Assembly (NCBI GenBank): GCA_001542995.1
Contig: LFLA01000007.1
Coordinates: 62,001 to 126,000, forward strand
DNA from: Nitrospina sp. LS_NOB
GTDB taxonomy: Bacteria; Nitrospinota; Nitrospinia; Nitrospinales; VA-1
Direction of reading: 5' to 3'
Length of the DNA: 64,000 nt
The notes under the pieces: generated by a model
Databases searched by the model: none
Told to the model about the DNA's origin: nothing
What the model saw: only the letters and a program-made list of their open reading frames with translations
Made by a program: the position numbers and the translations under genes
In this document: positions 1-64,000 of the stretch, piece after piece
Numbering within the stretch: the first letter of the stretch is position 1
How the letters are laid out: each line of letters starts with the position of its first letter

Positions 1-1374
1 GAGGATAGCCTTTTCCATTGATAAACTCGTGATGGGCTCCGGCAAAATCAGGAATGTTCCTCAGTTTTTTGGTAAAGGGGATTTGTTTTAACATTTTCAG
101 GGTCACTGCGGCATGGTCCTGCATCTTTCTTCTTTCTGCTTCAGTAATACTTCCCCGCCGGATGGACAGGTTGGTCAACTCATCTTCGGTCAGGTAAGGT
201 TGTTGCTCCCCTTCAGCATCAATAAAGGTCAATTCAGATATTTCCTTTAACCTTACCAGGATTTCATCATCAAGAAACTCGCCCGGCTCATTACATTTAT
301 CAATGAATTCCTCTATTTCTTTTATTTCTTCCAACTTGTCGAGACTTTGCTTTGCAATGGCCTTCAATTTTTCAGGGTCAGAACCATTTTGTAATAATTC
401 TATCTTGGCATTCTGGCCCTCCAGAATGATTTTCTGGCTGATGTAAGCCCATCTCAAACGAATATATTGGATACGGTCAAAAATAGTTTGCAATTTTTTA
501 GCCTTTTCCACAATTTCAACTGGAGACGTAACTTTTCCTATATCGTGCATATAGGCGGCAATTCTTAATTCATACATCTGATCCGGTGTAAACGTTTTAT
601 CCTTAAAATGTCCCTCTTTTAAGTCATGAATGACCTCGGCCATGGTCAAGGTCAGGTCTGCCACCCTGCGAATATGACCGCCGGTAACAGGAGACTTTTC
701 ATCAATGGCGGTAGCCATGACTTTAACAAATGCTTCAAACAATTCCGTCATGTTGGCAATCAGTTTGGCGTTAGTGATGGAGACAACCGCTTGTGAAGCC
801 AATGATTCGGAAAGGTTTTCATAATCCTGTGAAAATGCAATCACCTGCTTGGTGATAGGATTAGTAGCATTCAAAAGTTGCAAAACACCAATCACATCGT
901 TTTCGTGATTGCGCATTGGAACGACCAGCATGGATTGAGACCGGTATCCGGTGGATTGATCAAATTTTTTGGGACCGGTGAAATCAAAAAGGTCGGTATC
1001 ATAAACATCAGGAATGTTTACGGACACCCCTTTCAAGGCCACGAAGGCGGAACATTAGATTCTTTTAACTCAACCGGTGGAAAGGGAATCGATTCTCCAG
1101 TTTTACCTCCCATTCGGATTTTCAAGCTATCGTTTTGAACGATTTGGAAACGAAGGGTGTTGTCTTCGACAATGTATAGCGTCCCAGCATCTGCATTCGT
1201 GAAATTTCGGGCCGGGTCAACAATCATTTCAAGAAGAGTGTTTAAATCTAAAACCCCGGAGAGGGCTCGGCCAATATCCGATAGCTTTTTAATCTATCCA
1301 CCAAGCCGTTCAGCGTATGCGCTCACTTCATCAACCACGCTACAGAGATGTATGTCTCTGATCGCCTTTTCCAC
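1..1374 (-). pseudogene. GAF + HD-GYP domain c-di-GMP phosphodiesterase-like, interrupted, runs off left edge
   Basis: Read on the minus strand this gives a GAF domain (IKKLSDIGRALSGVLDLNTL ... NIPDVYDTD) followed by an HD-GYP domain with IAAYMHDIGK and, at the window edge, HHEFINGKGYP, the signature of cyclic-di-GMP phosphodiesterases. Two lesions break it. There is an in-frame TAG at 1294-1296 just before the GAF domain, and a missing base near 1049: the frame ending in ESNVPPSWP must shift to continue as AFVALKGVSVNIPDV. The 3' part continues beyond the window. The proposed GTG start at 1374 is weak. HD-GYP enzymes of this type normally control motility or biofilm. It may be a pseudogene or carry sequence errors. 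Confidence 0.75.
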
Positions 1375-1408
1375 TGAAAAATCGCAGTTACCCGACAGAA
1401 AATGAGGG

Positions 1409-2212
1409 TTACAGATAATCCTTGAGGAGCAGAGGTGTGTCAGAAAGCCAGATTCGTTTGCCACAAACATTGACAAAGACAGGTTCCTTGGAATCGAATA
1501 GTTTCAAATGGGATTGATATAAGTCGTCAGCAGTTGTTCTGCAATCGCCATAGGCTTCTTGTTCTTCTTTAAAGATGCCTTCTTCAAATTTCTTGATGCC
1601 TTCCTTGGAGCTTTTCCCCTCAAAATAGGACCGGAGCAGGGGATCTCTCAGGTTTTCTGGATTTTTTGCGGTTTTTCTCAAAAGCAGTTTAATGCCCCGG
1701 GACGATTGCGATTCAAACAGTCCGGCTCGAATACAAATATGCTGGGCCTTGCCTTTCTCAACTGTCCATTTCTCAATAGCTTCTTTTGAATGGCCCATCG
1801 CTCCGTAAGTGGCAAGCTGATGTCTGATAACATAAAAGGTGGAATAGGCGACAATGGTTTTAACATTAAGTTGTGCTTCCAATTTCAGGATAGGATCAAA
1901 TGAAAGCAGGTTGGACTTCGTGATCGATTCTGGGGTCGCCTCTGCAATGGGCACTCCAACCTCACCCAGGGCTGTGGCGTAGAATAAAGTATCGAATTGT
2001 CCATTGTCATAAGCTTTGATTTTATCCAGAACCTGTGGGTCATTGATATCGCCAAACAGGGTTTCGTCAGCACCTTCAATAGTGAAACCGGGCACTTCCT
2101 TGCCATACCAGTTCGCCAGGATATTGGCTGTGTCGCCAAACTTTTCGCGAATAGCTTTAATCGCTGCGGTCCCCATCACACCTGTTCCACCTATGACTAA
2201 AAAATTGCTCAT
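1409..2212 (-). CDS. NAD(P)-binding Rossmann-fold (SDR-like) oxidoreductase
   Basis: The 267-aa protein begins with a dinucleotide-binding glycine motif (MSNFLVIGGTGVMGTAA), followed by a DTLFYATALGEVG strand-loop and a YGAMGHSKEAIEKW segment that resembles the YxxxK catalytic region of short-chain dehydrogenases (Y near 137, K near 144). A good Shine-Dalgarno (GAGGAAACG) precedes the ATG, which fixes the start. The substrate cannot be told; enoyl or sugar reductase-like activities are possible. It lies directly upstream of the broken HD-GYP gene on the same strand. Confidence 0.7.
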   Translation of the reverse strand: MSNFLVIGGTGVMGTAAIKAIREKFGDTANILANWYGKEVPGFTIEGADETLFGDINDPQVLDKIKAYDNGQFDTLFYATALGEVGVPIAEATPESITKSNLLSFDPILKLEAQLNVKTIVAYSTFYVIRHQLATYGAMGHSKEAIEKWTVEKGKAQHICIRAGLFESQSSRGIKLLLRKTAKNPENLRDPLLRSYFEGKSSKEGIKKFEEGIFKEEQEAYGDCRTTADDLYQSHLKLFDSKEPVFVNVCGKRIWLSDTPLLLKDYL

Positions 2213-2265
2213 CGTTTCCTCATTCAGGTTACTAAAAAATAATATTGGACTGCAGGTTTGCCCGG

Positions 2266-2931
2266 TTAGGAGCCACCGTAGTTTTCATCCCAGTCCGCAT
2301 AAGGAATTTGGGAGTTTTCATGAAAAGCCTGTGATATATAAGGATCGGTTTTAAAAAAAGTATCGATTTGGTCTGTCAGGTCTCGTGTTTCCTGAATCGC
2401 TGAACCCATGTCCTTTTTGCGGTTTATTCTTTCTGCAAGCGCTAAATACTCCTTGATCAGGGGGTGTGCAGCCTGAATAGCGTGAGAAATCTTTTGAGGG
2501 TCTAAAACCCGATATTGATTTGCTATCGCAAACCTTGAAAATTCAAACCAGACTTCGATTTGGCTCTCATTTTTACCAAGGATGATCAATTCCTTCCTGA
2601 ATTTTTCCTCTCCTTTTTCTGCCAGGCTTGTTGAAACATAGTCCGCCAATTCATCAAAGGGAATTCCATCGATGGTATTGCATAGATACTCTAAATGAAA
2701 AAGGACTGAGTTGATCCTGTTGTCCAGGCTAATACCCTCAACAGAATTATCTTGAAGTGCTGCTTTTTTTTGGAACAGTCCCCAAATACCATCTAACTCT
2801 GCCACCTGGTCCCTCTGGACTTTCAGCGGAGTCACTTGTTGCAGGCAGGATGCTATTTCTGCCGGACCTGCCCATGAAGATGAAACCGAAACGAAAAATG
2901 CAAATACAGTTAAGAACAAAGCTGGTTTCAT
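2266..2931 (-). CDS. Exported protein of unknown function
   Basis: The 221-aa protein has a clear Sec signal peptide (MKPALFLTVFAFFVSVSSSWAG, cleavage after about residue 21). The mature part is mostly helical and charged, without a motif I recognise; the C-terminus is Asp/Tyr/Gly-rich (YADWDENYGGS). Only 4 bp separate it from the small lipoprotein gene upstream on the same strand, so the two are probably cotranscribed. It is likely periplasmic or envelope-attached. Confidence 0.65.
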   Translation of the reverse strand: MKPALFLTVFAFFVSVSSSWAGPAEIASCLQQVTPLKVQRDQVAELDGIWGLFQKKAALQDNSVEGISLDNRINSVLFHLEYLCNTIDGIPFDELADYVSTSLAEKGEEKFRKELIILGKNESQIEVWFEFSRFAIANQYRVLDPQKISHAIQAAHPLIKEYLALAERINRKKDMGSAIQETRDLTDQIDTFFKTDPYISQAFHENSQIPYADWDENYGGS

Positions 2932-2935
2932 AGTC

Positions 2936-3169
2936 TCACTGACCGCTTACGTGCTCGGAAGTTGAAGGGGCTCCTGAAATATGGGTGCTCGGGCTACCAC
3001 TGACATGCGAATCCGGTTGCGAATCCTGTGCGTTGGGGGAATTAGGCTTGGCAACCTGCGCTGGCGCAGATTGAGTTGCCGGTGGTTTTTGCGATTGCTC
3101 CTCCTTTTCTTCACCGGAGCAACTCCATAAGAAAGCGATCAGTAAAATCAGAATGATTCTGGATGTCAT
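2936..3169 (-). CDS. Small Pro/Ser/Gln-rich lipoprotein
   Basis: A 77-aa protein with a lipoprotein signal ending in a lipobox-like LWSC, so the lipidated cysteine would be at about residue 17. The remainder is low complexity: a Lys/Glu patch, a Pro/Gln/Ala linker, and imperfect repeats of the form HVSGSPST / HISGAPST / EHVSG. This looks like an unstructured surface or periplasmic tether. Its ATG overlaps the stop of the preceding 48-aa lipoprotein ORF, suggesting translational coupling. Function unknown. Confidence 0.6.
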   Translation of the reverse strand: MTSRIILILLIAFLWSCSGEEKEEQSQKPPATQSAPAQVAKPNSPNAQDSQPDSHVSGSPSTHISGAPSTSEHVSGQ

Positions 3170-3312
3170 AGACCGATTCCCATAAAATTTGTTTTAAATT
3201 GCAGGGATAAGGATGATTTTTGCGTAGGTTGTGGAGCACTTGGATCGTTGCTCTCCCCTGAACATCCAGTCAATAAAATCACAACGAAGATAAGGGCGAG
3301 TCCTGTTTTCAT
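3166..3312 (-). CDS. 48-aa lipoprotein, translationally coupled to the next gene
   Basis: A short frame starting ATG at 3312 encodes a lipoprotein signal (MKTGLALIFVVILLTGC) with a canonical LTGC lipobox and Cys at residue 17, then SGESNDPSAPQPTQ and a short tail. Its TGA (3168-3166) overlaps the ATG of the following lipoprotein gene (3169-3167). An AGGGAAA element precedes the start. The CSGE start of the mature part matches the neighbouring lipoprotein, suggesting a duplicated pair. Function unknown. Confidence 0.55.
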   Translation of the reverse strand: MKTGLALIFVVILLTGCSGESNDPSAPQPTQKSSLSLQFKTNFMGIGL

Positions 3313-3370
3313 AGATTTATTTCCCTATATAGTTATAGTTGCCTGAATTTATACTTCAATATTTTTGAAG

Positions 3371-3796
3371 TCAGATAGAAGTATTGCCTAGTTTTAAGAT
3401 AATCTGACTTTCCTTTTTTGTTAAGGGCAGAACAGATAAACGAGATTGTCGGACTAAAGCGATTTCCGAAAGGTCCTTATGATTTTTAATCTCTTCAAGG
3501 CTGACAGGGTGCGCAAGGGCTTTAACAGGTTTTAAATTGACCACCACCCACCGCGGATCATCGATTGTGGGGTCGGGGTAAGCTTCGCGGGTAACTTTGG
3601 CAATGCCTCTGATATCCTTTCCGGTGACACTGTGATAAAAGAAGACCATGTCCCCTTTTTTCATGGACTGCAAATTGTTGCGGGCCTGATAGTTTCGCAC
3701 CCCATCCCAGTAGGTTTCACCGTCTTTCACAAAAGTGTCCCAGCTGTATTTGGAGGGCTCCTGCTTGACGAGCCAAAAAGATATTTTATGAGCCAT
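3371..3796 (-). CDS. EVE domain-containing protein (thymocyte nuclear protein 1-like)
   Basis: The 141-aa protein is a complete EVE (PUA-like) domain: FWLVKQEPSKYSWDTF at the N-terminus, WDGVRNYQARNNLQSMKKGD in the middle, FFYHSVTGKDIRGIAKV, and YPDPTIDDPRWVVVNLKP. These are the standard blocks of the family. EVE domains bind modified bases in DNA or RNA (5-methylcytosine-type and related), and the bacterial protein is usually a stand-alone domain of this length. No restriction-modification gene lies next to it. It appears to be transcribed separately from the lipoprotein cluster downstream. Confidence 0.85.
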   Translation of the reverse strand: MAHKISFWLVKQEPSKYSWDTFVKDGETYWDGVRNYQARNNLQSMKKGDMVFFYHSVTGKDIRGIAKVTREAYPDPTIDDPRWVVVNLKPVKALAHPVSLEEIKNHKDLSEIALVRQSRLSVLPLTKKESQIILKLGNTSI

Positions 3797-4160
3797 TATT
3801 AAGCATTAGTTCCTTAGAGTTTGATTAAAGTGCTTCCAAGTATCTGCTCAGGGATTTCTACGGCTCCTGCAAAACAAACGATTTTTGATTATAGAACCAT
3901 TGCAAACCAAAATCGATGAAAAGAATCTCTGCGAAGTGATAAAATCTCGGCTGTAGAGAGGAATTTTCACTAATTCAATAACTTCTTCCTGAAATTGTTA
4001 ATTTTGGGTTCTTTAGAGGTTATTAAAGCCTATCTAAATTATCTGATTGACCCTCACCTACATTATAAATATAATGATTCCTTCCAATTTATTGAAACTT
4101 TTGCTCAAACTCATTTTTTTCAGCGGGACCTTTTGATTCCGCTTTGGGGGATTTTACAGC
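3797..4160. other. AT-rich intergenic region between divergent genes
   Basis: This 364-bp stretch separates the divergent EVE and aldolase genes. It is AT-rich and contains no frame with recognisable protein homology. It presumably holds promoters for both sides, but I could not pick a convincing -35/-10 pair. Confidence 0.4.
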
Positions 4161-5111
4161 ATGTACCGAAAAGAAATAAAAGTTTTGGATTGCACCATTC
4201 GTGATGGTGGATTGATGAACAATCACTTGTTCAGCGATGATCTTGTTCGCAGGGTTTTTCAAGCGGTAAATAAATCAGGGGTTGACTACATCGAACTAGG
4301 TTATAAGGCTGACGAGAATCAGTTCAAGCGGGGTGAATATGGCCCTATGAAATTTTGTTCCGAACAGGATCTGGAAAACATTATCGGGAATACCGAGAAA
4401 AATTGCAAGATTTCTGTTATGGCCGATATAGGACGTTTTGATCCCAAGGCACTTATCCCAAAATCAGAAAGTCATGTGGATATGATGCGGGTTGCCTCAT
4501 ACATAAAGGATATTGATAAGGCTATTGATATTGTCAATACGCTTAATGAAAAGGGCTATGAAACCACTATCAACATTATGGCGGTGTCGCACGCCAGGGA
4601 ACACGAGTTGGATGAGGCGCTGGAACAGGTAGAAAAGGAAAGTACTGTTGATGTTGTTTATCTGGTTGATAGTTTCGGAGCTCTATATTCAGAACAGATT
4701 TCTTATCTTGCCAAAAAGTATAAGGCTGCACTCCCGACCCGAGAGGTCGGTATTCACGCGCATAACAACCAGCAATTGGCCTTTGCCAATACGATTGAAT
4801 CGATCATCAATAACATCAACTATCTTGATGGAACCATTTTGGGGATCGGAAGAGCCGCGGGTAACTGTCCGCTGGAATTATTACTGGGCTTTTTAAAAAA
4901 TCCGAAATTTGATATCCGACCAATTTTGGAAGTATTGGAATCAGATTTTGTAGATTTGAGAAAGAATATTGAATGGGGATACACCATTCCCTACATGATT
5001 ACTGGCATTCTGGATTTGCATCCCCGCGCGGGAATGAAAGTTAGAAATTCAGAGCAGAAGGACGAATACCTGAGTTTCTACGAAAAGCTCACTACAGAAG
5101 CCAACGACTAA
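4161..5111 (+). CDS. DRE-TIM metallolyase family aldolase (HMGL-like)
   Basis: The 316-aa protein starts with IKVLDCTIRDGGLMNNHLF, the TIRDGG variant of the DRE metal-binding motif used by 4-hydroxy-2-oxovalerate aldolase, HMG-CoA lyase and related TIM-barrel enzymes. GIHAHNN supplies the two metal-binding histidines, and DGTILGIGRAAGNCPLE is the usual C-terminal loop. A divalent-metal-dependent C-C bond cleavage or condensation on a 2-oxo acid is expected. Substrate is unknown. It lies 7 bp upstream of a KDPG-type aldolase, so both may act on related sugar-acid intermediates. Confidence 0.8.
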   Translation: MYRKEIKVLDCTIRDGGLMNNHLFSDDLVRRVFQAVNKSGVDYIELGYKADENQFKRGEYGPMKFCSEQDLENIIGNTEKNCKISVMADIGRFDPKALIPKSESHVDMMRVASYIKDIDKAIDIVNTLNEKGYETTINIMAVSHAREHELDEALEQVEKESTVDVVYLVDSFGALYSEQISYLAKKYKAALPTREVGIHAHNNQQLAFANTIESIINNINYLDGTILGIGRAAGNCPLELLLGFLKNPKFDIRPILEVLESDFVDLRKNIEWGYTIPYMITGILDLHPRAGMKVRNSEQKDEYLSFYEKLTTEAND

Positions 5112-5118
5112 GTCCCTA

Positions 5119-5811
5119 ATGGCAGGATTCGATTTAACCCTCTTTGAGAAAGAACCCGTATTGGGCATCATACGTGGTGTTGATGGAGATTCCCTTTCTG
5201 GTGCACTGAAAGCAGCATACTCAGGGGGGCTTCGTTTTCTGGAAATCACCCTCAATACTCCTGGCGCGTTTCTTATTATCAAGAAGGCTGTCGAATTATT
5301 TCCGGATTTTTGCATAGGGGCTGGAACGGTTTTATCCGGTGCGTCTGCCCAGCAGGCTACTGATGCGGGAGCACAATTTATCGTGGCACCAAACTTGAAT
5401 GAGCAGGTCGCAGAATTTTGTATTAAGAACAATCTTGCCTATTTTCCTGGTGCTTTAACCCCTACAGAAATTGAAAAAGCATGGAGTTTTGGGGCAACAA
5501 TGGTAAAGGTCTTTCCCGCCTCCCAGATGGGGCCTGATTATTTTAAGCTTATAAAAGGACCCTTTGACCAGATCAAACTGATGGCTGTGGGGGGAATTAA
5601 CCCCAAAAATATCCCCGCCTATTTTTCTGCCGGGGCCTCAGCCGTGGCACTGGGAGGATCGATATTTTCCGTAAGACGGATGGCAGATCGGGAGTTTTCT
5701 GCGATTCAAAAAGAAATCGAAGAATTTATGTTTGCAGTGAACAAAATTTATTCTAATATAAGTGTATCGATGTTGCGAGTCACTCCAATTAAAGGGAGAA
5801 GAGGAGTATGA
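5119..5811 (+). CDS. eda: KDPG/KHG-type aldolase (bifunctional 2-keto-3-deoxy-6-phosphogluconate / 4-hydroxy-2-oxoglutarate aldolase family)
   Basis: The 230-aa TIM-barrel protein matches the class I KDPG/KHG aldolase family: GVDGDSLSGALKAAYSGGLRFLEITLNTPGA, then the FCIGAGTVLSG loop, YFPGALTPTEIEKAWSFGATMVKVFPASQMGP (with the Schiff-base lysine region MVKVFP) and MAVGGINPKNIPAYFSAGA. It cleaves 2-keto-3-deoxy-6-phosphogluconate or 4-hydroxy-2-oxoglutarate into pyruvate plus an aldehyde. No edd (6-phosphogluconate dehydratase) is adjacent, so the physiological substrate is uncertain. The downstream gene overlaps it by 4 bp. The symbol is by family. Confidence 0.8.
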   Translation: MAGFDLTLFEKEPVLGIIRGVDGDSLSGALKAAYSGGLRFLEITLNTPGAFLIIKKAVELFPDFCIGAGTVLSGASAQQATDAGAQFIVAPNLNEQVAEFCIKNNLAYFPGALTPTEIEKAWSFGATMVKVFPASQMGPDYFKLIKGPFDQIKLMAVGGINPKNIPAYFSAGASAVALGGSIFSVRRMADREFSAIQKEIEEFMFAVNKIYSNISVSMLRVTPIKGRRGV

Positions 5812-6074
5812 CCTTTGATTTCATGAAAGACTTTATGATGTTTGAAGATGAAGAGCGGTTTGCCGGTCTTTGCGAACAGTTAGAAGATGTGATTCGTGAA
5901 GTGGATGGCGGCGAAGGCAAGGTTTCTGAACTCGAAATCATGCAAGCGCTGGATTATGTTGGTTTCAACCTGTTTCGAGATAATTGGGAAGAATATAAAA
6001 AGATGGGTATGCTCAACCGTGATCAGAACCTTGCTCCACACTCTTCAGGCAAGGAAAAGCGGTATATTCATTAA
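5808..6074 (+). CDS. Small acidic protein of unknown function
   Basis: The 88-aa protein starts at an ATG that overlaps the stop of the aldolase gene (ATGA), so it is probably translationally coupled. It is acidic (FEDEERFAGLCEQLEDVIREVDGGEG) with an apparently helical centre; no catalytic motif is visible. It ends 4 bp inside the convergent propeller gene. It might be a regulatory subunit, but nothing in the sequence shows this. Confidence 0.55.
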   Translation: MTFDFMKDFMMFEDEERFAGLCEQLEDVIREVDGGEGKVSELEIMQALDYVGFNLFRDNWEEYKKMGMLNRDQNLAPHSSGKEKRYIH

Positions 6075-7606
6075 TCGGTCTTTTCCAATTCCCCCAAGTG
6101 TTGCATCAGTCGGTGCATTTTTTTGTCCAGAGTGTTGAGGTGCCGGCCAATTTCCTCGATTTCCTTTTTCTCCTGGTCCATATAAACCAGTCGACATTTT
6201 TCAATGTGTTCGGTGATATGTTCTATCATGTCATGGATTTCCTGACTCTCGGTTGAAAGCTCATCGGTGGTTTCTGTGAGTTCAATCACACGATCAGTCG
6301 CCATATCTTCCACTAGTTTTTTCCGGTTCTTAACCTTAGCCCGGTAATAGGCAATCAGGAAACCGGATATTGTCAGAAACACGATCCCCAGAGTCGCTAA
6401 ATCCACAAGCATATAAAAATAGGAACCGAAAAAGCGACCCGTATGAATTTCGGTCACGAGTTTCACAACATCCATTTTCATCTCATCGGGAGACAGTTGA
6501 TTGACCGCACCACTTAAATTTACATTTTCCCAGTTTTCACCGGCATCCTCAGAGAAATAAAGTCCCGATGAGGTGCCTGCATAAAGTAACTTTTCATTCA
6601 GACTGGTGATTTCGTTAATGGTAATAGCAACCGAGGTTCCCGAATCCTCGTTTATTTTTTGGGTGAAGGAAAAAATGTTCCTCCATGAGTCGCCACCATC
6701 ATTACTGGAGTAAAAACTCTCCCCACTTCCTACGTATAATTGTGACAGGTTGGAAGGGCTCACAAAAATTGCGTTTATGGGCGCCTTCTTAAAGGCAGAA
6801 TCGGCAACCCAGTTCCTGCCGCTATTGAAAGATTTGTACAGGCCGGTATCGGAGCCTGAATAGAGAAACTCTGGGTCGGTGTCTAAGGATATCAGCGCAT
6901 TCACGATAGATAGGGTATTTCCCCAAACGAGACTCCAATCACGCCCGCTGTTTTTGCTGCGAAGGGTGCTGCCTTCACCAGATGCATACAGGATGTTCAG
7001 ATTCGATGCTGAAAATTTTATGATCTGGACAGGTTGATCGGTGTATACCGGCTCCCAACTCTCTCCAGCATCCAAGGATTGGAAAATGCCCCCATCGGTT
7101 GCGGCAAATAGAATATCCGTGTTATCAGGATGCAGGGCAAGATCATTAATTTTTGTATTGGTCAAACCCGTTGTTTCATCGAACCAGTCACTCCAGGTGT
7201 CCCCGGCATCCTCAGACTTAAAGATGCCTCGCTTGGTTGCGGCATAAACGGTATTGGGTTCTTCCGGATTAATCATCAGGGAATTGATGTTTAGATCAAA
7301 CAATCCCTGATTGATTTGAAGCCAGGTTTTTCCTCCATCCAGGGACCGGTAAACACCAATATCTGTTCCCGCATATAGAATCTGGTCGGAGACTGTGGCG
7401 AGTGACTGGACGCGGCGTCGGGCGTTATAAACCTGAAAATACTTTTCCGGTAGGTATTTGCCGCTGATCTGGGCTTGTTCTATGCCAAATTCTTCCGGGT
7501 GCATTAAAAGAAAACCCGAAACAGAAAGAATAAGAATGAATACCGCAATCAGGAGACCGACCCATTTGTGGATGATGCGTGTATTTTTGAAAAAGCTAAT
7601 ATTCAA
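6071..7606 (-). CDS. PepSY-like membrane protein with BNR/sortilin-type beta-propeller and His/Cys-rich tail
   Basis: The 511-aa protein starts with RIIHKWVGLLIAVFILILSV, the first membrane helix typical of PepSY-associated TM proteins. About 330 residues of BNR/Vps10-like propeller repeats follow (GVYRSLDGGKTW, GIFKSEDAGDTW, GIFQSLDAGESW, GLYKSFNSGRNW, GLYFSEDAGENW). A second PepSY-like block, EIHTGRFFGSYFYML plus a TM helix, comes next. The last 76 residues (from 436) are a charged coiled-coil tail with H458, H463, H467, C471, H489, H498 and H503. The iron permease gene immediately upstream encodes a collinear tail. The propeller should be periplasmic and the tail cytoplasmic. It may act as an iron-reductase-like or sensing partner, but no haem site is obvious. 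Confidence 0.7.
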   Translation of the reverse strand: MNISFFKNTRIIHKWVGLLIAVFILILSVSGFLLMHPEEFGIEQAQISGKYLPEKYFQVYNARRRVQSLATVSDQILYAGTDIGVYRSLDGGKTWLQINQGLFDLNINSLMINPEEPNTVYAATKRGIFKSEDAGDTWSDWFDETTGLTNTKINDLALHPDNTDILFAATDGGIFQSLDAGESWEPVYTDQPVQIIKFSASNLNILYASGEGSTLRSKNSGRDWSLVWGNTLSIVNALISLDTDPEFLYSGSDTGLYKSFNSGRNWVADSAFKKAPINAIFVSPSNLSQLYVGSGESFYSSNDGGDSWRNIFSFTQKINEDSGTSVAITINEITSLNEKLLYAGTSSGLYFSEDAGENWENVNLSGAVNQLSPDEMKMDVVKLVTEIHTGRFFGSYFYMLVDLATLGIVFLTISGFLIAYYRAKVKNRKKLVEDMATDRVIELTETTDELSTESQEIHDMIEHITEHIEKCRLVYMDQEKKEIEEIGRHLNTLDKKMHRLMQHLGELEKTD

Positions 7607-7614
7607 GAGATCGC

Positions 7615-9771
7615 CTAATTTTGTTTGGGTTGGAAGGCCTGCTTAGCCAGCTTCTCATATTCATCCTGAAGCTGGTTCTCAACATATTTCACATGCCCGA
7701 ACAGTTCGTGGATTTTGATATCAATCTCCTTCAAATGGCCTGAGAGCTCCTGCAAATCCTGATCCGGAGTGTCCTTTAGAAATACTTCACAACGCTTGGC
7801 ATGATGAGATATATGTTCCACCAGATCGTGTACCTGGGTGATGTCATTTTGCAGTTGAGAGGTTTCCTCTTGCAATTGGGTAGCACTCAACTCAGCTTTA
7901 ATAATAAAAGTGTAAATAAGTGCGAAGACAAAAGCCCCAAATAACGCTGCCTGTCCTATGAATGTTTCCCAGGTGGGGTACATGCCGAGCCAGGAAATGC
8001 TGGGTAGAAAATTCGCAGCAGTCATGGGAACCTGTTCGCCCATTTGCAACTCGTGAAGTCCTTTTCCCATGAAGGTGAATGCCATGTAATACAAAAGAAC
8101 GCTGGTGAAACCAAAAAACCATTTAATGGGAATTCTCATACCCAAAGTATTGATCAAATAAAAGACTCCTGCCAAAACCACACAACCAGCGAAAAACCCG
8201 GGAATGATTCCTGCGGTCGCACCTTCAGCATACAAATAAAGCGCCTTGTAAAAAAGAACGGTTTCGAATCCTTCCCGGTAAACAGATATAAAGGCCACCG
8301 CACCCAGGGTAAAAGTGTTTCCCTTTGAAAGGGCGCCACGCATTTTTTTGTTGATGTATTCCTGCCACTTCTTGGTTTCAATTTTTGAAACCAACCAATA
8401 GCTGACCCAAAACAAGACCGCAACGGCAACTAACATGATCCAGCCTTCGAGAAGTTCCTGGTTGGCCATGCTCAGGTGAAGGATTTCTTGGATCACATAG
8501 GCTGTTGCAAAACTGGCAAGAATACCGATCACAACGCCAAAATGGATGGTTTTTATCCGCCCCTGATTGCGGGATTTCGTTAAAAACGCGATCAGCGCAG
8601 CGATGATGAGAATGGCCTCAAATCCTTCCCGAACGATGATGGAGAATGACTGAAAGAACATTCCCGTAAAACCAACCTCACTTTTGAGCAGTTCCAGACC
8701 TTTTGCCAGGTCCAGATTGATTTCCTTGTTAAGGGACTCCACATGCTCAAAAGGCGCGCTACGCTTAATCTCACCACGGTAGCGACTGAAGGCTGACTCC
8801 AGTTTCACACCCAAACTCTTGTCCTTGGTAATAAGGTTGGACTCAATTTTTTCATACGCAAGATACGCGTCAAAAGCCATTTCTGCCGCATTGTCTACCT
8901 GACCGGACTTATAAATAGCTAAACTCTTTTCGAGAAGCTCACGAACCTCGTTAACAACCTGTTCGGCCATGCCACTTGTGGAATCTCCAGATGACTCCAT
9001 TGCAGCCACTTGCAGATTTACCGGTGGCAGTTGCACAATGTTGTTGGAAAAAGTCCTGAGGTAATAGGTGACATTCCAAATCTCGGTTTCCGAAAGCACT
9101 CCAGCCCAGGCCATCATCGCAGTGTTGGCAATTCCGACATTAATCACCTCGAAATTGTCGTAAGCGGTGGTGTTTGTGTCTCCTGTCAGTTTTGGGTTGG
9201 ATAAAACGGCAGGGGAGGGATCAAACTGGCTAGCCATCGGGCCATCCCCATTACCCTTGAGGCCATGACAAACCGAGCAGTTATTTTCAAATATTTTTTT
9301 ACCGTTCCCCAGAGATACGGGGGTGATCGGTGTTTTATTGATTTCGATATTGAAAGTTGCCAGTAACTCTGAATTTATAATATTGACTTCCTTCCACATC
9401 ATTTGTGAATCCACTTTATCCTTGACCATAGCCATCATGTTGATGAGCCGTTTTTTAAGGTTCTCTGCTTTTTGTGGATCTGTGATTTCAGAAGCGATTC
9501 TTTCAAAACGTTCCATGGCCTGTTGCAAAAACATCTGGCTTTCTTCATATTCCGGCGGAATAACAATTTTTCCATCCACCACACCTTCTTCAAATTCCTT
9601 TGCAGCGATGTTCAGCATCATGACAATTTTTTTAGTTCTATCTATCGTCGCCTGATTGGTTGCTTGTGCATTAGTTGGAATCCAGATAATCTGACTTAAA
9701 AACAAAACAAATATCAGGATGATTTTAAAAAAGTCAGATTTTTGGATCATTTTGACTTTGGCGGATAGCAT
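7615..9771 (-). CDS. FTR1-family iron permease fused to cytochrome c
   Basis: The 718-aa protein has a signal/anchor ([18 protein letters not shown]), a helical periplasmic region, and a cytochrome c domain with CSVCH at about residue 165 and a possible axial Met in TAMMAW near 218. An FTR1 permease follows with both iron-binding REGFE motifs (VREGFEAIL near 381, YREGFETVL near 499) and seven or so TM helices. The C-terminal 93 residues are a soluble coiled coil with H648, H653, H656, H657, C661, H679, H688 and H693. FTR1 proteins import iron oxidised at the outer face; the fused cytochrome could take the electron. A Fur-box-like site lies upstream. The propeller gene follows after 8 bp, so they form an operon. 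Confidence 0.9.
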
Positions 9772-9836
9772 GATGGGTAAACCATTAAAATTGTTGATAT
9801 TTATGAGTTGCTGCTAATTCTTGAATACATTAAAAT

Positions 9837-9855
9837 AATAATGAGAATTGTTATC
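9837..9855. promoter_or_regulatory. Fur box
   Basis: The 19 bases aataatgagaattgttatc match the classical E. coli Fur consensus (gataatgataatcattatc) at 15 positions, including the central inverted structure. The site lies 66 bp upstream of the start of the FTR1-cytochrome gene, the right place for repression when iron is plentiful. Confidence 0.75.
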
Positions 9856-10029
9856 AATAATAAAATAAGCCCTTTATATTGTCAAGGATATGAGGAGGTT
9901 TATATATAATTTAACTATTGGATATCTGGACTTGGAAATAGCGACGATGTCAATTGGGGTCTGAAGTGGGTCAACTGAAGGCGGATTGAGGGGGAGTTTG
10001 ACAATCCAGCTAAGAATATGAGGCGATAC

Positions 10030-10275
10030 CTAGAATTCTTTAAGCTTTTCCTCCCATTCCAAAATAAGCTCGCGAAATCGTTCCACATGCTTTTTTTCTT
10101 CCGACATCAGTTCCTGATACATCCTTCGAATCCCAATATTAGCGTCCGAATCTTCAGGGGTTTTATCAATAAGGGTCTGGTAATAATTGACGGAGTTTTC
10201 TTCACTGACAATGCCTTTGCGTAATACATCTAGTCGGGCCTGGACCGTTTCGGGAGTTTCGTTATCGGGTTCCAT
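10030..10275 (-). CDS. Half-ferritin / rubrerythrin-like two-helix protein
   Basis: The 81-aa protein has an EENSVNYYQTLID helix and a MYQELMSEEKKHVERFREL helix, placing E, Y and an ExxH pair as in one half of a ferritin-like di-iron site. Encapsulated ferritins and some rubrerythrin relatives are this short and build the iron site by dimerisation. No encapsulin gene or encapsulin-targeting tail is visible. It sits on the same strand upstream of the Fur site and permease, which fits an iron-handling role, though it could be transcribed separately. Oxidase activity is inferred only. Confidence 0.55.
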   Translation of the reverse strand: MEPDNETPETVQARLDVLRKGIVSEENSVNYYQTLIDKTPEDSDANIGIRRMYQELMSEEKKHVERFRELILEWEEKLKEF

Positions 10276-10415
10276 ATATACCTCAGGATTTGATACTATT
10301 AATAAGCAGGAAATTAATAAACCCCACCAGCGTCAACGCATTCATTGTCCTTTGTCGTTGATACGCCTGTTGGAATCTTATGAAGTATATCAGAGAACCT
10401 TTTATGGAGTGCGCC

Positions 10416-10883
10416 ATGTATAAAAATTCCACGGTTTTTGTTTTGATGACTCTTCTCCTGGGAATTTCCGGTTGTTCCATGCATTCCGGGTCTACCTATG
10501 AGCGTAGTGAAATGGGTTCGCCGCAATATTTTAAAAAGGGAGTTATTCTTTCCATAAGGGAGGTTGAAATAAAGGGAACAGAGTCAGGAACCGGGGCTGT
10601 GGTAGGGGCCACCGCGGGTGGGCTTGCCGGTTCCACTCTGGGTGGAGGCACGGCGACCCGTGCGCTTGGCGCTGTAGGCGGTGCCGTTATAGGTGGATTA
10701 TTGGGCCATGCCACCGAGGACCTAATTACCAGTGGCACCGCATCGGAATTTATCATCCAGCCGGATAAGGGAGAACCCTACGCCGTTGTGCAAGTTAATG
10801 ATGAGGAGCTTAAAGCCGGAGAACGAGTCCTGATCATGGATTCGGGGAACGTCCGTATTGTCCGTGACCAAAGTCAACAATAA
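10416..10883 (+). CDS. SlyB/17-kDa-antigen-like outer membrane lipoprotein
   Basis: The ATG at 10416 has GGAG 7 nt upstream and gives a lipoprotein signal ending GISGC, so this start is preferred over the in-frame ATGs at 10380 and 10404. The mature protein has YFKKGVILSIREVEI and then a long glycine-zipper stretch (GTGAVVGATAGGLAGSTLGG, AVGGAVIGGLLGH) typical of the glycine-zipper 2TM domain of SlyB/Pcp lipoproteins. A small beta domain (FIIQPDKGEPYAVVQ ... GERVLIMDSG) follows. It probably sits in the outer membrane and supports envelope integrity. Confidence 0.8.
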   Translation: MYKNSTVFVLMTLLLGISGCSMHSGSTYERSEMGSPQYFKKGVILSIREVEIKGTESGTGAVVGATAGGLAGSTLGGGTATRALGAVGGAVIGGLLGHATEDLITSGTASEFIIQPDKGEPYAVVQVNDEELKAGERVLIMDSGNVRIVRDQSQQ

Positions 10884-10950
10884 CTGGTAGTTCTATGCTA
10901 TTAACTGGTTTTATATACCGATCTGTTCTTTCTTGGAGGCGTATTACGGC

Positions 10951-12468
10951 ATGAACGAAGGTCTAAGAGAAGATTATTTTTCACTAGTTCACCTGTTGGA
11001 GGAGAATAACCGCTTAGGCGGGATCATGGGAATCCTGCATTGGGATCAGGAGGTTATCATGCCTGCGGGAGCCTCAGAATCCCGAGCCCAGCAGATCGGA
11101 GCTTTGGCCGGGGTTCTCCATGAAAAAACCATTCACTCTGAAATGGGAAAGTTGCTTGATCGTCTCCCCCATGCCGATGAAAATGGATTCACTGCTTTTG
11201 AATGGTGTAATATCCGCGAAGCCCGCCGGGATTTCGACATGGCTACACGGATTCCCAAAGCACTGGTCACAGAGTTGGCGGAACTGTCTTCCCGAGCTCA
11301 TCAGGTCTGGGTGAAGGCCCGTGCTGAAAATAAGTTTTCCAATTTCGCCCCGGTTTTAAAACGCCTGTTGGATTTGAAAATAAAGTGGGCTGGCCATGTT
11401 TTTCCTGATATGCAAGCCTATGACGCCAATATTGATATTTATGAAAGAGGAACCACACAAAAAGATATCAATCCCGTATTCGACAAGCTTAAAGCGCAAC
11501 TGATTCCACTGATAAAATCCATTCAAGAGTCGGGCTACCAGCCCGATACCGGTTTTTTATCAGGCCAGTTCCCCATTGAAAAACAGGAAGCGTTAGGACG
11601 CAAGATCAGCGAAGAGATGGGGTTCCAATTTGACAAAGGCCGGATGGATGTTTCGGTGCATCCTTTTTGCGGGGGCAGTCATCCGACAGACGTCCGCATT
11701 ACCACTCGCTACCGAACAGATAATTTTATCGAATCGTTATATGCGGTCATTCATGAGACCGGTCACGGACTTTATGAACAGGGGCGCATGCAGAATGGGC
11801 GTGATCTGCCTGTGTCCGAAGCCCTCACTATGGCTATTCATGAATCGCAGTCACTGTTCTGGGAACGCATGATCGCACAGGGAAGACCCTTTTGCACTCG
11901 CTACCTGCCACTGCTTGCCGAAACGTTTCCACAAAATTTCAAAGACGTAACTCCTGAAAGGTTTTATGAGGGTGTCAATGTCTGCCAACCCTCGCTAATA
12001 CGAGTAGAAGCCGACGAAGTGACCTATCCCATGCATGTTATCCTGCGCTATGAATTGGAAAGAGGTTTGTTTGACGGATCGGTTCAGGTTGAGGATTTGC
12101 CGGAGATATGGAATGCTAAAATGAAAGAATATTTGGGCGTGGAACCACTCACGGACACACTTGGAGTTTTGCAGGACACGCATTGGAGCGGTGGAGCCTT
12201 TGGTTATTTCCCTTCCTATACATTAGGGGCAATTTATGCCAGCCAGTTTTATCGGGCGTTGATCCAAGCCAAGCCTGGTGTGGAAAAACAGGTTGAAGCA
12301 GGAAACCTGGCTCCTGTGCGGGATTGGCTGGGTATTCAAATTCATCAACAAGGCAGATTGTTATCGGTTCCCGCTCTGGTCAAGCAGGTTACTGGGGAAA
12401 ATTTGAATCCGGAAAGTTTTCTCGATTATTTGAAAAATAAATACCGTCAAATTTATCGGCTCAACTAA
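10951..12468 (+). CDS. Carboxypeptidase Taq family metallopeptidase (M32)
   Basis: About 505 residues with the M32 architecture: N-terminal LHWDQEVIMPAGA, SRAQQIGAL, and the zinc site AVIHETGHGLYEQG (HETGH is the HExxH motif), followed by ALTMAIHESQSLFWE that gives the third ligand glutamate. DEVTYPMHVILRYELE and the C-terminal GAFGYFPSYTLGAIYA match family blocks. It removes C-terminal residues from peptides in the cytoplasm. A TTG 18 bp upstream is in frame, but GGAGG lies 11 nt before this ATG, so the ATG is preferred. Confidence 0.9.
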   Translation: MNEGLREDYFSLVHLLEENNRLGGIMGILHWDQEVIMPAGASESRAQQIGALAGVLHEKTIHSEMGKLLDRLPHADENGFTAFEWCNIREARRDFDMATRIPKALVTELAELSSRAHQVWVKARAENKFSNFAPVLKRLLDLKIKWAGHVFPDMQAYDANIDIYERGTTQKDINPVFDKLKAQLIPLIKSIQESGYQPDTGFLSGQFPIEKQEALGRKISEEMGFQFDKGRMDVSVHPFCGGSHPTDVRITTRYRTDNFIESLYAVIHETGHGLYEQGRMQNGRDLPVSEALTMAIHESQSLFWERMIAQGRPFCTRYLPLLAETFPQNFKDVTPERFYEGVNVCQPSLIRVEADEVTYPMHVILRYELERGLFDGSVQVEDLPEIWNAKMKEYLGVEPLTDTLGVLQDTHWSGGAFGYFPSYTLGAIYASQFYRALIQAKPGVEKQVEAGNLAPVRDWLGIQIHQQGRLLSVPALVKQVTGENLNPESFLDYLKNKYRQIYRLN

Positions 12469-12478
12469 AAGGTAGAGG

Positions 12479-12997
12479 ATGAACTCGATTGCAAGCAAGA
12501 CAACTTATCCTAATATGAAGCGCAGATATCAATACTGTGATACTTGCGGAACCCTTCTACCTGCTCCGGGCTTTTATTGCGTCCAATGCGAACCTCCTGT
12601 ACCTCCTGAACCCGACCCCGAAAAAGGCTTGAATGTTTCCCAGACTTCTTCGCGTATTGCTCTGCTAACCCTGATTTTCATTGTGATCGCTGTATTCAAG
12701 CTGGAAATTAATCTGCAAAACCTGTTTCAGAAAACGGTCACGGCTGAAGTTCCCCTTAAAGTTGCTGAAGACGAAGATTTTGAATTATTTTTTAAGGTTA
12801 AAGTGAGCTTTGCCAATTTGCGTGACAAACCCAGCACAAAGAAGGGCAAAATTCTTTTTGTGCTGACTAAAGGCACTCAGGTTGAAGTCCTGGAGAAAAA
12901 AGGCAAGTGGTCAAAAATTCGCTCTAAACCGAGGCCCGGAGAACAGGTTCGGACCGGATGGGTGGGTAACAAGCTTCTTGATTCTGAAATTAAATAA
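12479..12997 (+). CDS. Zinc-ribbon, single-TM, SH3b-domain protein
   Basis: The 172-aa protein has an N-terminal zinc ribbon with two CxxC pairs (YCDTCGTLLPAPGFYCVQCEP). A proline-rich linker, one TM helix (ALLTLIFIVIAVFKL) and a C-terminal bacterial SH3 domain follow; the SH3 domain has the usual ANLRDKPSTKKGKIL, GTQVEVLEKKGKWSKI and GWVGNKLL blocks. The ribbon should be cytoplasmic and the SH3b periplasmic, where such domains bind peptidoglycan. It starts 10 bp after the peptidase gene and converges with the phosphatase gene downstream. Confidence 0.75.
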   Translation: MNSIASKTTYPNMKRRYQYCDTCGTLLPAPGFYCVQCEPPVPPEPDPEKGLNVSQTSSRIALLTLIFIVIAVFKLEINLQNLFQKTVTAEVPLKVAEDEDFELFFKVKVSFANLRDKPSTKKGKILFVLTKGTQVEVLEKKGKWSKIRSKPRPGEQVRTGWVGNKLLDSEIK

Positions 12998-13002
12998 CTT
13001 TT

Positions 13003-13617
13003 TTAACCTTCCAGTTTTTTACTGGCTTCTATAATTGCTGTTTTAAATTCTTCATAAGTTTGGGTCACCGGAAACTGGGGAAATTCTTCCACAACGTTAT
13101 CGGGAGCCCTGAACAAAATCCCAGCATCTGCTTCTTTTAGCATTCCAGTATCGTTGTAAGAATCTCCGGCGGCGATGACTTTCAGATTGATCCCCTTCAA
13201 TGCCGCCACTGCCTTGGTTTTTGCATCGGGAATCCGCAAACGGTAATCGGCAATTCGTCCGGCTCCATCAACAATCAGGTCATGGCAAAACAGGGTAGGG
13301 TAGTCAAGCTTTGCCATCAAAGGCCCGGCGAACTGGTTAAAGGTGTCAGAGAGGATGATGACCTGAAATTCACTTTCCAACCAGGATAAAAATTCCTTCG
13401 CCCCAGAAAGAGGGGCAATACCTCTGATGACGTCTTGAATATCAGAAAGTTTAAGATTGTTTTCATCAAGAATTTTGAGTCGCCCCCGCATCAGTTCATT
13501 GTAATCGGGGATATCCCGGGTGGTGAGACGCAACTTCTCAATGCCAGTTTTCTCAGCGAAGGCGATCCAGATTTCAGGAACTAGAACTCCTTCCAAATCC
13601 AGGCAGGTGACGATCAT
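13003..13617 (-). CDS. thrH: HAD-family phosphoserine phosphatase / homoserine phosphotransferase-like (ThrH-like)
   Basis: The 204-aa protein starts MIVTCLDLEGVLVPE, where the HAD nucleophile motif is DLEG rather than the usual DxDxT. This Glu-containing form is characteristic of ThrH. Motif II is VIILSDTFNQF and motif III/IV AAGDSYNDTGMLKEADAGI. ThrH removes phosphate from phosphoserine and can transfer it to homoserine. The ATG at 13617 has AAGGAAA upstream; a longer in-frame start at 13704 would overlap the upstream gene and add a basic extension, so the short form is preferred. Confidence 0.8.
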   Translation of the reverse strand: MIVTCLDLEGVLVPEIWIAFAEKTGIEKLRLTTRDIPDYNELMRGRLKILDENNLKLSDIQDVIRGIAPLSGAKEFLSWLESEFQVIILSDTFNQFAGPLMAKLDYPTLFCHDLIVDGAGRIADYRLRIPDAKTKAVAALKGINLKVIAAGDSYNDTGMLKEADAGILFRAPDNVVEEFPQFPVTQTYEEFKTAIIEASKKLEG

Positions 13618-13655
13618 GAGAGGGTTTTCCTTTATCTTGTGTTTACGAAAGCGAG

Positions 13656-15221
13656 TTAAACGGGCATTTGCTTTTTCTTTCTCAAATCCAGAAGAAAACG
13701 CCATTCTTCATTTCTGGTCAAATGAGAGATTAAGGCATATACCAATATTCCGACAGATATGCAAGCGGTCAGGACAAACAGTCGGGTGGATAGGGGGTCC
13801 CCGGCATGGAAAAAACTTTCCCTGCAAAGATACGTGATGGCACCCATGGCCATTGCCGCAGCGGACATTTTAACAGTCGAACGCAGTATTTTCCTTCCAC
13901 CCATCAGGCCCAGGCGTTTTCTTAAGTAGTAGATCAACAATGCGACATTAAATAAGGCTGCCAGGGAAGTGGCCAGTGCCAGCCCTCCGTGTTGCAATGG
14001 GCCCATTAAAATGAGATTCAAAACCGTATTGAGAATCATGGAATAAATACCAATTTTGGCCGGAGTTTTGGTGTCCTGTAGGGAATAAAAAGCTGGCGCA
14101 ATGATTTTAATTCCTGAATAAGCACACAGACCTATAGAATAATAAAGCAGGGCGATGGCAGTGCCCTCGGTGGTGGAAGCGAGGAATTCACCCCGTTCCC
14201 ACAAGGTATTGATGATGGGTTCACGCAGAATGATCAATCCTACCGTAGCGGGTATGGTGACAAAAAGAATGAGGCGAATGCTAAAACCCAGGGTTTGGAC
14301 CAACTCTTTCAGGTCACCCTTTGCGGCTTGACCCGATAACGTAGGAAGTAGGGCGATCCCTAATGCTACCGCAAATATTCCCAGAGGCAGTTGCACCAGT
14401 CGGTTGCCATAATAAAGGTATGAGATCGATCCCCCCGGAAGCAGGGAAGCTATGAGGGTATCGATCATGATGTTAACTTCATAAACAGCCAGGCCTAATA
14501 CAACCGGTCCCATCAGCCGGGCGATTTTAACGACTTCTTCCTGCTTGAAGTTAAGAGTTCTTTCAAAGCGCATGCCCCTTTTCAATACAGCGGGAAGCTG
14601 AACCAATAACTGTAGAGCTCCACCCACCACAACACCTATGGCCAGCCCCATGATCGGCTCATCCATTAACGGAGCAATGATGAGAACCGACGCAATCATG
14701 CTGACATTTTGCAAAATGGGGGTGGCGGCTGGCAGGGCAAAAACTTTCAGAGTATTTAAAATCCCCATACAGAAGGCAGCAAGACCAATAAAGAAAAGAT
14801 AAGGGGCCATCCAACGCGTCAGCTTAACCGTCATTTCAAACTTGCCGGGCTCGTCAAGAAACCCGGGGGCAAAGACCGTTATCACGGCCGGAGAAAATAT
14901 CAGGATCAACAGGGATGCTACGGATAAAATAATAAAAAGAATATTGAACAAGTTAGCGGTCAATTTCCATGCGGCGGATTCACCCTTTTGAGTCAGAGTC
15001 TCGCTGAAAACAGGAATGAAAGCTGCGGCCACCGCACCTTCACCTAAAATTCTGCGTTGCATATTGGGGATCCGGAAGGCGACAAAAAAAGCGTCGGCGG
15101 ATGCCGAGGAGCCGAATGCCATAGCAATAACCATATCACGCAGGAACCCGAAAACCCTGGACAGCAGGGTCATCCCGCTTACAGCGCCTGCCGCTTTACT
15201 TACTTTCTTATTGCTTTCCAT
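13656..15221 (-). CDS. murJ: Lipid II flippase MurJ
   Basis: The 521-aa protein is a complete MurJ/MviN: the N-terminal KAAGAVSGMTLLSRVFGFLR, the ADAFFVAFRIPNMQRRILGEGA loop, and about 14 hydrophobic helices. It flips lipid II across the inner membrane for peptidoglycan synthesis. Its stop lies 39 bp before the start of the ThrH-like gene, so the two are probably cotranscribed. The length is normal for the family. Confidence 0.93.
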   Translation of the reverse strand: MESNKKVSKAAGAVSGMTLLSRVFGFLRDMVIAMAFGSSASADAFFVAFRIPNMQRRILGEGAVAAAFIPVFSETLTQKGESAAWKLTANLFNILFIILSVASLLILIFSPAVITVFAPGFLDEPGKFEMTVKLTRWMAPYLFFIGLAAFCMGILNTLKVFALPAATPILQNVSMIASVLIIAPLMDEPIMGLAIGVVVGGALQLLVQLPAVLKRGMRFERTLNFKQEEVVKIARLMGPVVLGLAVYEVNIMIDTLIASLLPGGSISYLYYGNRLVQLPLGIFAVALGIALLPTLSGQAAKGDLKELVQTLGFSIRLILFVTIPATVGLIILREPIINTLWERGEFLASTTEGTAIALLYYSIGLCAYSGIKIIAPAFYSLQDTKTPAKIGIYSMILNTVLNLILMGPLQHGGLALATSLAALFNVALLIYYLRKRLGLMGGRKILRSTVKMSAAAMAMGAITYLCRESFFHAGDPLSTRLFVLTACISVGILVYALISHLTRNEEWRFLLDLRKKKQMPV

Positions 15222-15430
15222 TCAGGGTTTCGGTTCAGGTGGGAATTATTGAACACGTGTATAAGAGGCCTTACTTTGAGCAGTATAACAAAGCTGGAGT
15301 TAATGGAGGCAAAATATTTCCACTCGCCGCGGGTCTGTGGTATCCCCTGCCATAAAGTTATTGCTATTTCCCTCCTGCGGGAGTGGGCATGGTATAATTG
15401 TACCTGATCAACTTTTTATCAGGATCCTAA

Positions 15431-16018
15431 ATGCCGAAAATTAAAGTCAGAACCAGCGATCAGAAAGTTTATGAAAAACTTGTTGAGGCGTATGAAAAAA
15501 CCGTCATCATCCAAAAACAGAAACAGTTGACCTACGGGCATTGGGACTTTATAGTTTTTGGCCAGACAGACAAAAATGAGACGATTCTTCGTGAGGGCTA
15601 CGCTGAGCAGGCATCCATCAAAAGGGTTCCCATTTATATTGCACCCTTAGCACAACCGGGGCTCACCAATGTCAATGGCATCCCCATCGAAGAGTTTATC
15701 GAAGAAGATGTTCCTGAGAAATACAAGGGACTGGAAATCATCCATGTCGATCCCCTTCGTCCGCTCACCATAAAAAAGCGGGATACCTTTCCCGGAATCA
15801 GTCGGGCATCGGATCAAATTTGCAGGGACTATGAGGACAAAAATATTGCCGTTATTCATTCCCCGCATGAATCAGACTGGATGATAGCAGTGATGAAATA
15901 CCTCAGCGAATGCGACCGAGCTTTCCCCGATCCAGTTCAGGAAGCTTTTTCCCGTAACTCTCTGCATCATAGCGAGGTTTTATCCTTAGAAACTCCTTCC
16001 CCAGGTCAGCTGAATTGA
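15431..16018 (+). CDS. Cytosolic protein of unknown function
   Basis: The 195-aa protein has no signal peptide or membrane helix. It starts MPKIKVRTSDQKVYEKL after an AGGATCCTAA leader. Apparent alpha/beta segments are present (HWDFIVFGQTDK, KRVPIYIAPLAQPGLTN, GLEIIHVDPLRP, KNIAVIHSPHESDW), but no catalytic signature I know. It diverges from murJ. Conserved-hypothetical is the best call. Confidence 0.6.
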   Translation: MPKIKVRTSDQKVYEKLVEAYEKTVIIQKQKQLTYGHWDFIVFGQTDKNETILREGYAEQASIKRVPIYIAPLAQPGLTNVNGIPIEEFIEEDVPEKYKGLEIIHVDPLRPLTIKKRDTFPGISRASDQICRDYEDKNIAVIHSPHESDWMIAVMKYLSECDRAFPDPVQEAFSRNSLHHSEVLSLETPSPGQLN

Positions 16019-16036
16019 TTCCGTCGAAAGACTCAT

Positions 16037-16498
16037 TCAGGTGAAGTGCTCTTTTTCAAAAACGATGTAGCCCGAATCATTCATCCCCAAGCTTTGGTAC
16101 GTGCGTTGCCCTGTATTGTTGTTGTGCATGACATACAAACGTAATGCCTTTATTTGAGGATGGCTGCGGGCAAGGTTTTCGATATGTTTGAACAGGGTGC
16201 GAAAAACCCCTTGCTTGCGACAATCAGGATGCACGTAAACGCTTTGCATCCACCAGATAATACCGTTGCGCCAGTCACTCCATTCACAAGTGATCATGGT
16301 TTGCCCAACCACTTTCCCGGCTATCACAGCAACGAAATAATGGCACTCTTCCCGATTTAATGCCTGCTCAATGCCTTCTCGCAGTACATCTTTGTTCAGC
16401 TCTAAAGCTTCAGTTTCTTGTGCCAAAGCCCGATTGTTTTGCACCAATATGGCAAGATCATCCTTGCGGGCAGCACGGATCGTTATTTCAGGAATCAT
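16037..16498 (-). CDS. GNAT family N-acetyltransferase
   Basis: The 153-aa protein shows the GNAT fold: ITIRAARKDDLAILVQNN, then YFVAVIAGKVVGQTMITCEW, the acetyl-CoA loop WMQSVYVHPDCRKQGVFRTL (VxxxxRxQGxxxxL form), and KALRLYVMHNNNTGQRTYQSLGM at the C-terminus. The acceptor substrate is unknown. It converges with the preceding unknown gene. Confidence 0.85.
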   Translation of the reverse strand: MIPEITIRAARKDDLAILVQNNRALAQETEALELNKDVLREGIEQALNREECHYFVAVIAGKVVGQTMITCEWSDWRNGIIWWMQSVYVHPDCRKQGVFRTLFKHIENLARSHPQIKALRLYVMHNNNTGQRTYQSLGMNDSGYIVFEKEHFT

Positions 16499-16611
16499 AT
16501 TTTCAGAGAGTCGCTAATTAAGGAAATTTATGAAAATAGATATTTTCAAATTTTATGCTAATGTCTCTACAGTTTTCTAACACTTAAAAGCACAATTCGC
16601 TGTCAGCAATA

Positions 16612-18044
16612 GTGGAACACTTGAGCTCTAAAGTAAAGATAACAACCATGTTAATTAGTGGAAATAAGAATTACCAAAAAATTTTGCTACTCGCATTATT
16701 TTTGGGAGCTTTAATTCTAAGGCTCTTTACCATCGGCTCTCCCTTGGCTGGTGATGAGGCAATAACCTTTAATCATTATGCGCATCTTAACTTTTTAGAA
16801 CTTCTTTTAAATTACTACGATTCAAACCAGCACTCTTTTTTTCGATTTTATCAAATATCTGTCTGTTGATATTTGGTGACCATGAAGTGAGTTTTCGCCT
16901 TCCCTCTCTAATAGCAGGGGTTCTGGCTATTCCGTTGGCATACTACACTTGTCGTTCCTTGGGTCTTGCACAAACCACTTCCTTCATATCCTCCTCACTT
17001 CTGACCTTATATGTTCCGCATATTTCCTATTCACAGGAGGGACGTGGCTATGCGCTTTCAGTCTTCTTGGCCCTTAGCCTGGTTTACAGTTCTACACAAA
17101 TATTAAGGCATCAACGTTTGTTTTTCTGAAGCGGAGTGCTGGTGGCAAGTGCAACTTGTATAGTCATAACCCTCCCCAGCAATATTGTTTTTGTAGCAGG
17201 GGCTGCTGGATTTTGCTGGGTTCTAAAAATTTTTAAAAACTCAGAAAACTTAAAGGGGCAAGTGCCGCGTTCATTTTTTTTGACTAGTTATGCACTGTCT
17301 TTTTTTCTGACCGTGGGCTATCTGCTAATTAACTACGCTGACATCAAAGCAAGTGCAGATGCTTATAATAGGGGAGACATCCAGTGGGAACATTTGCAGC
17401 AAATTGCTGGTTTTTTAGTTTCTCCCTGGGGCTTGTGGCTGTATATATTTTTCATTATCGGTTTTTTTTCAGAGATTAAAAAGCAAATTCGTTATGGGTT
17501 TTTAGCTCTCTTTTCAATACCCATTGCATTTACCCTGGCCAGCGGAATAGTGGGCTTTGCCAGAGTCTACATCTATTTTTCCCCTTTTGTTTTCATGCTT
17601 GTTTCGATAGGAATTTTTGCCCTTTATGAAAAATTTAAGGCCCTCAATAAAAATCTTGCGTATGCTTTTTCAGGATTTTCTTTGCTCTGGGTTCTCTCTC
17701 AACCATTTTTAGCATTATCAACCTATTATCCAGAGCGTGTGCAGGGTGAAAATGGTTATATGGTAGACGCAACTCAATTGCGGGAATACTTTGATAACAA
17801 GCCTTTCAATATTCTACCGGTTATCATGAACGCCGCCCCGGGCAGAAGCATATTGAACCACTATCTAGGTGAAAACATCTGGGAAAGAATAAAATTGTTT
17901 GCTGTGGGAAAACAAGTTGAAAATTTTTTATTTATAACTCAAAAAGGAATGCCTCCCAATAAATATAATTTACATCAAGTTTTTGAAGAAGTTAAGGTCC
18001 GCATTCCTGAAAAGACCATAAGGCTTAATAGAAACTTTTGGTAG
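16612..18044 (+). pseudogene. GT39/ArnT-like membrane glycosyltransferase, broken by a frameshift and an in-frame TGA
   Basis: Three adjacent frames add up to one dolichyl-phosphate-mannosyltransferase-like protein. LGALILRLFTIGSPLAGDEA carries the acidic motif of the first extracytoplasmic loop. DHEVSFRLPSLIAGVLAIPL continues it, followed by SYSQEGRGYALSVFLAL and at least six more TM helices with a C-terminal soluble part. The first break is a T-run at 16836-16842 that is one T short of keeping frame (HSFFSILSNICLLIFGDHE would follow). The second is TGA at 17127-17129 in place of a probable Trp (QRLFF-stop-SGVLVASAT). The start could be GTG 16612 or ATG 16648. Such enzymes transfer sugars from polyprenyl carriers to lipid A or proteins. 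Composition is more AT-rich than the neighbours. Confidence 0.75.
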
Positions 18045-18066
18045 TTTTCAGGCTTTTCAATGGAAT

Positions 18067-18570
18067 GTGGAGTTGACCAGAATGGGCCTTGAAAAAACAG
18101 ACCTAGATTACGAAAATTATGTAACCGGCCTTAAAGAGTCGATAGAGACTTATACAATTGAAAACCCAAAGGCCGTAGGGCATACATCTCTTTTCATTAA
18201 CAATCCAGGTTCTCCTTCCACATCTCCCACAATATTTATAGTGTTTCCTCAAGCTTATGACATTGATATGGGAGGTAATGAGGGACTCATATTAAACCTG
18301 TTCCTCAAAGCGTCCCAACATAAAACATTATTTCGAACCATAATGGTCAATAACGATGCTTCAAGAATTCCATCGGCCTATTTGAACCCATATTTAAACC
18401 CTGAGCATAGCTACTTCATAGGAGGCCGGGGAGACGGAGAATGGGAAATTGTTAATCTTTTATCTTCAATTGGCACTGGCAGGAAGATATTGCGGAAAAT
18501 AATTGAAACCGCCGAAAAAAAGACCCTGATCGATGGGGTGCAATCGTATCTTGTAAAACCAATTAATTAA
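18067..18570 (+). CDS. Unknown ORF, possibly detached C-terminus of the preceding gene
   Basis: A 167-aa frame starting GTG at 18067, or ATG 18082, with no recognised motif. It reads as a soluble domain (TSLFINNPGSPS, TIFIVFPQAYDIDMGGNEG, NPEHSYFIGGRGDGEWEIV). The frame is open from 18022, that is 22 bp inside the glycosyltransferase frame, so it could be a shifted continuation of that protein or an independent small gene. Base composition matches the AT-rich glycosyltransferase relic, suggesting shared origin. Confidence 0.4.
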   Translation: MELTRMGLEKTDLDYENYVTGLKESIETYTIENPKAVGHTSLFINNPGSPSTSPTIFIVFPQAYDIDMGGNEGLILNLFLKASQHKTLFRTIMVNNDASRIPSAYLNPYLNPEHSYFIGGRGDGEWEIVNLLSSIGTGRKILRKIIETAEKKTLIDGVQSYLVKPIN

Positions 18571-18584
18571 TAGATCGTGTATTG

Positions 18585-20417
18585 CTAGAGATCTTGAATG
18601 AAACGTTGCGCGTACGAACGAATATTTTTTCCGTTTAGCACATGGAACCGCCTTACTTTCTCAATCGTCTGATTGGAAAATCGTTTCAGGGGAATATGAA
18701 TGATTCTTTTACCGTATCTTCTGGCCAGCCTGCGCCAGGTTATCCGCGGTACACAGGGGGCGACAACGGTGACATGTTTTTCCTTAGAGTGAAAAAAAGC
18801 CGCTTCAAGAAGCTTTTCTTCTAGGGTCTCGGAAAAACGAATGCGGGGGTCCTGCCATATATCCGGGATAGGGCGGGGAGGATAAATCATCATGCATCCT
18901 CCATAAGTGGCTTGGCCAATGCCCGGTCCGATTAAGTCGTCCATGTATTGGGTGGCAAAAAAACATAGGGTGGACTCTTTGTCATGCTCTGCGTACCAAG
19001 TTTGGCACCAATTATACTTGTGCGGCTCAGGCTCTGGATCAAAAAGAAAGACAATGATTTCAACCTGCCCTCGGGAGGGTGGAATTTCTTTCACGTAAAT
19101 ATCTCCCTCATACCAGTGGCGCAGAGTATCCCTGATATCTATGCCATCTTTTACAGAGGAGGTAAATTTTTCGGTCCGGGCCAGATCGTGACTCAATAAA
19201 AACTTGGTTTGTTCCCGCACATGGGTGTTCAGGTTTTCTATTTTTTCATCTTCCGGTGGCCAGGAGCATTGCCCATGAGGATCCCAGCGGTGTTGCCATT
19301 TTTCCTGCGACCTGATGTCTGGCTCGGGTTTTAAATTTAGAGTTCGCCATTCAAAATGGGTTTCCGACAGGCGGTTTTTCACACTGAGCGGTTTGGCATC
19401 TTCTTCATCCGATAAAGCTTGATCGATTCCCAGCGAAAGGGTCTCTGGTAAATTATCGGCAGATTCGAAGGGATATTCCCTAGCCGCTTCCAAAACCGCA
19501 ATAGCAAAGGGGTCTCCACCAAATTGTTTGGCAGCATTCACCAGCGTATAGAGATCGGGTAGGAGTCGAGACTCCATTAAAGTCAGGTTGCGAATATATT
19601 GCAAGAGGATCTGGAAAGTCTGGGAAGTCAGGTTGTGATAACGAATTTTGTGTTTTTTAATAAACAGTTCACGAGCACGCAAAAGAATTTCTTTAACCCC
19701 GTCAACCGGTGCATTATTGTCAGGCCTGAGTTCCAGCCGCTTTTTTTCATACAAATAAGTCACGTAGGGCAATTCGGTGAGCGCAAAGAATAAGGTGTTT
19801 TTGTCCACGCCAGATAATGCCGGCAGACCTTCAGCTTTTTGAGGAGGAATGACCTCCAACCGATCATCATAAGCCTCCTTGATCCAAGGCCAGTCTAAAA
19901 TGGAACATAGGACGGTAATATTAGAATATTCCATCTCCAGTTGATGAAGCTGATAAGCCATCCATCGTGCCCGCCAGAAGTGCTGGCTTTTATCTCTCGG
20001 TCGCTTTTGGGTTAAAAGCAGGGTGCTGACAAACTTTTCGTAGGGCACATTACTCAAGGCAAAACTGTCGGGAAAATCGACACTTCTTTTTTCATAACTT
20101 TCCGTGCTCCAATCAATAAAATGACGCGGTATCCCTTCCTGCATGGCAACGCGCAGTCCCATGATTATGGGCTGGCTGGGATCGATAGGCACATAGTTCA
20201 TTCCGCCATCTTTTTCAACCTGGCAACTCAGGGAAATGCTAGGGAGGATTTCGATGCCTTGTTCAACAGTTTGCTTGAATTCAGGGGGAAGCGCGACCGC
20301 CAGGCAATCGCAAGGAAACGATAAGAGTTGATGGCGTATTTCCCGCGCAAAACTTCCGCTACCATGGATCACAGGCAAAAATTGAATGTGATCACTAAGT
20401 TTGAGGGCCTGACTCAT
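18585..20417 (-). CDS. 610-aa unknown partner of the AAA+ ATPase
   Basis: A large soluble protein without signal peptide or TM helix. The N-terminus (HIQFLPVIHGSGSFAREIRH, PCDCLAVALPPEF) faintly recalls the opening of large proteins that accompany MoxR ATPases. I see no VWA MIDAS motif (DxSxS), which is the usual MoxR partner domain. The C-terminal half has GPGIGQATYGGCMMIYPPRP and HVTVVAPCVPRITWRRLARR. It starts 12 bp after the AAA+ gene, so they form an operon. Function unknown; a chaperone client or effector role is inferred from pairing only. Confidence 0.6.
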   Translation of the reverse strand: MSQALKLSDHIQFLPVIHGSGSFAREIRHQLLSFPCDCLAVALPPEFKQTVEQGIEILPSISLSCQVEKDGGMNYVPIDPSQPIIMGLRVAMQEGIPRHFIDWSTESYEKRSVDFPDSFALSNVPYEKFVSTLLLTQKRPRDKSQHFWRARWMAYQLHQLEMEYSNITVLCSILDWPWIKEAYDDRLEVIPPQKAEGLPALSGVDKNTLFFALTELPYVTYLYEKKRLELRPDNNAPVDGVKEILLRARELFIKKHKIRYHNLTSQTFQILLQYIRNLTLMESRLLPDLYTLVNAAKQFGGDPFAIAVLEAAREYPFESADNLPETLSLGIDQALSDEEDAKPLSVKNRLSETHFEWRTLNLKPEPDIRSQEKWQHRWDPHGQCSWPPEDEKIENLNTHVREQTKFLLSHDLARTEKFTSSVKDGIDIRDTLRHWYEGDIYVKEIPPSRGQVEIIVFLFDPEPEPHKYNWCQTWYAEHDKESTLCFFATQYMDDLIGPGIGQATYGGCMMIYPPRPIPDIWQDPRIRFSETLEEKLLEAAFFHSKEKHVTVVAPCVPRITWRRLARRYGKRIIHIPLKRFSNQTIEKVRRFHVLNGKNIRSYAQRFIQDL

Positions 20418-20429
20418 GGCTTTAAATCT

Positions 20430-21368
20430 TTATTTGTCACTGTCGGGATGTAAGGGGCTGTCATCATTGAAAAAGAAATCTCCCAGTCCCATAGGTAGCC
20501 TTTCTTCTCCCAGAGCCCTACGGTTTCGGGCGGCCAGAGTATCCAGGTCGAGCGCTTCTTCGCCGAGAACTTTGCTGATGGCCTCTTGCCAGATTGTGTC
20601 TTTAGCCAGGGGACTGTCTTTTTCCTGACTGATTCGCTTCAGCGCATATTGAAGGATATGAATCCCGTCACGGGGAGAAAAGTCCAGATCAAGTTGATGC
20701 GATTTTTGCAGGAAATCCACAGTCATTTTTAAAAGTTCTTCCTCTGAAAAAGGAAGATGATATCGCAGTATGGCTAGTTCATCCTGATAACTGGGCATCG
20801 TCATCTGCAAGGCGGGTTGCAAACGCGACAGGATGTAATCAGGTATCTCGAAGGTGGACTCATCGTTATTCATGGTCACGCAGGCGCGAAACTCACTATG
20901 GGCATGAATCTGGATTCCCGCAATAATAGATTCTACGTAACGGCGGTGATCGAGAAGGGGAGCCAGCGAGGCCCAGCTTTTCTCATTCATGCGGTTACCT
21001 TCATCAAGAACACAAATGCCTCCCTCAATCATGGCGCATACCAGCGGAGATGCGTGGTAAGAAATTTTGCCTTGCTCTGAGAGTACCGGTGTGATCAAAA
21101 GATCCTCAGGACGGGTGTCGCTGGTACACTGGAATATATACAGAGGCTGGTTTCTTCGATTCGCCGCTACCATTGCCAGGGTGGTTTTTCCGGTTCCTGG
21201 CATTCCTGTAATTCTTGGTGATAAAGGAAAGTCCTTTTCAGAAATCACCATCCAGCAGGCCTGAATTTGTTTGAGGACTTCTTCCTGCCCAATCCACTCG
21301 CAACGGGTGGCATCGGGTTTACTTAAATGCAGGGTGACTCCATCCACTTCTATCGATTTTTTTGTCAT
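20430..21368 (-). CDS. MoxR-like AAA+ ATPase
   Basis: About 312 residues. Walker A is [10 protein letters not shown], Walker B is [12 protein letters not shown], and the arginine/sensor region is [24 protein letters not shown], all typical of MoxR/RavA-type AAA+ proteins. These normally remodel or activate a partner protein. An in-frame TTG lies 9 bp upstream; the ATG at 21368 ([10 protein letters not shown]) is preferred. It is the first gene of a two-gene operon with the unknown 610-aa protein. Confidence 0.8.
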
Positions 21369-21525
21369 CGTATTCAATTATGATTGCGGGTTTAAATTTT
21401 AACAGGATACTTAGACTTCAGGGTAACTGTCAAGCTGGACTCCAAGAGTTGGCTGCTCTCCCGCTTTCATGGCCCTTGTTGTGGTGATATAATAGCGTAC
21501 AACATTATTTATAGGAGGGGATGGC

Positions 21526-21684
21526 GTGGATGACCTGTTTTTAGGATTGGCGGCTTTGTTTTCTGTGGGGATGATGGTTCTAATGATTAAATACGCGAAA
21601 TTCATCCACAATCAACCAAAAATAGAAGAGAAACGCCGGCAGGATGCAAATGAAGAAAAATCTCCGCCCGGCGATAACTCATAA
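21526..21684 (+). CDS. 52-aa single-TM protein
   Basis: A short frame with a strong Shine-Dalgarno (AGGAGGGG) ahead of GTG at 21526. It encodes DDLFLGLAALFSVGMMVLMI as one hydrophobic helix followed by a charged, probably cytoplasmic tail (KIEEKRRQDANEEKSPPGD). The stop lies 1 bp before the ATG of the dioxygenase-like gene, so the two are probably cotranscribed. Function unknown. Confidence 0.5.
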   Translation: MDDLFLGLAALFSVGMMVLMIKYAKFIHNQPKIEEKRRQDANEEKSPPGDNS

Positions 21685-21685
21685 A

Positions 21686-22288
21686 ATGGAATCCGATAAA
21701 CAAATCGATGCCTTTTTCGCTGAATACATCAGTCGGTTTTTATCTGAAAACAAGGCTGCGCGTTGCATGGCAAATGATCTCTCGAATTGTGGTGTCGGCC
21801 TGATGCCTCTGGTCGATCACTGCACTCTACGAACTCTCAATGTGGACGCACGTGCTGAAGACCTTTTTCCTCTTGGTTTTTCCGAAGACAAAACCCTGGG
21901 CGTTCTGGAATTCGATAGCTGGTGGGCAAAGGTTTACAGAAAGCCAGGGTACCCAAGCTTATTTGTCGATCAGGCTTTTGATGGCAAGCGGGGTGAGCCC
22001 AGCCTGATCCCTGATTGGGTTCATGCACATGGTGATCAATCTTTTCATCATATTGCCATTTTGGTTGAGAAGATTGAGCACGCCATCGACAAAATGAAGA
22101 CCCATGGAATAGAGTTTGCCGGCAGGATTGTGGGTGCCCCGGATACAGATCTGCGGCAGATTTTTTCCCAGCCGGAAATTAAAAATAGCAAGGCCTTCAC
22201 CGTTCTGGAACTGATAGAGCGGCATAACGGCTATCAGGGATTTTTACCTCCTCAGGCCGATGGCTTGATGGAATCTTCCCGGCTCTAA
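21686..22288 (+). CDS. VOC-fold dioxygenase-like protein (2-oxoadipate dioxygenase/decarboxylase-like)
   Basis: About 200 residues with one vicinal-oxygen-chelate style metal site: MPLVDHCTLRTLN (His), SFHHIAILVEKIE (His) and FTVLELIERHNGYQGFLPP (Glu), the His-His-Glu pattern of Fe(II) dioxygenases such as HPPD and the HglS/DUF1338 group. The neighbouring gene encodes an FAD-linked D-2-hydroxyacid dehydrogenase, the next step after HglS in D-2-hydroxyglutarate-forming lysine degradation. The start may be upstream at 21650, which has AGGA 5 nt before the ATG and overlaps the small membrane ORF. Confidence 0.6.
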   Translation: MESDKQIDAFFAEYISRFLSENKAARCMANDLSNCGVGLMPLVDHCTLRTLNVDARAEDLFPLGFSEDKTLGVLEFDSWWAKVYRKPGYPSLFVDQAFDGKRGEPSLIPDWVHAHGDQSFHHIAILVEKIEHAIDKMKTHGIEFAGRIVGAPDTDLRQIFSQPEIKNSKAFTVLELIERHNGYQGFLPPQADGLMESSRL

Positions 22289-22296
22289 AAATATCA

Positions 22297-23715
22297 ATGA
22301 TCAGAAAAACAGAACCTGCATTCATAGCTCCTTATCTAAGGGATGCTTCAAATTTTTCCGGGGGAAGTGCTGAAGAGATTGTCATTCCGGAAACTTCTGA
22401 TGAACTGGCCATTTTTCTGCAAAATGAAATCCGTCCAGTGACTATTGCCGGGGCAGGAACGGGACTGACCGCCTCTCGTATTCCATCCGGAGGAATCATA
22501 ATTTCTTTGGAGCTGTTGAACAAAATTGGGGAAGTGAACGAGGGCAGAATACAGGTCGGCCCAGCGGTAACATTAAATGAGTTGCAAAGTTTTCTGATTC
22601 CTAGTGGCTGGTTTTATCCGCCCAATCCCACCGAGACATGGGCATCTCTGGGGGGCACCCTGGCAACTAATGCTTCCGGATCGCGGAGCTATAAATATGG
22701 CGTCACCCGTGATTTTGTTGAAGAGGTTGAGCTGGTTTTGCTGGATGGCAGGAAAACTGTCCTCAAACGAGGGTTGAAAATTACCGAGCCGCTCAAGTTT
22801 GAGGATGGCAGTCAAATATTGTTCCCGGATATTTCCTACCAAAGCCCTGAATGCAAAAATGCTGCAGGATATTTTGTGCGCCCGGGCATGGACTGGCTGG
22901 ATTTATTTATTGGGTCAGACGGTACGCTTGGCATCTTCACGAAAATTGTCCTACGCTTATTACCTTGTCCGGCAGATTTTGTGAGCGGAATTTTGTTTTT
23001 TACAGAAGAACGTTCCTGCTGGAAATTGATTCCCAAAATAAAATCTTTTAAAGGACAAAAGATCGATCCCTGCTCCTTGGAATATTTTGATCATAACGCT
23101 CTGGATAGATTGAAAAGCAAACATAACAATATCCCCAGTCATTCAAGGGCAGCATTATTTTTTGAGCAGGATGTTCTTGAATTGAAGAATTATGATTTGG
23201 TAATGGAAAACTGGTATGAATTTTTGAGCGCAGAAAATATCATGCTTGATGATTCCTGGTTTGCTCAAGGGACAAAGGATATTAAGAAGTTCCACGACTT
23301 CAGACATGATGTCCCGATCATCATAAATGAAGAAAATAGCCGAGCTGGCAGGGTTAAGCTAGGTACGGATATGGCTGTTCCTGATAAATTTTTTATGCCA
23401 ATGATGGAGTTCTACCAGGAAACCCTGAAAATTTATGGCTTGGATTACGTCATGTTCGGTCATTTGGGGGATAACCATTTACATATAAATCTTCTGCCGG
23501 AAGAATCTCAAAACGATAAGGCAAAACAGGTTTATGACCAAATGGTAGATCAGATATTAGAATGGAGGGGGACGATTTCTGCGGAACATGGTATTGGTAA
23601 GCTGAAAAAAAAATATTTTGAAAAAATGATCGGGGCAGATGGTTTGAATGATCTAAGAAAAATTAAAGCTTGCCTGGACCCAGATAACCGGCTGGGGACC
23701 GGAAATATCCTGTAA
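22297..23715 (+). CDS. FAD-binding D-2-hydroxyacid dehydrogenase (GlcD/D-lactate or D-2-hydroxyglutarate dehydrogenase type)
   Basis: The 472-aa protein has the PCMH/VAO FAD domain: IRPVTIAGAGTGLTASRIPS, YPPNPTETWASLGGTLATNASGSRSYKYG and FIGSDGTLGIFTKI. The C-terminal cap carries FGHLGDNHLHINLLPE (metal-binding His pair) and AEHGIGKLKKKY. These features define the GlcD-type D-2-hydroxyacid dehydrogenases, which pass electrons to a quinone or cytochrome. It follows the VOC-like gene after 8 bp. The combination could turn 2-oxoadipate into 2-oxoglutarate via D-2-hydroxyglutarate, but D-lactate or glycolate cannot be excluded. Confidence 0.85.
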   Translation: MIRKTEPAFIAPYLRDASNFSGGSAEEIVIPETSDELAIFLQNEIRPVTIAGAGTGLTASRIPSGGIIISLELLNKIGEVNEGRIQVGPAVTLNELQSFLIPSGWFYPPNPTETWASLGGTLATNASGSRSYKYGVTRDFVEEVELVLLDGRKTVLKRGLKITEPLKFEDGSQILFPDISYQSPECKNAAGYFVRPGMDWLDLFIGSDGTLGIFTKIVLRLLPCPADFVSGILFFTEERSCWKLIPKIKSFKGQKIDPCSLEYFDHNALDRLKSKHNNIPSHSRAALFFEQDVLELKNYDLVMENWYEFLSAENIMLDDSWFAQGTKDIKKFHDFRHDVPIIINEENSRAGRVKLGTDMAVPDKFFMPMMEFYQETLKIYGLDYVMFGHLGDNHLHINLLPEESQNDKAKQVYDQMVDQILEWRGTISAEHGIGKLKKKYFEKMIGADGLNDLRKIKACLDPDNRLGTGNIL

Positions 23716-23832
23716 AATCCGTTTTTGTGTCTCTTGCTATTGACAGGGTGATGGAGTAAGGGGTAAAATTTTTCGGATTAATGTGGGTTTGGTAAGGCAA
23801 ATCAAGTTTTCCAGCTTTCGAGGTTTGGAAAC

Positions 23833-24375
23833 ATGCTCGATTCGTTCAAAAGCCTGGTTTTGAATTATTCCTATGAACCGCTCCAGTTCTGTAGTGCCCG
23901 TCATGCCATAACTATGGTTTTTGGTGGCAGGGCCGAAGAATTAGATAGCGCCGGTTATACTGTGCGCACTCCATCCACCAGTTTCGAGCTTCCAACTGTG
24001 ATACGTGTTTTAAAAATGGTTCGGCGCAATCGCAAAAAGGGTTTGGCATTTAGCAAAAAGAATATTCTAAGAAGAGACAATTACACCTGCCAATATTGTG
24101 GAGCGTCTAGCCATCCTCTTACGGTGGACCATGTGGTTCCAAAGTCCCGAGGGGGAAAAACCAACTGGACAAATATAGTTGTTGCCTGCAAAACCTGTAA
24201 TCTTAAAAAAGGTGACCGAACCCCTTTGGAAGTGGACATGCGATTACGCCACCTCCCCAGAAAGCCGGATTACCAGTTTATTCCTTTTGTGATTCCATCC
24301 GGGCCGGATTCTCATATTGAAATCTGGCAAAAATACCTGCCTCAAAAATTTTCTATCAAATCTGTGGCCTTTTAA
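23833..24375 (+). CDS. HNH endonuclease family protein
   Basis: The 180-aa protein carries an HNH domain with two CxxC zinc pairs: YTCQYCGASSHPLTVDHVVPKSRGG, then NWTNIVVACKTCNLKKGDRTP. The H of VDH, N of the TNIV segment and the C-terminal Asn supply the beta-beta-alpha metal core. The N-terminus (VLNYSYEPLQFCSARHAITM) is typical of a widespread chromosomal HNH family often found near housekeeping genes. Nuclease activity is expected; the physiological target is unknown. Confidence 0.85.
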   Translation: MLDSFKSLVLNYSYEPLQFCSARHAITMVFGGRAEELDSAGYTVRTPSTSFELPTVIRVLKMVRRNRKKGLAFSKKNILRRDNYTCQYCGASSHPLTVDHVVPKSRGGKTNWTNIVVACKTCNLKKGDRTPLEVDMRLRHLPRKPDYQFIPFVIPSGPDSHIEIWQKYLPQKFSIKSVAF

Positions 24376-24454
24376 CCCGCGCACTATGCGGGTATACTAT
24401 TGATGGTCGTTAGTATTTGACCACACCAAACCTTTCCAGTGAGTTGAAAAGCAG

Positions 24455-25771
24455 ATGGAAGCCAAGTCCCTTATTCAGATTATTTCTGAAGATGAGTTTT
24501 TACAGATTGTTCAGGAGCCCTCCCAACTATTTTTCAAGGTCAGTGCTTTGTTTTGTGAAAAGACAGAAAGTGGAAAAGAAATTTCCCGAAAGTTCTATTC
24601 CAGTCTGATCCAGGAAACGGAGTATCTTGAAAGCGTTCTTGATGAGCATGGTGCCCGAGAAAATAAAACATGGTCCTTTTTTTCGGAATATGTCGCCTGC
24701 ATACGCAATCTTACTATCGCCGCATTTTATATAAAGCATATTTTGGACCGGTATCCTTACTATAACCTCGGGGAATCAGAAGAGAATCTTCGTGCCTTCA
24801 ATGAAGCTGCAAATAAGGCTCTGGATTTTCTGAACACTTCCATTCAGGGTTTGAGGGCCGAGGTTGTCAAAACAGGACAGTTAAACGGTTTAAAAATTCC
24901 CGAAGACTTGTTTTCAATGAACGAATTTTCTGATATAGAAAGCAATAAGCGCCTGCCACGAACTATTCTTGAAGACGAAGTGAAGGAGGAACAGGAAAGA
25001 ATATTAGACCTCTGCCAGAAATACCGGAAAGTCGCGAAGATGATCAATGAGATAGGGTTCGAAAAAAGTGACAAACTTGAGACGTTTCGCCACGTTATTC
25101 CCTCAAAACTGAATGAAAAGGTAGTACGTATGTTTAAGGAACTGGTCCATAGTGTTCAGTCCGAATACGATACCTATGTCAAGAATACTCGGATGGAACA
25201 ATCCCAAACGGATTTAAAAAATTTAAGAGGGTATATTTCGATGCCCCTCCATCTTCTGGAGGTGGTTCTTTGGCTTTGTCATTTTTATGAACGCCATGAA
25301 GATGATATTCGTCATGGAGAGTGTAAGCAGAAAATTTCAAGGATAGTGAATAAAGAGGCCCTGCTGGGACAAATTTTTAACTTTGGTTTCCATTACAGCA
25401 AATATTATCTCCAGGAAGGCGACAAGCTGGTAAAAGAGATTTTGAAGGGATTTGTGGAAATCGTGAGAGCCGAAGTTCCCATCCCACAACCTTTGGGTTT
25501 TCATGCCAGACCTTCAACTTATATTTCCTTAATTGCCCGCCATCATGAGGGGGAATTGCACATGCTTATTGATGAACAAAAATTTAACGCAAAGTCCGTT
25601 ATGAGTCTTTTGCAGGCAGGAGGTCTTCTGGCTGACAAAGGTTATAAAAAAGTAATTCTGGAAGGTTCTCGGCAGGCCATTAATGATGCCAAACTTTTAG
25701 CCCAGAATAATTATTGCGAAGAAGGTGAATTCCCTCGTCAATTAAGCTATCTGCGTCCCGACCAAACTTGA
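24455..25771 (+). CDS. HPr-family domain fused to a large unknown N-terminal domain
   Basis: The 438-aa protein ends in an HPr-like domain: PQPLGFHARPSTYISLIARH holds the phosphorylatable histidine (FHARPS motif), then FNAKSVMSLLQAGG and KKVILEGSRQA. The first 340 or so residues are helical, with no signature I recognise (long charged helices such as DEVKEEQERILDLCQKYRKV). HPr normally accepts phosphate from PtsI; no ptsI or EIIA is in the window. The protein may be a PTS-linked regulator rather than a transporter part. It precedes the Nudix gene by 18 bp. Confidence 0.75.
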   Translation: MEAKSLIQIISEDEFLQIVQEPSQLFFKVSALFCEKTESGKEISRKFYSSLIQETEYLESVLDEHGARENKTWSFFSEYVACIRNLTIAAFYIKHILDRYPYYNLGESEENLRAFNEAANKALDFLNTSIQGLRAEVVKTGQLNGLKIPEDLFSMNEFSDIESNKRLPRTILEDEVKEEQERILDLCQKYRKVAKMINEIGFEKSDKLETFRHVIPSKLNEKVVRMFKELVHSVQSEYDTYVKNTRMEQSQTDLKNLRGYISMPLHLLEVVLWLCHFYERHEDDIRHGECKQKISRIVNKEALLGQIFNFGFHYSKYYLQEGDKLVKEILKGFVEIVRAEVPIPQPLGFHARPSTYISLIARHHEGELHMLIDEQKFNAKSVMSLLQAGGLLADKGYKKVILEGSRQAINDAKLLAQNNYCEEGEFPRQLSYLRPDQT

Positions 25772-25789
25772 TATTGAGTTTAATTTGCC

Positions 25790-26335
25790 ATGAGCGTAGA
25801 GCAAGAAATTTATAATATTGTCGATGAAAATGACCGCATAATAGGGCAGGCCACCCGGAAGCATATTCATCAAAATAAATTATTACACCGGTCCGTTCAT
25901 ATCCTGGTTTTTAATTCCAGAAAAGAATTGTTTGTGCAAAAGCGGGCTCTCTGTAAGGACGAAAACCCGGGACTCTGGGACACCTCATCGGCCGGGCATG
26001 TCGATGCCGGGGAATCCTATGATGATTGTGCCCATCGCGAACTGTGGGAAGAGCTTAACTTAAAGGCTGTTTTGAAGCCTTCCATTAAAATATCAGCCTG
26101 TCAGCAGACTTATGGGGAGCATGTTCAGGTTTATACTTGTATCACAGATGATGCGATTCGAATTAATCCGGAAGAAATCAGCGAAGGCGCGTTTTTCGAC
26201 CTGGTCCAAATTCAGGAAGAGCTATCCATAAACCCTGCCAAATTCACATCCTCATTTAAATTACTTTTTGATCAGATTTTGCTTAAAGAAAATTGCTTAG
26301 TGAATGAAAATGAATCTTCGGGAAAAATCAAATGA
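25790..26335 (+). CDS. Nudix hydrolase (YfcD/IDI-like)
   Basis: The 181-aa protein contains a full Nudix box, GHVDAGESYDDCAHRELWEEL, matching Gx5Ex7REUxEExGU except for a less regular end. It is preceded by HRSVHILVFNSRKELFVQKR and NPGLWDTSSAGH, as in isopentenyl-diphosphate isomerase-like Nudix proteins of the YfcD group. It hydrolyses a nucleoside diphosphate-linked or related compound. The next gene overlaps by 4 bp. Confidence 0.85.
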   Translation: MSVEQEIYNIVDENDRIIGQATRKHIHQNKLLHRSVHILVFNSRKELFVQKRALCKDENPGLWDTSSAGHVDAGESYDDCAHRELWEELNLKAVLKPSIKISACQQTYGEHVQVYTCITDDAIRINPEEISEGAFFDLVQIQEELSINPAKFTSSFKLLFDQILLKENCLVNENESSGKIK

Positions 26336-26949
26336 CCTCCTTTGATATTTTTGTTGCCGTTGTGCTCGGTTTTTGCCTGGTTTTCTCCTTAATGAAAGGG
26401 CTTGTGCGTGAGATATTCTCTCTTTTAGCATATGCTGGAGGATATCTAATGGCTGTCAAATATCAAGGCAGTGTTGCCGTGGTTTTGATGGAGAGTATTC
26501 CCAGCAAACCAATAGCCAAATTAGTAGCCTTTGCGGCTATTTATATAGTCACCGCAATTATCATCTCTCTCATGGGCAAGATTGCCAAAGGAATACTTTG
26601 GTCCGGAACCGATCTTTCGACCCTCGACAGGATTTTGGGTGGCGTTGTAGGTTTAGCCAGAGGCGTGGTCATTCTGGTTGCAATTACTTTTCCGTTGCAG
26701 TTCTTTCCTGAGGTGGCTAAAAAGTTCACAAAAGATTCATACACCGCTCCATATTTGGTAAAGGTTTTAGATTTTGATATGGAAGGGGTCAAAGAAAAAT
26801 TCAACGAGTTAAAAGAAATGAAAAAGTTGAAGGACACGTTTGATGATTTGAAGAAAAAACTGCCGGATAACGATAAACCCCTGGATCAGTATTCCCCCGA
26901 AGACCAGGAAAAATTAAATGAGATCCTAAAATCTGTTAATAAAAATTAA
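26332..26949 (+). CDS. cvpA: CvpA family membrane protein
   Basis: The 205-aa protein has four predicted TM helices with the CvpA pattern: FDIFVAVVLGFCLVFSLMKG, LVREIFSLLAYAGGYLMAV, LVAFAAIYIVTAIIISLMG and the conserved LDRILGGVVGLARGVVILVA. A charged C-terminal tail follows. CvpA proteins affect colicin V production, cell division or stress tolerance in different bacteria; the role here is not defined. Its start overlaps the Nudix stop. Confidence 0.85.
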   Translation: MTSFDIFVAVVLGFCLVFSLMKGLVREIFSLLAYAGGYLMAVKYQGSVAVVLMESIPSKPIAKLVAFAAIYIVTAIIISLMGKIAKGILWSGTDLSTLDRILGGVVGLARGVVILVAITFPLQFFPEVAKKFTKDSYTAPYLVKVLDFDMEGVKEKFNELKEMKKLKDTFDDLKKKLPDNDKPLDQYSPEDQEKLNEILKSVNKN

Positions 26950-26992
26950 CAGCTTTGACGGATCGGATGAATTGAAACTCCACCAATAAGAG

Positions 26993-27850
26993 ATGGCTAC
27001 AAAAATTAATTTTAATGGAGAAATTCATGATCACCTGAATATTTCAGTCTTGGACCACGGTTTCTTATTTGGCGACAGTGTTTATGAAGTGGTTAGCACT
27101 CTAAACAACCAGCCCTGCTTTTTAGATAAGCATCTGACTCGACTTTATGCTTCCGCGCAGGCGATCTCATTAAAGATACCGCATGATAAGGAATGGCTCC
27201 GGGAACATTTAGAAAATACACTGGTCGCATCGGGCAATGATGAATCTTATATAAGAATTATTGTCACCCGTGGAGTTGGTGAAATTACTATTGATCCCTC
27301 ATCCTGTGAACATCCCAATATAATTTTGATGGTGATGGATGTGACGGAGTATCCAAAATCCTTTTATGAAAAAGGAATTCGGGTTGCATTGGTTTCTATT
27401 AAAAGGAACCCGCACAATGCTTTGAATCCAAATGTTAAAACCGGGAATTACTTGAACAATGTTTTGGCAAAAATGGAGGCGGACAGGCTTGGGGCGCAGG
27501 ATGCCATCATGGTCAATCCATGGGGATATTTGACCGAAGGAACCACTAGTAACCTGTTCTTTGTTTGTGAAGGACATATCCTCACCCCTTCGTTGGATTG
27601 TGGAATTCTCTCAGGGATTACCCGAGAAATGGTGATTCAACTGGCTAAAGAAAACGGGTTTCATATGGAGGAAGGGAAATGGCCCGGCGAGGAACTTTAT
27701 AAAGCCGATGAAATATTCCTGACGGGAACCCTTAAAAGGGTGATGCCGGTTTCACATCTGGATGGACGGCCTGTTGGATTGGGGAAACCCGGGCCGATCA
27801 CTCTAAAACTCCTACGGCTTTATGACGGCCTATTAACAAAGAAAGTATAA
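26993..27850 (+). CDS. Class IV PLP aminotransferase (branched-chain or D-amino-acid type)
   Basis: The 285-aa protein carries the fold type IV features: VLDHGFLFGDSVYEVV, LTRLYASAQAI, YIRIIVTRGVGE, NVKTGNYLNNVLAKMEA (PLP Lys in the KTGNYL motif) and YLTEGTTSNLFFV. It could be a branched-chain aminotransferase, D-alanine aminotransferase or 4-amino-4-deoxychorismate lyase; the sequence alone does not decide. A second class IV gene, linked to a pabB-like gene, lies near 56.8 kb. Confidence 0.8.
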   Translation: MATKINFNGEIHDHLNISVLDHGFLFGDSVYEVVSTLNNQPCFLDKHLTRLYASAQAISLKIPHDKEWLREHLENTLVASGNDESYIRIIVTRGVGEITIDPSSCEHPNIILMVMDVTEYPKSFYEKGIRVALVSIKRNPHNALNPNVKTGNYLNNVLAKMEADRLGAQDAIMVNPWGYLTEGTTSNLFFVCEGHILTPSLDCGILSGITREMVIQLAKENGFHMEEGKWPGEELYKADEIFLTGTLKRVMPVSHLDGRPVGLGKPGPITLKLLRLYDGLLTKKV

Positions 27851-27855
27851 TCCTT

Positions 27856-28461
27856 GTGTCTCTACTAGTAGGCCTAACAGGCGGGATCGGTTCAGGAAAA
27901 AGTTTGGCTGCAAAAATTTTTGAGGAACTGGGCGCCCGCCTCATAGATGCTGATCAATTATGCAGGGATTTAGTCCGGCCGGGACAACCCGCATTAAATG
28001 AGATTGTCAGTTTTTTTGGTGGACTCATTTTGAATTCTACAGGGAATCTGGATCGGGAAAAGCTGGCCGAAATCATATTTCAGGATCCTGAAAAAAAATC
28101 TGCTTTAGAGGTAATTCTTCACCCAAAAGTTTTTGAGAAAGAACGGGAAATATATTTAAAAATCAGGACTGCAGACCCTTCTGCTATCGTCATCATTGAT
28201 GCGGCTCTCTTGATCGAATCTGGAAACCATAAGAATGTGGATAAGGTAATTGTCGTTAAATCCAGTGAGAAGTGCCAAGTTCAACGTATTCTGAGCCGGG
28301 GTTCCTTGAGCTACGACCAGGCTGTCGCCCGAATCAAAAATCAGATGAACCTTGAAGAAAAGAACAAATATGCGGACTTTATTCTGGACAATGAATCGAA
28401 ACCGGAGGATCTTAGGAAAAGGGTTCAAGAACTTTATGCCAAACTTCTTAAAATTACATAA
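27856..28461 (+). CDS. coaE: Dephospho-CoA kinase
   Basis: The 201-aa protein begins LLVGLTGGIGSGKSLAAKIF, the CoaE P-loop. LIDADQLCRDLVRPGQPAL and the acceptor-site HPKVFEKE follow, and then IIDAALLIESGNHKNVDKVIVV. It phosphorylates dephospho-CoA in the final step of CoA synthesis. The start is GTG at 27856, directly after the aminotransferase stop (5 bp gap). Length is normal. Confidence 0.92.
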   Translation: MSLLVGLTGGIGSGKSLAAKIFEELGARLIDADQLCRDLVRPGQPALNEIVSFFGGLILNSTGNLDREKLAEIIFQDPEKKSALEVILHPKVFEKEREIYLKIRTADPSAIVIIDAALLIESGNHKNVDKVIVVKSSEKCQVQRILSRGSLSYDQAVARIKNQMNLEEKNKYADFILDNESKPEDLRKRVQELYAKLLKIT

Positions 28462-28549
28462 AGAGCCGATAACTCAATAGTTTAGATATTTAGTTCTTGG
28501 GCTATAATACCGTTATATTCTTTAGAATATTATAATCGGACAATGAGAA

Positions 28550-29108
28550 ATGGCTGAAGACCAGGAAAAAGAGGAGCTATCCACCGATGAGGCGGCGGAA
28601 CTTGAACGCCTCCTAGAAGATACCGGTGGTGGGGAGGCTGAAGCAGGTGCTGAAGGGAAAACTCCAGAAAATTCTCGCGAACAAAAAGCTCCTGATGATT
28701 TCTGGCGGGGGAGTCCTGATCCTGGTCATCGGCGCAGGAGCATTTTTTTTCATGGGAGATAAGGAGGAAGAGGTGGTTCCTATTGAAGAACAGGTCGTCG
28801 AAGAGGAGATCACTGAAGAGGAGGAAGAGTTCAAAGTTAAAAAGGTCAATATTTACAATTTGGAACCTTTTTTTCTCCCTATTCTTGGTGAGGGTAAGGA
28901 AACAGGCCGATTCATATCTGTTTCCGCAAACCTCTTATTGAGTAATGCTGTATTGGACAAAGACCTTAACAAGGTACTTCCTCTGGTGAGAAAAAATATT
29001 TATAATATTCTTAGAAGAAAGCGGCCTGCCGATTTTACCCTTAGACAATCCCGAACCGAAGAGAGAATCAAAAGAGAAATTCTGACCGCCTCCAACGCCT
29101 CCCGTTAA
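28550..29108 (+). pseudogene. fliL: Flagellar basal-body protein FliL-like, frameshifted near the N-terminus
   Basis: The first frame (MAEDQEKEELSTDEAAELER) reads into an acidic linker. At an A-run (28658-28661) there is one A too many, after which the other frame continues as GKLQKILANKKLLMISGGGV with the single TM helix ILVIGAGAFFFMG. The periplasmic FliL domain follows (LEPFFLPILGEGKETGRFIS, SANLLLSNAV, NKVLPLVRKNIYNILRRK). FliL supports the flagellar stator. The protein also stops early (TASNASR), lacking the usual VYFTEFVIQ-like end. Without the frameshift an ATG-like restart at 28626 would lack the N-terminus. Pseudogene or sequence error. Confidence 0.7.
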
Positions 29109-29127
29109 TACGCAGCAGGTTCTGCAG

Positions 29128-29406
29128 ATGGGAACACATACGGAAAAACTCCAGCAGACCCTGCAAACCATGCCCAATGTTACGGCACAACAGGTTGATA
29201 AGGAGCGGCAACGGGATGACGAGTTGAAGCGTAGTCAGGTGCAGGATATGGATCCTACCCATTTCTTAGAAGAAACCGACCCTCAAACCCACGCCAAGAA
29301 ACGTGTTAGAGTCCGTAAGAAAAATCGGCCTTCCAATGAAGACGACAGTCCTGAACCACCCCTTCCCGAAGACCCTTATCGAGGGAAAATAAATATCGTT
29401 GCCTGA
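29128..29406 (+). CDS. Small flagellar-cluster protein of unknown function
   Basis: The 92-aa highly charged, Gln-rich protein (HTEKLQQTLQTMPNVTAQQV, DKERQRDDELKRSQVQDM, KKRVRVRKKNRPSNEDDSPE) has no TM helix. Short proteins of this composition are common between fliL-like genes and hook-length-control genes. The frame is open upstream to 29069, so the start is not certain. Role in flagellar assembly is inferred from context. Confidence 0.5.
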   Translation: MGTHTEKLQQTLQTMPNVTAQQVDKERQRDDELKRSQVQDMDPTHFLEETDPQTHAKKRVRVRKKNRPSNEDDSPEPPLPEDPYRGKINIVA

Positions 29407-29583
29407 CGCCCCTAACATTCCCCCTCTATCACACAACCCTTTGTAAATAAAGGATTTTTATCTATAATTCTGCGTCCCACAATATTATGATTGTGGATGA
29501 GAGGCGATCTGCCGATAAAGTAATAGGTCCTTTCGATTGGGGACTGCAGGACATTCAAACACCCACCTTCACCCAAAAACAGC
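29407..29583. other. Intergenic region upstream of the FliK-like gene
   Basis: This 177-bp spacer contains short A/T-rich stretches and a loose inverted pair (aaagg...cctttg) but no convincing terminator or promoter. No protein is visible. Confidence 0.3.
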
Positions 29584-30591
29584 ATGTTTGAGAATTTAAT
29601 CACCACGGGCAAGACAGCTCAGACAGAAAATTTGGCCGTTATAGAGAATTTGACCCATCAGGTCATGAAAATTCTTTCCGGGAAAGGCTCTAATCCGGCA
29701 ACCTTAAAATTCATCAGCCAACTGCAGACGGGCAAAATTTTTGATGCTGTATTTACGGGAAACATTCCTGGAGGAAAAGAGGTTTTATCCCTTGAGGGCA
29801 AAAAAGTCATTATTGAATTGCCCCGGGCACTCAAATTTGAAGGAAACAATGAACAAGAGAAGGCTACGAATGGATATGCAAGGGAATCAACGAGAGCTTC
29901 TTTAACTAAGGACCAGGCAATCAGGGTCCGTATAGAAAGTCCGGGGCCAAGGCCGACTTTGAAAATTATTTCACCTCCATTGCATAAAGACCTGCCCAAA
30001 AGCGAAGAAATTAAAACAAACCTGACCTCCAGAGGGAAAGCAATTTCCAGACAATTTGGGGTTCAAGAGTTTTCTCAAGCACCGGAAGCCCCAAACCGCT
30101 TGATAAATGCCACTGTCACCCGCATATTGGATTCCAAGTCCATTTTGGTTAATACAGGTAGCAAAAATGTTGTAGTACCAGTGGAAAATGTGGAATCACT
30201 TAAACCCGGGTCGCAGATCAGCCCATTGAGCTCCGGAAATAAAACCATCCAGTTATATGTTCGCAAGGATTCCTCAGATGAGGAGGCTGAAAATAAAAAT
30301 AAGAAAAACAGCCATAATGTCGCTTTTTTTCTGGATCTCTCCTTTCTGGGAAAAATCAAGATTAATGCACAGATAGGTCCGGAACGCCTTTCCGTAAAGA
30401 TTGATGCCGAAAGTGAAGAAATTGCAAACTTTATAAACAAAAAAGCTAATGGTTTTAAGGAGAAAATGAGCGAGCATGACATCGAAACATCGGTGGCGTG
30501 TTGTGCAATCTATAAGGCCAAACCGGCGAAAGACAGCCTTATCGAATTGCTGGTTAGTCAAAATACCTCACTGGTGAATATCAAGACATGA
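29584..30591 (+). CDS. Flagellar hook-length control FliK-like protein
   Basis: The 335-aa protein has a low-conservation N-terminal half rich in Lys, Ser and Asn. The C-terminal domain resembles FliK: FFLDLSFLGKIKINAQIGPE, then LSVKIDAESEEIANFINKKA and MSEHDIETSVACCAIYK. FliK measures hook length and switches export specificity through the FlhB C-terminus. The next gene overlaps by 4 bp (ATGA) and encodes an FlhB-tail-like protein, which supports the assignment. Confidence 0.6.
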   Translation: MFENLITTGKTAQTENLAVIENLTHQVMKILSGKGSNPATLKFISQLQTGKIFDAVFTGNIPGGKEVLSLEGKKVIIELPRALKFEGNNEQEKATNGYARESTRASLTKDQAIRVRIESPGPRPTLKIISPPLHKDLPKSEEIKTNLTSRGKAISRQFGVQEFSQAPEAPNRLINATVTRILDSKSILVNTGSKNVVVPVENVESLKPGSQISPLSSGNKTIQLYVRKDSSDEEAENKNKKNSHNVAFFLDLSFLGKIKINAQIGPERLSVKIDAESEEIANFINKKANGFKEKMSEHDIETSVACCAIYKAKPAKDSLIELLVSQNTSLVNIKT

Positions 30592-30863
30592 AACAGAACA
30601 GGACAAAATATTCTGCAGTATCTCTTTAATATGTTCGGGGCAGTGACCATGCGCCCAAAGTAAAGGCTAAAGGGCAAGGCTGGGTCGCTGAGAAAATCAT
30701 CGCTATGGCCCAGGAGCAAAATATCCCCATCAAAAAAGACAAGGACCTGATTGAGTTGCTGGAAAAGATAGATGTTGGCAAGGAAATTCCGGAATCATTG
30801 TATAAAGTAATCGCGGAACTTCTCGCCTGGGTCTATCACTTGAACAATGAATATCCGAAATAA
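30588..30863 (+). pseudogene. FlhB C-terminal-like protein (FhlB/YlqH type), in-frame TAA
   Basis: The frame starting ATG 30588 is coupled to the FliK-like stop. After the first 13 codons (MKQNRTKYSAVSL) it meets TAA at 30627-30629, then continues open as YVRGSDHAPKVKAKGQG, AEKIIAMAQEQNIPIKKD, LIELLEKIDVGKEIPESL and AELLAWVYHLNNEYPK. This is the FlhB cytoplasmic C-terminal domain found as a separate protein in many genomes. A change of a Lys codon (AAA) to TAA explains the break. With no good restart codon downstream the gene is probably inactive, unless this is a sequencing error. Confidence 0.7.
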
Positions 30864-30951
30864 CAACAGGCCTCATAAAATCTGATGTCATAAGAACAAT
30901 ATGTTTTGGGAGAAATAAAACCATGAAATACTGGCAGAGCCACGATTTGTC

Positions 30952-30980
30952 TTGACCTGATGTTTTGGCTTTGGTATCCT
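30952..30980 (+). promoter_or_regulatory. Sigma-70-like promoter candidate
   Basis: TTGACC (30952-30957) and TATCCT (30975-30980) are separated by 17 bp, near consensus. The site lies about 75 bp ahead of the transglycosylase frame, which starts a new unit after the flagellar genes. No experimental support. Confidence 0.45.
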
Positions 30981-31055
30981 TTGATTTCAACGCGTTACTT
31001 AGTTTTTTACTGGGAACGCGAAAGTAAATAAATTTGTCACTCGGCGGTCTTTTTT

Positions 31056-32654
31056 TTGGTCGCAAAAGGTATATTACAAAACAATTCTTTTAGAATAGAA
31101 AGTTGGCAATTGCTAAAATCTATTAGAATCCTCATTGCTTCCCTTGTCTTCTTGTCGGCCTCTTGGTTTCCTGTAAATTCAAGTGCCAGTCTCCCGCATG
31201 AAGTTCACACCCTGAGCAAATATCATTTCACCACCCCTCCCGGTCTTCAAAGCCAAGTTGAATTTTGGAAGAAGATCTACTCCGAGTACAGCACTAAACA
31301 TGCAGTGGTTCATGATATTAGAGACCTTGATATTATTTATGAAGTTGTCTATCTAGGGGAAAAGCCATTATCCCGAAGAGCGCGGGAGCGCAAGCTGAAG
31401 AAGATCAAAGCAAAATACAAGACTATTTTGCGCAAGATCGCAAAAACCAAAAATAAAGCGGGCTTGAAGGGTGAGAAAAAAAGAGTTTTTAAGTTGGTGA
31501 AAAATGACTTTTACAGAGCATCCAGGAATATACGCGCCCAACTCGGCCAAAAGGATAGATTCCGGGAAGGCATTGAACGATCAGGCCTGCATTTAAGGGA
31601 AATTCAAAGAATATTTAAGCAATACAAACTCCCCAAGGAACTGAGTGTCCTTCCGCATGTGGAATCCTCTTTTCAGATAGGGGCTTATTCAAGCGCAGGA
31701 GCGGCGGGAATCTGGCAGTTTACCCGTGGCACAGGTCGCTTGTTCATGCGCGTTGGGTATGATGTGGATGAGAGACGAGACCCGATACTGGCGACTTATG
31801 GCGCCGCAAAATTACTAAAAAAGAATTTTGAAAGCGTGGGTTCATGGCCTTTGGCAATTACAGCTTATAACCATGGTTTGCAGGGAATGAAGCGTGCAAA
31901 AAAAAGGTTTGGAAGTAACTTTGTCAAAATAGTAAACAACTATAAAAGCCGAACATTTGGTTTTGCCTCACAGAATTTTTATGCAGAGTTCCTTGCGGCG
32001 CTACACGTGGTCAAGAACCAGAATAAATATTTCCCTAATCTGGCTATAAAAAAACCGATCAAAAAGGTTTCCTTCAGGTTGCCGGACTATATCAACATTC
32101 GAACTGCGATGAGTCACTTTAAGATGTCGCGGGAAGAAATAGCAGAAGCAAACCCTGCTCTCAGGCGCCCGGTTTTAAATGGGGAAAAACGGATCCCAAG
32201 AGGATTTGTTTTCCAGGCCCCTGCTAGGAAGGTTAATAGTATGGTCGCTCGCTATGGCCAGATCCCACAAAAAGTGAAACATGGCAGTCAATTACGATCC
32301 AAGTGGTATACCGTCAGAAGAGGGGATACCCTGTCAGGAGTTGCTTTGCGTTTTGGGACAACGGTAAGATCCTTGAAGAGCTTCAACAATATAGGAAGGC
32401 GCAATCGCATTTATATCGGTCAGGTACTGCAATTACCAAGAGGGAAGACCCGGCGTCAGCCTTCATTCCGTTTGGCTAAACTGGATTCTAATAATGTTCG
32501 CGTAAAACTTGTGTCTTACAAAGTTCGAAGACACGACAATCTTTCCAAGATTGCAAAACGCTTTGACACTAATGTGAGGCATCTTACCCGCATTAACCGG
32601 TTTCGGAACCCTGACACCCTGTATCCAGGACAAAAAATAAAAGTTCCCGGTTAA
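31056..32654 (+). CDS. MltD-like lytic transglycosylase with two LysM domains
   Basis: The 532-aa protein has a signal-like hydrophobic stretch (ILIASLVFLSASWFPV), a basic helical region, and an SLT domain: LPKELSVLPHVESSFQIGAY (catalytic Glu in HVESSF), SSAGAAGIWQFTRGTGRLF, AAKLLKKNFESVGSWPLAITAYNHGLQG. Two LysM domains follow (WYTVRRGDTLSGVALRFGTT and SYKVRRHDNLSKIAKRFDTN). Such enzymes cleave peptidoglycan glycan strands from the periplasm. There is no ATG: the start could be TTG 31056 or a TTG near 31111. The TAA at 32652 separates it from a same-frame C-terminal module. Confidence 0.75.
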   Translation: MVAKGILQNNSFRIESWQLLKSIRILIASLVFLSASWFPVNSSASLPHEVHTLSKYHFTTPPGLQSQVEFWKKIYSEYSTKHAVVHDIRDLDIIYEVVYLGEKPLSRRARERKLKKIKAKYKTILRKIAKTKNKAGLKGEKKRVFKLVKNDFYRASRNIRAQLGQKDRFREGIERSGLHLREIQRIFKQYKLPKELSVLPHVESSFQIGAYSSAGAAGIWQFTRGTGRLFMRVGYDVDERRDPILATYGAAKLLKKNFESVGSWPLAITAYNHGLQGMKRAKKRFGSNFVKIVNNYKSRTFGFASQNFYAEFLAALHVVKNQNKYFPNLAIKKPIKKVSFRLPDYINIRTAMSHFKMSREEIAEANPALRRPVLNGEKRIPRGFVFQAPARKVNSMVARYGQIPQKVKHGSQLRSKWYTVRRGDTLSGVALRFGTTVRSLKSFNNIGRRNRIYIGQVLQLPRGKTRRQPSFRLAKLDSNNVRVKLVSYKVRRHDNLSKIAKRFDTNVRHLTRINRFRNPDTLYPGQKIKVPG

Positions 32655-33314
32655 GAGATTATTGATAACAAAGTTCCGTTGGCATCTAAAACTGTAAAGT
32701 CCCCAAACTTTAAATTAACGGTAGACCGCTCACAGGTTGCAAAATCCTCAAGAACCGCAAAAAAATCAACGAAAGTAAAAACAGAAAGAGCCGTTTCATC
32801 GGGTACCCTTAGAGTAGCCCGAAACTCCACTGATAGGATCAATCGAAATCGTCCCGCTTTCAAACCGGTATCGTTTTCTCCTGATGAAAATTCTGATTCG
32901 CGGATGGGCACCATCACTGTTGACTTTGATGAAACACTCAGCCATTACGCCGAGTGGTCGCTGCTTTCGGTAAGAGAATTGAGAAGGATAAACCGTATTG
33001 GAAAACAGGGTGATATATCGGTCAACGATAAGCTTCGCGTTAATTTTTCCAAGACTCTCCCCGACAAATTTGAAGAAAAAAGGCAGGAATACCATAAGGC
33101 CATTCAAGAAGACTTTTTCAATAATTACGAAATCAGCAAGTTGACCATTCGGAGTGTTGAAAAGGGTGAGATCTTATGGGAGATGCGCAACGAGAATTAC
33201 ACCATTCCTCTTTGGCTGTTGAACAGCTACAACTCTGATAAAGATATTAGGGCGCTTTCCGTTGGCGAGCCTATTGTCATTCCTGTCATTATTCCTAAAG
33301 ATAAAAACGCCTGA
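32655..33314 (+). pseudogene. C-terminal LysM-like module cut off from the transglycosylase by TAA
   Basis: The region is open in the same frame as the transglycosylase, right after its TAA. It encodes ITVDFDETLSHYAEWSLLSVRELRRIN, a LysM-like block, and an FFNNYEISKLTIRSVEKGEILWEM / IPLWLLNSYN module, both typical of the C-terminal extension of MltD-like enzymes. No ATG opens it; a TTG exists at 32679 with no ribosome-binding site. The simplest reading is one gene split by a nonsense change; partial readthrough is an alternative. Confidence 0.6.
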
Positions 33315-34083
33315 GTTTTATTTTTTTCCTGGAAAAATAATTCAACGCTGTATCAATAGCCACTAGATGAGCCTCTACCCGCACATCCATCGAAAAGCTT
33401 GTAGCGGTTTCTAATGTCAGGCACCTTCTGGTTCCTTTGAAGAAGGAATATAAAGCCATGGGCCACCAATCCATGGACTTGAAATCGGTTTCCTGAACCA
33501 TAATTCCTTCTTGCGCAGAGCGACCATCTATTTCTCCATTTAGATTTATCGGCATGATGCCTTTTACGGATTGTATGATTTTTTTACCCAAATGATCATC
33601 CTCTGGATGAGTACCCTTTTGATACAAATAGTATCCGGGACTCATGAAGTCTTCATGAAGCTCAATTGTCAGATCATAAGATTTGTCAAAAATAGATTTT
33701 GCAAATTCTACTTCATAGGGCGGGGCATCATGTTTGAATAGTCGATTCAAGTCTTTGCCTTCATGGTTCCCCCTGGAACCATATTCATAGCCATAAGGAT
33801 TCAAGCAGGGCAGAAAGGTTAACTCCCATTCATCTGCAAATTTTTCAAACCGGTTGTTTTCAAGAAAAGCACAGATCGTCTCCACACCCCCGGGCTCATC
33901 GCCATGAATTCCTGCTGAGATTAATGCCTTAAGCCGATTTCCTCCCCCCAGAATAAATTTAACCAGAGAATATTTCTTATCAGGTGTTTCTAAAGAATGG
34001 TTTGTGGCAATTCCATTTTCAATAGACAACTGCTTGCCTATTCTGGTAAAAATTATTTCAACATCATTCAGCGGAGAATTCAT
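33295..34083 (-). CDS. M14-family zinc carboxypeptidase / aspartoacylase-like
   Basis: The 262-aa protein has the M14 zinc site: ALISAGIHGDEPGGVET (HxxE), LTFLPCLNPYGYEYGSRG, HEGKDLNRLF (the Arg/Asn block), YDLTIELHEDFMSPGYYLY (third His ligand) and LTLETATSFSM with the catalytic Glu. It resembles the succinylglutamate desuccinylase/aspartoacylase-like or murein-peptide carboxypeptidase (MpaA-type) branch. The end overlaps the C-terminal LysM module by 20 bp on the opposite strand. Located next to a murein transglycosylase, it may act on wall peptides, but this is inference. Confidence 0.7.
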   Translation of the reverse strand: MNSPLNDVEIIFTRIGKQLSIENGIATNHSLETPDKKYSLVKFILGGGNRLKALISAGIHGDEPGGVETICAFLENNRFEKFADEWELTFLPCLNPYGYEYGSRGNHEGKDLNRLFKHDAPPYEVEFAKSIFDKSYDLTIELHEDFMSPGYYLYQKGTHPEDDHLGKKIIQSVKGIMPINLNGEIDGRSAQEGIMVQETDFKSMDWWPMALYSFFKGTRRCLTLETATSFSMDVRVEAHLVAIDTALNYFSRKKIKLRRFYL

Positions 34084-34091
34084 GACTTTTT

Positions 34092-34727
34092 CTAAACGGC
34101 CGTTTTTTCAGTAAAACCACATTCCTTTTCAATAACACATTTTTGGCAATCAAAGTTCTTGGCTGTGCAGGTGTATCTTCCATGAAGAATGAGATACCGG
34201 TGGGCATTTTTTAACCATTTCTCAGGAGTGACCTCTAAAAGTTTTAATTCTGTCGCCAATACAGTTTTTCCGGGGGCTAATCCCGTTCGGTTTGCCACTC
34301 GAAAAACATGAGTGTCTACAGCGATTGTAGGCTTGTCAAATCCCTCATTCAATACCACATTAGCCGTTTTGCGGCCTACGCCTGGCAGATGCTCCAGCTC
34401 TTCGCGGGACCCAGGAACCTGCCCATCATGTTTCTTCAGGAGAATTTTACAGGTATTTATAATATTTTTAGATTTAGCAGGGGCCAATCCTATGGGTTTG
34501 ATGATTCCTGCAAGCTTGGACTGCCCCAGAGCCAACATTTCGACCGGTGTGGGGCATGAGGAAAAAAGGGCGGGCGTAACTTTATTGACCGTTCGATCTG
34601 TCGATTGGGCACTCAAAATAACCGCAATCAGAAGCTCAAAATGATTTTTGAATACCAGTTCTGATTTTGCTTCAGAAAGGTTTCTAGCAAGCTTTTGGTA
34701 TAGGCGGTTTATATTAGGCTTATTAAT
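34092..34727 (-). CDS. nth: Endonuclease III, apparent ATT start codon
   Basis: The protein matches E. coli Nth across its length: HhH motif LPGVGRKTANVVLN with the catalytic Lys, IAVDTHVFRVANR with the catalytic Asp, and a C-X6-C-X2-C-X5-C iron-sulfur loop (CTAKNFDCQKCVIEKEC). The first in-frame ATG/GTG/TTG (34616, TTG) would delete NHFELLIAVI ahead of LSAQSTD, part of the fold. The open frame goes back to an ATT at 34727 that aligns with the E. coli start, with GAAGGA about 8 nt ahead, giving 211 aa, the E. coli length. It removes oxidised pyrimidines from DNA. Confidence 0.8.
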   Translation of the reverse strand: MNKPNINRLYQKLARNLSEAKSELVFKNHFELLIAVILSAQSTDRTVNKVTPALFSSCPTPVEMLALGQSKLAGIIKPIGLAPAKSKNIINTCKILLKKHDGQVPGSREELEHLPGVGRKTANVVLNEGFDKPTIAVDTHVFRVANRTGLAPGKTVLATELKLLEVTPEKWLKNAHRYLILHGRYTCTAKNFDCQKCVIEKECGFTEKTAV

Positions 34728-34738
34728 TTTCTAGTCCT

Positions 34739-35476
34739 TCAGGGGGACATCGCACACCGGACACCCACCCAATAGGATTCAGTCGGATCAGACATGCCTC
34801 GATGACGGGCCGTAACACGCAAATGTTGTTCTTCGCTCATCCATGAATTACCTCGAATAACCCTAAAACTTTGACGAGGAGGACCTGTGGGATTTTTCGC
34901 AGGGCTATTTTGGTAATAGTGGAGGGAGAACCAGTCCTCCACCCATTCCCAAACCCCGCCAACCATGTCATAGAGCCCCCAGGCATTGGGCTTTTTTTTG
35001 CCAACACTTGCCGGTTGCCTTGGTGAGTTTCCTGCATACCAAAGATAGTCATCGTCGATCTCGTTCCCCCATGGGAAACGGGTCTGGCTCCCGGCACGAG
35101 CAGAATACTCCCACTCTGCCTCCGTGGGGAGTCTTCGACCCACGTTTTGGCAGTATTTTTGCGCTTCCTGCCATTTCATATGTGTAATAGGTTGCTCCGG
35201 ATTATGGAAAACAGAACGATTCGTTTTCATCACTGCATCCCATTTCTGTTGCGTGACCTCAAATCGGTCCATATAAAATGCATCCAGACATACCTTATGG
35301 GCGGGTTTTTCCCTGGCGTTGTCATCATCATCTTCATATAGATAGTTGTCATTGGTACCCATCATGAAGCACCCAGCCTGAATTCGGACCATATCCGAGG
35401 GTGGCTCCGCACCAAAAAGAACATGGGGAAAGAAAAACATGGCAAGCAAAATAGTTGTGGGAGTAGCATTTTTCAT
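34739..35476 (-). CDS. Exported formylglycine-generating-enzyme-family (SUMF1-like) protein
   Basis: About 245 residues with a signal peptide (TTILLAMFFFPHVLFGA). The FGE/SUMF1 fold shows as MVRIQAGCFMMGTND, DAFYMDRFEVTQQKWDAVM, RRLPTEAEWEYSARAGS, NAWGLYDMVGGVWEWVEDW and VIRGNSWMSEEQHLRVTARH. True formylglycine enzymes have two Cys in the C-terminal part; only one C is near the end here (VGVRCAMSP), so it may be a lectin-like or other family member. It is on the same strand as nth. Confidence 0.75.
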   Translation of the reverse strand: MKNATPTTILLAMFFFPHVLFGAEPPSDMVRIQAGCFMMGTNDNYLYEDDDDNAREKPAHKVCLDAFYMDRFEVTQQKWDAVMKTNRSVFHNPEQPITHMKWQEAQKYCQNVGRRLPTEAEWEYSARAGSQTRFPWGNEIDDDYLWYAGNSPRQPASVGKKKPNAWGLYDMVGGVWEWVEDWFSLHYYQNSPAKNPTGPPRQSFRVIRGNSWMSEEQHLRVTARHRGMSDPTESYWVGVRCAMSP

Positions 35477-35629
35477 TCGATGGATTGTACTGGTTGGAAA
35501 AGGTTGGGTCAAGCAATGAGATAAGAAATTCACAATAATACAGGAAGGATTCTCTATAAAAAAACTTTTCAGGCCCTATCAAATACTGGGATTCAACCGT
35601 TCTCTATAGAAAAGTTTGGATCGAAAAAC

Positions 35630-36103
35630 ATGTATAGAAAGCCCGGATTAAGTTCCATAAATTTCGCACTGAACTCTTTAAAGCACAAAATTGGTTCCTT
35701 TGTTTCTGAAAAATTAGACTCCCTATTACTAGAAGGAGAAATAATAGCCTTCAAAAGAAAAGAAATATTTGGGGAAAAGGGTAAAAAAGTAGTAGTTGAA
35801 GAAGGCATCCTGGTAAACCTGGGCTCGTCGAACGGTGTTCGCATTGGCGACCTACTTCAGGTACATGTAGTGGCGTTAGGGTTGAAAGACCCGTATACAG
35901 CAAACGACCTGGGGGATGTTTATGTGAGGATCGGAGTCATTCAAATATTGCAGACTTGGGATGGTACAGCAAAAGCCAGGCCGCTGGCTGGAAAGAATTT
36001 TGAAACCGGGTTTCTTGTCCGATCCATGACCACTTTGAGGAAAAGCAGATTTTCACCAACAAACGGCAACTCGATAGAACAGGAACGAGAAAAGGTGCCT
36101 TGA
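35630..36103 (+). CDS. FlgT C-terminal-like protein
   Basis: The 157-aa frame contains VVVEEGILVNLGSSNGVRIG, DLLQVHVVALGLKDPYTAND, LGDVYVRIGVIQILQTWDGT and ARPLAGKNFETGFLVR, a beta-rich block similar to the C-terminal domain of flagellar FlgT and relatives. No signal peptide is present at the ATG; the frame is open back to about 35523, so an N-terminal part may be missing or the gene may be truncated. It converges with carB. Confidence 0.45.
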   Translation: MYRKPGLSSINFALNSLKHKIGSFVSEKLDSLLLEGEIIAFKRKEIFGEKGKKVVVEEGILVNLGSSNGVRIGDLLQVHVVALGLKDPYTANDLGDVYVRIGVIQILQTWDGTAKARPLAGKNFETGFLVRSMTTLRKSRFSPTNGNSIEQEREKVP

Positions 36104-36147
36104 TGGGATTTTCATGGAACCCGCTCAGTAAACTGACCGAAGCAAAA

Positions 36148-39100
36148 TCAGGATGTCGCCCCATACTCCTGTATGGAGGTAATCGTTAGATCATTCTCCT
36201 TGATACATTTCAAAGCACCCATTAGAGCCGATGCTCCCGCCATAGTCGTGCAATAGGGCAAATTCAGGTTCAGCGAGCTTCGTCGGAGGGAAAATGAATC
36301 CTTTATCGATTGTTCGCCAAATACGGTATTGATAACAATATCGATTTGTTTTGCCTCAAGGGCCTCTACAATATGTGGAGACCCTTCCTTGACTTTATTG
36401 ATGGATGATACTTTAACCCCATTTTTTTTCAGATAATCAGCAGTGCCGCGTGTCGCGATTAAATGGTAGCCCAACTTCTGAAGTCCTTTGCCAATGGCAA
36501 CAGTTTTTGGTTTGTCAGAATCCTTAACACTGATAAAAGCAGTGCCCTCCAAGGGGAGTTTAACCCCCGTTGCCAATTGTGATTTTGCAAAAGCCCGGCC
36601 AAAATGAGTATCAATTCCCATAACCTCGCCGGTGGACTTCATTTCAGGACCCAACAAGACGTCTACATCCTGAAATTTATTAAACGGAAAGACGGACTCC
36701 TTCACAGCGATATGAGGAAAGGAAATTTCCTCCGTAAAACCTACTTCCTGCAAGCTTTTTCCGGCCATCACTCTGGCGGCAATTTTTGCCAAAGGAACCC
36801 CGATGGTTTTGCTCACAAAAGGAATTGTACGAGAAGCACGCGGATTCACCTCGATAATATAAACAGTTTCATCCTTAACCGCGAATTGAATATTTATCAA
36901 TCCAATGACCTTAAGTTCCCGTGCCAGTGCACAGGTTTGTATTTTTATTTCATCAATCGTTTTGGATGAAAGGGAAAATGCGGGCAGGGAACAGGCACTA
37001 TCGCCAGAATGTATTCCAGCCTCCTCGATATGCTCCATCACCCCACCGATCACTACATCCTCGCCATCAGAAATGGCATCAACATCTATTTCGATGGCGT
37101 CTTCCAGGAAGTCGTCGACGAGCACCGGATGCTCGGGAGATGCGTTGACCGCATGTTGCATATAATATTCCAAGCGATCCTGGCTATAAACGATTTCCAT
37201 AGCTCGGCCTCCCAATACATAAGAAGGGCGGACAACAACTGGATAGCCAATTTCTTCTGCAATTTCACGGGCTTCCTGATAGGAAACCGCGGTTCCATTT
37301 GCAGGTTGACGGAGCTCCAATTTTTCCAAAACTTCTTTAAATAGTTTTCTGTTTTCGGCGCGATCGATATCGATGGGATTTGTCCCGATAATAGGCACTC
37401 CAGCATTCATCAAATCCAACGCCAGTTTAAGCGGAGTTTGACCTCCAAACTGAACTATCACACCATCCGGTTTTTCCACCCTTACGATATTCATGACATC
37501 TTCGAAGGTCACAGCCTCAAAATAAAGCCTGTCGGAAGTGTCGTAATCGGTACTCACGGTTTCCGGATTGCAGTTGACCATAATCGTTTCATAACCATCT
37601 TCTTTAAGGGCAAAAGACGCATGAACACAGCAATAGTCAAACTCAATCCCCTGTCCAATTCTGTTAGGACCCCCACCAAGAATCATGATTTTTTTTCTTG
37701 CAGTCACATCAGCTTCGCATTCCTCCTCATAGGTGGAGTATAAATAGGGCGTGAAAGCCTCGAACTCGGCTCCACAAGTATCCACTCTCTTAAAGACAGG
37801 GTAGATCTCCGCCTCAGTTCGACGATGAAAAATATCCTTTTCTTCACAATTTAGAAGCCTTGCTAGATAGATATCAGAAAAACCCATTTTCTTTGCGCTT
37901 AAAAGGGTTTCATCATCCAAGTTGGAAACTCCATCTAATCGCATTATTTCTTTCTCAAAACTGATGATGCAATTGATATTATCAAGAAACCAGGGATCAA
38001 TGCCCGTAATCTGGTGGATTTGGTCGATGGAGATTCCCCTTCGCAAAGCGGCGGCAACATGCCAAAGCCTATCTGAAAATGGCAGGATCAGAGCAGCTAG
38101 GAGTTTTTCTTTTTGTTGTTCCGGGGACAAACCAATCTGGTTCAAACTGAAACGAAAATTCTCCTCAAAACCATAAAGCCCGGTTTCTAAGGACCGGATA
38201 GATTTCTGCAGGGCTTCTTTGAAAGTACGGCCAATGGACATGACCTCACCAACCGATTTCATTTGTGTCGACAAGATAGGTTCAGTTTGAAAAAATTTTT
38301 CAAACGTGAAACGTGGAATTTTAACCACACAATAATCCAGGGTCGGTTCAAAAGAAGCCGGAGTGACCCGGGTAATATCATTCTTAATTTCATCCAGAGA
38401 ATAGCCCACCGCTAATTTGGCTGCGAATTTCGCAATCGGAAAACCGGTAGCCTTGGATGCCAAAGCCGAACTTCTGGATACCCTCGGATTCATCTCGATG
38501 ACTATCATCTCTCCAGTCTCGGGATCGACGGCAAACTGGATATTGGAGCCGCCCGTCTCAACACCAATTTCACGGACAATATCGATCGCTGCGTTTCGCA
38601 TTATCTGATATTCTTTGTCGGTAAGCGTCTGAGCGGGGGCCACTGTTATACTGTCCCCGGTATGGATACCCATGGGATCCAGGTTTTCTATTGAGCATAT
38701 TATGACCACATTGTCTTTCAGGTCCCGCATCACTTCCAATTCATACTCTTTCCAGCCAATGAGAGATTTTTCGATCAACACCTGAGTGACAGGACTTGCT
38801 TTAAGTGCAAACTCAACCAGCGCCCCAAAATCATCCTTGGAATAGGCGACACTCCCTCCTGTTCCCCCTAATGTGAAGGACGGACGAATGATGGCGGGAA
38901 AGCCCGTATCCTCAACAATTTCCCAGGCCTCCTCCAACGATTTGGCATGTCCACTGGGTGGAACTTTTTGCCCGATGCGAAACATGGCTTCTTTAAAAAG
39001 ATTTCGATCCTCGGCTTTGTTGATGGTCTCAACATCAGCGCCAATCATTTCCACATTATATTTTTCCAGAACCCCGCTTTCAGCAAGAGCCAAAGCCACA

Positions 39101-39390
39101 TTTAGGGCAGTTTGACCGCCCATTGTTGGAAGTAAAGCATCCGGCCTGTCACGCGCAATAATTTTTTCAACCACCTCGGGAGTGACCGGTTCTATATAAG
39201 TGCGGTCCGCAAATTCAGGATCCGTCATAATAGTGGCAGGATTGCTATTTACCAAAATGATTTCATAACCCTCTTCTTTTAGCGATTTGCAGGCCTGGGT
39301 CCCTGAATAGTCAAATTCACAAGCCTGGCCGATGACAATGGGGCCAGCCCCAATGAGAAGAATTTTTTTTATATCCGTTCGTTTGGGCAT
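36148..39390 (-). CDS. carB: Carbamoyl-phosphate synthase large subunit
   Basis: The 1080-aa protein is full length: two ATP-grasp halves ([25 protein letters not shown] in the first, [22 protein letters not shown] in the second), each with [16 protein letters not shown] and [18 protein letters not shown] / [20 protein letters not shown]-terminal MGS-like allosteric domain completes it ([32 protein letters not shown]). It makes carbamoyl phosphate with CarA for pyrimidines and arginine. It is the last gene of the pyr operon. Confidence 0.96.
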
Positions 39391-39458
39391 TAGTTTTTAT
39401 AAATATCAGAAATTTCTATTTGCCGAGAGCGTTCCCACTTTAAATTCATATAAGCCAA

Positions 39459-40268
39459 TCAATTGATCAATTCTGAAATCAACCTTCTTCCTTCAAGCTT
39501 TATTGTTTCAATTTTTAACTGGTCAATTTTTTGGCCTGTTTTCTGGGTGCTGATTTCCATTTCTTTGCCGTTCTCTTCCAGACTCAAAAGCTCCTTTATC
39601 AATCTCTCTCTTTTTGCATCAAAATCCCTGCGCCCGATTTTGCTTTTAATTTTTTCAATATATTTAGAATTTTTCAAAGAGACCTTTTGTTTTTTTGATA
39701 ATTCTTTTTCAAGACCAGCAAGTTCTTTTTGCCAGGATCTCTGAAGCAAAAATAATTTTTTCACTTCACCTCTTATGTATCGGTGGGTTTTAGTGGGGTG
39801 AAAGCAGAAGTATCCCGTGAAATGCCACTTGTCGTGATGAGGGACAATCCGGCCTTGAAAAATATCATTTTTTCTGAATACCAGTTGTGAGTCTTCCTCA
39901 TCAATTATGTGCTTTTCATCTTTGAACAAATCTAAAACCGTTACCGAGTTGTCGCGAACTTTTTTAACCTCAAAAAGTGCCTGAACATCATTGGAGATGT
40001 CTTTGCAAATTTCCAGACGGTCATGAGTCCATGTAGATTGGTTTTCCTCAATTATATTTTCCAGGATGGTGTTATGAGTCCCTGATACATAATTATCTAG
40101 CAGGTACCATTCCAGAAACAGAGCCATTCGGGTATCGTAGGACTTATCATCCTCGTAGATTTCTCCGGTCGTCTTCTGGTATTCCCCTTTCGCCTCCATG
40201 ATTTGTTCAGAGGGAATATGCTGGGCAATAAATTCGAAAAGTTGCTCTAAATTTTCCTTGAGCATCAA
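39459..40268 (-). CDS. Unknown protein encoded between carA and carB
   Basis: The 269-aa protein has an acidic, aromatic N-terminal half ([27 protein letters not shown]-like [35 protein letters not shown]) and a long C-terminal coiled coil ([20 protein letters not shown] ... LISELIN). There is no signal peptide or TM helix. Its ATG overlaps the carA stop by 4 bp, so it is translationally coupled to carA. A role in regulating carbamoyl-phosphate synthesis is possible but not shown. Confidence 0.65.
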
Positions 40269-41392
40269 ACTCCCACTTTCATGAGTTGTGTGAATTGCTG
40301 AAAAAGGTGGCTGGAATCATGTGGCCCCGGCGAGGCTTCAGGATGATACTGAACGGAAAAAACGGGCCACTCTTTATGGCGAATGCCTTCAATCGTTTGA
40401 TCATTTAAATTGACGGATGTCACATCTATGGAAGACTCAACAGAATCATAGGTCACGGCAAACCCATGATTCTGGGAAGTGATTTCCACTTTCCCCGAGG
40501 GGATATCCATTACGGGCTGATTTCCTCCATGATGCCCAAACCGAAGTTTGAATGTTTTTCCGTTTAAAGCCAGGTTCAGCATTTGGTGTCCCAGGCAAAT
40601 ACCAAAAATTGGAACCTTACCCAGGAGAAATTTAATATTGGTAATGGCATAGGGAACACCTGCGGGATCGCCCGGTCCATTGGACAAGAATACGCCGTCC
40701 GGATTTAAAGCCAGCACTTCTTTGGCCGGAGTGGATGCAGGAACAACACGAACACGGCAACCGGCATCCGCAAGCTTTCTTAATATATTCCTCTTTATTC
40801 CGAAATCGTAGGCAACCACGAAACTCTTTTTATCCACTGCGGGCTTGAGAGAGGTTTTACCGTTGCGAATTTCCCATTCTCCTTCCTCCCAGTCATAGGC
40901 TTCATGACAAGTCACTTCTTTCACCAGGTCCTTGCCCACCAATCCTGACGAGTTCTGCGCTTTACGAACCAGCTCTTCTGGGTCTTGGGATACCGTGGAC
41001 AACACTGCCTGTTGAGCCCCTTTTTCACGAATACGCCGGGTCAAGGCACGCGTATCTATTCCCTGAATACCGATGATACCGAATTTTTTTAAGAAATCTT
41101 CCAGCGTTTCTCTTGATCTCCAATTACTGGTAATGCCACTCAATTCTTTAATAATGAAACCGGAAAGGTGAGGGCGGTCCGACTCAAAATCCTGAGGGTT
41201 GATGCCATAATTGCCAATAAGGGGGTAAGTCATCAGCACCATTTGACCACGATAGGAAGGGTCGGTGATTACTTCCTGATAACCGGACATGCTGGTATTG
41301 AAGACAATTTCTGCGTCAACTTCCCCCTCGGCTCCAAAATGGTCACCTTCAAAGACTTTTCCATCGGCCAGAGCTAAATATGCTTTCTTCAT
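40265..41392 (-). CDS. carA: Carbamoyl-phosphate synthase small subunit
   Basis: The 375-aa protein has the CarA N-terminal domain ([38 protein letters not shown]) and a class I glutamine amidotransferase with [13 protein letters not shown] (catalytic Cys), [10 protein letters not shown] and [14 protein letters not shown]. It hydrolyses glutamine and passes ammonia to CarB. Length is normal. Confidence 0.96.
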
Positions 41393-41414
41393 TTTTCAGG
41401 AATTCGATCTATGT

Positions 41415-42710
41415 TTATTCATTATGGGCAGAATATACGGTTTTCCCCGCCACCAGGGTATGAAGGACTTTGCCTCTTACCTTCCAGCCCTTGTAAGGAG
41501 AATTTTTACTGCGAGATTTAAACTTTGCAGGGTCTATGGTGTACTGGGTATCGGGATTGAAAATAACAATGTCCGCATCTTTTCCAACCCCCAGAGTTCC
41601 TTTATCTAAATTGAAAACACGGCAAGGCTGTTGGGTGAGAAGATCCACCGCTTTTTGCAACGTGATTACTTTTTCATCGACTAATTTAAGCGTCAGGGGA
41701 AGGGCGGTCTCCAGACCAACGATTCCAAAACAGGCATTGCTGAACTCCACTTGTTTGTCGGCAAGATCATGGGGAGCGTGATCTGTAGCAATCATATCTA
41801 TGGTTCCATCTCTCAAACCTTCCTTAATTAGTTCTATATCCTCATCGGTTCTCAGCGGAGGGCTCATTTTTGCGTTGGTGTCATAACTGCGGCAGGCTTC
41901 TTCCGTGAGGGTGAAATGATGCGGAGCGACTTCGCAAGTAACAGGGAGACCTTTGGCCTTGGCCTGGCGAACCAAATCAACAGCACCACCACTGCTTATG
42001 TGTGCCACATGAAGTCGCCCACCTGTTTTCTGGAGCAAGCAAATATCGCGAAACACCATGATGTCTTCTGCTTCAACCGGCATTCCTTTCAATCCCAATT
42101 CTGTAGAGACAATGCCCTCATTCATGCAACCCCCGCGCGTCAAATCGAGGATTTCACTGTGCTGTATGCAGGGGAGGTCAAACATTCGGCTGTATTCTAA
42201 TGCCCTCCGCATCAGTTCACTATCCATGACAGGTTTTCCATCATCAGAATAACCAATGCATCCGGATTCTTTTAACTCGCCCATATCCGACAAGGTTTCA
42301 CCTTTTAAACCCCTGGTGATCGCTCCAATGGGAAGAACATTGACCAAACCTGTTTTCTTGGCCTGGGAGAGGATCAATTCTGTAACCGAGCGACTATCGT
42401 TGACGGGTGACGTATTGGGCATAACCGCTACGGTGGAAAACCCTCCAGCCGCCGCCGAGGCACTACCGGTTTCAATCGTCTCTTTATATTCATGACCCGG
42501 CTCCCTGAAATGCACATGCATATCACAGAAACCCGGAGCAACCACACAATCTTTTGCGTCTATGACTTGAGCATCTTTTATTTTACTTGCAGGAACTTTT
42601 CCCCGAGGCGCAACAGCTTCGATTTTTCTGTTGTTGATCAGAATATCAAAGGAACCATCGATCTGGTTTGCAGGGTCAATGACCTGGCCATTTTTAATTA
42701 GGGTTCGCAT
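41415..42710 (-). CDS. pyrC: Dihydroorotase (type I)
   Basis: The 431-aa amidohydrolase has [20 protein letters not shown] (first metal His pair), [20 protein letters not shown] and [14 protein letters not shown], the standard type I dihydroorotase motifs. It converts carbamoyl aspartate to dihydroorotate. Its start overlaps the pyrB end by 17 bp. Confidence 0.95.
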
Positions 42711-43629
42711 TATTCTCCCCTAGTAATAAATAAAAAAGAGCCATTCTGATAGCAACCCCATTGGTAACCTGATTCAATATTAGAGAGCGGGGGCCCTCCA
42801 TCACATCCAAGGCAATTTCTATCCCTCTATTGACCGGCCCGGGATGGATTATGAGGATATCATCACGCGCTTTAGCCAGAGTTTCAGAAGTCAGACAAAA
42901 ATAGTTTGAGTATTCCCGCAGGCTTGACAGGAGTCCCTGGTTTTGCCGTTCCAACTGGATACGAAGAACCATGACTACATCCACATCCTTAATGGCTTCA
43001 GAAAGATTGTGGCTCACCTCCACACCTAGACGCTCCAGACCAACAGGAATAAGTGGCGGAGGGCCAACAACGCGGACTTTCATACCCATGGTTTGCATAG
43101 CCTTAATATTGGAACGGGCCACCCGGCTATGATTGATGTCGCCAACAATCGCAACTTTGAGGCCTTCCAAATCTCCCCTATGAGAGCGGATTGTCAAAAG
43201 GTCCAGCAATGCCTGGCTGGGATGTTCATGCGTCCCATCGCCGGCGTTGATGATCGGGCTGTTCACAAATTGTGACAACAGTGCAGGAGCGCCTGAACAA
43301 TGATGCCGAACCACCAGTATATCCGGATTCATCGCTTCCAGGTTTCGAGCCGTGTCAATCAAGTTTTCCCCTTTTACGGTACTGCTCGTAGAGCCGGATA
43401 TATTTATCACATCAGCGCTCAAACGCTTTCCGGCAATCTCGAATGAAGTTCTGGTTCGAGTACTGGGCTCAAAAAATAGATTGATGATGGTTTTGCCTCT
43501 AAGGGTGGGAACCTTTTTTATGGCTCGTGTAGATATTTCTTTAAAAGATTCTGCGGTATCCAGAATTTGCTGGATATCCTGCTTCGTTAATTCTTTTGTG
43601 CCCAATATGCTTTTAGTTGAAAGAAGCAT
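42694..43629 (-). CDS. pyrB: Aspartate carbamoyltransferase catalytic subunit
   Basis: The 311-aa protein holds the carbamoyl-phosphate site [19 protein letters not shown], the HHCSGAP and [17 protein letters not shown] blocks, and the aspartate-binding HPGPVNRG. It transfers the carbamoyl group to aspartate. No pyrI regulatory gene is seen, as is usual when PyrR regulates the operon. Confidence 0.96.
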
Positions 43630-44165
43630 CAGTTGGACTGCTCCTGAATAATCACCTTGTCTTCACCATCTTCCTCATTAAATAGAACCTGAACGCGTTT
43701 CGATTTGGCTGTGGGAATATTTTTGCCTACATAATCTGGCCTGATCGGCAATTCTCGGTGGCCCCGGTCTATCAACACCGCTAATTGGACGGAAGAGGGA
43801 CGCCCAAAATCCATGAGGGCATCAATAGCTGCACGAATGGTTCTTCCGGTAAACAAAACATCATCACAGAGAATGATGTGTTTGTCTTCCAGAGCAAAAG
43901 AAATGTCAGTTTTTTTCAATTCCGGTTTTTGAATTCCTGCTGCCAGGTCGTCCCGGTAAAGCGTGATGTCCAGAACCCCATGGTCAACCGTTACATCCTC
44001 TATTTCCTCTATTTGCTCCTTCAGCCTCTGGGACAGGACAACACCACGGGTTCGAATTCCCACCAGGGCTATGTTTCCGGCACCACGATTGCGTTCCAGA
44101 ATTTCGTGGGATATGCGGCTGACTGCGCGGGAAATATCTTTTGTATTTAGAAGTGTTGAACTCAT
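43629..44165 (-). CDS. pyrR: Bifunctional pyrimidine operon regulator / uracil phosphoribosyltransferase
   Basis: The 178-aa PRTase-fold protein has [17 protein letters not shown], the PRPP loop [20 protein letters not shown], and [27 protein letters not shown], typical of PyrR. PyrR binds UMP and the leader RNA and promotes termination. The matching RNA target and terminator lie immediately upstream, supporting autoregulation of the whole operon. Confidence 0.95.
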
Positions 44166-44180
44166 AAGTGGAAAACAGGC

Positions 44181-44224
44181 AAAAAAAAACCTCCCAAAGG
44201 CTAAATAAAGCCGAAGCAGGAGGT
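44181..44224 (-). terminator. Rho-independent attenuator of the pyr operon
   Basis: On the minus strand ACCTCC pairs with GGAGGT across an inner GGCTTTATTTAGCC hairpin, followed by nine T residues, 15 bp before the pyrR start. It is preceded by the PyrR-binding sequence, so it acts as a regulated attenuator rather than a gene-end terminator. Confidence 0.85.
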
Positions 44225-44267
44225 AAATAACATATTTTTTAAGACAAACATCGCTTTTCCCCTTGAT

Positions 44268-44281
44268 AGCCTCACAGGACT
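44268..44281 (-). promoter_or_regulatory. PyrR-binding RNA loop
   Basis: The minus-strand sequence AGTCCTGTGAGGCT fits the PyrR binding consensus ARUCCNGNGAGGYU at every position, with AT-rich flanks that can form the anti-antiterminator stem. It lies about 45 bp upstream of the attenuator. PyrR with UMP would bind here and let the terminator form. Confidence 0.85.
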
Positions 44282-44462
44282 ATCTTAAAGAGTGTAATAA
44301 GCAAACTATAATGAATTCCAAGCAGTAAGTCAAGCTGGTTTTCTTTAATGTTATTAACGGTTTTTCAACCAAATATAATAAGCAAGATTGTCGATTTACA
44401 CTCTTCCACATCCCCCGCAAATGGAGACCTTTGCATAACCCGAGATTACCCATTCTGGGCAC

Positions 44463-44625
44463 GAGTGCTTAAGTTAAATATCACGTCTTCGTCACCTTGT
44501 TCCTCAGAATGACAAAATGGCCCAGTATTGTCATGCTGAGCTAGTGATATTTGACCTTTGAATTCTTGCCCCGTAGGGGTATCTCGAAGCATCTCGCTTT
44601 TCAGGTTTTTCGACTTATGCAAAGG
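44463..44625. repeat. Dispersed palindromic repeat copy
   Basis: Contains atcacgtcttcgtcaccttgttcctcagaatgaca, a tcatgctgagc arm, gccccgtaggggta and a tcgaagcatctcg segment. These are degenerate versions of the repeat modules at 45.4-45.9 kb, in the opposite order. Confidence 0.6.
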
Positions 44626-44786
44626 TTCCCCGCAAATGGGGGGGGGCAAAAATGGATACAAATCATTGAAATTTTATGTAAAATGTGGAAAATGGCATAA
44701 CGCTGATGATATGTCTAGCCATTACACGGGTTGCACTATCTGGAATTTGATCTCCAATATTTAATGAGTGGGAGCCTCGGGGACCC

Positions 44787-45131
44787 GTGGAAGTATCTAT
44801 AATCGTAATTATTCTGTTTTGGTCGTTTCAGGGTTGTTCGTTATTTTTGGGAAACCTGAATCCAATGACGCAATGGACTCAGATGGGAAATCCCAGGAGG
44901 GTTCTCCCGTCCGAAACGAACCTGCCTTTAGTTCTCCTTCTCCATCCAGCAGTACCAGTGGCAGTTTACTCAATCAGTTATCGATGATTAATGCCTGCGG
45001 TTTTCCAGCATTGTCTGGAAATCAGCTTCCCAATAAAGTTTCCGCATTTTTCGGCAGGAAGGAAAAGTTCCTGGATTCCTGTTGGGATTATTCGCGTTCC
45101 CATAGTATTATTTCGGCTTAACCCGGGGAAA
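44787..45131 (+). pseudogene. Possible small membrane/lipoprotein ORF with an in-frame TGA
   Basis: A GTG-started frame (44787) has a hydrophobic start (VSIIVIILFWSFQGCSLFLG) with a possible lipobox-like Cys. It meets TGA at 44985-44987 and stays open to TGA 45129-45131 (LMPAVFQHCLEISF, SSWIPVGIIRVPIVLFRL). The final stop overlaps the ATG region of the next small ORF, as in coupled genes. No homology is recognised, so this may be a relic or non-coding. Confidence 0.3.
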
Positions 45132-45133
45132 CC

Positions 45134-45262
45134 ATGAAAGAAAAAAAAGAGCCGGAAAAACGGAGAGAAAACCCCATTTTCACGATTTGGGTCCATACCG
45201 GCTATACGGTCCTGGTCCTTTCCATGGTTGGCTGGATGGTCTATATGGAATTTTTTATGTAG
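45134..45262 (+). CDS. 42-aa single-TM protein
   Basis: ATG at 45134 follows GGGGAAACC. The frame encodes a charged head (MKEKKEPEKRRENP) and one hydrophobic helix (YTVLVLSMVGWMVYMEFFM). The compact form and positive-inside head fit a small inner-membrane protein. Function unknown. Confidence 0.45.
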   Translation: MKEKKEPEKRRENPIFTIWVHTGYTVLVLSMVGWMVYMEFFM

Positions 45263-45373
45263 TAGACGCCGCCAGGTCTAGGCATTTATAATGACTACAC
45301 CTTGACAGGGGAAAAGGGCTGTATCAGAATTCATCAAATCGAGTACCAGCAGGGTGCTGAAAAACTATTTTTG

Positions 45374-45910
45374 GGTGTCATTCTAAACGCAGTGAAGACG
45401 TGATATTTTTCCTTAACCTTCGTGCCCCGAAGGGGTAATCCCTATGCCGGCGTTTCTTGTCATCCTGAACGCAGTGAAGAATCCCGGGTCTATGCAAGGC
45501 GAGATTCTTCGTCACGTTGTTCCTCAGAATGACAAACCGGCGTTTCTTGTCATTCTAAACGATTGTATTGTCATTCTGAACGCAGTGAAGACGTGATATT
45601 TTTCCTTAACCTTTGTGCCCCGAAGGGGTAATCCCTATGTCGGCGTTTCTTGTCATTCCAAACGATTGTATTGTCATTCTGAACGCAGTGAAGAATCCCG
45701 GGTCTATGCAAGGCGAGATTCTTCGTCACGTTGTTCCTCAGAATGACAAACCGGCGTTTCTTGTCATTCTAAACGATTGTATTGTCATTCTGAACGCAGT
45801 GAAGACGTGATATTTTTCCTTAACCTTTGTGCCCCGAAGGGGTAATCTCGTTTTTGGGTTTATGTTAGTAAGAGGCTTCGATATCCTTCGGCTCCTCAAG
45901 GATGACAACT
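45374..45910. repeat. Tandem cluster of dispersed palindromic repeats
   Basis: Modules recur: gtcattctgaacgcagtgaag, acgtgatatttttccttaacc, gccccgaaggggtaatc, and a hairpin in which ttgtcattctga ... tcagaatgacaa are perfect 12-bp inverted arms around gaagaatc ... gattcttc. The gtgaagacg module starts at 45392, 45585 and 45799, a spacing of 193 and 214 bp. The long hairpin occurs twice. Such sequences are a known style of dispersed bacterial repeat; no transposase is nearby. Confidence 0.8.
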
Positions 45911-46008
45911 TCGGGAGTGTTTCAGCACCCTGAACCATCGGCGTTGTTCAATTTCAACTGAAAATGGGATTAACTCCGGACAATAATTTCATCGGGTGAC
46001 TATTGCTT

Positions 46009-47038
46009 ATGAAAAAACCACTTGCATTCTTACTCTCTTCTGTTTTTGTTTTTTTGTTTTACGGTTCTTCTCCTGCGTTTAGTTATGACTGACTTCCAGG
46101 ATGGTTGGGATGCGGATAGCAGAAAAGACTATAAAACGGCATACAAGCTATGGTTTCCATTAGCAGAACAGGGAGATGCTGAAGCGCAACACAGCCTGGG
46201 TGTGATGTATGGCCTGGGAGAAGGAGTTCCGCAAGACGACCAGGAAGCGGTTAAATGGTATCGCCTTGCAGCAGAACAGGGAATTGCTCAAGCGCAACAC
46301 AACCTGGGTGTGATGTATAGTCTGGGAGGAGGAGTTCCACAAGACTACCAGGAAGCGGTTAAATGGTATCGCCTTGCAGCAGAACAGGGAATTGCTGAAG
46401 CGCAACACAGCCTGGGTGTGATGTATGACCTGGGACAAGGAGTTCCACAAGACTACCAGGAAGCGGTTAAGTGGTATCGACTTGCAGCAGAACAGGGATA
46501 TGCTTCAGCGCAATACAACCTGGGTGAGATGTATCGCAAGGGAGAAGGTGTTCCACGAGACTACAAAGAAGCGGTTAAATGGTTTCGCCTTTCAGCAGAA
46601 CAGGGAGATGCTCAAGCGCAACACAACCTGGGTGTGATGTATGACAAAGGACAAGGAGTTCCACAAGACGACAAAGAAGCGGTTAAATGGTATCGACTTG
46701 CAGCGGAACAGGGGGATGCTCAAGCGCAATACAACCTGGGTGGGATGTATACCAAAGGGCGAGGAGTTCCACAAGACGACCAGGAAGCCGTCAAATGGGT
46801 TCGCCTTGCAACAGAACAGGGAATGGCTAAAGCGCAATACAACCTGGGTGTGATGTATGCCCAGGGAAAAGGAGTTCCACAAGACTATGTGTCAGCGCAT
46901 ATGTGGTTCAATCTCGCGGGTTCTAATGGATTAAAACTCGCCACGGAAGTCAGAAACCTGATGGGAAAGGGAATGTCTCCAGCCCAAATAGAAAAAGCGC
47001 AGGAAATGGCAAGAAACTGGAAACCGTCAAACAAATAA
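46009..47038 (+). pseudogene. Exported Sel1-repeat protein, frameshifted after the signal peptide
   Basis: ATG 46009 starts a signal peptide (MKKPLAFLLSSVFVFLFYGS, SPAFS), which meets TGA at 46090. An extra T there shifts the frame; removing it continues into DFQDGWDADSRKDYKTAYKL and seven Sel1 repeats of 36 residues (AQHSLGVMYGLGEGVPQDDQ pattern, ending with an AQGKGVPQDYVSAHMWFNLA unit). The 108-bp DNA repeats are close copies of one another. Sel1 proteins scaffold protein contacts in the periplasm. A restart without a signal is possible at internal codons. Pseudogene or sequence error. Confidence 0.7.
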
Positions 47039-47088
47039 TCCATACATGAGAAAGGAAACGGCTACTGTTTTCCGAAAACTGTCATTAT

Positions 47089-47406
47089 TTGCCGATTCCT
47101 TTACCAAAAATAAGAAAGGTTGCTGTCCTTTCTCTTGAATACTCTTTATTGGGAAATCTTGGAAGTGCCTGTTTGGAAATAGGCCGCTTTGAGAAATCCT
47201 TGATCTGTTTTCGCCGTTCCCGTTCACTTGGGAAAAAGAGTGCCGACCGATATATGGAGGCAAAAGCCGTCTGGAACATGTCCAAAACGTGCCAGCGGTC
47301 TGGAGACACTATTGAGGCCTTAAACTATGGGGAACTGGCCGGTAAAATCTGTTCAGGATCAATTGATGGAAATCTTAAAAAATTGGATGAGGAAATCGAG
47401 GAATGA
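47089..47406 (+). CDS. TPR-repeat protein, short
   Basis: A TTG-started frame of 105 aa containing tetratricopeptide-like helices (YSLLGNLGSACLEIGRFEKS, AKAVWNMSKTCQRSGDTIEA). No ATG or clear ribosome-binding site precedes it, so it may be a 5'-truncated relic of a longer TPR gene. Function unknown. Confidence 0.4.
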   Translation: MPIPLPKIRKVAVLSLEYSLLGNLGSACLEIGRFEKSLICFRRSRSLGKKSADRYMEAKAVWNMSKTCQRSGDTIEALNYGELAGKICSGSIDGNLKKLDEEIEE

Positions 47407-47459
47407 ATGATAAAAAGAGTTGGGAGTGAAATCAAAGACAGTGGTTTGCAGACTTCCTG

Positions 47460-47768
47460 TTATTTTGCTTTCACTTTTTTCCAGCTTAATGCCACGTCTC
47501 CTTTACGAATTTTAACCTGGCAACCCAGACGCATTCCTTCTTCCAGGTCCTCTGGCAACAAATAATTTTTTTCCTCTTCCGTTACGCGAGACACGTTCTC
47601 CATTCCTTCCACCACCGTAACTTCGCAAACCCCGCAGGTTCCTTCTGTACAACCGAAGGACAGTGAAACCTCAACCTCATCACAAAAATCTATAAGAGGA
47701 GTCCCATCTTCTACTTCATGGGTTATATTGTCCGTTTTAAAGTTAACGTGCGCCACAAATGACTCCAT
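47460..47768 (-). CDS. [2Fe-2S] ferredoxin
   Basis: The 102-aa protein has a plant-type ferredoxin cluster motif, FGCTEGTCGVCEVTVVEG (C-X4-C-X2-C), with the fourth Cys in GMRLGCQVKI. It is a soluble electron carrier of the kind used with oxygenases or iron-sulfur assembly. No obvious partner gene is adjacent; the DnaJ-like gene is upstream on the same strand. Confidence 0.88.
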   Translation of the reverse strand: MESFVAHVNFKTDNITHEVEDGTPLIDFCDEVEVSLSFGCTEGTCGVCEVTVVEGMENVSRVTEEEKNYLLPEDLEEGMRLGCQVKIRKGDVALSWKKVKAK

Positions 47769-47846
47769 TAAAAGCGATATTTTAAAAGATGCCTGGAAAC
47801 CTTTATAGGATTCACCAATCTGAAGGAAAAATGATTTTTCACCCTG

Positions 47847-48752
47847 TTAAATGCCTGTGTCCTGCAAAAACTGGATATGTGGAATTTGCTCCTGGGTCAG
47901 TTCTTTGGGAATCTTAATGACAATCCGCACCAACTGATCACCCCGAACTCTGGATGGGAACTGGATTCCGACCTCTTTCAATCTCAGCCTGGTATTATTT
48001 TGGGTCCCGGGAGGAATCTTGACAGACTTGATGCCCTCCAAAGTTTCAACCTCGATCGTAGCCCCCAAAAGTGCCTGGGTTAATTTTATTTCAGCATCTA
48101 CAACCACATCCCGGCCTTCTCTCCGAAAAAGAGGATGTGAAAGAACATTGACAAGGAGATGCAAATCACCCCGCCGGTTTCCAGCAGGAGAGGTATGGCC
48201 CTTACCCTGTAAGCGCAGGACTTTCCCATGTGCAATTCCAGACGGAATTTTCACATTGGTTTCTTCATGAGCTCCATTTCTGGCAATGGAAATGGTACGT
48301 TGGCAACCCAATGCTGCTTCCTCAAAAGTGACCGAGAATTCCTTCTTCAGCGGAGGAATCTTGGGTTCGCACTGTGGGGGCCGCCCTCGGGAAAATGGAT
48401 TGCCAAATCCTCCTCCACCGAAACCCCCTCCTTGACCCTGAAAAGGATTTCCTCCACCACCCCCAAAGCCAAAACCTTTGAGGATTTCATTAATATCGAA
48501 ATCTCGAAAAATATCTTCTTGAGAAAACTTCTGGTGAAAGCTCTCAGAGCCAAACTGGTCGTACTGGCCTCTCTTTTTTTTATCACCTAAAACCGCATAG
48601 GCCTCGCTGACCTCCTTAAATTTCTCTTCCGCGCTACTATCCTCTGCATTACGGTCGGGATGATATTGCCTGGCTAATTTACGATAAGACTTTTTAATTT
48701 CTTCATCAGAAGCGCCTTTGGGAACGCCTAAAACGGAATAATAGTTTTTCAT
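47847..48752 (-). CDS. CbpA/DnaJ-like chaperone without zinc fingers
   Basis: The 301-aa protein has an N-terminal J domain with YHPDRN (HPD motif) and [21 protein letters not shown] Gly/Phe-rich linker ([20 protein letters not shown]) and two C-terminal substrate-binding domains follow ([40 protein letters not shown]). No CxxCxGxG zinc repeats occur, so it is CbpA-type. It stimulates a DnaK ATPase. Length is normal for the family. Confidence 0.9.
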
Positions 48753-48831
48753 ATGCTAATAGCTTGATAAATATGGAGTAATTAGATAAACTACTGACAG
48801 GTGAATTATAAATTATTATATACGCCAGTAG

Positions 48832-49239
48832 ATGAAAAGTGCAGTGAAAAATAATCTCATAATTTTATTGGCCTTACTCTTGGGTGCCTGTGGTGGCTAT
48901 CTGTCGGCAGAAAAGACCCATTGGCCCATAAATACGGAGGAGAGGCATTCCTGGTACCCACCTGACGAAAGCGCCTTATCTGCAAGGAGGGCCAAACAAT
49001 TGCAGTTGGACGCCTTGACCGAAGAAATCAGCATTCTTTTCGTGAACCATGCCACCTTTTCAAATCGAGAACTTGCCCTGTTTGAATCCACGAACCAGAT
49101 TAATCCTCAAATCAGCGAGATGAATTCTAAATTTGGCCAGCGTATCGAATTGGAGCAGGAGTGGAGAATGCGAATGCAGAAGGATCTCGAAATATCAAAA
49201 GTCGGGTTTATGAATGCGGAAACAAGATTTAAAAATTAA
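48832..49239 (+). CDS. Lipoprotein of unknown function
   Basis: The 135-aa protein has a lipoprotein signal (NNLIILLALLLGACGG) with lipobox LGAC and Cys at residue 20, then a helical charged region (ARRAKQLQLDALTEEISILF). It diverges from the DnaJ-like gene. Nothing more can be said of its function. Confidence 0.65.
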   Translation: MKSAVKNNLIILLALLLGACGGYLSAEKTHWPINTEERHSWYPPDESALSARRAKQLQLDALTEEISILFVNHATFSNRELALFESTNQINPQISEMNSKFGQRIELEQEWRMRMQKDLEISKVGFMNAETRFKN

Positions 49240-49259
49240 CAGAAGTGAAAGCACCTATC

Positions 49260-49658
49260 ATGTTTTCCATCTCTGACTACAACTCAGCAATAAAGAGTTT
49301 TCGGGACGGTCAATTCAAAAAAAGTCTCAAATTACTTTTGAAACTTAACAAACAGAACCCTCCCTTGTTTTTGCAGGACAATATCCAATTTGGTTTGGGA
49401 TCTGCACATTACCGCTTAAAAAATTATCCCAGGGCTACGAAACATTTCCAGAAAATACTGGATAATTATGCCCAAGGTGATAAAAGGTTTATTTCTTATT
49501 TCATGCTGGGAGTCATTCATAATCTCCAGGAAGAAAAAAGCCGCGCTATTTTTTTGCTTGAAGAAGCCCTTGGTAAAAACCCGCCAGAAAAGATGCAAAA
49601 TATGATCCATCGTCTGATTGACATTGTCAACGATGAACCCTCATATGCCGCAGGTTAA
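49260..49658 (+). CDS. TPR-repeat protein
   Basis: About 132 residues with tetratricopeptide helices (YNSAIKSFRDGQFKKSLKLL, FGLGSAHYRLKNYPRATKHF, SYFMLGVIHNLQEEKSRAIF). GTG 49245 is a possible earlier start. The end overlaps the thioredoxin-like gene. It probably acts as a protein-interaction module with its lipoprotein and thioredoxin-like neighbours. Confidence 0.7.
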   Translation: MFSISDYNSAIKSFRDGQFKKSLKLLLKLNKQNPPLFLQDNIQFGLGSAHYRLKNYPRATKHFQKILDNYAQGDKRFISYFMLGVIHNLQEEKSRAIFLLEEALGKNPPEKMQNMIHRLIDIVNDEPSYAAG

Positions 49659-50301
49659 TTCTCCCGCCCTTGATTTAGATGTGGAGGAGTGGCTGGGAGG
49701 CCCCTCAAGCAATATCAGCAGTGAACTTGGAAAACCTATTCTTATAAAAGTATTTCAGGTTAACTGCCCTGGTTGCTTCACTCATGGAATGCCTGAAGTT
49801 CTTAAAGTCCGGGCAAAATTTAGGAACTCCACTTTATTGACCTGGGGATTGGCCACTGCCTTCGAAGATTTTCATCTCAATACATTTGAGAATTTAAAAA
49901 AACTGATTGGTTCAGGAGAAGTGGTGGGAGAAACCCATGAAGCTTTAAATTCCAGAGGTCTGCTCAATAATAATCGTCTGGATTATTCTATACCTTTTCC
50001 GGTGGCATGGGACAGGGTAGTTCCGTATCAATCAACTGATTATTTACTGGACACACACAATTTTATTAAAAAAGATTCTCCTCAATTTGACTCATTTCAG
50101 AAAAAAGACCAGGAACTGATTTTAAATCAGGTCATGTCTTATCTAAAAAAGAAAGAATATGAAGCTAAAACGTTTGAGGCTTATCAACTCAAGGGAACCC
50201 CTTCAACTCTATTGATTGATAGAAATGGGATTCTGCGAGGGAAGTGGTTCGGTTCTGGCTATGGTTTGGAACAGGAGGTGGAAAAGCTTTTGTCTTATTA
50301 A
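49633..50301 (+). CDS. TlpA-like thioredoxin-fold protein
   Basis: The protein has a thioredoxin-fold with the active site NCPGCFTHGMP (CPGC) after ILIKVFQV, and a cis-Pro-containing end LKGTPSTLLIDRNGILRGKW. There is no clear signal peptide, so it may be cytoplasmic, or the true start may be elsewhere (TTG 49618, ATG 49633 or ATG 49645). It would reduce or oxidise disulfides. It overlaps the TPR gene. Confidence 0.7.
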   Translation: MNPHMPQVNSPALDLDVEEWLGGPSSNISSELGKPILIKVFQVNCPGCFTHGMPEVLKVRAKFRNSTLLTWGLATAFEDFHLNTFENLKKLIGSGEVVGETHEALNSRGLLNNNRLDYSIPFPVAWDRVVPYQSTDYLLDTHNFIKKDSPQFDSFQKKDQELILNQVMSYLKKKEYEAKTFEAYQLKGTPSTLLIDRNGILRGKWFGSGYGLEQEVEKLLSY

Positions 50302-50371
50302 GCAGATTAGCTTTTTCTGTTTACTTATTTATTAATGTGAGGAATAAGATAGTTGAGACGCTTGGAACATT

Positions 50372-51355
50372 ATGGCCTTTTTAAATTTTAACCAGTTTGT
50401 TGATAAAATTGACCAATTAGAAGAAGCCAATATTCTTATTGCCGCGTTGGAATTCAGGATATTCACTCACCTGGGGAAGAAAGCCTTAACGTACCAGGCT
50501 CTGGCAAAAAAAGCCGACCTTCATTCTGGAGGTGCCGAGGCTTTGCTGAATGCACTGGCTTCACTGGGTGCTATAAAGAAAAAGGGCAAAGCTTTCGCCA
50601 ATACCCCGGAGAGCTTCAAGCATTTCTGTGAACAAAGTCCTCACTACAAAAGGGGAACAGTATTTTTGCGTAAGGCGAACCGGGACGAGTGGTCCGATTT
50701 GATTAATGTTATTAAAAATGGCCGGAATCTACCAGAATTTGAGAATGACGACCCAAAATTCCGCGAACCTTTCACCCATGCAATGCATGAAAGGAGCAAG
50801 AGTTTTTCTAAGCCGCTGGCCCAATTTGTAACGCGCAAACCTGTTGGCAGACTGGTTGATATTGGAGGAGGACCCGGTTCCTATTCGGCTGAAATTCTAA
50901 AAAGCGATAAATCCGCACGAGCTGTATTGATAGACCGGCAAGCCAGCCTTAAAGTCGCAAAAACTATCTTAAAAAATTCAGCGGTCATAAAAAGGTTTGA
51001 TTTCGTAGCCGGGGACCTGTTTAAGGTGGGATTTGGAAATGATGTAGATACTATTTTGTATTCAAATATTCTCCACATTTATTCTGAATCAGAAAACTCA
51101 AAAATATTTAAAAAAATCCACAAATCTCTCAAACCGGGTGGTCGGTTCGTTCTGGTTGATTTATTTTTGAAGAATAATCGCACGGAACCCTTTGATGCCG
51201 CTCTTTTCTCTTTAACTATGTTGCTATTCACGGCCACAGGAAGAACTTATACCGTTAAGGAAACCGAGGGACTCTTGCAGAAGAATGGCTTCGGAAAGTT
51301 CAAATATTGCAAATTGGGACAGGGAAGTAGTGTGATTGAAGCGGTAAAAATCTGA
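50372..51355 (+). CDS. Class I SAM methyltransferase with N-terminal dimerisation domain
   Basis: The 327-aa protein has an N-terminal winged-helix-like domain (LAKKADLHSGGAEALLNALA) and a SAM-binding domain with LVDIGGGPGSYSAEIL (motif I), DTILYSNILHIY and KPGGRFVLVDLFL. This two-domain layout is typical of O-methyltransferases acting on small aromatic or tetrapyrrole compounds. The substrate is unknown. Confidence 0.8.
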   Translation: MAFLNFNQFVDKIDQLEEANILIAALEFRIFTHLGKKALTYQALAKKADLHSGGAEALLNALASLGAIKKKGKAFANTPESFKHFCEQSPHYKRGTVFLRKANRDEWSDLINVIKNGRNLPEFENDDPKFREPFTHAMHERSKSFSKPLAQFVTRKPVGRLVDIGGGPGSYSAEILKSDKSARAVLIDRQASLKVAKTILKNSAVIKRFDFVAGDLFKVGFGNDVDTILYSNILHIYSESENSKIFKKIHKSLKPGGRFVLVDLFLKNNRTEPFDAALFSLTMLLFTATGRTYTVKETEGLLQKNGFGKFKYCKLGQGSSVIEAVKI

Positions 51356-51361
51356 TTGCAT

Positions 51362-52235
51362 TTAGGAGGGTAAAGACTTTTCAAAATTAACACACAAATA
51401 CTCCACGGAATCCGACAAAACATCTAAAAATTTCAGATCACGTGCAAACTCTTCATCCAGCAGACTATAATCCCCTGACAATTCTTTTTCACTCAAGATA
51501 TGACTGTTCGAGCGATACCAATCTGAAAAACCGGAAAAATCATAGCCCTGAAGCAATAAAGCCGTCTCTTCATATTCCAGTAAATTTTTATATAGGGTTT
51601 CCATTTCATCAATGAATAGCTGCTTGTTGTCGGCCTCAGGGGTTCCTGAATATTTTGATTTAATAATATTCAGTTTTTCAGAAAGCTCTTTCAAATTTCG
51701 AATCAGACTCAATGTTGAATCTTGCAAGGATTTATGAGAAACTTTTTTTGATGGAATCGAGGGCATCCATGAGCCAAGATTTATCCTTATAGGTTTCTTG
51801 CAATAATTATGAAGAGCTTCTCTTAATGACAGATTCTGTACCCCTCTTATAGGAACACCTCCCTGCGAATAGCCAGCGCAAATAATTTCAGGTCCTTTTC
51901 AAATATATAAATTTTTGCCTGCTTCGAAGTTTGCCGAATGATCTCCGAGGCCTGATAACCCAAACCTAATCCGAGAACAATAAAGTTTATCGATTCGCAA
52001 ATCTTGAAATTTCCCAGGTAACGCGCTGCTTCACCGACAGGATCATAATTACTGTCGATTTGTTTTTTTTGACCTCTCTTATCTATATGAATGAGGCAAG
52101 GGGTCCGGATCTGGATTTTGTCACTGCATAAAATTCTGAACTCCTTTCGGAGGTGATTTTTTCAAATAAGGCGGGATGCTTTTTCTTTAAGGATGCAAGA
52201 TTTCTATTTAGAAAGGAATCACTCATTTCAAACAT
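51362..52235 (-). pseudogene. Relic of a Maf-type flagellin glycosylation protein (DUF115), deleted and frameshifted
   Basis: The minus strand starts FEMSDSFLNRNLASLKKKHP and, after a frameshift near 52120, continues as IQIRTPCLIHIDKRGQKKQI, DPVGEAARYLGNFKICESIN, FIVLGLGLGYQASEIIRQTS and YIFEKDLKLFALAIRREVF. This is the N-terminal part of the MAF_flag10/DUF115 family. Near 51860 it breaks and another frame gives GGVPIRGVQNLSLREALHNY and a helical C-terminus (ending EKSLPS), which looks like the family's C-terminal end. The middle, several hundred residues, is missing. Maf proteins add pseudaminic-type sugars to flagellin, so this is a dead motility gene. The C-terminal assignment is less certain. 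Confidence 0.6.
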
Positions 52236-52284
52236 TGCATTTAAAGGAATGTCTTTACTTTTGGGAAACCAGGGGCAATGCCGG

Positions 52285-53046
52285 TCAAATTTTACGGGCT
52301 AAAGAAAAATAATACAACTCCCAAGTTGCATAAACACCTTGTGCTGTTGAAAATCTGGCATCATAGTCACGCATCAATTTTCTGAGCCCACCGGTTTTTA
52401 CCATTCTGATTGGCGCCGCACCAATTTGTTGCAGGTTTTTTAAAAGTGTCATGGTACTGGAGAAAAATATCTTCCGAATTTCCACATCACAAAATTTGAT
52501 AGCAAAACCAGAATCTCGAATCATTCTCGCCCAGGCTTCTTTTTTGTAAAGATCAATAGGACTTAATAAGTTTGCGGCCTGCCTGAACTCTATAAGTGTT
52601 TCGGGACCAAATGTGCTAAAGATCAACTTCCCATTACTCGTCAAAGCCTGATTCAATTTTCCCAACGTTTCCTGCGGGTTTCGAAACCATTGAAACACAG
52701 CATTCGCGCAAATCAAGTCTACCTTTTCAAAATGAACCCGCTCTGCATTTCCAGAGGATATTTTTGTGTTTAAGGGCAATGTAAGAGAGTTGTTCAAAAT
52801 TTCCAGCATTCCTGGTGCAATATCATTGAGAACAAGTTGCTTTACGGATTGTGTTAATAAATGTCTCGTAAAAAGCCCTGTTCCACATCCGATCTCAAGA
52901 ACATTGTCGGGCAATGGGACGGGGAGAAGTGAGGCCAGCCTTTCCGCCATCGATTTCTGGAGTTGCGCATAACGATCGTATGTTTTTGCATGTTTGGAAA
53001 AACTATCTATTAAATTTTCTTCATTCAATAAAGGCTGGGTATTCAA
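52285..53046 (-). CDS. bioC: Malonyl-ACP O-methyltransferase BioC
   Basis: The 253-aa SAM methyltransferase has LEIGCGTGLFTRHLL, ICANAVFQWFRNPQETLGKL (the BioC-typical ANAVFQW block) and KLIFSTFGPETLIEFRQA. It methylates malonyl-ACP to start pimelate synthesis for biotin. The start is TTG at 53046, overlapping the stop of the small upstream ORF by 3 bp. It lies downstream of bioF and an esterase gene. Confidence 0.85.
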   Translation of the reverse strand: MNTQPLLNEENLIDSFSKHAKTYDRYAQLQKSMAERLASLLPVPLPDNVLEIGCGTGLFTRHLLTQSVKQLVLNDIAPGMLEILNNSLTLPLNTKISSGNAERVHFEKVDLICANAVFQWFRNPQETLGKLNQALTSNGKLIFSTFGPETLIEFRQAANLLSPIDLYKKEAWARMIRDSGFAIKFCDVEIRKIFFSSTMTLLKNLQQIGAAPIRMVKTGGLRKLMRDYDARFSTAQGVYATWELYYFSLARKI

Positions 53047-53318
53047 AGAACACTTCCTGATTTTTGAGACTCAACTCTGATGCGAAATACCGTTAAGGCA
53101 CCCAGATTCCTTTCAACGGATAACACGCGGCCGATATTGGAAAGCCTTTGAATGTGCCCCATCAAATTAAAGGATCTCTTGAACTCGAGCCCGCGTTTTT
53201 GGATGAACTCAGCCAACTCACTGCCAAAACGATTTTTGGGCTTCGCCAAGCCGTTTAGCAAACTGGGGTCAATGATCCAGCCTTCTGTTTGAATATTGGG
53301 ATGCTGGATATCAGGCAT
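53043..53318 (-). CDS. Small unknown ORF in the biotin gene cluster
   Basis: A 91-aa basic frame (DPSLLNGLAKPKNRFGSELA, FKRSFNLMGHIQRLSNIGRV, LTVFRIRVESQKSGSV) lies between the esterase gene and bioC, with its stop overlapping the bioC start. No motif is recognised. The coupling suggests it is translated, but it could be a fragment. Confidence 0.4.
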   Translation of the reverse strand: MPDIQHPNIQTEGWIIDPSLLNGLAKPKNRFGSELAEFIQKRGLEFKRSFNLMGHIQRLSNIGRVLSVERNLGALTVFRIRVESQKSGSVL

Positions 53319-53375
53319 CCCATTGATACAGACAACCCCTGGCTTTTCTTAAAATCACAAATCGCGATAATATTT

Positions 53376-54029
53376 TCATGAATTATGAGATTTCCAATTT
53401 AATCGGTTTGCCAGATGCCTTAACAGGTTCCCTGGAGCATGTCCAACGCCTTGAATAATATCCACATCAGGAATATGCTTCCTTAGTACATCTCCATTAA
53501 TGAAAATATCATTTTCTCCCACAATGGACAAAAACTTTTTGGCGTCTTCTCCTTCTGCCTGGCATGTCAGCAGGAATTCCAGTCCTCTCAGCAATACCTC
53601 TCTATCGGGTATCTCTTCAATCATTTTTTCCGGAAATGGCAGATCACAATATATAAAAAAATTCTTTATGGCGATAGATTGATCCGAACCTTGCTTTAAA
53701 CTTCTGGACAGGTATTGCAATTGTGTTTCCGCTGTGGTGCCCCCCAATCCATCTTTTTCCAAGAATGATAAAATAGGTGCCAGTAGAGCCTTTATACAGG
53801 TATCAGGCAATAAATGCTTATATTTCAGCAACCACAGGCTTCCAAGAGAATAACCTATATAGAGATCGGCAGGATATCGGCATAATAAAATTTCCGCTTC
53901 TTCAGGCCTTTCCGGGGTCTCCGGGTAAATTATTTGGACTCGCGAGCCAGGAAAAGCGCCAGCGACTTCTTCAGCAAACCAACTTGGTGGAAGTGCCCAT
54001 CCCGAAACAGCTGTTATGGTGTTAGCCAT
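53376..54029 (-). CDS. BioH/BioG-like pimeloyl-ACP methyl ester esterase
   Basis: The 217-aa alpha/beta hydrolase has the nucleophile elbow YIGYSLGSLWLL (GxSxG), a later acid residue region (VGENDIFINGD) and the catalytic His in VGHAPGNLL. It sits between bioF and bioC on the same strand, overlapping bioF by 16 bp. Such esterases release pimeloyl-ACP after chain elongation. Whether it belongs to BioH, BioG or another family cannot be decided from sequence alone. Confidence 0.75.
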   Translation of the reverse strand: MANTITAVSGWALPPSWFAEEVAGAFPGSRVQIIYPETPERPEEAEILLCRYPADLYIGYSLGSLWLLKYKHLLPDTCIKALLAPILSFLEKDGLGGTTAETQLQYLSRSLKQGSDQSIAIKNFFIYCDLPFPEKMIEEIPDREVLLRGLEFLLTCQAEGEDAKKFLSIVGENDIFINGDVLRKHIPDVDIIQGVGHAPGNLLRHLANRLNWKSHNS

Positions 54030-55150
54030 GGTTCCAGAATTCCCCCCAATTCCTCCAGGGTTTGCCGGGTGACCCCCGTGTGCAGGGAGATCCTCAGTCG
54101 TGAGGTTTGAGGCGGAACGGTCGGTGGTCGGATTGCCCCCACCATAATACCCTGTTGCAGAAGAGTGTTTCTCAGTTCCAATGTCTTGACAGGATCGCCA
54201 ATCACTACTGGGACAATGGGTGAGGGCGTTTCTTCCTGTTCCTTCAATTTCATGATTTTCCTGAAATTTGTGGACATCTCATGAAGGTGTTTGCGGTCAG
54301 CTTCTGCGGATTGTAATATTTTCAGTGCGATTTCAGCAGAACCCACCTGGGGCGGAGACAAAAATGTAGAATAAATAAACTCCCCCGCCCGGTTAACAAG
54401 AAAATCAATGACGGTTGATGAATTTGAAAGAACATACGCACCCATACTGGCCAATGATTTCCCCAACGTGCCAATAATGATGTCTACCTGATCCTGCACC
54501 TGCATTTCTTCCGCAAGTCCTGCACCTGTTTCACCAAACACACCGGTTCCGTGAGCTTCGTCTAAAATCAGTATAAACGGGTAGTGTTTTTTCAATTCGA
54601 CCAGTTTCTTCAAATCCGGATAATCCCCATCCATGCTAAAAACACTTTCCGTAACCACAAAAATCGTCTCATATTCCTCACAATGGGCATCCAGAAATTC
54701 CTGCAGATGGTCCAAATCCAGATGACGGTAACGTTTGAACCGTGCCAAACCTTGTGTGAGAGCCTGGGCCATGGAGTGATGGACCAGCTTGTCTGCAAGA
54801 ACGAGATCATTCTTGCCGGGTAAATGTTTGAGAACTGCCTGATTGGCCAGAAAGCCGGCATTAAAGAGCAGGCCATAAGATTTTTGTTTCCATTTCTTGA
54901 GTTCGTCGAGCAAACTTTGATGGCAGGGAAGAAAACCCGATAGAAGGGGAGAGGCGCCACTCCCCGTTCCAAATTTTTCACAGGCTTCTTTAGCACCTGC
55001 TATAACTCGTGGGTCATGCCGTAATTGGAAATAATCATTAGAACATAAGTTAATCCGGCATTCGGGGTAAAGCCGAACCTCCCGAAACAGATATTTATCC
55101 CGGCTGGAATTTAATTCATCTTCAAGACGATTAAAAAAGTGTTCGCTCAA
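54014..55150 (-). CDS. bioF: 8-amino-7-oxononanoate synthase
   Basis: The 378-aa PLP enzyme has INLCSNDYFQLRHDPRVI, GTGSGASPLLSGFLPCHQSL, ILILDEAHGTGVFGETGAG and IIGTLGKSLASMGAYVLSNS with the PLP Lys (TLGKS). It condenses pimeloyl-ACP with alanine in biotin synthesis. The related 2-amino-3-ketobutyrate ligase is excluded mainly by the bio context. Confidence 0.9.
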   Translation of the reverse strand: MSEHFFNRLEDELNSSRDKYLFREVRLYPECRINLCSNDYFQLRHDPRVIAGAKEACEKFGTGSGASPLLSGFLPCHQSLLDELKKWKQKSYGLLFNAGFLANQAVLKHLPGKNDLVLADKLVHHSMAQALTQGLARFKRYRHLDLDHLQEFLDAHCEEYETIFVVTESVFSMDGDYPDLKKLVELKKHYPFILILDEAHGTGVFGETGAGLAEEMQVQDQVDIIIGTLGKSLASMGAYVLSNSSTVIDFLVNRAGEFIYSTFLSPPQVGSAEIALKILQSAEADRKHLHEMSTNFRKIMKLKEQEETPSPIVPVVIGDPVKTLELRNTLLQQGIMVGAIRPPTVPPQTSRLRISLHTGVTRQTLEELGGILEPWLTP

Positions 55151-55220
55151 GGAATTTCATGCCTTGTTGGAAGGATCATCATTGCCAAAATTATGGTATA
55201 AATTGGGCCGCAAGTCAAAA

Positions 55221-55235
55221 CCAGCGTGACGCTGG
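55221..55235. repeat. 15-bp palindrome copy 1
   Basis: ccagcgtgacgctgg, embedded in an identical 18-bp aaccagcgtgacgctgga that recurs at 58843-58860. It lies between bioF and the next gene, and may form a hairpin. Confidence 0.55.
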
Positions 55236-55282
55236 ACCCAAAAGCAATAGCTTTTTGCTACTAACAATAATACTCTCAACCT

Positions 55283-55681
55283 GTGAAAAAGATTCAGGAT
55301 TCAGGAAAAGTCTGGTGCAAGGGATTTACCCGTCCGGCCCATGCCGTGCGGACAGGAGATAAAATATTCGCCACGGGAAAAGACGAAGATCAAACCATCG
55401 AGTGCTGGGTAGATAGAAATTTTCTGTGTGTTGATCTAAATGAACCGTGCCGGGAAATCAGATATGCCCGGAAGTTTCCTCTTGATCTTGAACCTACGCT
55501 TTCTGGAACTCTATTCAATGGCTTTACCCTCACGAAACACACAGATGTCCTCATTGTCAGGTCTGACCATGAAAGGATCGAAGAAAAAATAATTTTCGGG
55601 GAAACTTACAGAATGGGCCAATACGAAAATATGAATTCCAGGGAATTCTGGGACAAAGTCTGGGGGTTAAAGAAATCCTAG
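55283..55681 (+). CDS. Protein of unknown function
   Basis: The 132-aa protein (KVWCKGFTRPAHAVRTGDKI, ECWVDRNFLCVDLNEPCREI, EEKIIFGETYRMGQYENMNS) has no signal peptide, TM helix or recognised motif. It reads as a small beta-rich cytosolic protein. It starts at GTG 55283 and converges with the DUF1566-like gene. Confidence 0.5.
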   Translation: MKKIQDSGKVWCKGFTRPAHAVRTGDKIFATGKDEDQTIECWVDRNFLCVDLNEPCREIRYARKFPLDLEPTLSGTLFNGFTLTKHTDVLIVRSDHERIEEKIIFGETYRMGQYENMNSREFWDKVWGLKKS

Positions 55682-55694
55682 CGGTCCTGAATTC

Positions 55695-55887
55695 TAGCCC
55701 GCATATTGCATGAGTATTGCTGTGCGCAGGGTGAAGTATTATTAAACCACCCTTACCTCAATCCTCTCCCCTCAAGGGAGAGGAAGCAAAAATTCCCTTC
55801 TCCCCTGGAGGGAGAAGGTTAGGATGAGGGGGATAATAAAGATCAAGCCTGCTTTTTTACTTGTTTACTCATGCAATATCCGGGCTA
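55695..55887. repeat. MITE-like element with 22-bp terminal inverted repeats
   Basis: The left end (55695-55716) and right end (55866-55887) are 22-bp inverted repeats with one mismatch (tagcccgcatattgcatgagta type). Between them lie two further inverted blocks rich in ctctcccctcaagggagag and ttctcccctggagggagaag. The 193-bp palindromic element has no coding capacity. The right end supplies the TAG stop of the neighbouring minus-strand gene. It could also serve as a bidirectional terminator. Confidence 0.7.
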
Positions 55888-56313
55888 GGGTCTGATATCC
55901 CTCACCATCCTTGCTGACTGGTGTTCCCGGGTATTGCGGTCAACGAAGTCCACCTCACCATCTCTCAAGTTGATCCGGCCGACTTCCTGATTATCATTGG
56001 TTTCTTGGATCCACATGAAATTGGCGCATTTTGTGACAAATAATGAGTCGATGTGGATAACTTCTTCCTCCCAGTCTATCTGGTTCAAGTCCGCATCATA
56101 AAAATTCTCGGCATCTTGCTTTGTTGGAAGCCTCCAGTCGCTGAATCCTCCCGCATAAACCTGATTCATCAACCGGACATATGCCAGCGCCTCGTCAAAA
56201 GTTCTCCACTGGCCCAAGTCTCCCCATGAATCTTTGGGAAGCCAATGCGTATTATATTTAGTGTCGGTAATCATCCCTGACGGGTTGTCATGAAAACGGT
56301 TTTGTTCACTCAT
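55885..56313 (-). CDS. DUF1566-like (Lcl C-terminal-type) protein
   Basis: About 142 residues with FDEALAYVRLMNQVYAGGFS and DWRLPTKQDAENFYDADLNQ, the core of the DUF1566/FGE-like C-type-lectin fold. The C-terminus ends ARMVRDIRP, with the stop inside the inverted-repeat element. An in-frame ATG at 56370 overlaps the aminotransferase gene, so the ATG at 56313 is preferred. Function unknown. Confidence 0.65.
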   Translation of the reverse strand: MSEQNRFHDNPSGMITDTKYNTHWLPKDSWGDLGQWRTFDEALAYVRLMNQVYAGGFSDWRLPTKQDAENFYDADLNQIDWEEEVIHIDSLFVTKCANFMWIQETNDNQEVGRINLRDGEVDFVDRNTREHQSARMVRDIRP

Positions 56314-56353
56314 AAGTTGTATCCGAAATAAAAGAAATGGAAAGCTATCACGT

Positions 56354-57220
56354 TTAACGGGCTTCTTCAACGCATTTTAAAAATTCATCCTGCAAAAAGC
56401 AAGTCAGGATTCCCGGTTTTCTCTTGCCAATATATGTATCGTCCACCCGTATCACAGGAACGATATCAATCACGGAATTGGTGATGAACACCTCATCTGC
56501 AGTCAGAACATCTTCTGTAAGCAACAGGCCCTCTTCAATAGGGATTTTATGATCCCTGGCGATTTCAAGGACAACCCGGCGGGTGATTCCTTCCAGCACA
56601 CTATTATTAACGGCCGGAGTTTTAAGCACCCCCTCTTTAACAATAAACAGGTTGCTGGTAGCGCCCTCTGTAACACCCAGAACAGGATCTACAATAATCC
56701 CCTCCATACTCCCCTGGCGCTGGGAAATTTCCCGGATCAAAATATTGGAAAGAAAGTTGCAAGTCTTAAGGTTCTTTTTCACGCCAGGTAAAACGGGTGC
56801 CGACATAGTCAGCAGGGTGATCTGAACCCCTTTGCGATAAATGGCTTTCGGCAGAGGTTGGTGAGGCCTGACATGCACGACTAAAGTTGGGGGGGATTCC
56901 GGGTCTATCTGAAAATTTGGTTCATTGATACCACGGGTAACGGTCAAACGAATGATGGCATTTTTACACTTATTCCGGTCGAGAGTTTCCTGCACCACAG
57001 CCTTGACCTCCTGTTGGGTCATGGGTAAATCGATAAAAATTAACGGTAGGGATAGGAACAACCTCTCCAAATGACGATCAGGCCTGAAGATGTTTCCTTT
57101 ACAGGCACGCATGGTTTCAAACAAGCCATCTCCATAACAGAAGCCCCGGTCCAATATGGAAACATTTGCCTTTTCAAGCGGAGTGAACAATCCGTTTATA
57201 TAAACAATAGAGTTTTGCAT
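56354..57220 (-). CDS. pabC: Class IV aminotransferase / aminodeoxychorismate lyase-like
   Basis: The 288-aa fold-type-IV PLP enzyme has VSILDRGFCYGDGLFETMRA, AIIRLTVTRGINEP, KTCNFLSNILIREISQ (PLP Lys) and GVTEGATSNLFIV. Its gene lies directly after a pabB/trpE-like gene, so an aminodeoxychorismate lyase (folate synthesis) is the best guess. A branched-chain or D-amino-acid transaminase remains possible. Confidence 0.65.
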   Translation of the reverse strand: MQNSIVYINGLFTPLEKANVSILDRGFCYGDGLFETMRACKGNIFRPDRHLERLFLSLPLIFIDLPMTQQEVKAVVQETLDRNKCKNAIIRLTVTRGINEPNFQIDPESPPTLVVHVRPHQPLPKAIYRKGVQITLLTMSAPVLPGVKKNLKTCNFLSNILIREISQRQGSMEGIIVDPVLGVTEGATSNLFIVKEGVLKTPAVNNSVLEGITRRVVLEIARDHKIPIEEGLLLTEDVLTADEVFITNSVIDIVPVIRVDDTYIGKRKPGILTCFLQDEFLKCVEEAR

Positions 57221-57359
57221 CCGCCTCTCTCAATCTGCGGAGAACCTCCGCTAATGACTTGCAACCACTCAGCGTGGGGCCAGTGTCACGTGATATTCTA
57301 CATTAGCTTTCGCGCCTAAAAGCCCAAGGTATAACGAGTTCTTGCTCACACCTACAGGG

Positions 57360-58838
57360 TTAGTGGTGTGATAAGGCTTCTATCATTGCTGCGGCCTTGT
57401 CTAAGGTTTCCTGATACTCTTTTTGCGGGTTGGAATCAGCCACAATACCTGCTCCCACATGAAAACTGGCTATCTCATCACAGATCACTATAGAACGAAT
57501 GATGATGTTTAAGTCCATATAAGGGCCGAAACCGATATATCCAAATGAGCCGGAATAGGGGCCCCTCATAACCGGCTCCAATTCAGAAATAATTTCCATG
57601 CAACGAATTTTGGGACAACCTGTGATGGTCCCACCGGGAAAGACAGATTTCAAAATATCATAAACACCGATCTCCGGTTTAAGATTCCCCGCTATATTAG
57701 AGACGATATGGCTCACATGCGAATATTTTTCCAGAAACATGAAATCGGTCACACAAACCGATCCGGCTTGGCAGATGCGTCCCAAATCGTTGCGCTCCAA
57801 ATCAACCAGCATCAAATGTTCGGCACGCTCCTTTGGGTTCAACAACAATTCCAGAGAGAGAGCCTGATCTTCCTCATCTTTTAACCCACGAGGCCGGGTG
57901 CCCGCTATGGGTCGTGTCTCAATCCGGTGTTCATGAACTTTGACCAAACGCTCGGGAGAGGAACTGACCAGTGAAAAGTTCTGAAAATTTAAATACCCTG
58001 AAAAAGGGGCAGGGTTGACCTGCCGGAGTTTCCCATAAAGCTCAAAAGGATTGCCGGTAAAAGGTGTGGTAAATTTTTGCGCAAGATTAGCCTGATAAAT
58101 ATCTCCTTCGCGGATATAGTTTTTAGCCTTTTCTACCCGTTCGGTATAATCTGTCTCACTTAAATTGGATCTCAGACCATTAGAGGACCGGGAGGGTGTT
58201 GAGGGGTTGAGACTTTCTGACTCCGAACTTTCGCCAATGCTTTCTAAAGCTCGATAAATATCTTTCCAGACTCTTTCAATTTCATGACAGAGTTCATCAT
58301 AGTCATTCTCTGTTCCATTTGTTTTTGGAGAAAGAACGAATTTAAATTCTTCAGTGATATGGTCATATAAAAATAATCGCTCCACCTCCATGAACATCAA
58401 ATCGGGCAAATTGAGCGATTTCTTGACAGGTAAAGACTCAAACCATGCGCCCGCTTCGTAGCCGATGAACCCCACCCAGCCTCCCCAGAAATGAGGAAGG
58501 TGATCCACGGGACTCACATTTTGTTCAAAATTTAACAGATCAAGGGCTGGCTCCGGCTGGTCCCATTCTGATACCAACTGGCCCTCCTGAAATAGTTTTG
58601 CCCGTTGCCCTGTAATCTCTAATATTTTTGAACAGCCTCCTCCCATTAAGGAGTATCGGGCTGTCTCCTCCGGCCCGTTTGCGCTTTCGAACAGGAAGGA
58701 ATTTGCAGTTTGAGGAAAAAGTTTCTGAAATAAAGTGGAAAGGTCCAGGCCGGGAATTTTTTCCTGCCCGCAAACGGGGATGCGCGATGAAGATACAGTC
58801 AATCGCATAAATGTATTTTTATCGGGCAGGATATCCAT
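57360..58838 (-). CDS. pabB: Chorismate-utilising enzyme, PabB/TrpE family
   Basis: About 492 residues. The chorismate-binding domain has REGDIYQANLAQKFTTPF, SSSPERLVKVHEHRIETRPI, HLMLVDLERNDLGRIC, SHIVSNIAGNL, GTITGCPKIRCMEIISELEP and GPYSGSFGYIGFG. The motif RPIAGTRPRG carries Ala where E. coli PabB has the Lys nucleophile, as in anthranilate synthase. The context with a class IV lyase favours PabB. The ATG at 58877 would begin inside the palindrome repeat, so 58838 or 58808 is preferred. Confidence 0.7.
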   Translation of the reverse strand: MDILPDKNTFMRLTVSSSRIPVCGQEKIPGLDLSTLFQKLFPQTANSFLFESANGPEETARYSLMGGGCSKILEITGQRAKLFQEGQLVSEWDQPEPALDLLNFEQNVSPVDHLPHFWGGWVGFIGYEAGAWFESLPVKKSLNLPDLMFMEVERLFLYDHITEEFKFVLSPKTNGTENDYDELCHEIERVWKDIYRALESIGESSESESLNPSTPSRSSNGLRSNLSETDYTERVEKAKNYIREGDIYQANLAQKFTTPFTGNPFELYGKLRQVNPAPFSGYLNFQNFSLVSSSPERLVKVHEHRIETRPIAGTRPRGLKDEEDQALSLELLLNPKERAEHLMLVDLERNDLGRICQAGSVCVTDFMFLEKYSHVSHIVSNIAGNLKPEIGVYDILKSVFPGGTITGCPKIRCMEIISELEPVMRGPYSGSFGYIGFGPYMDLNIIIRSIVICDEIASFHVGAGIVADSNPQKEYQETLDKAAAMIEALSHH

Positions 58839-58844
58839 ATTTAA

Positions 58845-58859
58845 CCAGCGTGACGCTGG
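58845..58859. repeat. 15-bp palindrome copy 2
   Basis: The same ccagcgtgacgctgg as at 55221-55235, within a matching 18-bp block. Here it falls in the possible 5' extension of the pabB-like gene. Confidence 0.55.
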
Positions 58860-58861
58860 AG

Positions 58862-58990
58862 TTGTGCTGTCATTCATTAGCCCTCATGCCCCGCAGGGGT
58901 ACAATGAGCAATTTTTTATATTGTTAGCAAGGCCGGTGTCGGGGAAACCCTTAAAGTCTTGCGCTTGAGTGCTCAGTCCGCTTTGCGGGA
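58862..58990. repeat. Degenerate repeat region upstream of the pabB-like gene
   Basis: It contains gccctcatgccccgcaggggtac, related to the gccccgaaggggtaatc module of the 45-kb repeats, and a loose inverted pair. It separates the pabB-like gene from the MacB-like gene. Confidence 0.4.
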
Positions 58991-59018
58991 ATGCAGTGCT
59001 GCCTCCCTCGCTAGAGGG

Positions 59019-60227
59019 TTATTCATATCTAAGTGCATCAATAGGGTTCAGATTAGCCGCTTTATTGGCGGGGTAGAAACCGAAAAAAACACCAATCGCT
59101 ACCGAAAAACCAAAGGCCAGGATAATGGACTGGGTAGAGACGATGGTCTCCCAGTCTCCAAGATCTGAAACAATACGAGAGGTTCCTATCCCCAACAAAA
59201 TACCGATGCCACCACCCAGAAAACTAATCAAAACGGATTCTATCAGGAATTGCTGCAGAATCTCTTTTTTCTTGGCACCAATAGCCTTTCTGATGCCTAT
59301 TTCCCTAGTGCGCTCGGTGACAGAAACCAACATAATATTCATAATTCCAATGCCCCCAACCATGAGGGAAATGGCGGCAATGCCCCCCAACAGGTAGGTG
59401 AACGTTTTCGCCGCATCCCCCCAGCTGTTCAGCCACTGGGAAGAATTCTGCACATAAAAGTCGTCTTCCTTACCTTCAGCAATATTATGTTTCTGCCGGA
59501 GAATCCGGGAGATATCCTCTTTAATAATTTCCAGATCATCAATTTGGCCAGCCTGCACATCAATGGATTGGACATGCTTCATCCCGAAAACCCGTTTTTG
59601 CGCCGTGGTGACCGGAATAAAAATTTGATCGTCAGGGTCATACCAGCTCAGTGCTCCTTTTGGCACCGTGGTGCCAATGACTAAAAAATTCTTTCCATCC
59701 ACCTTAATAGTTTTGCCCAGCGGATTCCGATCTTCAAAAAGATTCTTCAATACTGTAGAACCCACGACACAAATTCTTTTCGCAGACCTTATTTCTTCGT
59801 TGTTGAAATAACGCCCACGGTCCATTTCAAAATTAGCTAAACGCGCGTAACTGGCTCCTGTTCCCCTGACCGTGGTGTTGGTGTTCTTATTCTCAAATTT
59901 AAGTTGGGCAGATCGGTAAACCTGTGCCGCGACACCAGTGATAAGAGGAATATTTTCTTCGATGAAATTCGCGTCATCCAGAGTGAGGGTGTCGACCCTG
60001 CCTGATGTCACATGTCGGGATTTCTTTTGCCCCGGCTTGATTGTGATGATGTTTGTGCCGAACTTGGAAATTGTGTTCAGAGTCTGGCGTCTGGCCCCTT
60101 CGCCGATAGAGATCATCGAAATCACCGATGCCACACCAATAATAATTCCCAGAGCGGTTAAAAACGTCCTGAGTTTGTGGGTCACCAGGCTTCTAAGAGC
60201 CATTTTGAACAAATCCCAAATCAGCAT
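59019..60227 (-). CDS. MacB-type ABC transporter permease
   Basis: The 402-aa protein has the MacB/FtsX topology: one N-terminal TM (LRTFLTALGIIIGVASVISM), a large periplasmic domain (MacB_PCD) with RICVVGSTVLKNLFEDRNPL, and three C-terminal TMs with VGGIGIMNIMLVSVTERTRE and IGIRKAIGAKKKEI. It ends NLNPIDALRYE. It works with the ATPase, adaptor and TolC of the same operon. The start overlaps the ATPase stop by 7 bp. Confidence 0.9.
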   Translation of the reverse strand: MLIWDLFKMALRSLVTHKLRTFLTALGIIIGVASVISMISIGEGARRQTLNTISKFGTNIITIKPGQKKSRHVTSGRVDTLTLDDANFIEENIPLITGVAAQVYRSAQLKFENKNTNTTVRGTGASYARLANFEMDRGRYFNNEEIRSAKRICVVGSTVLKNLFEDRNPLGKTIKVDGKNFLVIGTTVPKGALSWYDPDDQIFIPVTTAQKRVFGMKHVQSIDVQAGQIDDLEIIKEDISRILRQKHNIAEGKEDDFYVQNSSQWLNSWGDAAKTFTYLLGGIAAISLMVGGIGIMNIMLVSVTERTREIGIRKAIGAKKKEILQQFLIESVLISFLGGGIGILLGIGTSRIVSDLGDWETIVSTQSIILAFGFSVAIGVFFGFYPANKAANLNPIDALRYE

Positions 60228-60904
60228 AGTCCCGCTCCATTAGACGTGTCGGCTATGATTTTTCCATCTTTCATCTGCATGATTCTTTTTGCCCGCCGCG
60301 AAACTTCCTGTTCATGGGTCACCAGAATCAGGGTCACCGCTTCCCGGTTCAATTCCTGGAAAAGGTCCAGAATCTCTTTGCCCGTTGCAGAATCAAGGTT
60401 TCCCGTTGGTTCATCTGCCAAAATGATAGCAGGATTATTCACCAGGGCTCTGGCAATGGCGACTCGCTGACGTTCCCCTCCAGATAGTTCGGTGGGCTTA
60501 TGCTTGGCGCGATGCGCCAAGCCAACGCGTTCAAGGGCCTGTAGGGCGATTTCAGTCGCTTTGGGGACCCGACCATAGAGCAAAGGTAGTTCGGTGTTTT
60601 CCAATGCTGTGGCGCGAGGCAGAAGATTGAAGCTCTGAAAAACAAAACCGATCCTGCGGTTGCGAACTTCTGCCAACTGGTTAGGATTCAGGTCCTGGAT
60701 ATCGAGATTTTCCAGACGATAACTACCGGAAGAGGGGATATCCAGGCATCCTATAAGATTCATGAGAGTGGATTTACCACTGCCCGAAGGCCCCATGATG
60801 GCGACAAACTCTCCTTTTTCGATCTTGAAAGTGACTCCGTCTAGGGCTGGTACCTGTTGCCCTCCCATTTGATAAATTTTAGAGAGCTTTTCGACTTCAA
60901 TCAA
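60221..60904 (-). CDS. MacB/LolD-type ABC transporter ATPase
   Basis: The 227-aa ATPase has Walker A GPSGSGKSTLMNLIG, the Q-loop FVFQSFNLLPRATALEN, the signature LSGGERQRVAIARAL and Walker B AIILADEPTGNLDSATG. It powers the neighbouring permease. It is separate from the permease, as in many MacAB-like systems outside enterobacteria. Confidence 0.92.
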   Translation of the reverse strand: MIEVEKLSKIYQMGGQQVPALDGVTFKIEKGEFVAIMGPSGSGKSTLMNLIGCLDIPSSGSYRLENLDIQDLNPNQLAEVRNRRIGFVFQSFNLLPRATALENTELPLLYGRVPKATEIALQALERVGLAHRAKHKPTELSGGERQRVAIARALVNNPAIILADEPTGNLDSATGKEILDLFQELNREAVTLILVTHEQEVSRRAKRIMQMKDGKIIADTSNGAGLC

Positions 60905-60911
60905 AGCAACC

Positions 60912-62237
60912 TCACTTCGAACGAATCATCCAGAGAATTTTTCTGAGAGAAGAACTTTTCTTTTTCTTAGATTCCTCGAGAATTTTTTCCCAATCCCCCA
61001 GGATCACCTCTTCACCCGCATTCAACCCGCTAATAATGCGGACATGAATCGGGTTTCTGATTCCCGTCTTCACTCTGATTTTTTCCGGTTGATCATTTCT
61101 TAATACCACCGCGAATTCCCCTTCGTCATCCTTGCGAATTCCAGCGCGGCTGGCGTACACCGTGTCTTTAACCTGATGGGTAACGATATCTATGTTGGCG
61201 GACATCATAGGCTTAAGCAGGGTCTTCCCGGAACCCGCCACTTCAATTTTGGCCTTGAAAATGGTGATGCTGTTTTCGATGATTCCTTGTGGCGCTATAC
61301 GGGTGACCTTGCCCTTAAATACTTCGTCGGGGAAAGCATCCGCCGTAATCCGCACATCATGGCCTATTTTAACAGACCCTATATCTGTTTCATCAATATC
61401 TGCAATGATGAATAATCGTGACATGTCGGCGATCATTGCGATTGCCGTCCCGCCGCTCACATTTGAAATTCCCGAAGCGATGATCTGGCCCTCTTCGACA
61501 AGTTTTTCAATGATAACTCCATCAATGGGGGCAAATATCTCCGTTTCATCCAATCTTTCTTCCGCCTCATCCACGGCAATCTCAGAGCGCTTAACTTCAG
61601 ACTGGACCAACTCGATCTCATTTTCCTTCATCGTGATATCGTGAATGGAATCCTCGGCTTTTTGAAGCCGGGTTTGTGCTTGAACGAGATTTTCCTGGTT
61701 TACTTTAAAAAGGGTTGCGGCCGCATCCAAAGATTCCTGTGAGACAAACTTTTTTTCAAACAATCCAATTTGGCGTTTCAGTTTGTCTTCCGCTTCCTTG
61801 AGGTTGGCAAGGGCGGTTTCAATTTCTGACTGGGAGGATTTTATATCAGTATCGTATTTGGTTTTTTGTAGCAGGAGCCCTGTTTCTGCTTTTTTATATT
61901 TCGCCGATGAACTGGATAATTCTGTGTGGGCCTTGGCAACATTTCGCTGTTCATCGGATTTATCCAGTTGCAAGAGAAGGGATCCCTTTTTAACCCGGTC
62001 GCCTTCCTCAAAGGGAAAGGATAGAACCTCACCACTGGCTTTTGATTTAACTTCTACCTTAAAGTTAGGTTCTACAATGCCCGTAGCTGAAATTTTTACA
62101 GCCAGATCGCCTTGCAGTACTTCCGAGGTTTTAAAAACAGGTTTTGCGGCTTCCCCCGTACCGTTGGAATCATAGGAGAATAAATATATGCCAGTCAGGA
62201 GAAGCGCCACCCCGACAAAAATCAGGGTTTTTTTCAT
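60912..62237 (-). CDS. Periplasmic adaptor (MacA/HlyD family)
   Basis: The 441-aa protein has an N-terminal TM anchor (TLIFVGVALLLTGIYLFSY), a lipoyl/barrel-sandwich domain split by a long coiled-coil hairpin (residues about 100-220), and FAPIDGVIIEKLVEEGQIIA-type beta-barrel segments. It bridges the inner-membrane MacB-like transporter to TolC. The start overlaps the TolC-like stop by 4 bp. Confidence 0.9.
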   Translation of the reverse strand: MKKTLIFVGVALLLTGIYLFSYDSNGTGEAAKPVFKTSEVLQGDLAVKISATGIVEPNFKVEVKSKASGEVLSFPFEEGDRVKKGSLLLQLDKSDEQRNVAKAHTELSSSSAKYKKAETGLLLQKTKYDTDIKSSQSEIETALANLKEAEDKLKRQIGLFEKKFVSQESLDAAATLFKVNQENLVQAQTRLQKAEDSIHDITMKENEIELVQSEVKRSEIAVDEAEERLDETEIFAPIDGVIIEKLVEEGQIIASGISNVSGGTAIAMIADMSRLFIIADIDETDIGSVKIGHDVRITADAFPDEVFKGKVTRIAPQGIIENSITIFKAKIEVAGSGKTLLKPMMSANIDIVTHQVKDTVYASRAGIRKDDEGEFAVVLRNDQPEKIRVKTGIRNPIHVRIISGLNAGEEVILGDWEKILEESKKKKSSSLRKILWMIRSK

Positions 62238-63766
62238 GATCCTTCGCTTGATACCAGTTTTATATCATGCGCCTCCAGGGTCCGGGCGATCACCTGATTC
62301 AACCGGTTAAGAGATTTGTTGTAATCGATGACAGCTTTAATCGCGTTACTCTGTTCTTCAGCAAGATCTTCCTGGAACTCCAGCACATTAAAACTGGTGG
62401 ACAGTCCGACCTCAAACTTTTTCTCCTCGGCATTCAATTTTTCTTCAGCAAGTTTTCGCGCAACCCGGGTGGCTTGAACCCTTTTGATGTCTGTTTCAAT
62501 TTGGCGATGGGCCTCGCGGACTTCCACAACGATGTTTTTTTCCAAATCTTTGATATCCAGTAACAATTGGGCCACTTCCAGCCTTTTCGCCGCCAATTGA
62601 CTTTTCGCCGCTCGGTTTCCAAGCGGATAACTCAGGTTGGCCCCAACCCCCCATAAACCAAATTTTGTTGGGAACGCCTCGAACAAGGCAGTGTCGTAAG
62701 CACCATCAGTTGTGCTGGAATCACCACTCAATCCGTTCAGACCCAGACTCCCAACCAGATCCAACGTTGGGAGCATTTGGTTTTCATTATATTTAGCTTC
62801 AATATTTCTGTTATCCAGTTCTTTTTTCTTAGCCAGCAGATCGGGCCGGTGGGTGAGGGCAATTTTTAATGCTTCTTCTAAAGATTTTTTATTGCCCGGT
62901 TCAAAGACAGGACTGTCTGCGGGAATTATTTTATTCAAACCCTCCTCTGAATCAAAGGATATATTGAGAATGCTTTTAAGATTGTCTTCATTATCTTCAA
63001 TCAAGTTTTGCGCGTTCAAAAGTTGCTCGTCTCTTGAAGCCACCTCCGATTTAGCCTGAAGAATTTCCAACTCCGCAAGGGTTCCCACATCGACATGGGC
63101 TTTGACCTGTTTCTCCAGATCCCGGGCTCTTTGCAGAGAGGTCTCCTTGACCTTCAGGTCTTCGATACTGAAAACCAGATCCCAATAAATATTTTCAGCC
63201 TCGGTGAGCGTATCAATGACTTTTTCGGTGAATTGATAGTCAGAAATCTTTTGATCGTTTTTGGCAATATAGATTTCCCGTTTATTGAGATCAATTCCAA
63301 AATCCTTGAGCAGGGGCTGGGTGACTGTCAGTTCCAAATCTGCCGAGTATACGGGGTTGAGGGAAGCTAAGGACGAACTGGTCTCATTCTTGTTGCTGTC
63401 CATAGAAAGTTCATAATCCCCGCCGGTGACAAACTTCTGGGAAACAGATAAATCCCAGTCGTAATCCTTGTTTCTGCGTTTTGGATCTGAAAGAGATGCG
63501 ACCTTTGAACTCTGCCGGGTTTCTTCGCTGAGCGTGAACTCAAAGTCAACAGTGGGATCAAAGTCGGCTTCCTTATCAAAAATAAATTGTTCGTTGATTT
63601 TGGAGTTATAACTTTGAACAGAAATGCTGATATTATTTTTTAAAACTCTCTCAACCGTCTCCTGTAATGTTAGAGGCAAAGGCTCACTGGCTTGCACCAA
63701 GGAAGCAGGGATAAAAAAGAGGGCCAATAAATAAACGGGGAGTTTGAGAAACAAAATATTCTTCAT
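62234..63766 (-). CDS. TolC-family outer membrane efflux protein
   Basis: About 510 residues with a signal peptide (LPVYLLALFFIPASLVQA), then LTLQETVERVLKNNISISVQ and two long repeated alpha-hairpin/beta segments (DLELTVTQPLLKDFGIDLNK and LSYPLGNRAAKSQLAAKRLE). These are the OEP repeats of TolC-like proteins. ATG 63766 starts the signal; longer in-frame starts upstream are less likely. It is the first gene of the efflux operon. Substrate unknown. Confidence 0.9.
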   Translation of the reverse strand: MKNILFLKLPVYLLALFFIPASLVQASEPLPLTLQETVERVLKNNISISVQSYNSKINEQFIFDKEADFDPTVDFEFTLSEETRQSSKVASLSDPKRRNKDYDWDLSVSQKFVTGGDYELSMDSNKNETSSSLASLNPVYSADLELTVTQPLLKDFGIDLNKREIYIAKNDQKISDYQFTEKVIDTLTEAENIYWDLVFSIEDLKVKETSLQRARDLEKQVKAHVDVGTLAELEILQAKSEVASRDEQLLNAQNLIEDNEDNLKSILNISFDSEEGLNKIIPADSPVFEPGNKKSLEEALKIALTHRPDLLAKKKELDNRNIEAKYNENQMLPTLDLVGSLGLNGLSGDSSTTDGAYDTALFEAFPTKFGLWGVGANLSYPLGNRAAKSQLAAKRLEVAQLLLDIKDLEKNIVVEVREAHRQIETDIKRVQATRVARKLAEEKLNAEEKKFEVGLSTSFNVLEFQEDLAEEQSNAIKAVIDYNKSLNRLNQVIARTLEAHDIKLVSSEGS

Positions 63767-64000
63767 GAACCGTAGGACTCTAAAAGGATGAAAGGGTAAA
63801 AGCATTATATTTAAAGGGCTCACCAAAAGAAACGCCTAATAAGTGTCCATTTTCAGCTTTTCTCAAGAATGAAAGCATCAGATAGCCCCATAAATTGTCA
63901 TATTATCAATATTTTATCGGATTTTTGGGAGATCAGCTTTATAAGTTTCTGCCGGCGAAATAGTGATAGATACTTGCAATCACTGCAAATTATTTCAAGG
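63767..64000. other. Upstream region of the efflux operon
   Basis: This 234-bp stretch is AT-rich (attttatcggatttttggga) and presumably contains the promoter for the TolC operon. I see no clear -35/-10 pair and no gene. Confidence 0.35.

Follow-up and report, generated by a model that had tools for sequence, protein, structure and literature searches.

Two adjacent genes of a Nitrospina genome, one encoding an FTR1-type iron permease fused to a cytochrome c and the other a beta-propeller protein with a PepSY_TM unit, end in C-terminal tails which, by sequence comparison, are homologous helical hairpins. We put at roughly 50% the probability that this tail represents a cytoplasmic two-helix module not described before, probably metal-binding and with iron as the likeliest ligand, which operates in Fur-regulated redox iron uptake. 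The window, that is the whole stretch of 64,000 nucleotides analysed here, belongs to a genome of 2.65 Mb, the nearest named relatives of which, as found through the FTR1 gene, are Nitrospinota, the closest being an uncultured Nitrospina sp. at 88% identity. Both genes lie at the positions given in an earlier sequence-only reading of this DNA, and the propeller gene begins 8 bases past the stop codon of the FTR1 gene.

7615 to 9771, minus strand: FTR1 iron permease with an N-terminal periplasmic cytochrome c domain, 718 aa (Pfam).
7618 to 7875, minus strand: C-terminal hairpin tail of the FTR1 protein, about residues 633-718, with H648, E652, H653, H657, C661, E675, H679, D684 and H688 (45 unique orthologues; AF2 helices).
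6071 to 7606, minus strand: 511-aa protein with TTG start, in which a BNR/Ycf48-like beta-propeller separates the two helices of a PepSY_TM unit (Pfam; fold match).
6074 to 6298, minus strand: C-terminal hairpin tail of the propeller protein, about residues 437-511, with H458, E462, H463, H467, C471, E485, H489, D494 and H498 (41 unique orthologues; AF2 helices).
9837 to 9855, minus strand: Fur-box-like site GATAACAATTCTCATTATT, which lies upstream of FTR1 and matches the Fur consensus at 15/19 positions.

The 718-aa protein is an FTR1-type iron permease by family membership, from which iron transport is predicted. It matched Pfam FTR1 (PF03239) with an E-value of 2.6e-25 and 89.7 bits against a curated cut-off of 25.3, and Cytochrome_CBB3 with an E-value of 3.7e-10, and its two RE-G-x-E motifs (REGFE at residues 381-385 and 499-503) were invariant or nearly so in alignments. 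Against the EfeU equivalog NCBIfam NF041756 it scored 106.8 bits, below the cut-off of 255. Its AF2 model has seven membrane helices; a fold search with this model gave no match at an E-value of 0.001 or better, small helical bundles being weakly matched. The protein thus resembles FTR1/EfeU permeases (PF03239) in the permease core, in the two motifs and in the seven modelled helices, but adds to them the N-terminal cytochrome c and the C-terminal His hairpin.

The 511-aa protein scored 36.7 bits with PepSY_TM (PF03929; cut-off 28.8), and PepSY_TM_like_2 (29.6), PSII_BNR (46.7) and Sortilin-Vps10 (72.2) were likewise above their Pfam cut-offs; its AF2 model matched the folds of GH74 and Ycf48 propellers. 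H13, H36 and H388 were invariant in 31 orthologous sequences, and the protein has the conserved His near both membrane faces, putative heme ligands, that mark PepSY_TM proteins. In FoxB-type PepSY_TM reductases conserved His on both sides of the membrane ligate two hemes (PMC13038864), and the placement of H13, H36 and H388 corresponds to that of these heme-ligating residues. The likeness to FoxB and CrpH (PMC13038864) extends to the PepSY_TM helices and to the His near both faces; however, those reductases cross the membrane at least four times and have PepSY domains in the periplasm, whereas the propeller protein has two helices, a beta-propeller in place of the PepSY domains and an extra cytoplasmic hairpin. 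Its membership of the PepSY family is architectural, and by domain count it is no FoxB-type reductase.

The Fur-box-like site, scored on the reverse complement, was equalled in 0.4% of shuffles, and an equivalent site lies upstream in most orthologues. No FMN-binding gene was seen beside the window operon. Also upstream of the FTR1 gene (10030-10275, minus strand) is encoded an 81-aa ferritin-like protein, with a Pfam Rubrerythrin match barely above cut-off and a weak likeness to the EncB family of encapsulin cargo, far under the cut-off of that family; an encapsulin shell gene, its possible partner, was not found in this genome. Convergent with the FTR1-propeller operon is a small conserved gene of 88 aa (5808-6074, plus strand), which had no match in Pfam or NCBIfam and which stays beside the operon in orthologous loci, propeller-less ones included. 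Elsewhere in the window, a 269-aa coiled-coil-like gene with no assigned function (39459-40268, minus strand) lies between carA and carB in a pyrimidine cluster.

The gapless alignment of the two tails claimed by the sequence-only reading holds over about 70 residues, with the tails following the last membrane helix in both proteins and with all seven His/Cys identities present (FTR1 H648, H653, H657, C661, H679, H688 and H693 opposite propeller-protein H458, H463, H467, C471, H489, H498 and H503). Numbered from the first common His as 0, these positions become H0, H5, H9, C13, H31, H40 and H45. The gapless BLOSUM62 score of the pair was 129, as against maxima of 39 in 3,000 composition shuffles and 54 in 3,000 heptad-preserving shuffles, and the shuffles reached at most four and five, respectively, of the seven identities in a single register. 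The same reading had proposed that shuffled coiled-coil sequences scoring equally would undo the claim, and as no shuffle attained either the score or the seven identities, the likeness is not one of generic coiled-coil composition; an origin by chance or by coiled-coil bias was ruled out on these grounds. A translated search of the window's own genome with the FTR1 protein as query matched the tail of the partner at an E-value of about 8e-10. Profiles of the FTR1 tail and the propeller tail scored 60.3 against each other (column-shuffled controls 11.2±2.0), and the FTR1-tail profile scored 35-58 against the remaining carriers. Profile searches of Pfam and PDB that started from the tail returned coiled-coil noise only and did not place it in the known metal-binding helical families, and no earlier description of it was found in Pfam, PDB or the literature searched.

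Conservation was counted over complete unique tails, 45 from FTR1 and 41 from propeller proteins. H0, H5, C13 and H40 were 85-100% conserved in these, with E4 and D36 close behind, D36 being replaced by His alone. H9 and H31 were invariant in all 91 tails when the small-PepSY and class-outgroup FTR1 types described below were included. H45 is His in 35 of the 45 FTR1 tails and in 2 of the 41 propeller tails; the seven-residue signature previously proposed was therefore cut to the six residues that are nearly invariant throughout the order, the last His being dropped as unconserved. The small-PepSY and class-outgroup tails keep H0, E4, H5, H9, H31, D36 and H40 and are without Cys13 and E27, two residues that are usually either both there or both missing. 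Because these outgroup tails have the core without the latter pair, H0-E4-H5-H9...H31-D36-H40 is probably the older part of the tail, to which Cys13 was added later. H0, E4 and H40 were lost jointly in one clade of propeller tails (L127, L135, L139). In these genomes the FTR1 tail retains all three, which amounts to a natural site-specific knock-out.

In the AF2 models the FTR1 tail forms helices at 601-665 and 671-712 (pLDDT about 70) and the propeller-protein tail helices at 447-474 and 477-510 (pLDDT about 50-63), confidence across the tails thus being low to moderate. Helical-wheel offsets are near-identical in both: one flank has H0 and H40, the opposite flank H5, H9, C13 and H31. In the FTR1 model, where the turn is centred at 668, H648 is level with H688, E652 with D684, H657 with H679, and C661 with E675; in the propeller-protein model, which is of lower confidence, the turn lies about two residues earlier, and the register of that tail is therefore unsure. 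Several of the level pairs in the FTR1 model also covary (C13/E27 and H0/H40), as do H0 and E4, but the substitutions come from few clades and the Fisher values are not independent, so that the covariation counts as support and not as proof. From the register, two putative sites can be drawn: H0/H40 and E4/D36 would make up the first, and H9/H31, together with H5, Cys13 and E27, the second, on the opposite flank. By family topology and charge pattern both tails are predicted to be cytoplasmic, since in FTR1 seven permease helices follow a periplasmic cytochrome and in the propeller protein the second helix is followed by KxKxRKK, in keeping with the positive-inside rule.

The tail was searched for in 77 Nitrospinota genomes and in loci retrieved with FTR1 as query, the relatives compared being mostly metagenome assemblies. 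Across the 77 genomes it occurs in one or two copies per genome, exclusively on proteins of the FTR1, propeller-PepSY or small-PepSY types. One genome from outside the order (G056) carries it on an FTR1 that lacks cytochrome c. There the gene is clustered with one for P19 iron transport (PF10634, 164.8 bits), a Fur gene is close by, and no PepSY_TM gene could be found in the genome. In four genomes of one family (G072, G073, G075, G076) it is borne by a two-helix protein of 210-230 aa encoded directly after an FMN_bind gene and scoring 26.3 bits with PepSY_TM, barely below cut-off, and no FTR1 gene was found in these four. With its FMN-binding gene immediately ahead of a two-helix PepSY protein, this arrangement recalls the flavinylation-linked PepSY-like clusters (PMC8238504), with the difference that here the PepSY protein bears the tail. 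These iron- or redox-linked carriers count in favour of an iron-uptake module. A distant form of the tail, with H5, H9 and a shifted Cys, was present once per genome on FTR1 of Dadabacteria and of genomes labelled Deltaproteobacteria (35.4 against the FTR1-tail profile; controls 10.9±1.9), and no propeller neighbour was seen at the loci of this type that were read. At ten of them (L151, L153, L156-L159, L162, L165, L171, L179) the FTR1-cytochrome tails contain a strongly conserved HIKGHI(I/L)EW(K/R)(K/R)C, and queC- and queE-like genes take the place of a propeller beside FTR1.

Among the named Nitrospinota loci, 33 have both the tail and the propeller (two of them truncated by a contig end), six bear the tail but have no intact propeller beside it, and six have neither; a propeller stands next to none of the six tail-less FTR1 genes (Fisher p 1e-4, with ancestry not accounted for). 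On the FTR1 tree this distribution calls for three losses of the propeller with the tail kept and three to four events of joint absence. One of the six loci with the tail but no propeller belongs to a closed MAG (G016; L096/L097) in which the propeller gene is broken into two parts lying about 1 Mb from each other, the N-terminal one still adjoining FTR1, either through an inversion breakpoint or through misassembly. In one of the genomes without the propeller (L011), a degraded remnant of that protein's tail can still be seen. In a propeller-less clade (L108, L112, L117) the FTR1 tail shows, for example, 38 synonymous against 5 non-synonymous changes over 68 codons (pN 0.03), purifying selection as strict as that on the permease core; the L109/L105 tail pair, which has a two-residue insertion, was left out of the dN/dS counts. 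As the tail is still under purifying selection after loss of the partner, FTR1 would use it by itself, while the propeller protein seems always to occur with a tailed FTR1.

The tails had been proposed to form a paired module. Much of that proposal stands: the tails are homologous and order-wide, their conservation fits that of metal ligands, the operon has a Fur-like box and tail-less FTR1 genes lack a propeller. Obligatory pairing does not. Tails were not found on both partners in every tail-bearing genome, and strict pairing was ruled out by the distribution, by the three propeller losses and by selection on the FTR1 tail in the absence of the partner. In a weaker form, both tails would make a hetero four-helix bundle joining permease and reductase around a common His/Cys metal site. 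An identical type of hairpin on two adjacent genes is what this docking would produce, as are the lack of a propeller beside tail-less FTR1 and the joint absence of tail and propeller in three to four lineages; yet the FTR1 tail has been retained under constraint through three independent propeller losses, lineages with a single carrier exist in both directions, and one clade has given up H0, E4 and H40 in its propeller tails while keeping them in FTR1. We regard docking as unlikely.

Quite unlikely, too, is a heme-binding hairpin, in which H9/H31 or H0/H40 would ligate heme b and pass cytosolic electrons to the PepSY membrane heme and to iron leaving FTR1. The ligation of hemes by His on both membrane sides in PepSY_TM reductases (FoxB, PMC13038864), the cytochrome c borne by the permease and the pairing of a tail protein with an FMN-binding protein in one family are consistent with it, but a tailed FTR1 occurs in a genome where no PepSY_TM protein could be detected, E4, D36 and Cys13 suit a metal site at least equally well, and Pfam and PDB profile searches revealed no likeness to heme proteins. 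A purely structural, coiled-coil oligomerisation tail with structural His would account for the amphipathic hairpin and for scans of Pfam and PDB yielding coiled-coil families alone. It is, however, hard to reconcile with a likeness that exceeds heptad-preserving shuffles, and with conservation that is highest at His, Glu/Asp and Cys on the flanks and lower in the hydrophobic core, and we consider it improbable.

For the preferred reading of a metal-binding module, the FTR1 tail would stand directly after helix 7, the point at which iron exits the permease, and may receive or gate the exiting iron alone or as a homodimer, iron as the ligand and a gating or chaperone role being what we infer. 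The same hairpin is also attached to a PepSY-type, reductase-like partner, which has a periplasmic beta-propeller and, in its two helices, the His pattern of heme-ligating PepSY_TM reductases, and the tails may also associate where both proteins occur. A cytoplasmic C-terminal Cys/His stretch is likewise found on an iron importer in E. coli FeoB (PMC10647171), but that stretch is short, unrelated in sequence and without a His-rich helical hairpin. A more far-reaching version, in which the tail is an undescribed iron- or heme-binding hairpin at the cytoplasmic mouth through which the propeller-PepSY heme reductase and the FTR1-cytochrome associate and so link redox in the periplasm to the release of iron within the cells of marine Nitrospinota, is speculative and, as a whole, doubtful.

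FTR1 permeases are widespread, and the phylum Nitrospinota includes nitrite oxidizers that are important in the sea. A conserved His hairpin on both FTR1 and a relative of PepSY-type reductases would offer an experimental handle on the cytoplasmic receipt of iron and on the way in which FTR1 proteins of bacteria are linked to redox partners, and a two-helix, propeller-containing PepSY_TM architecture is thereby defined in Nitrospinota.
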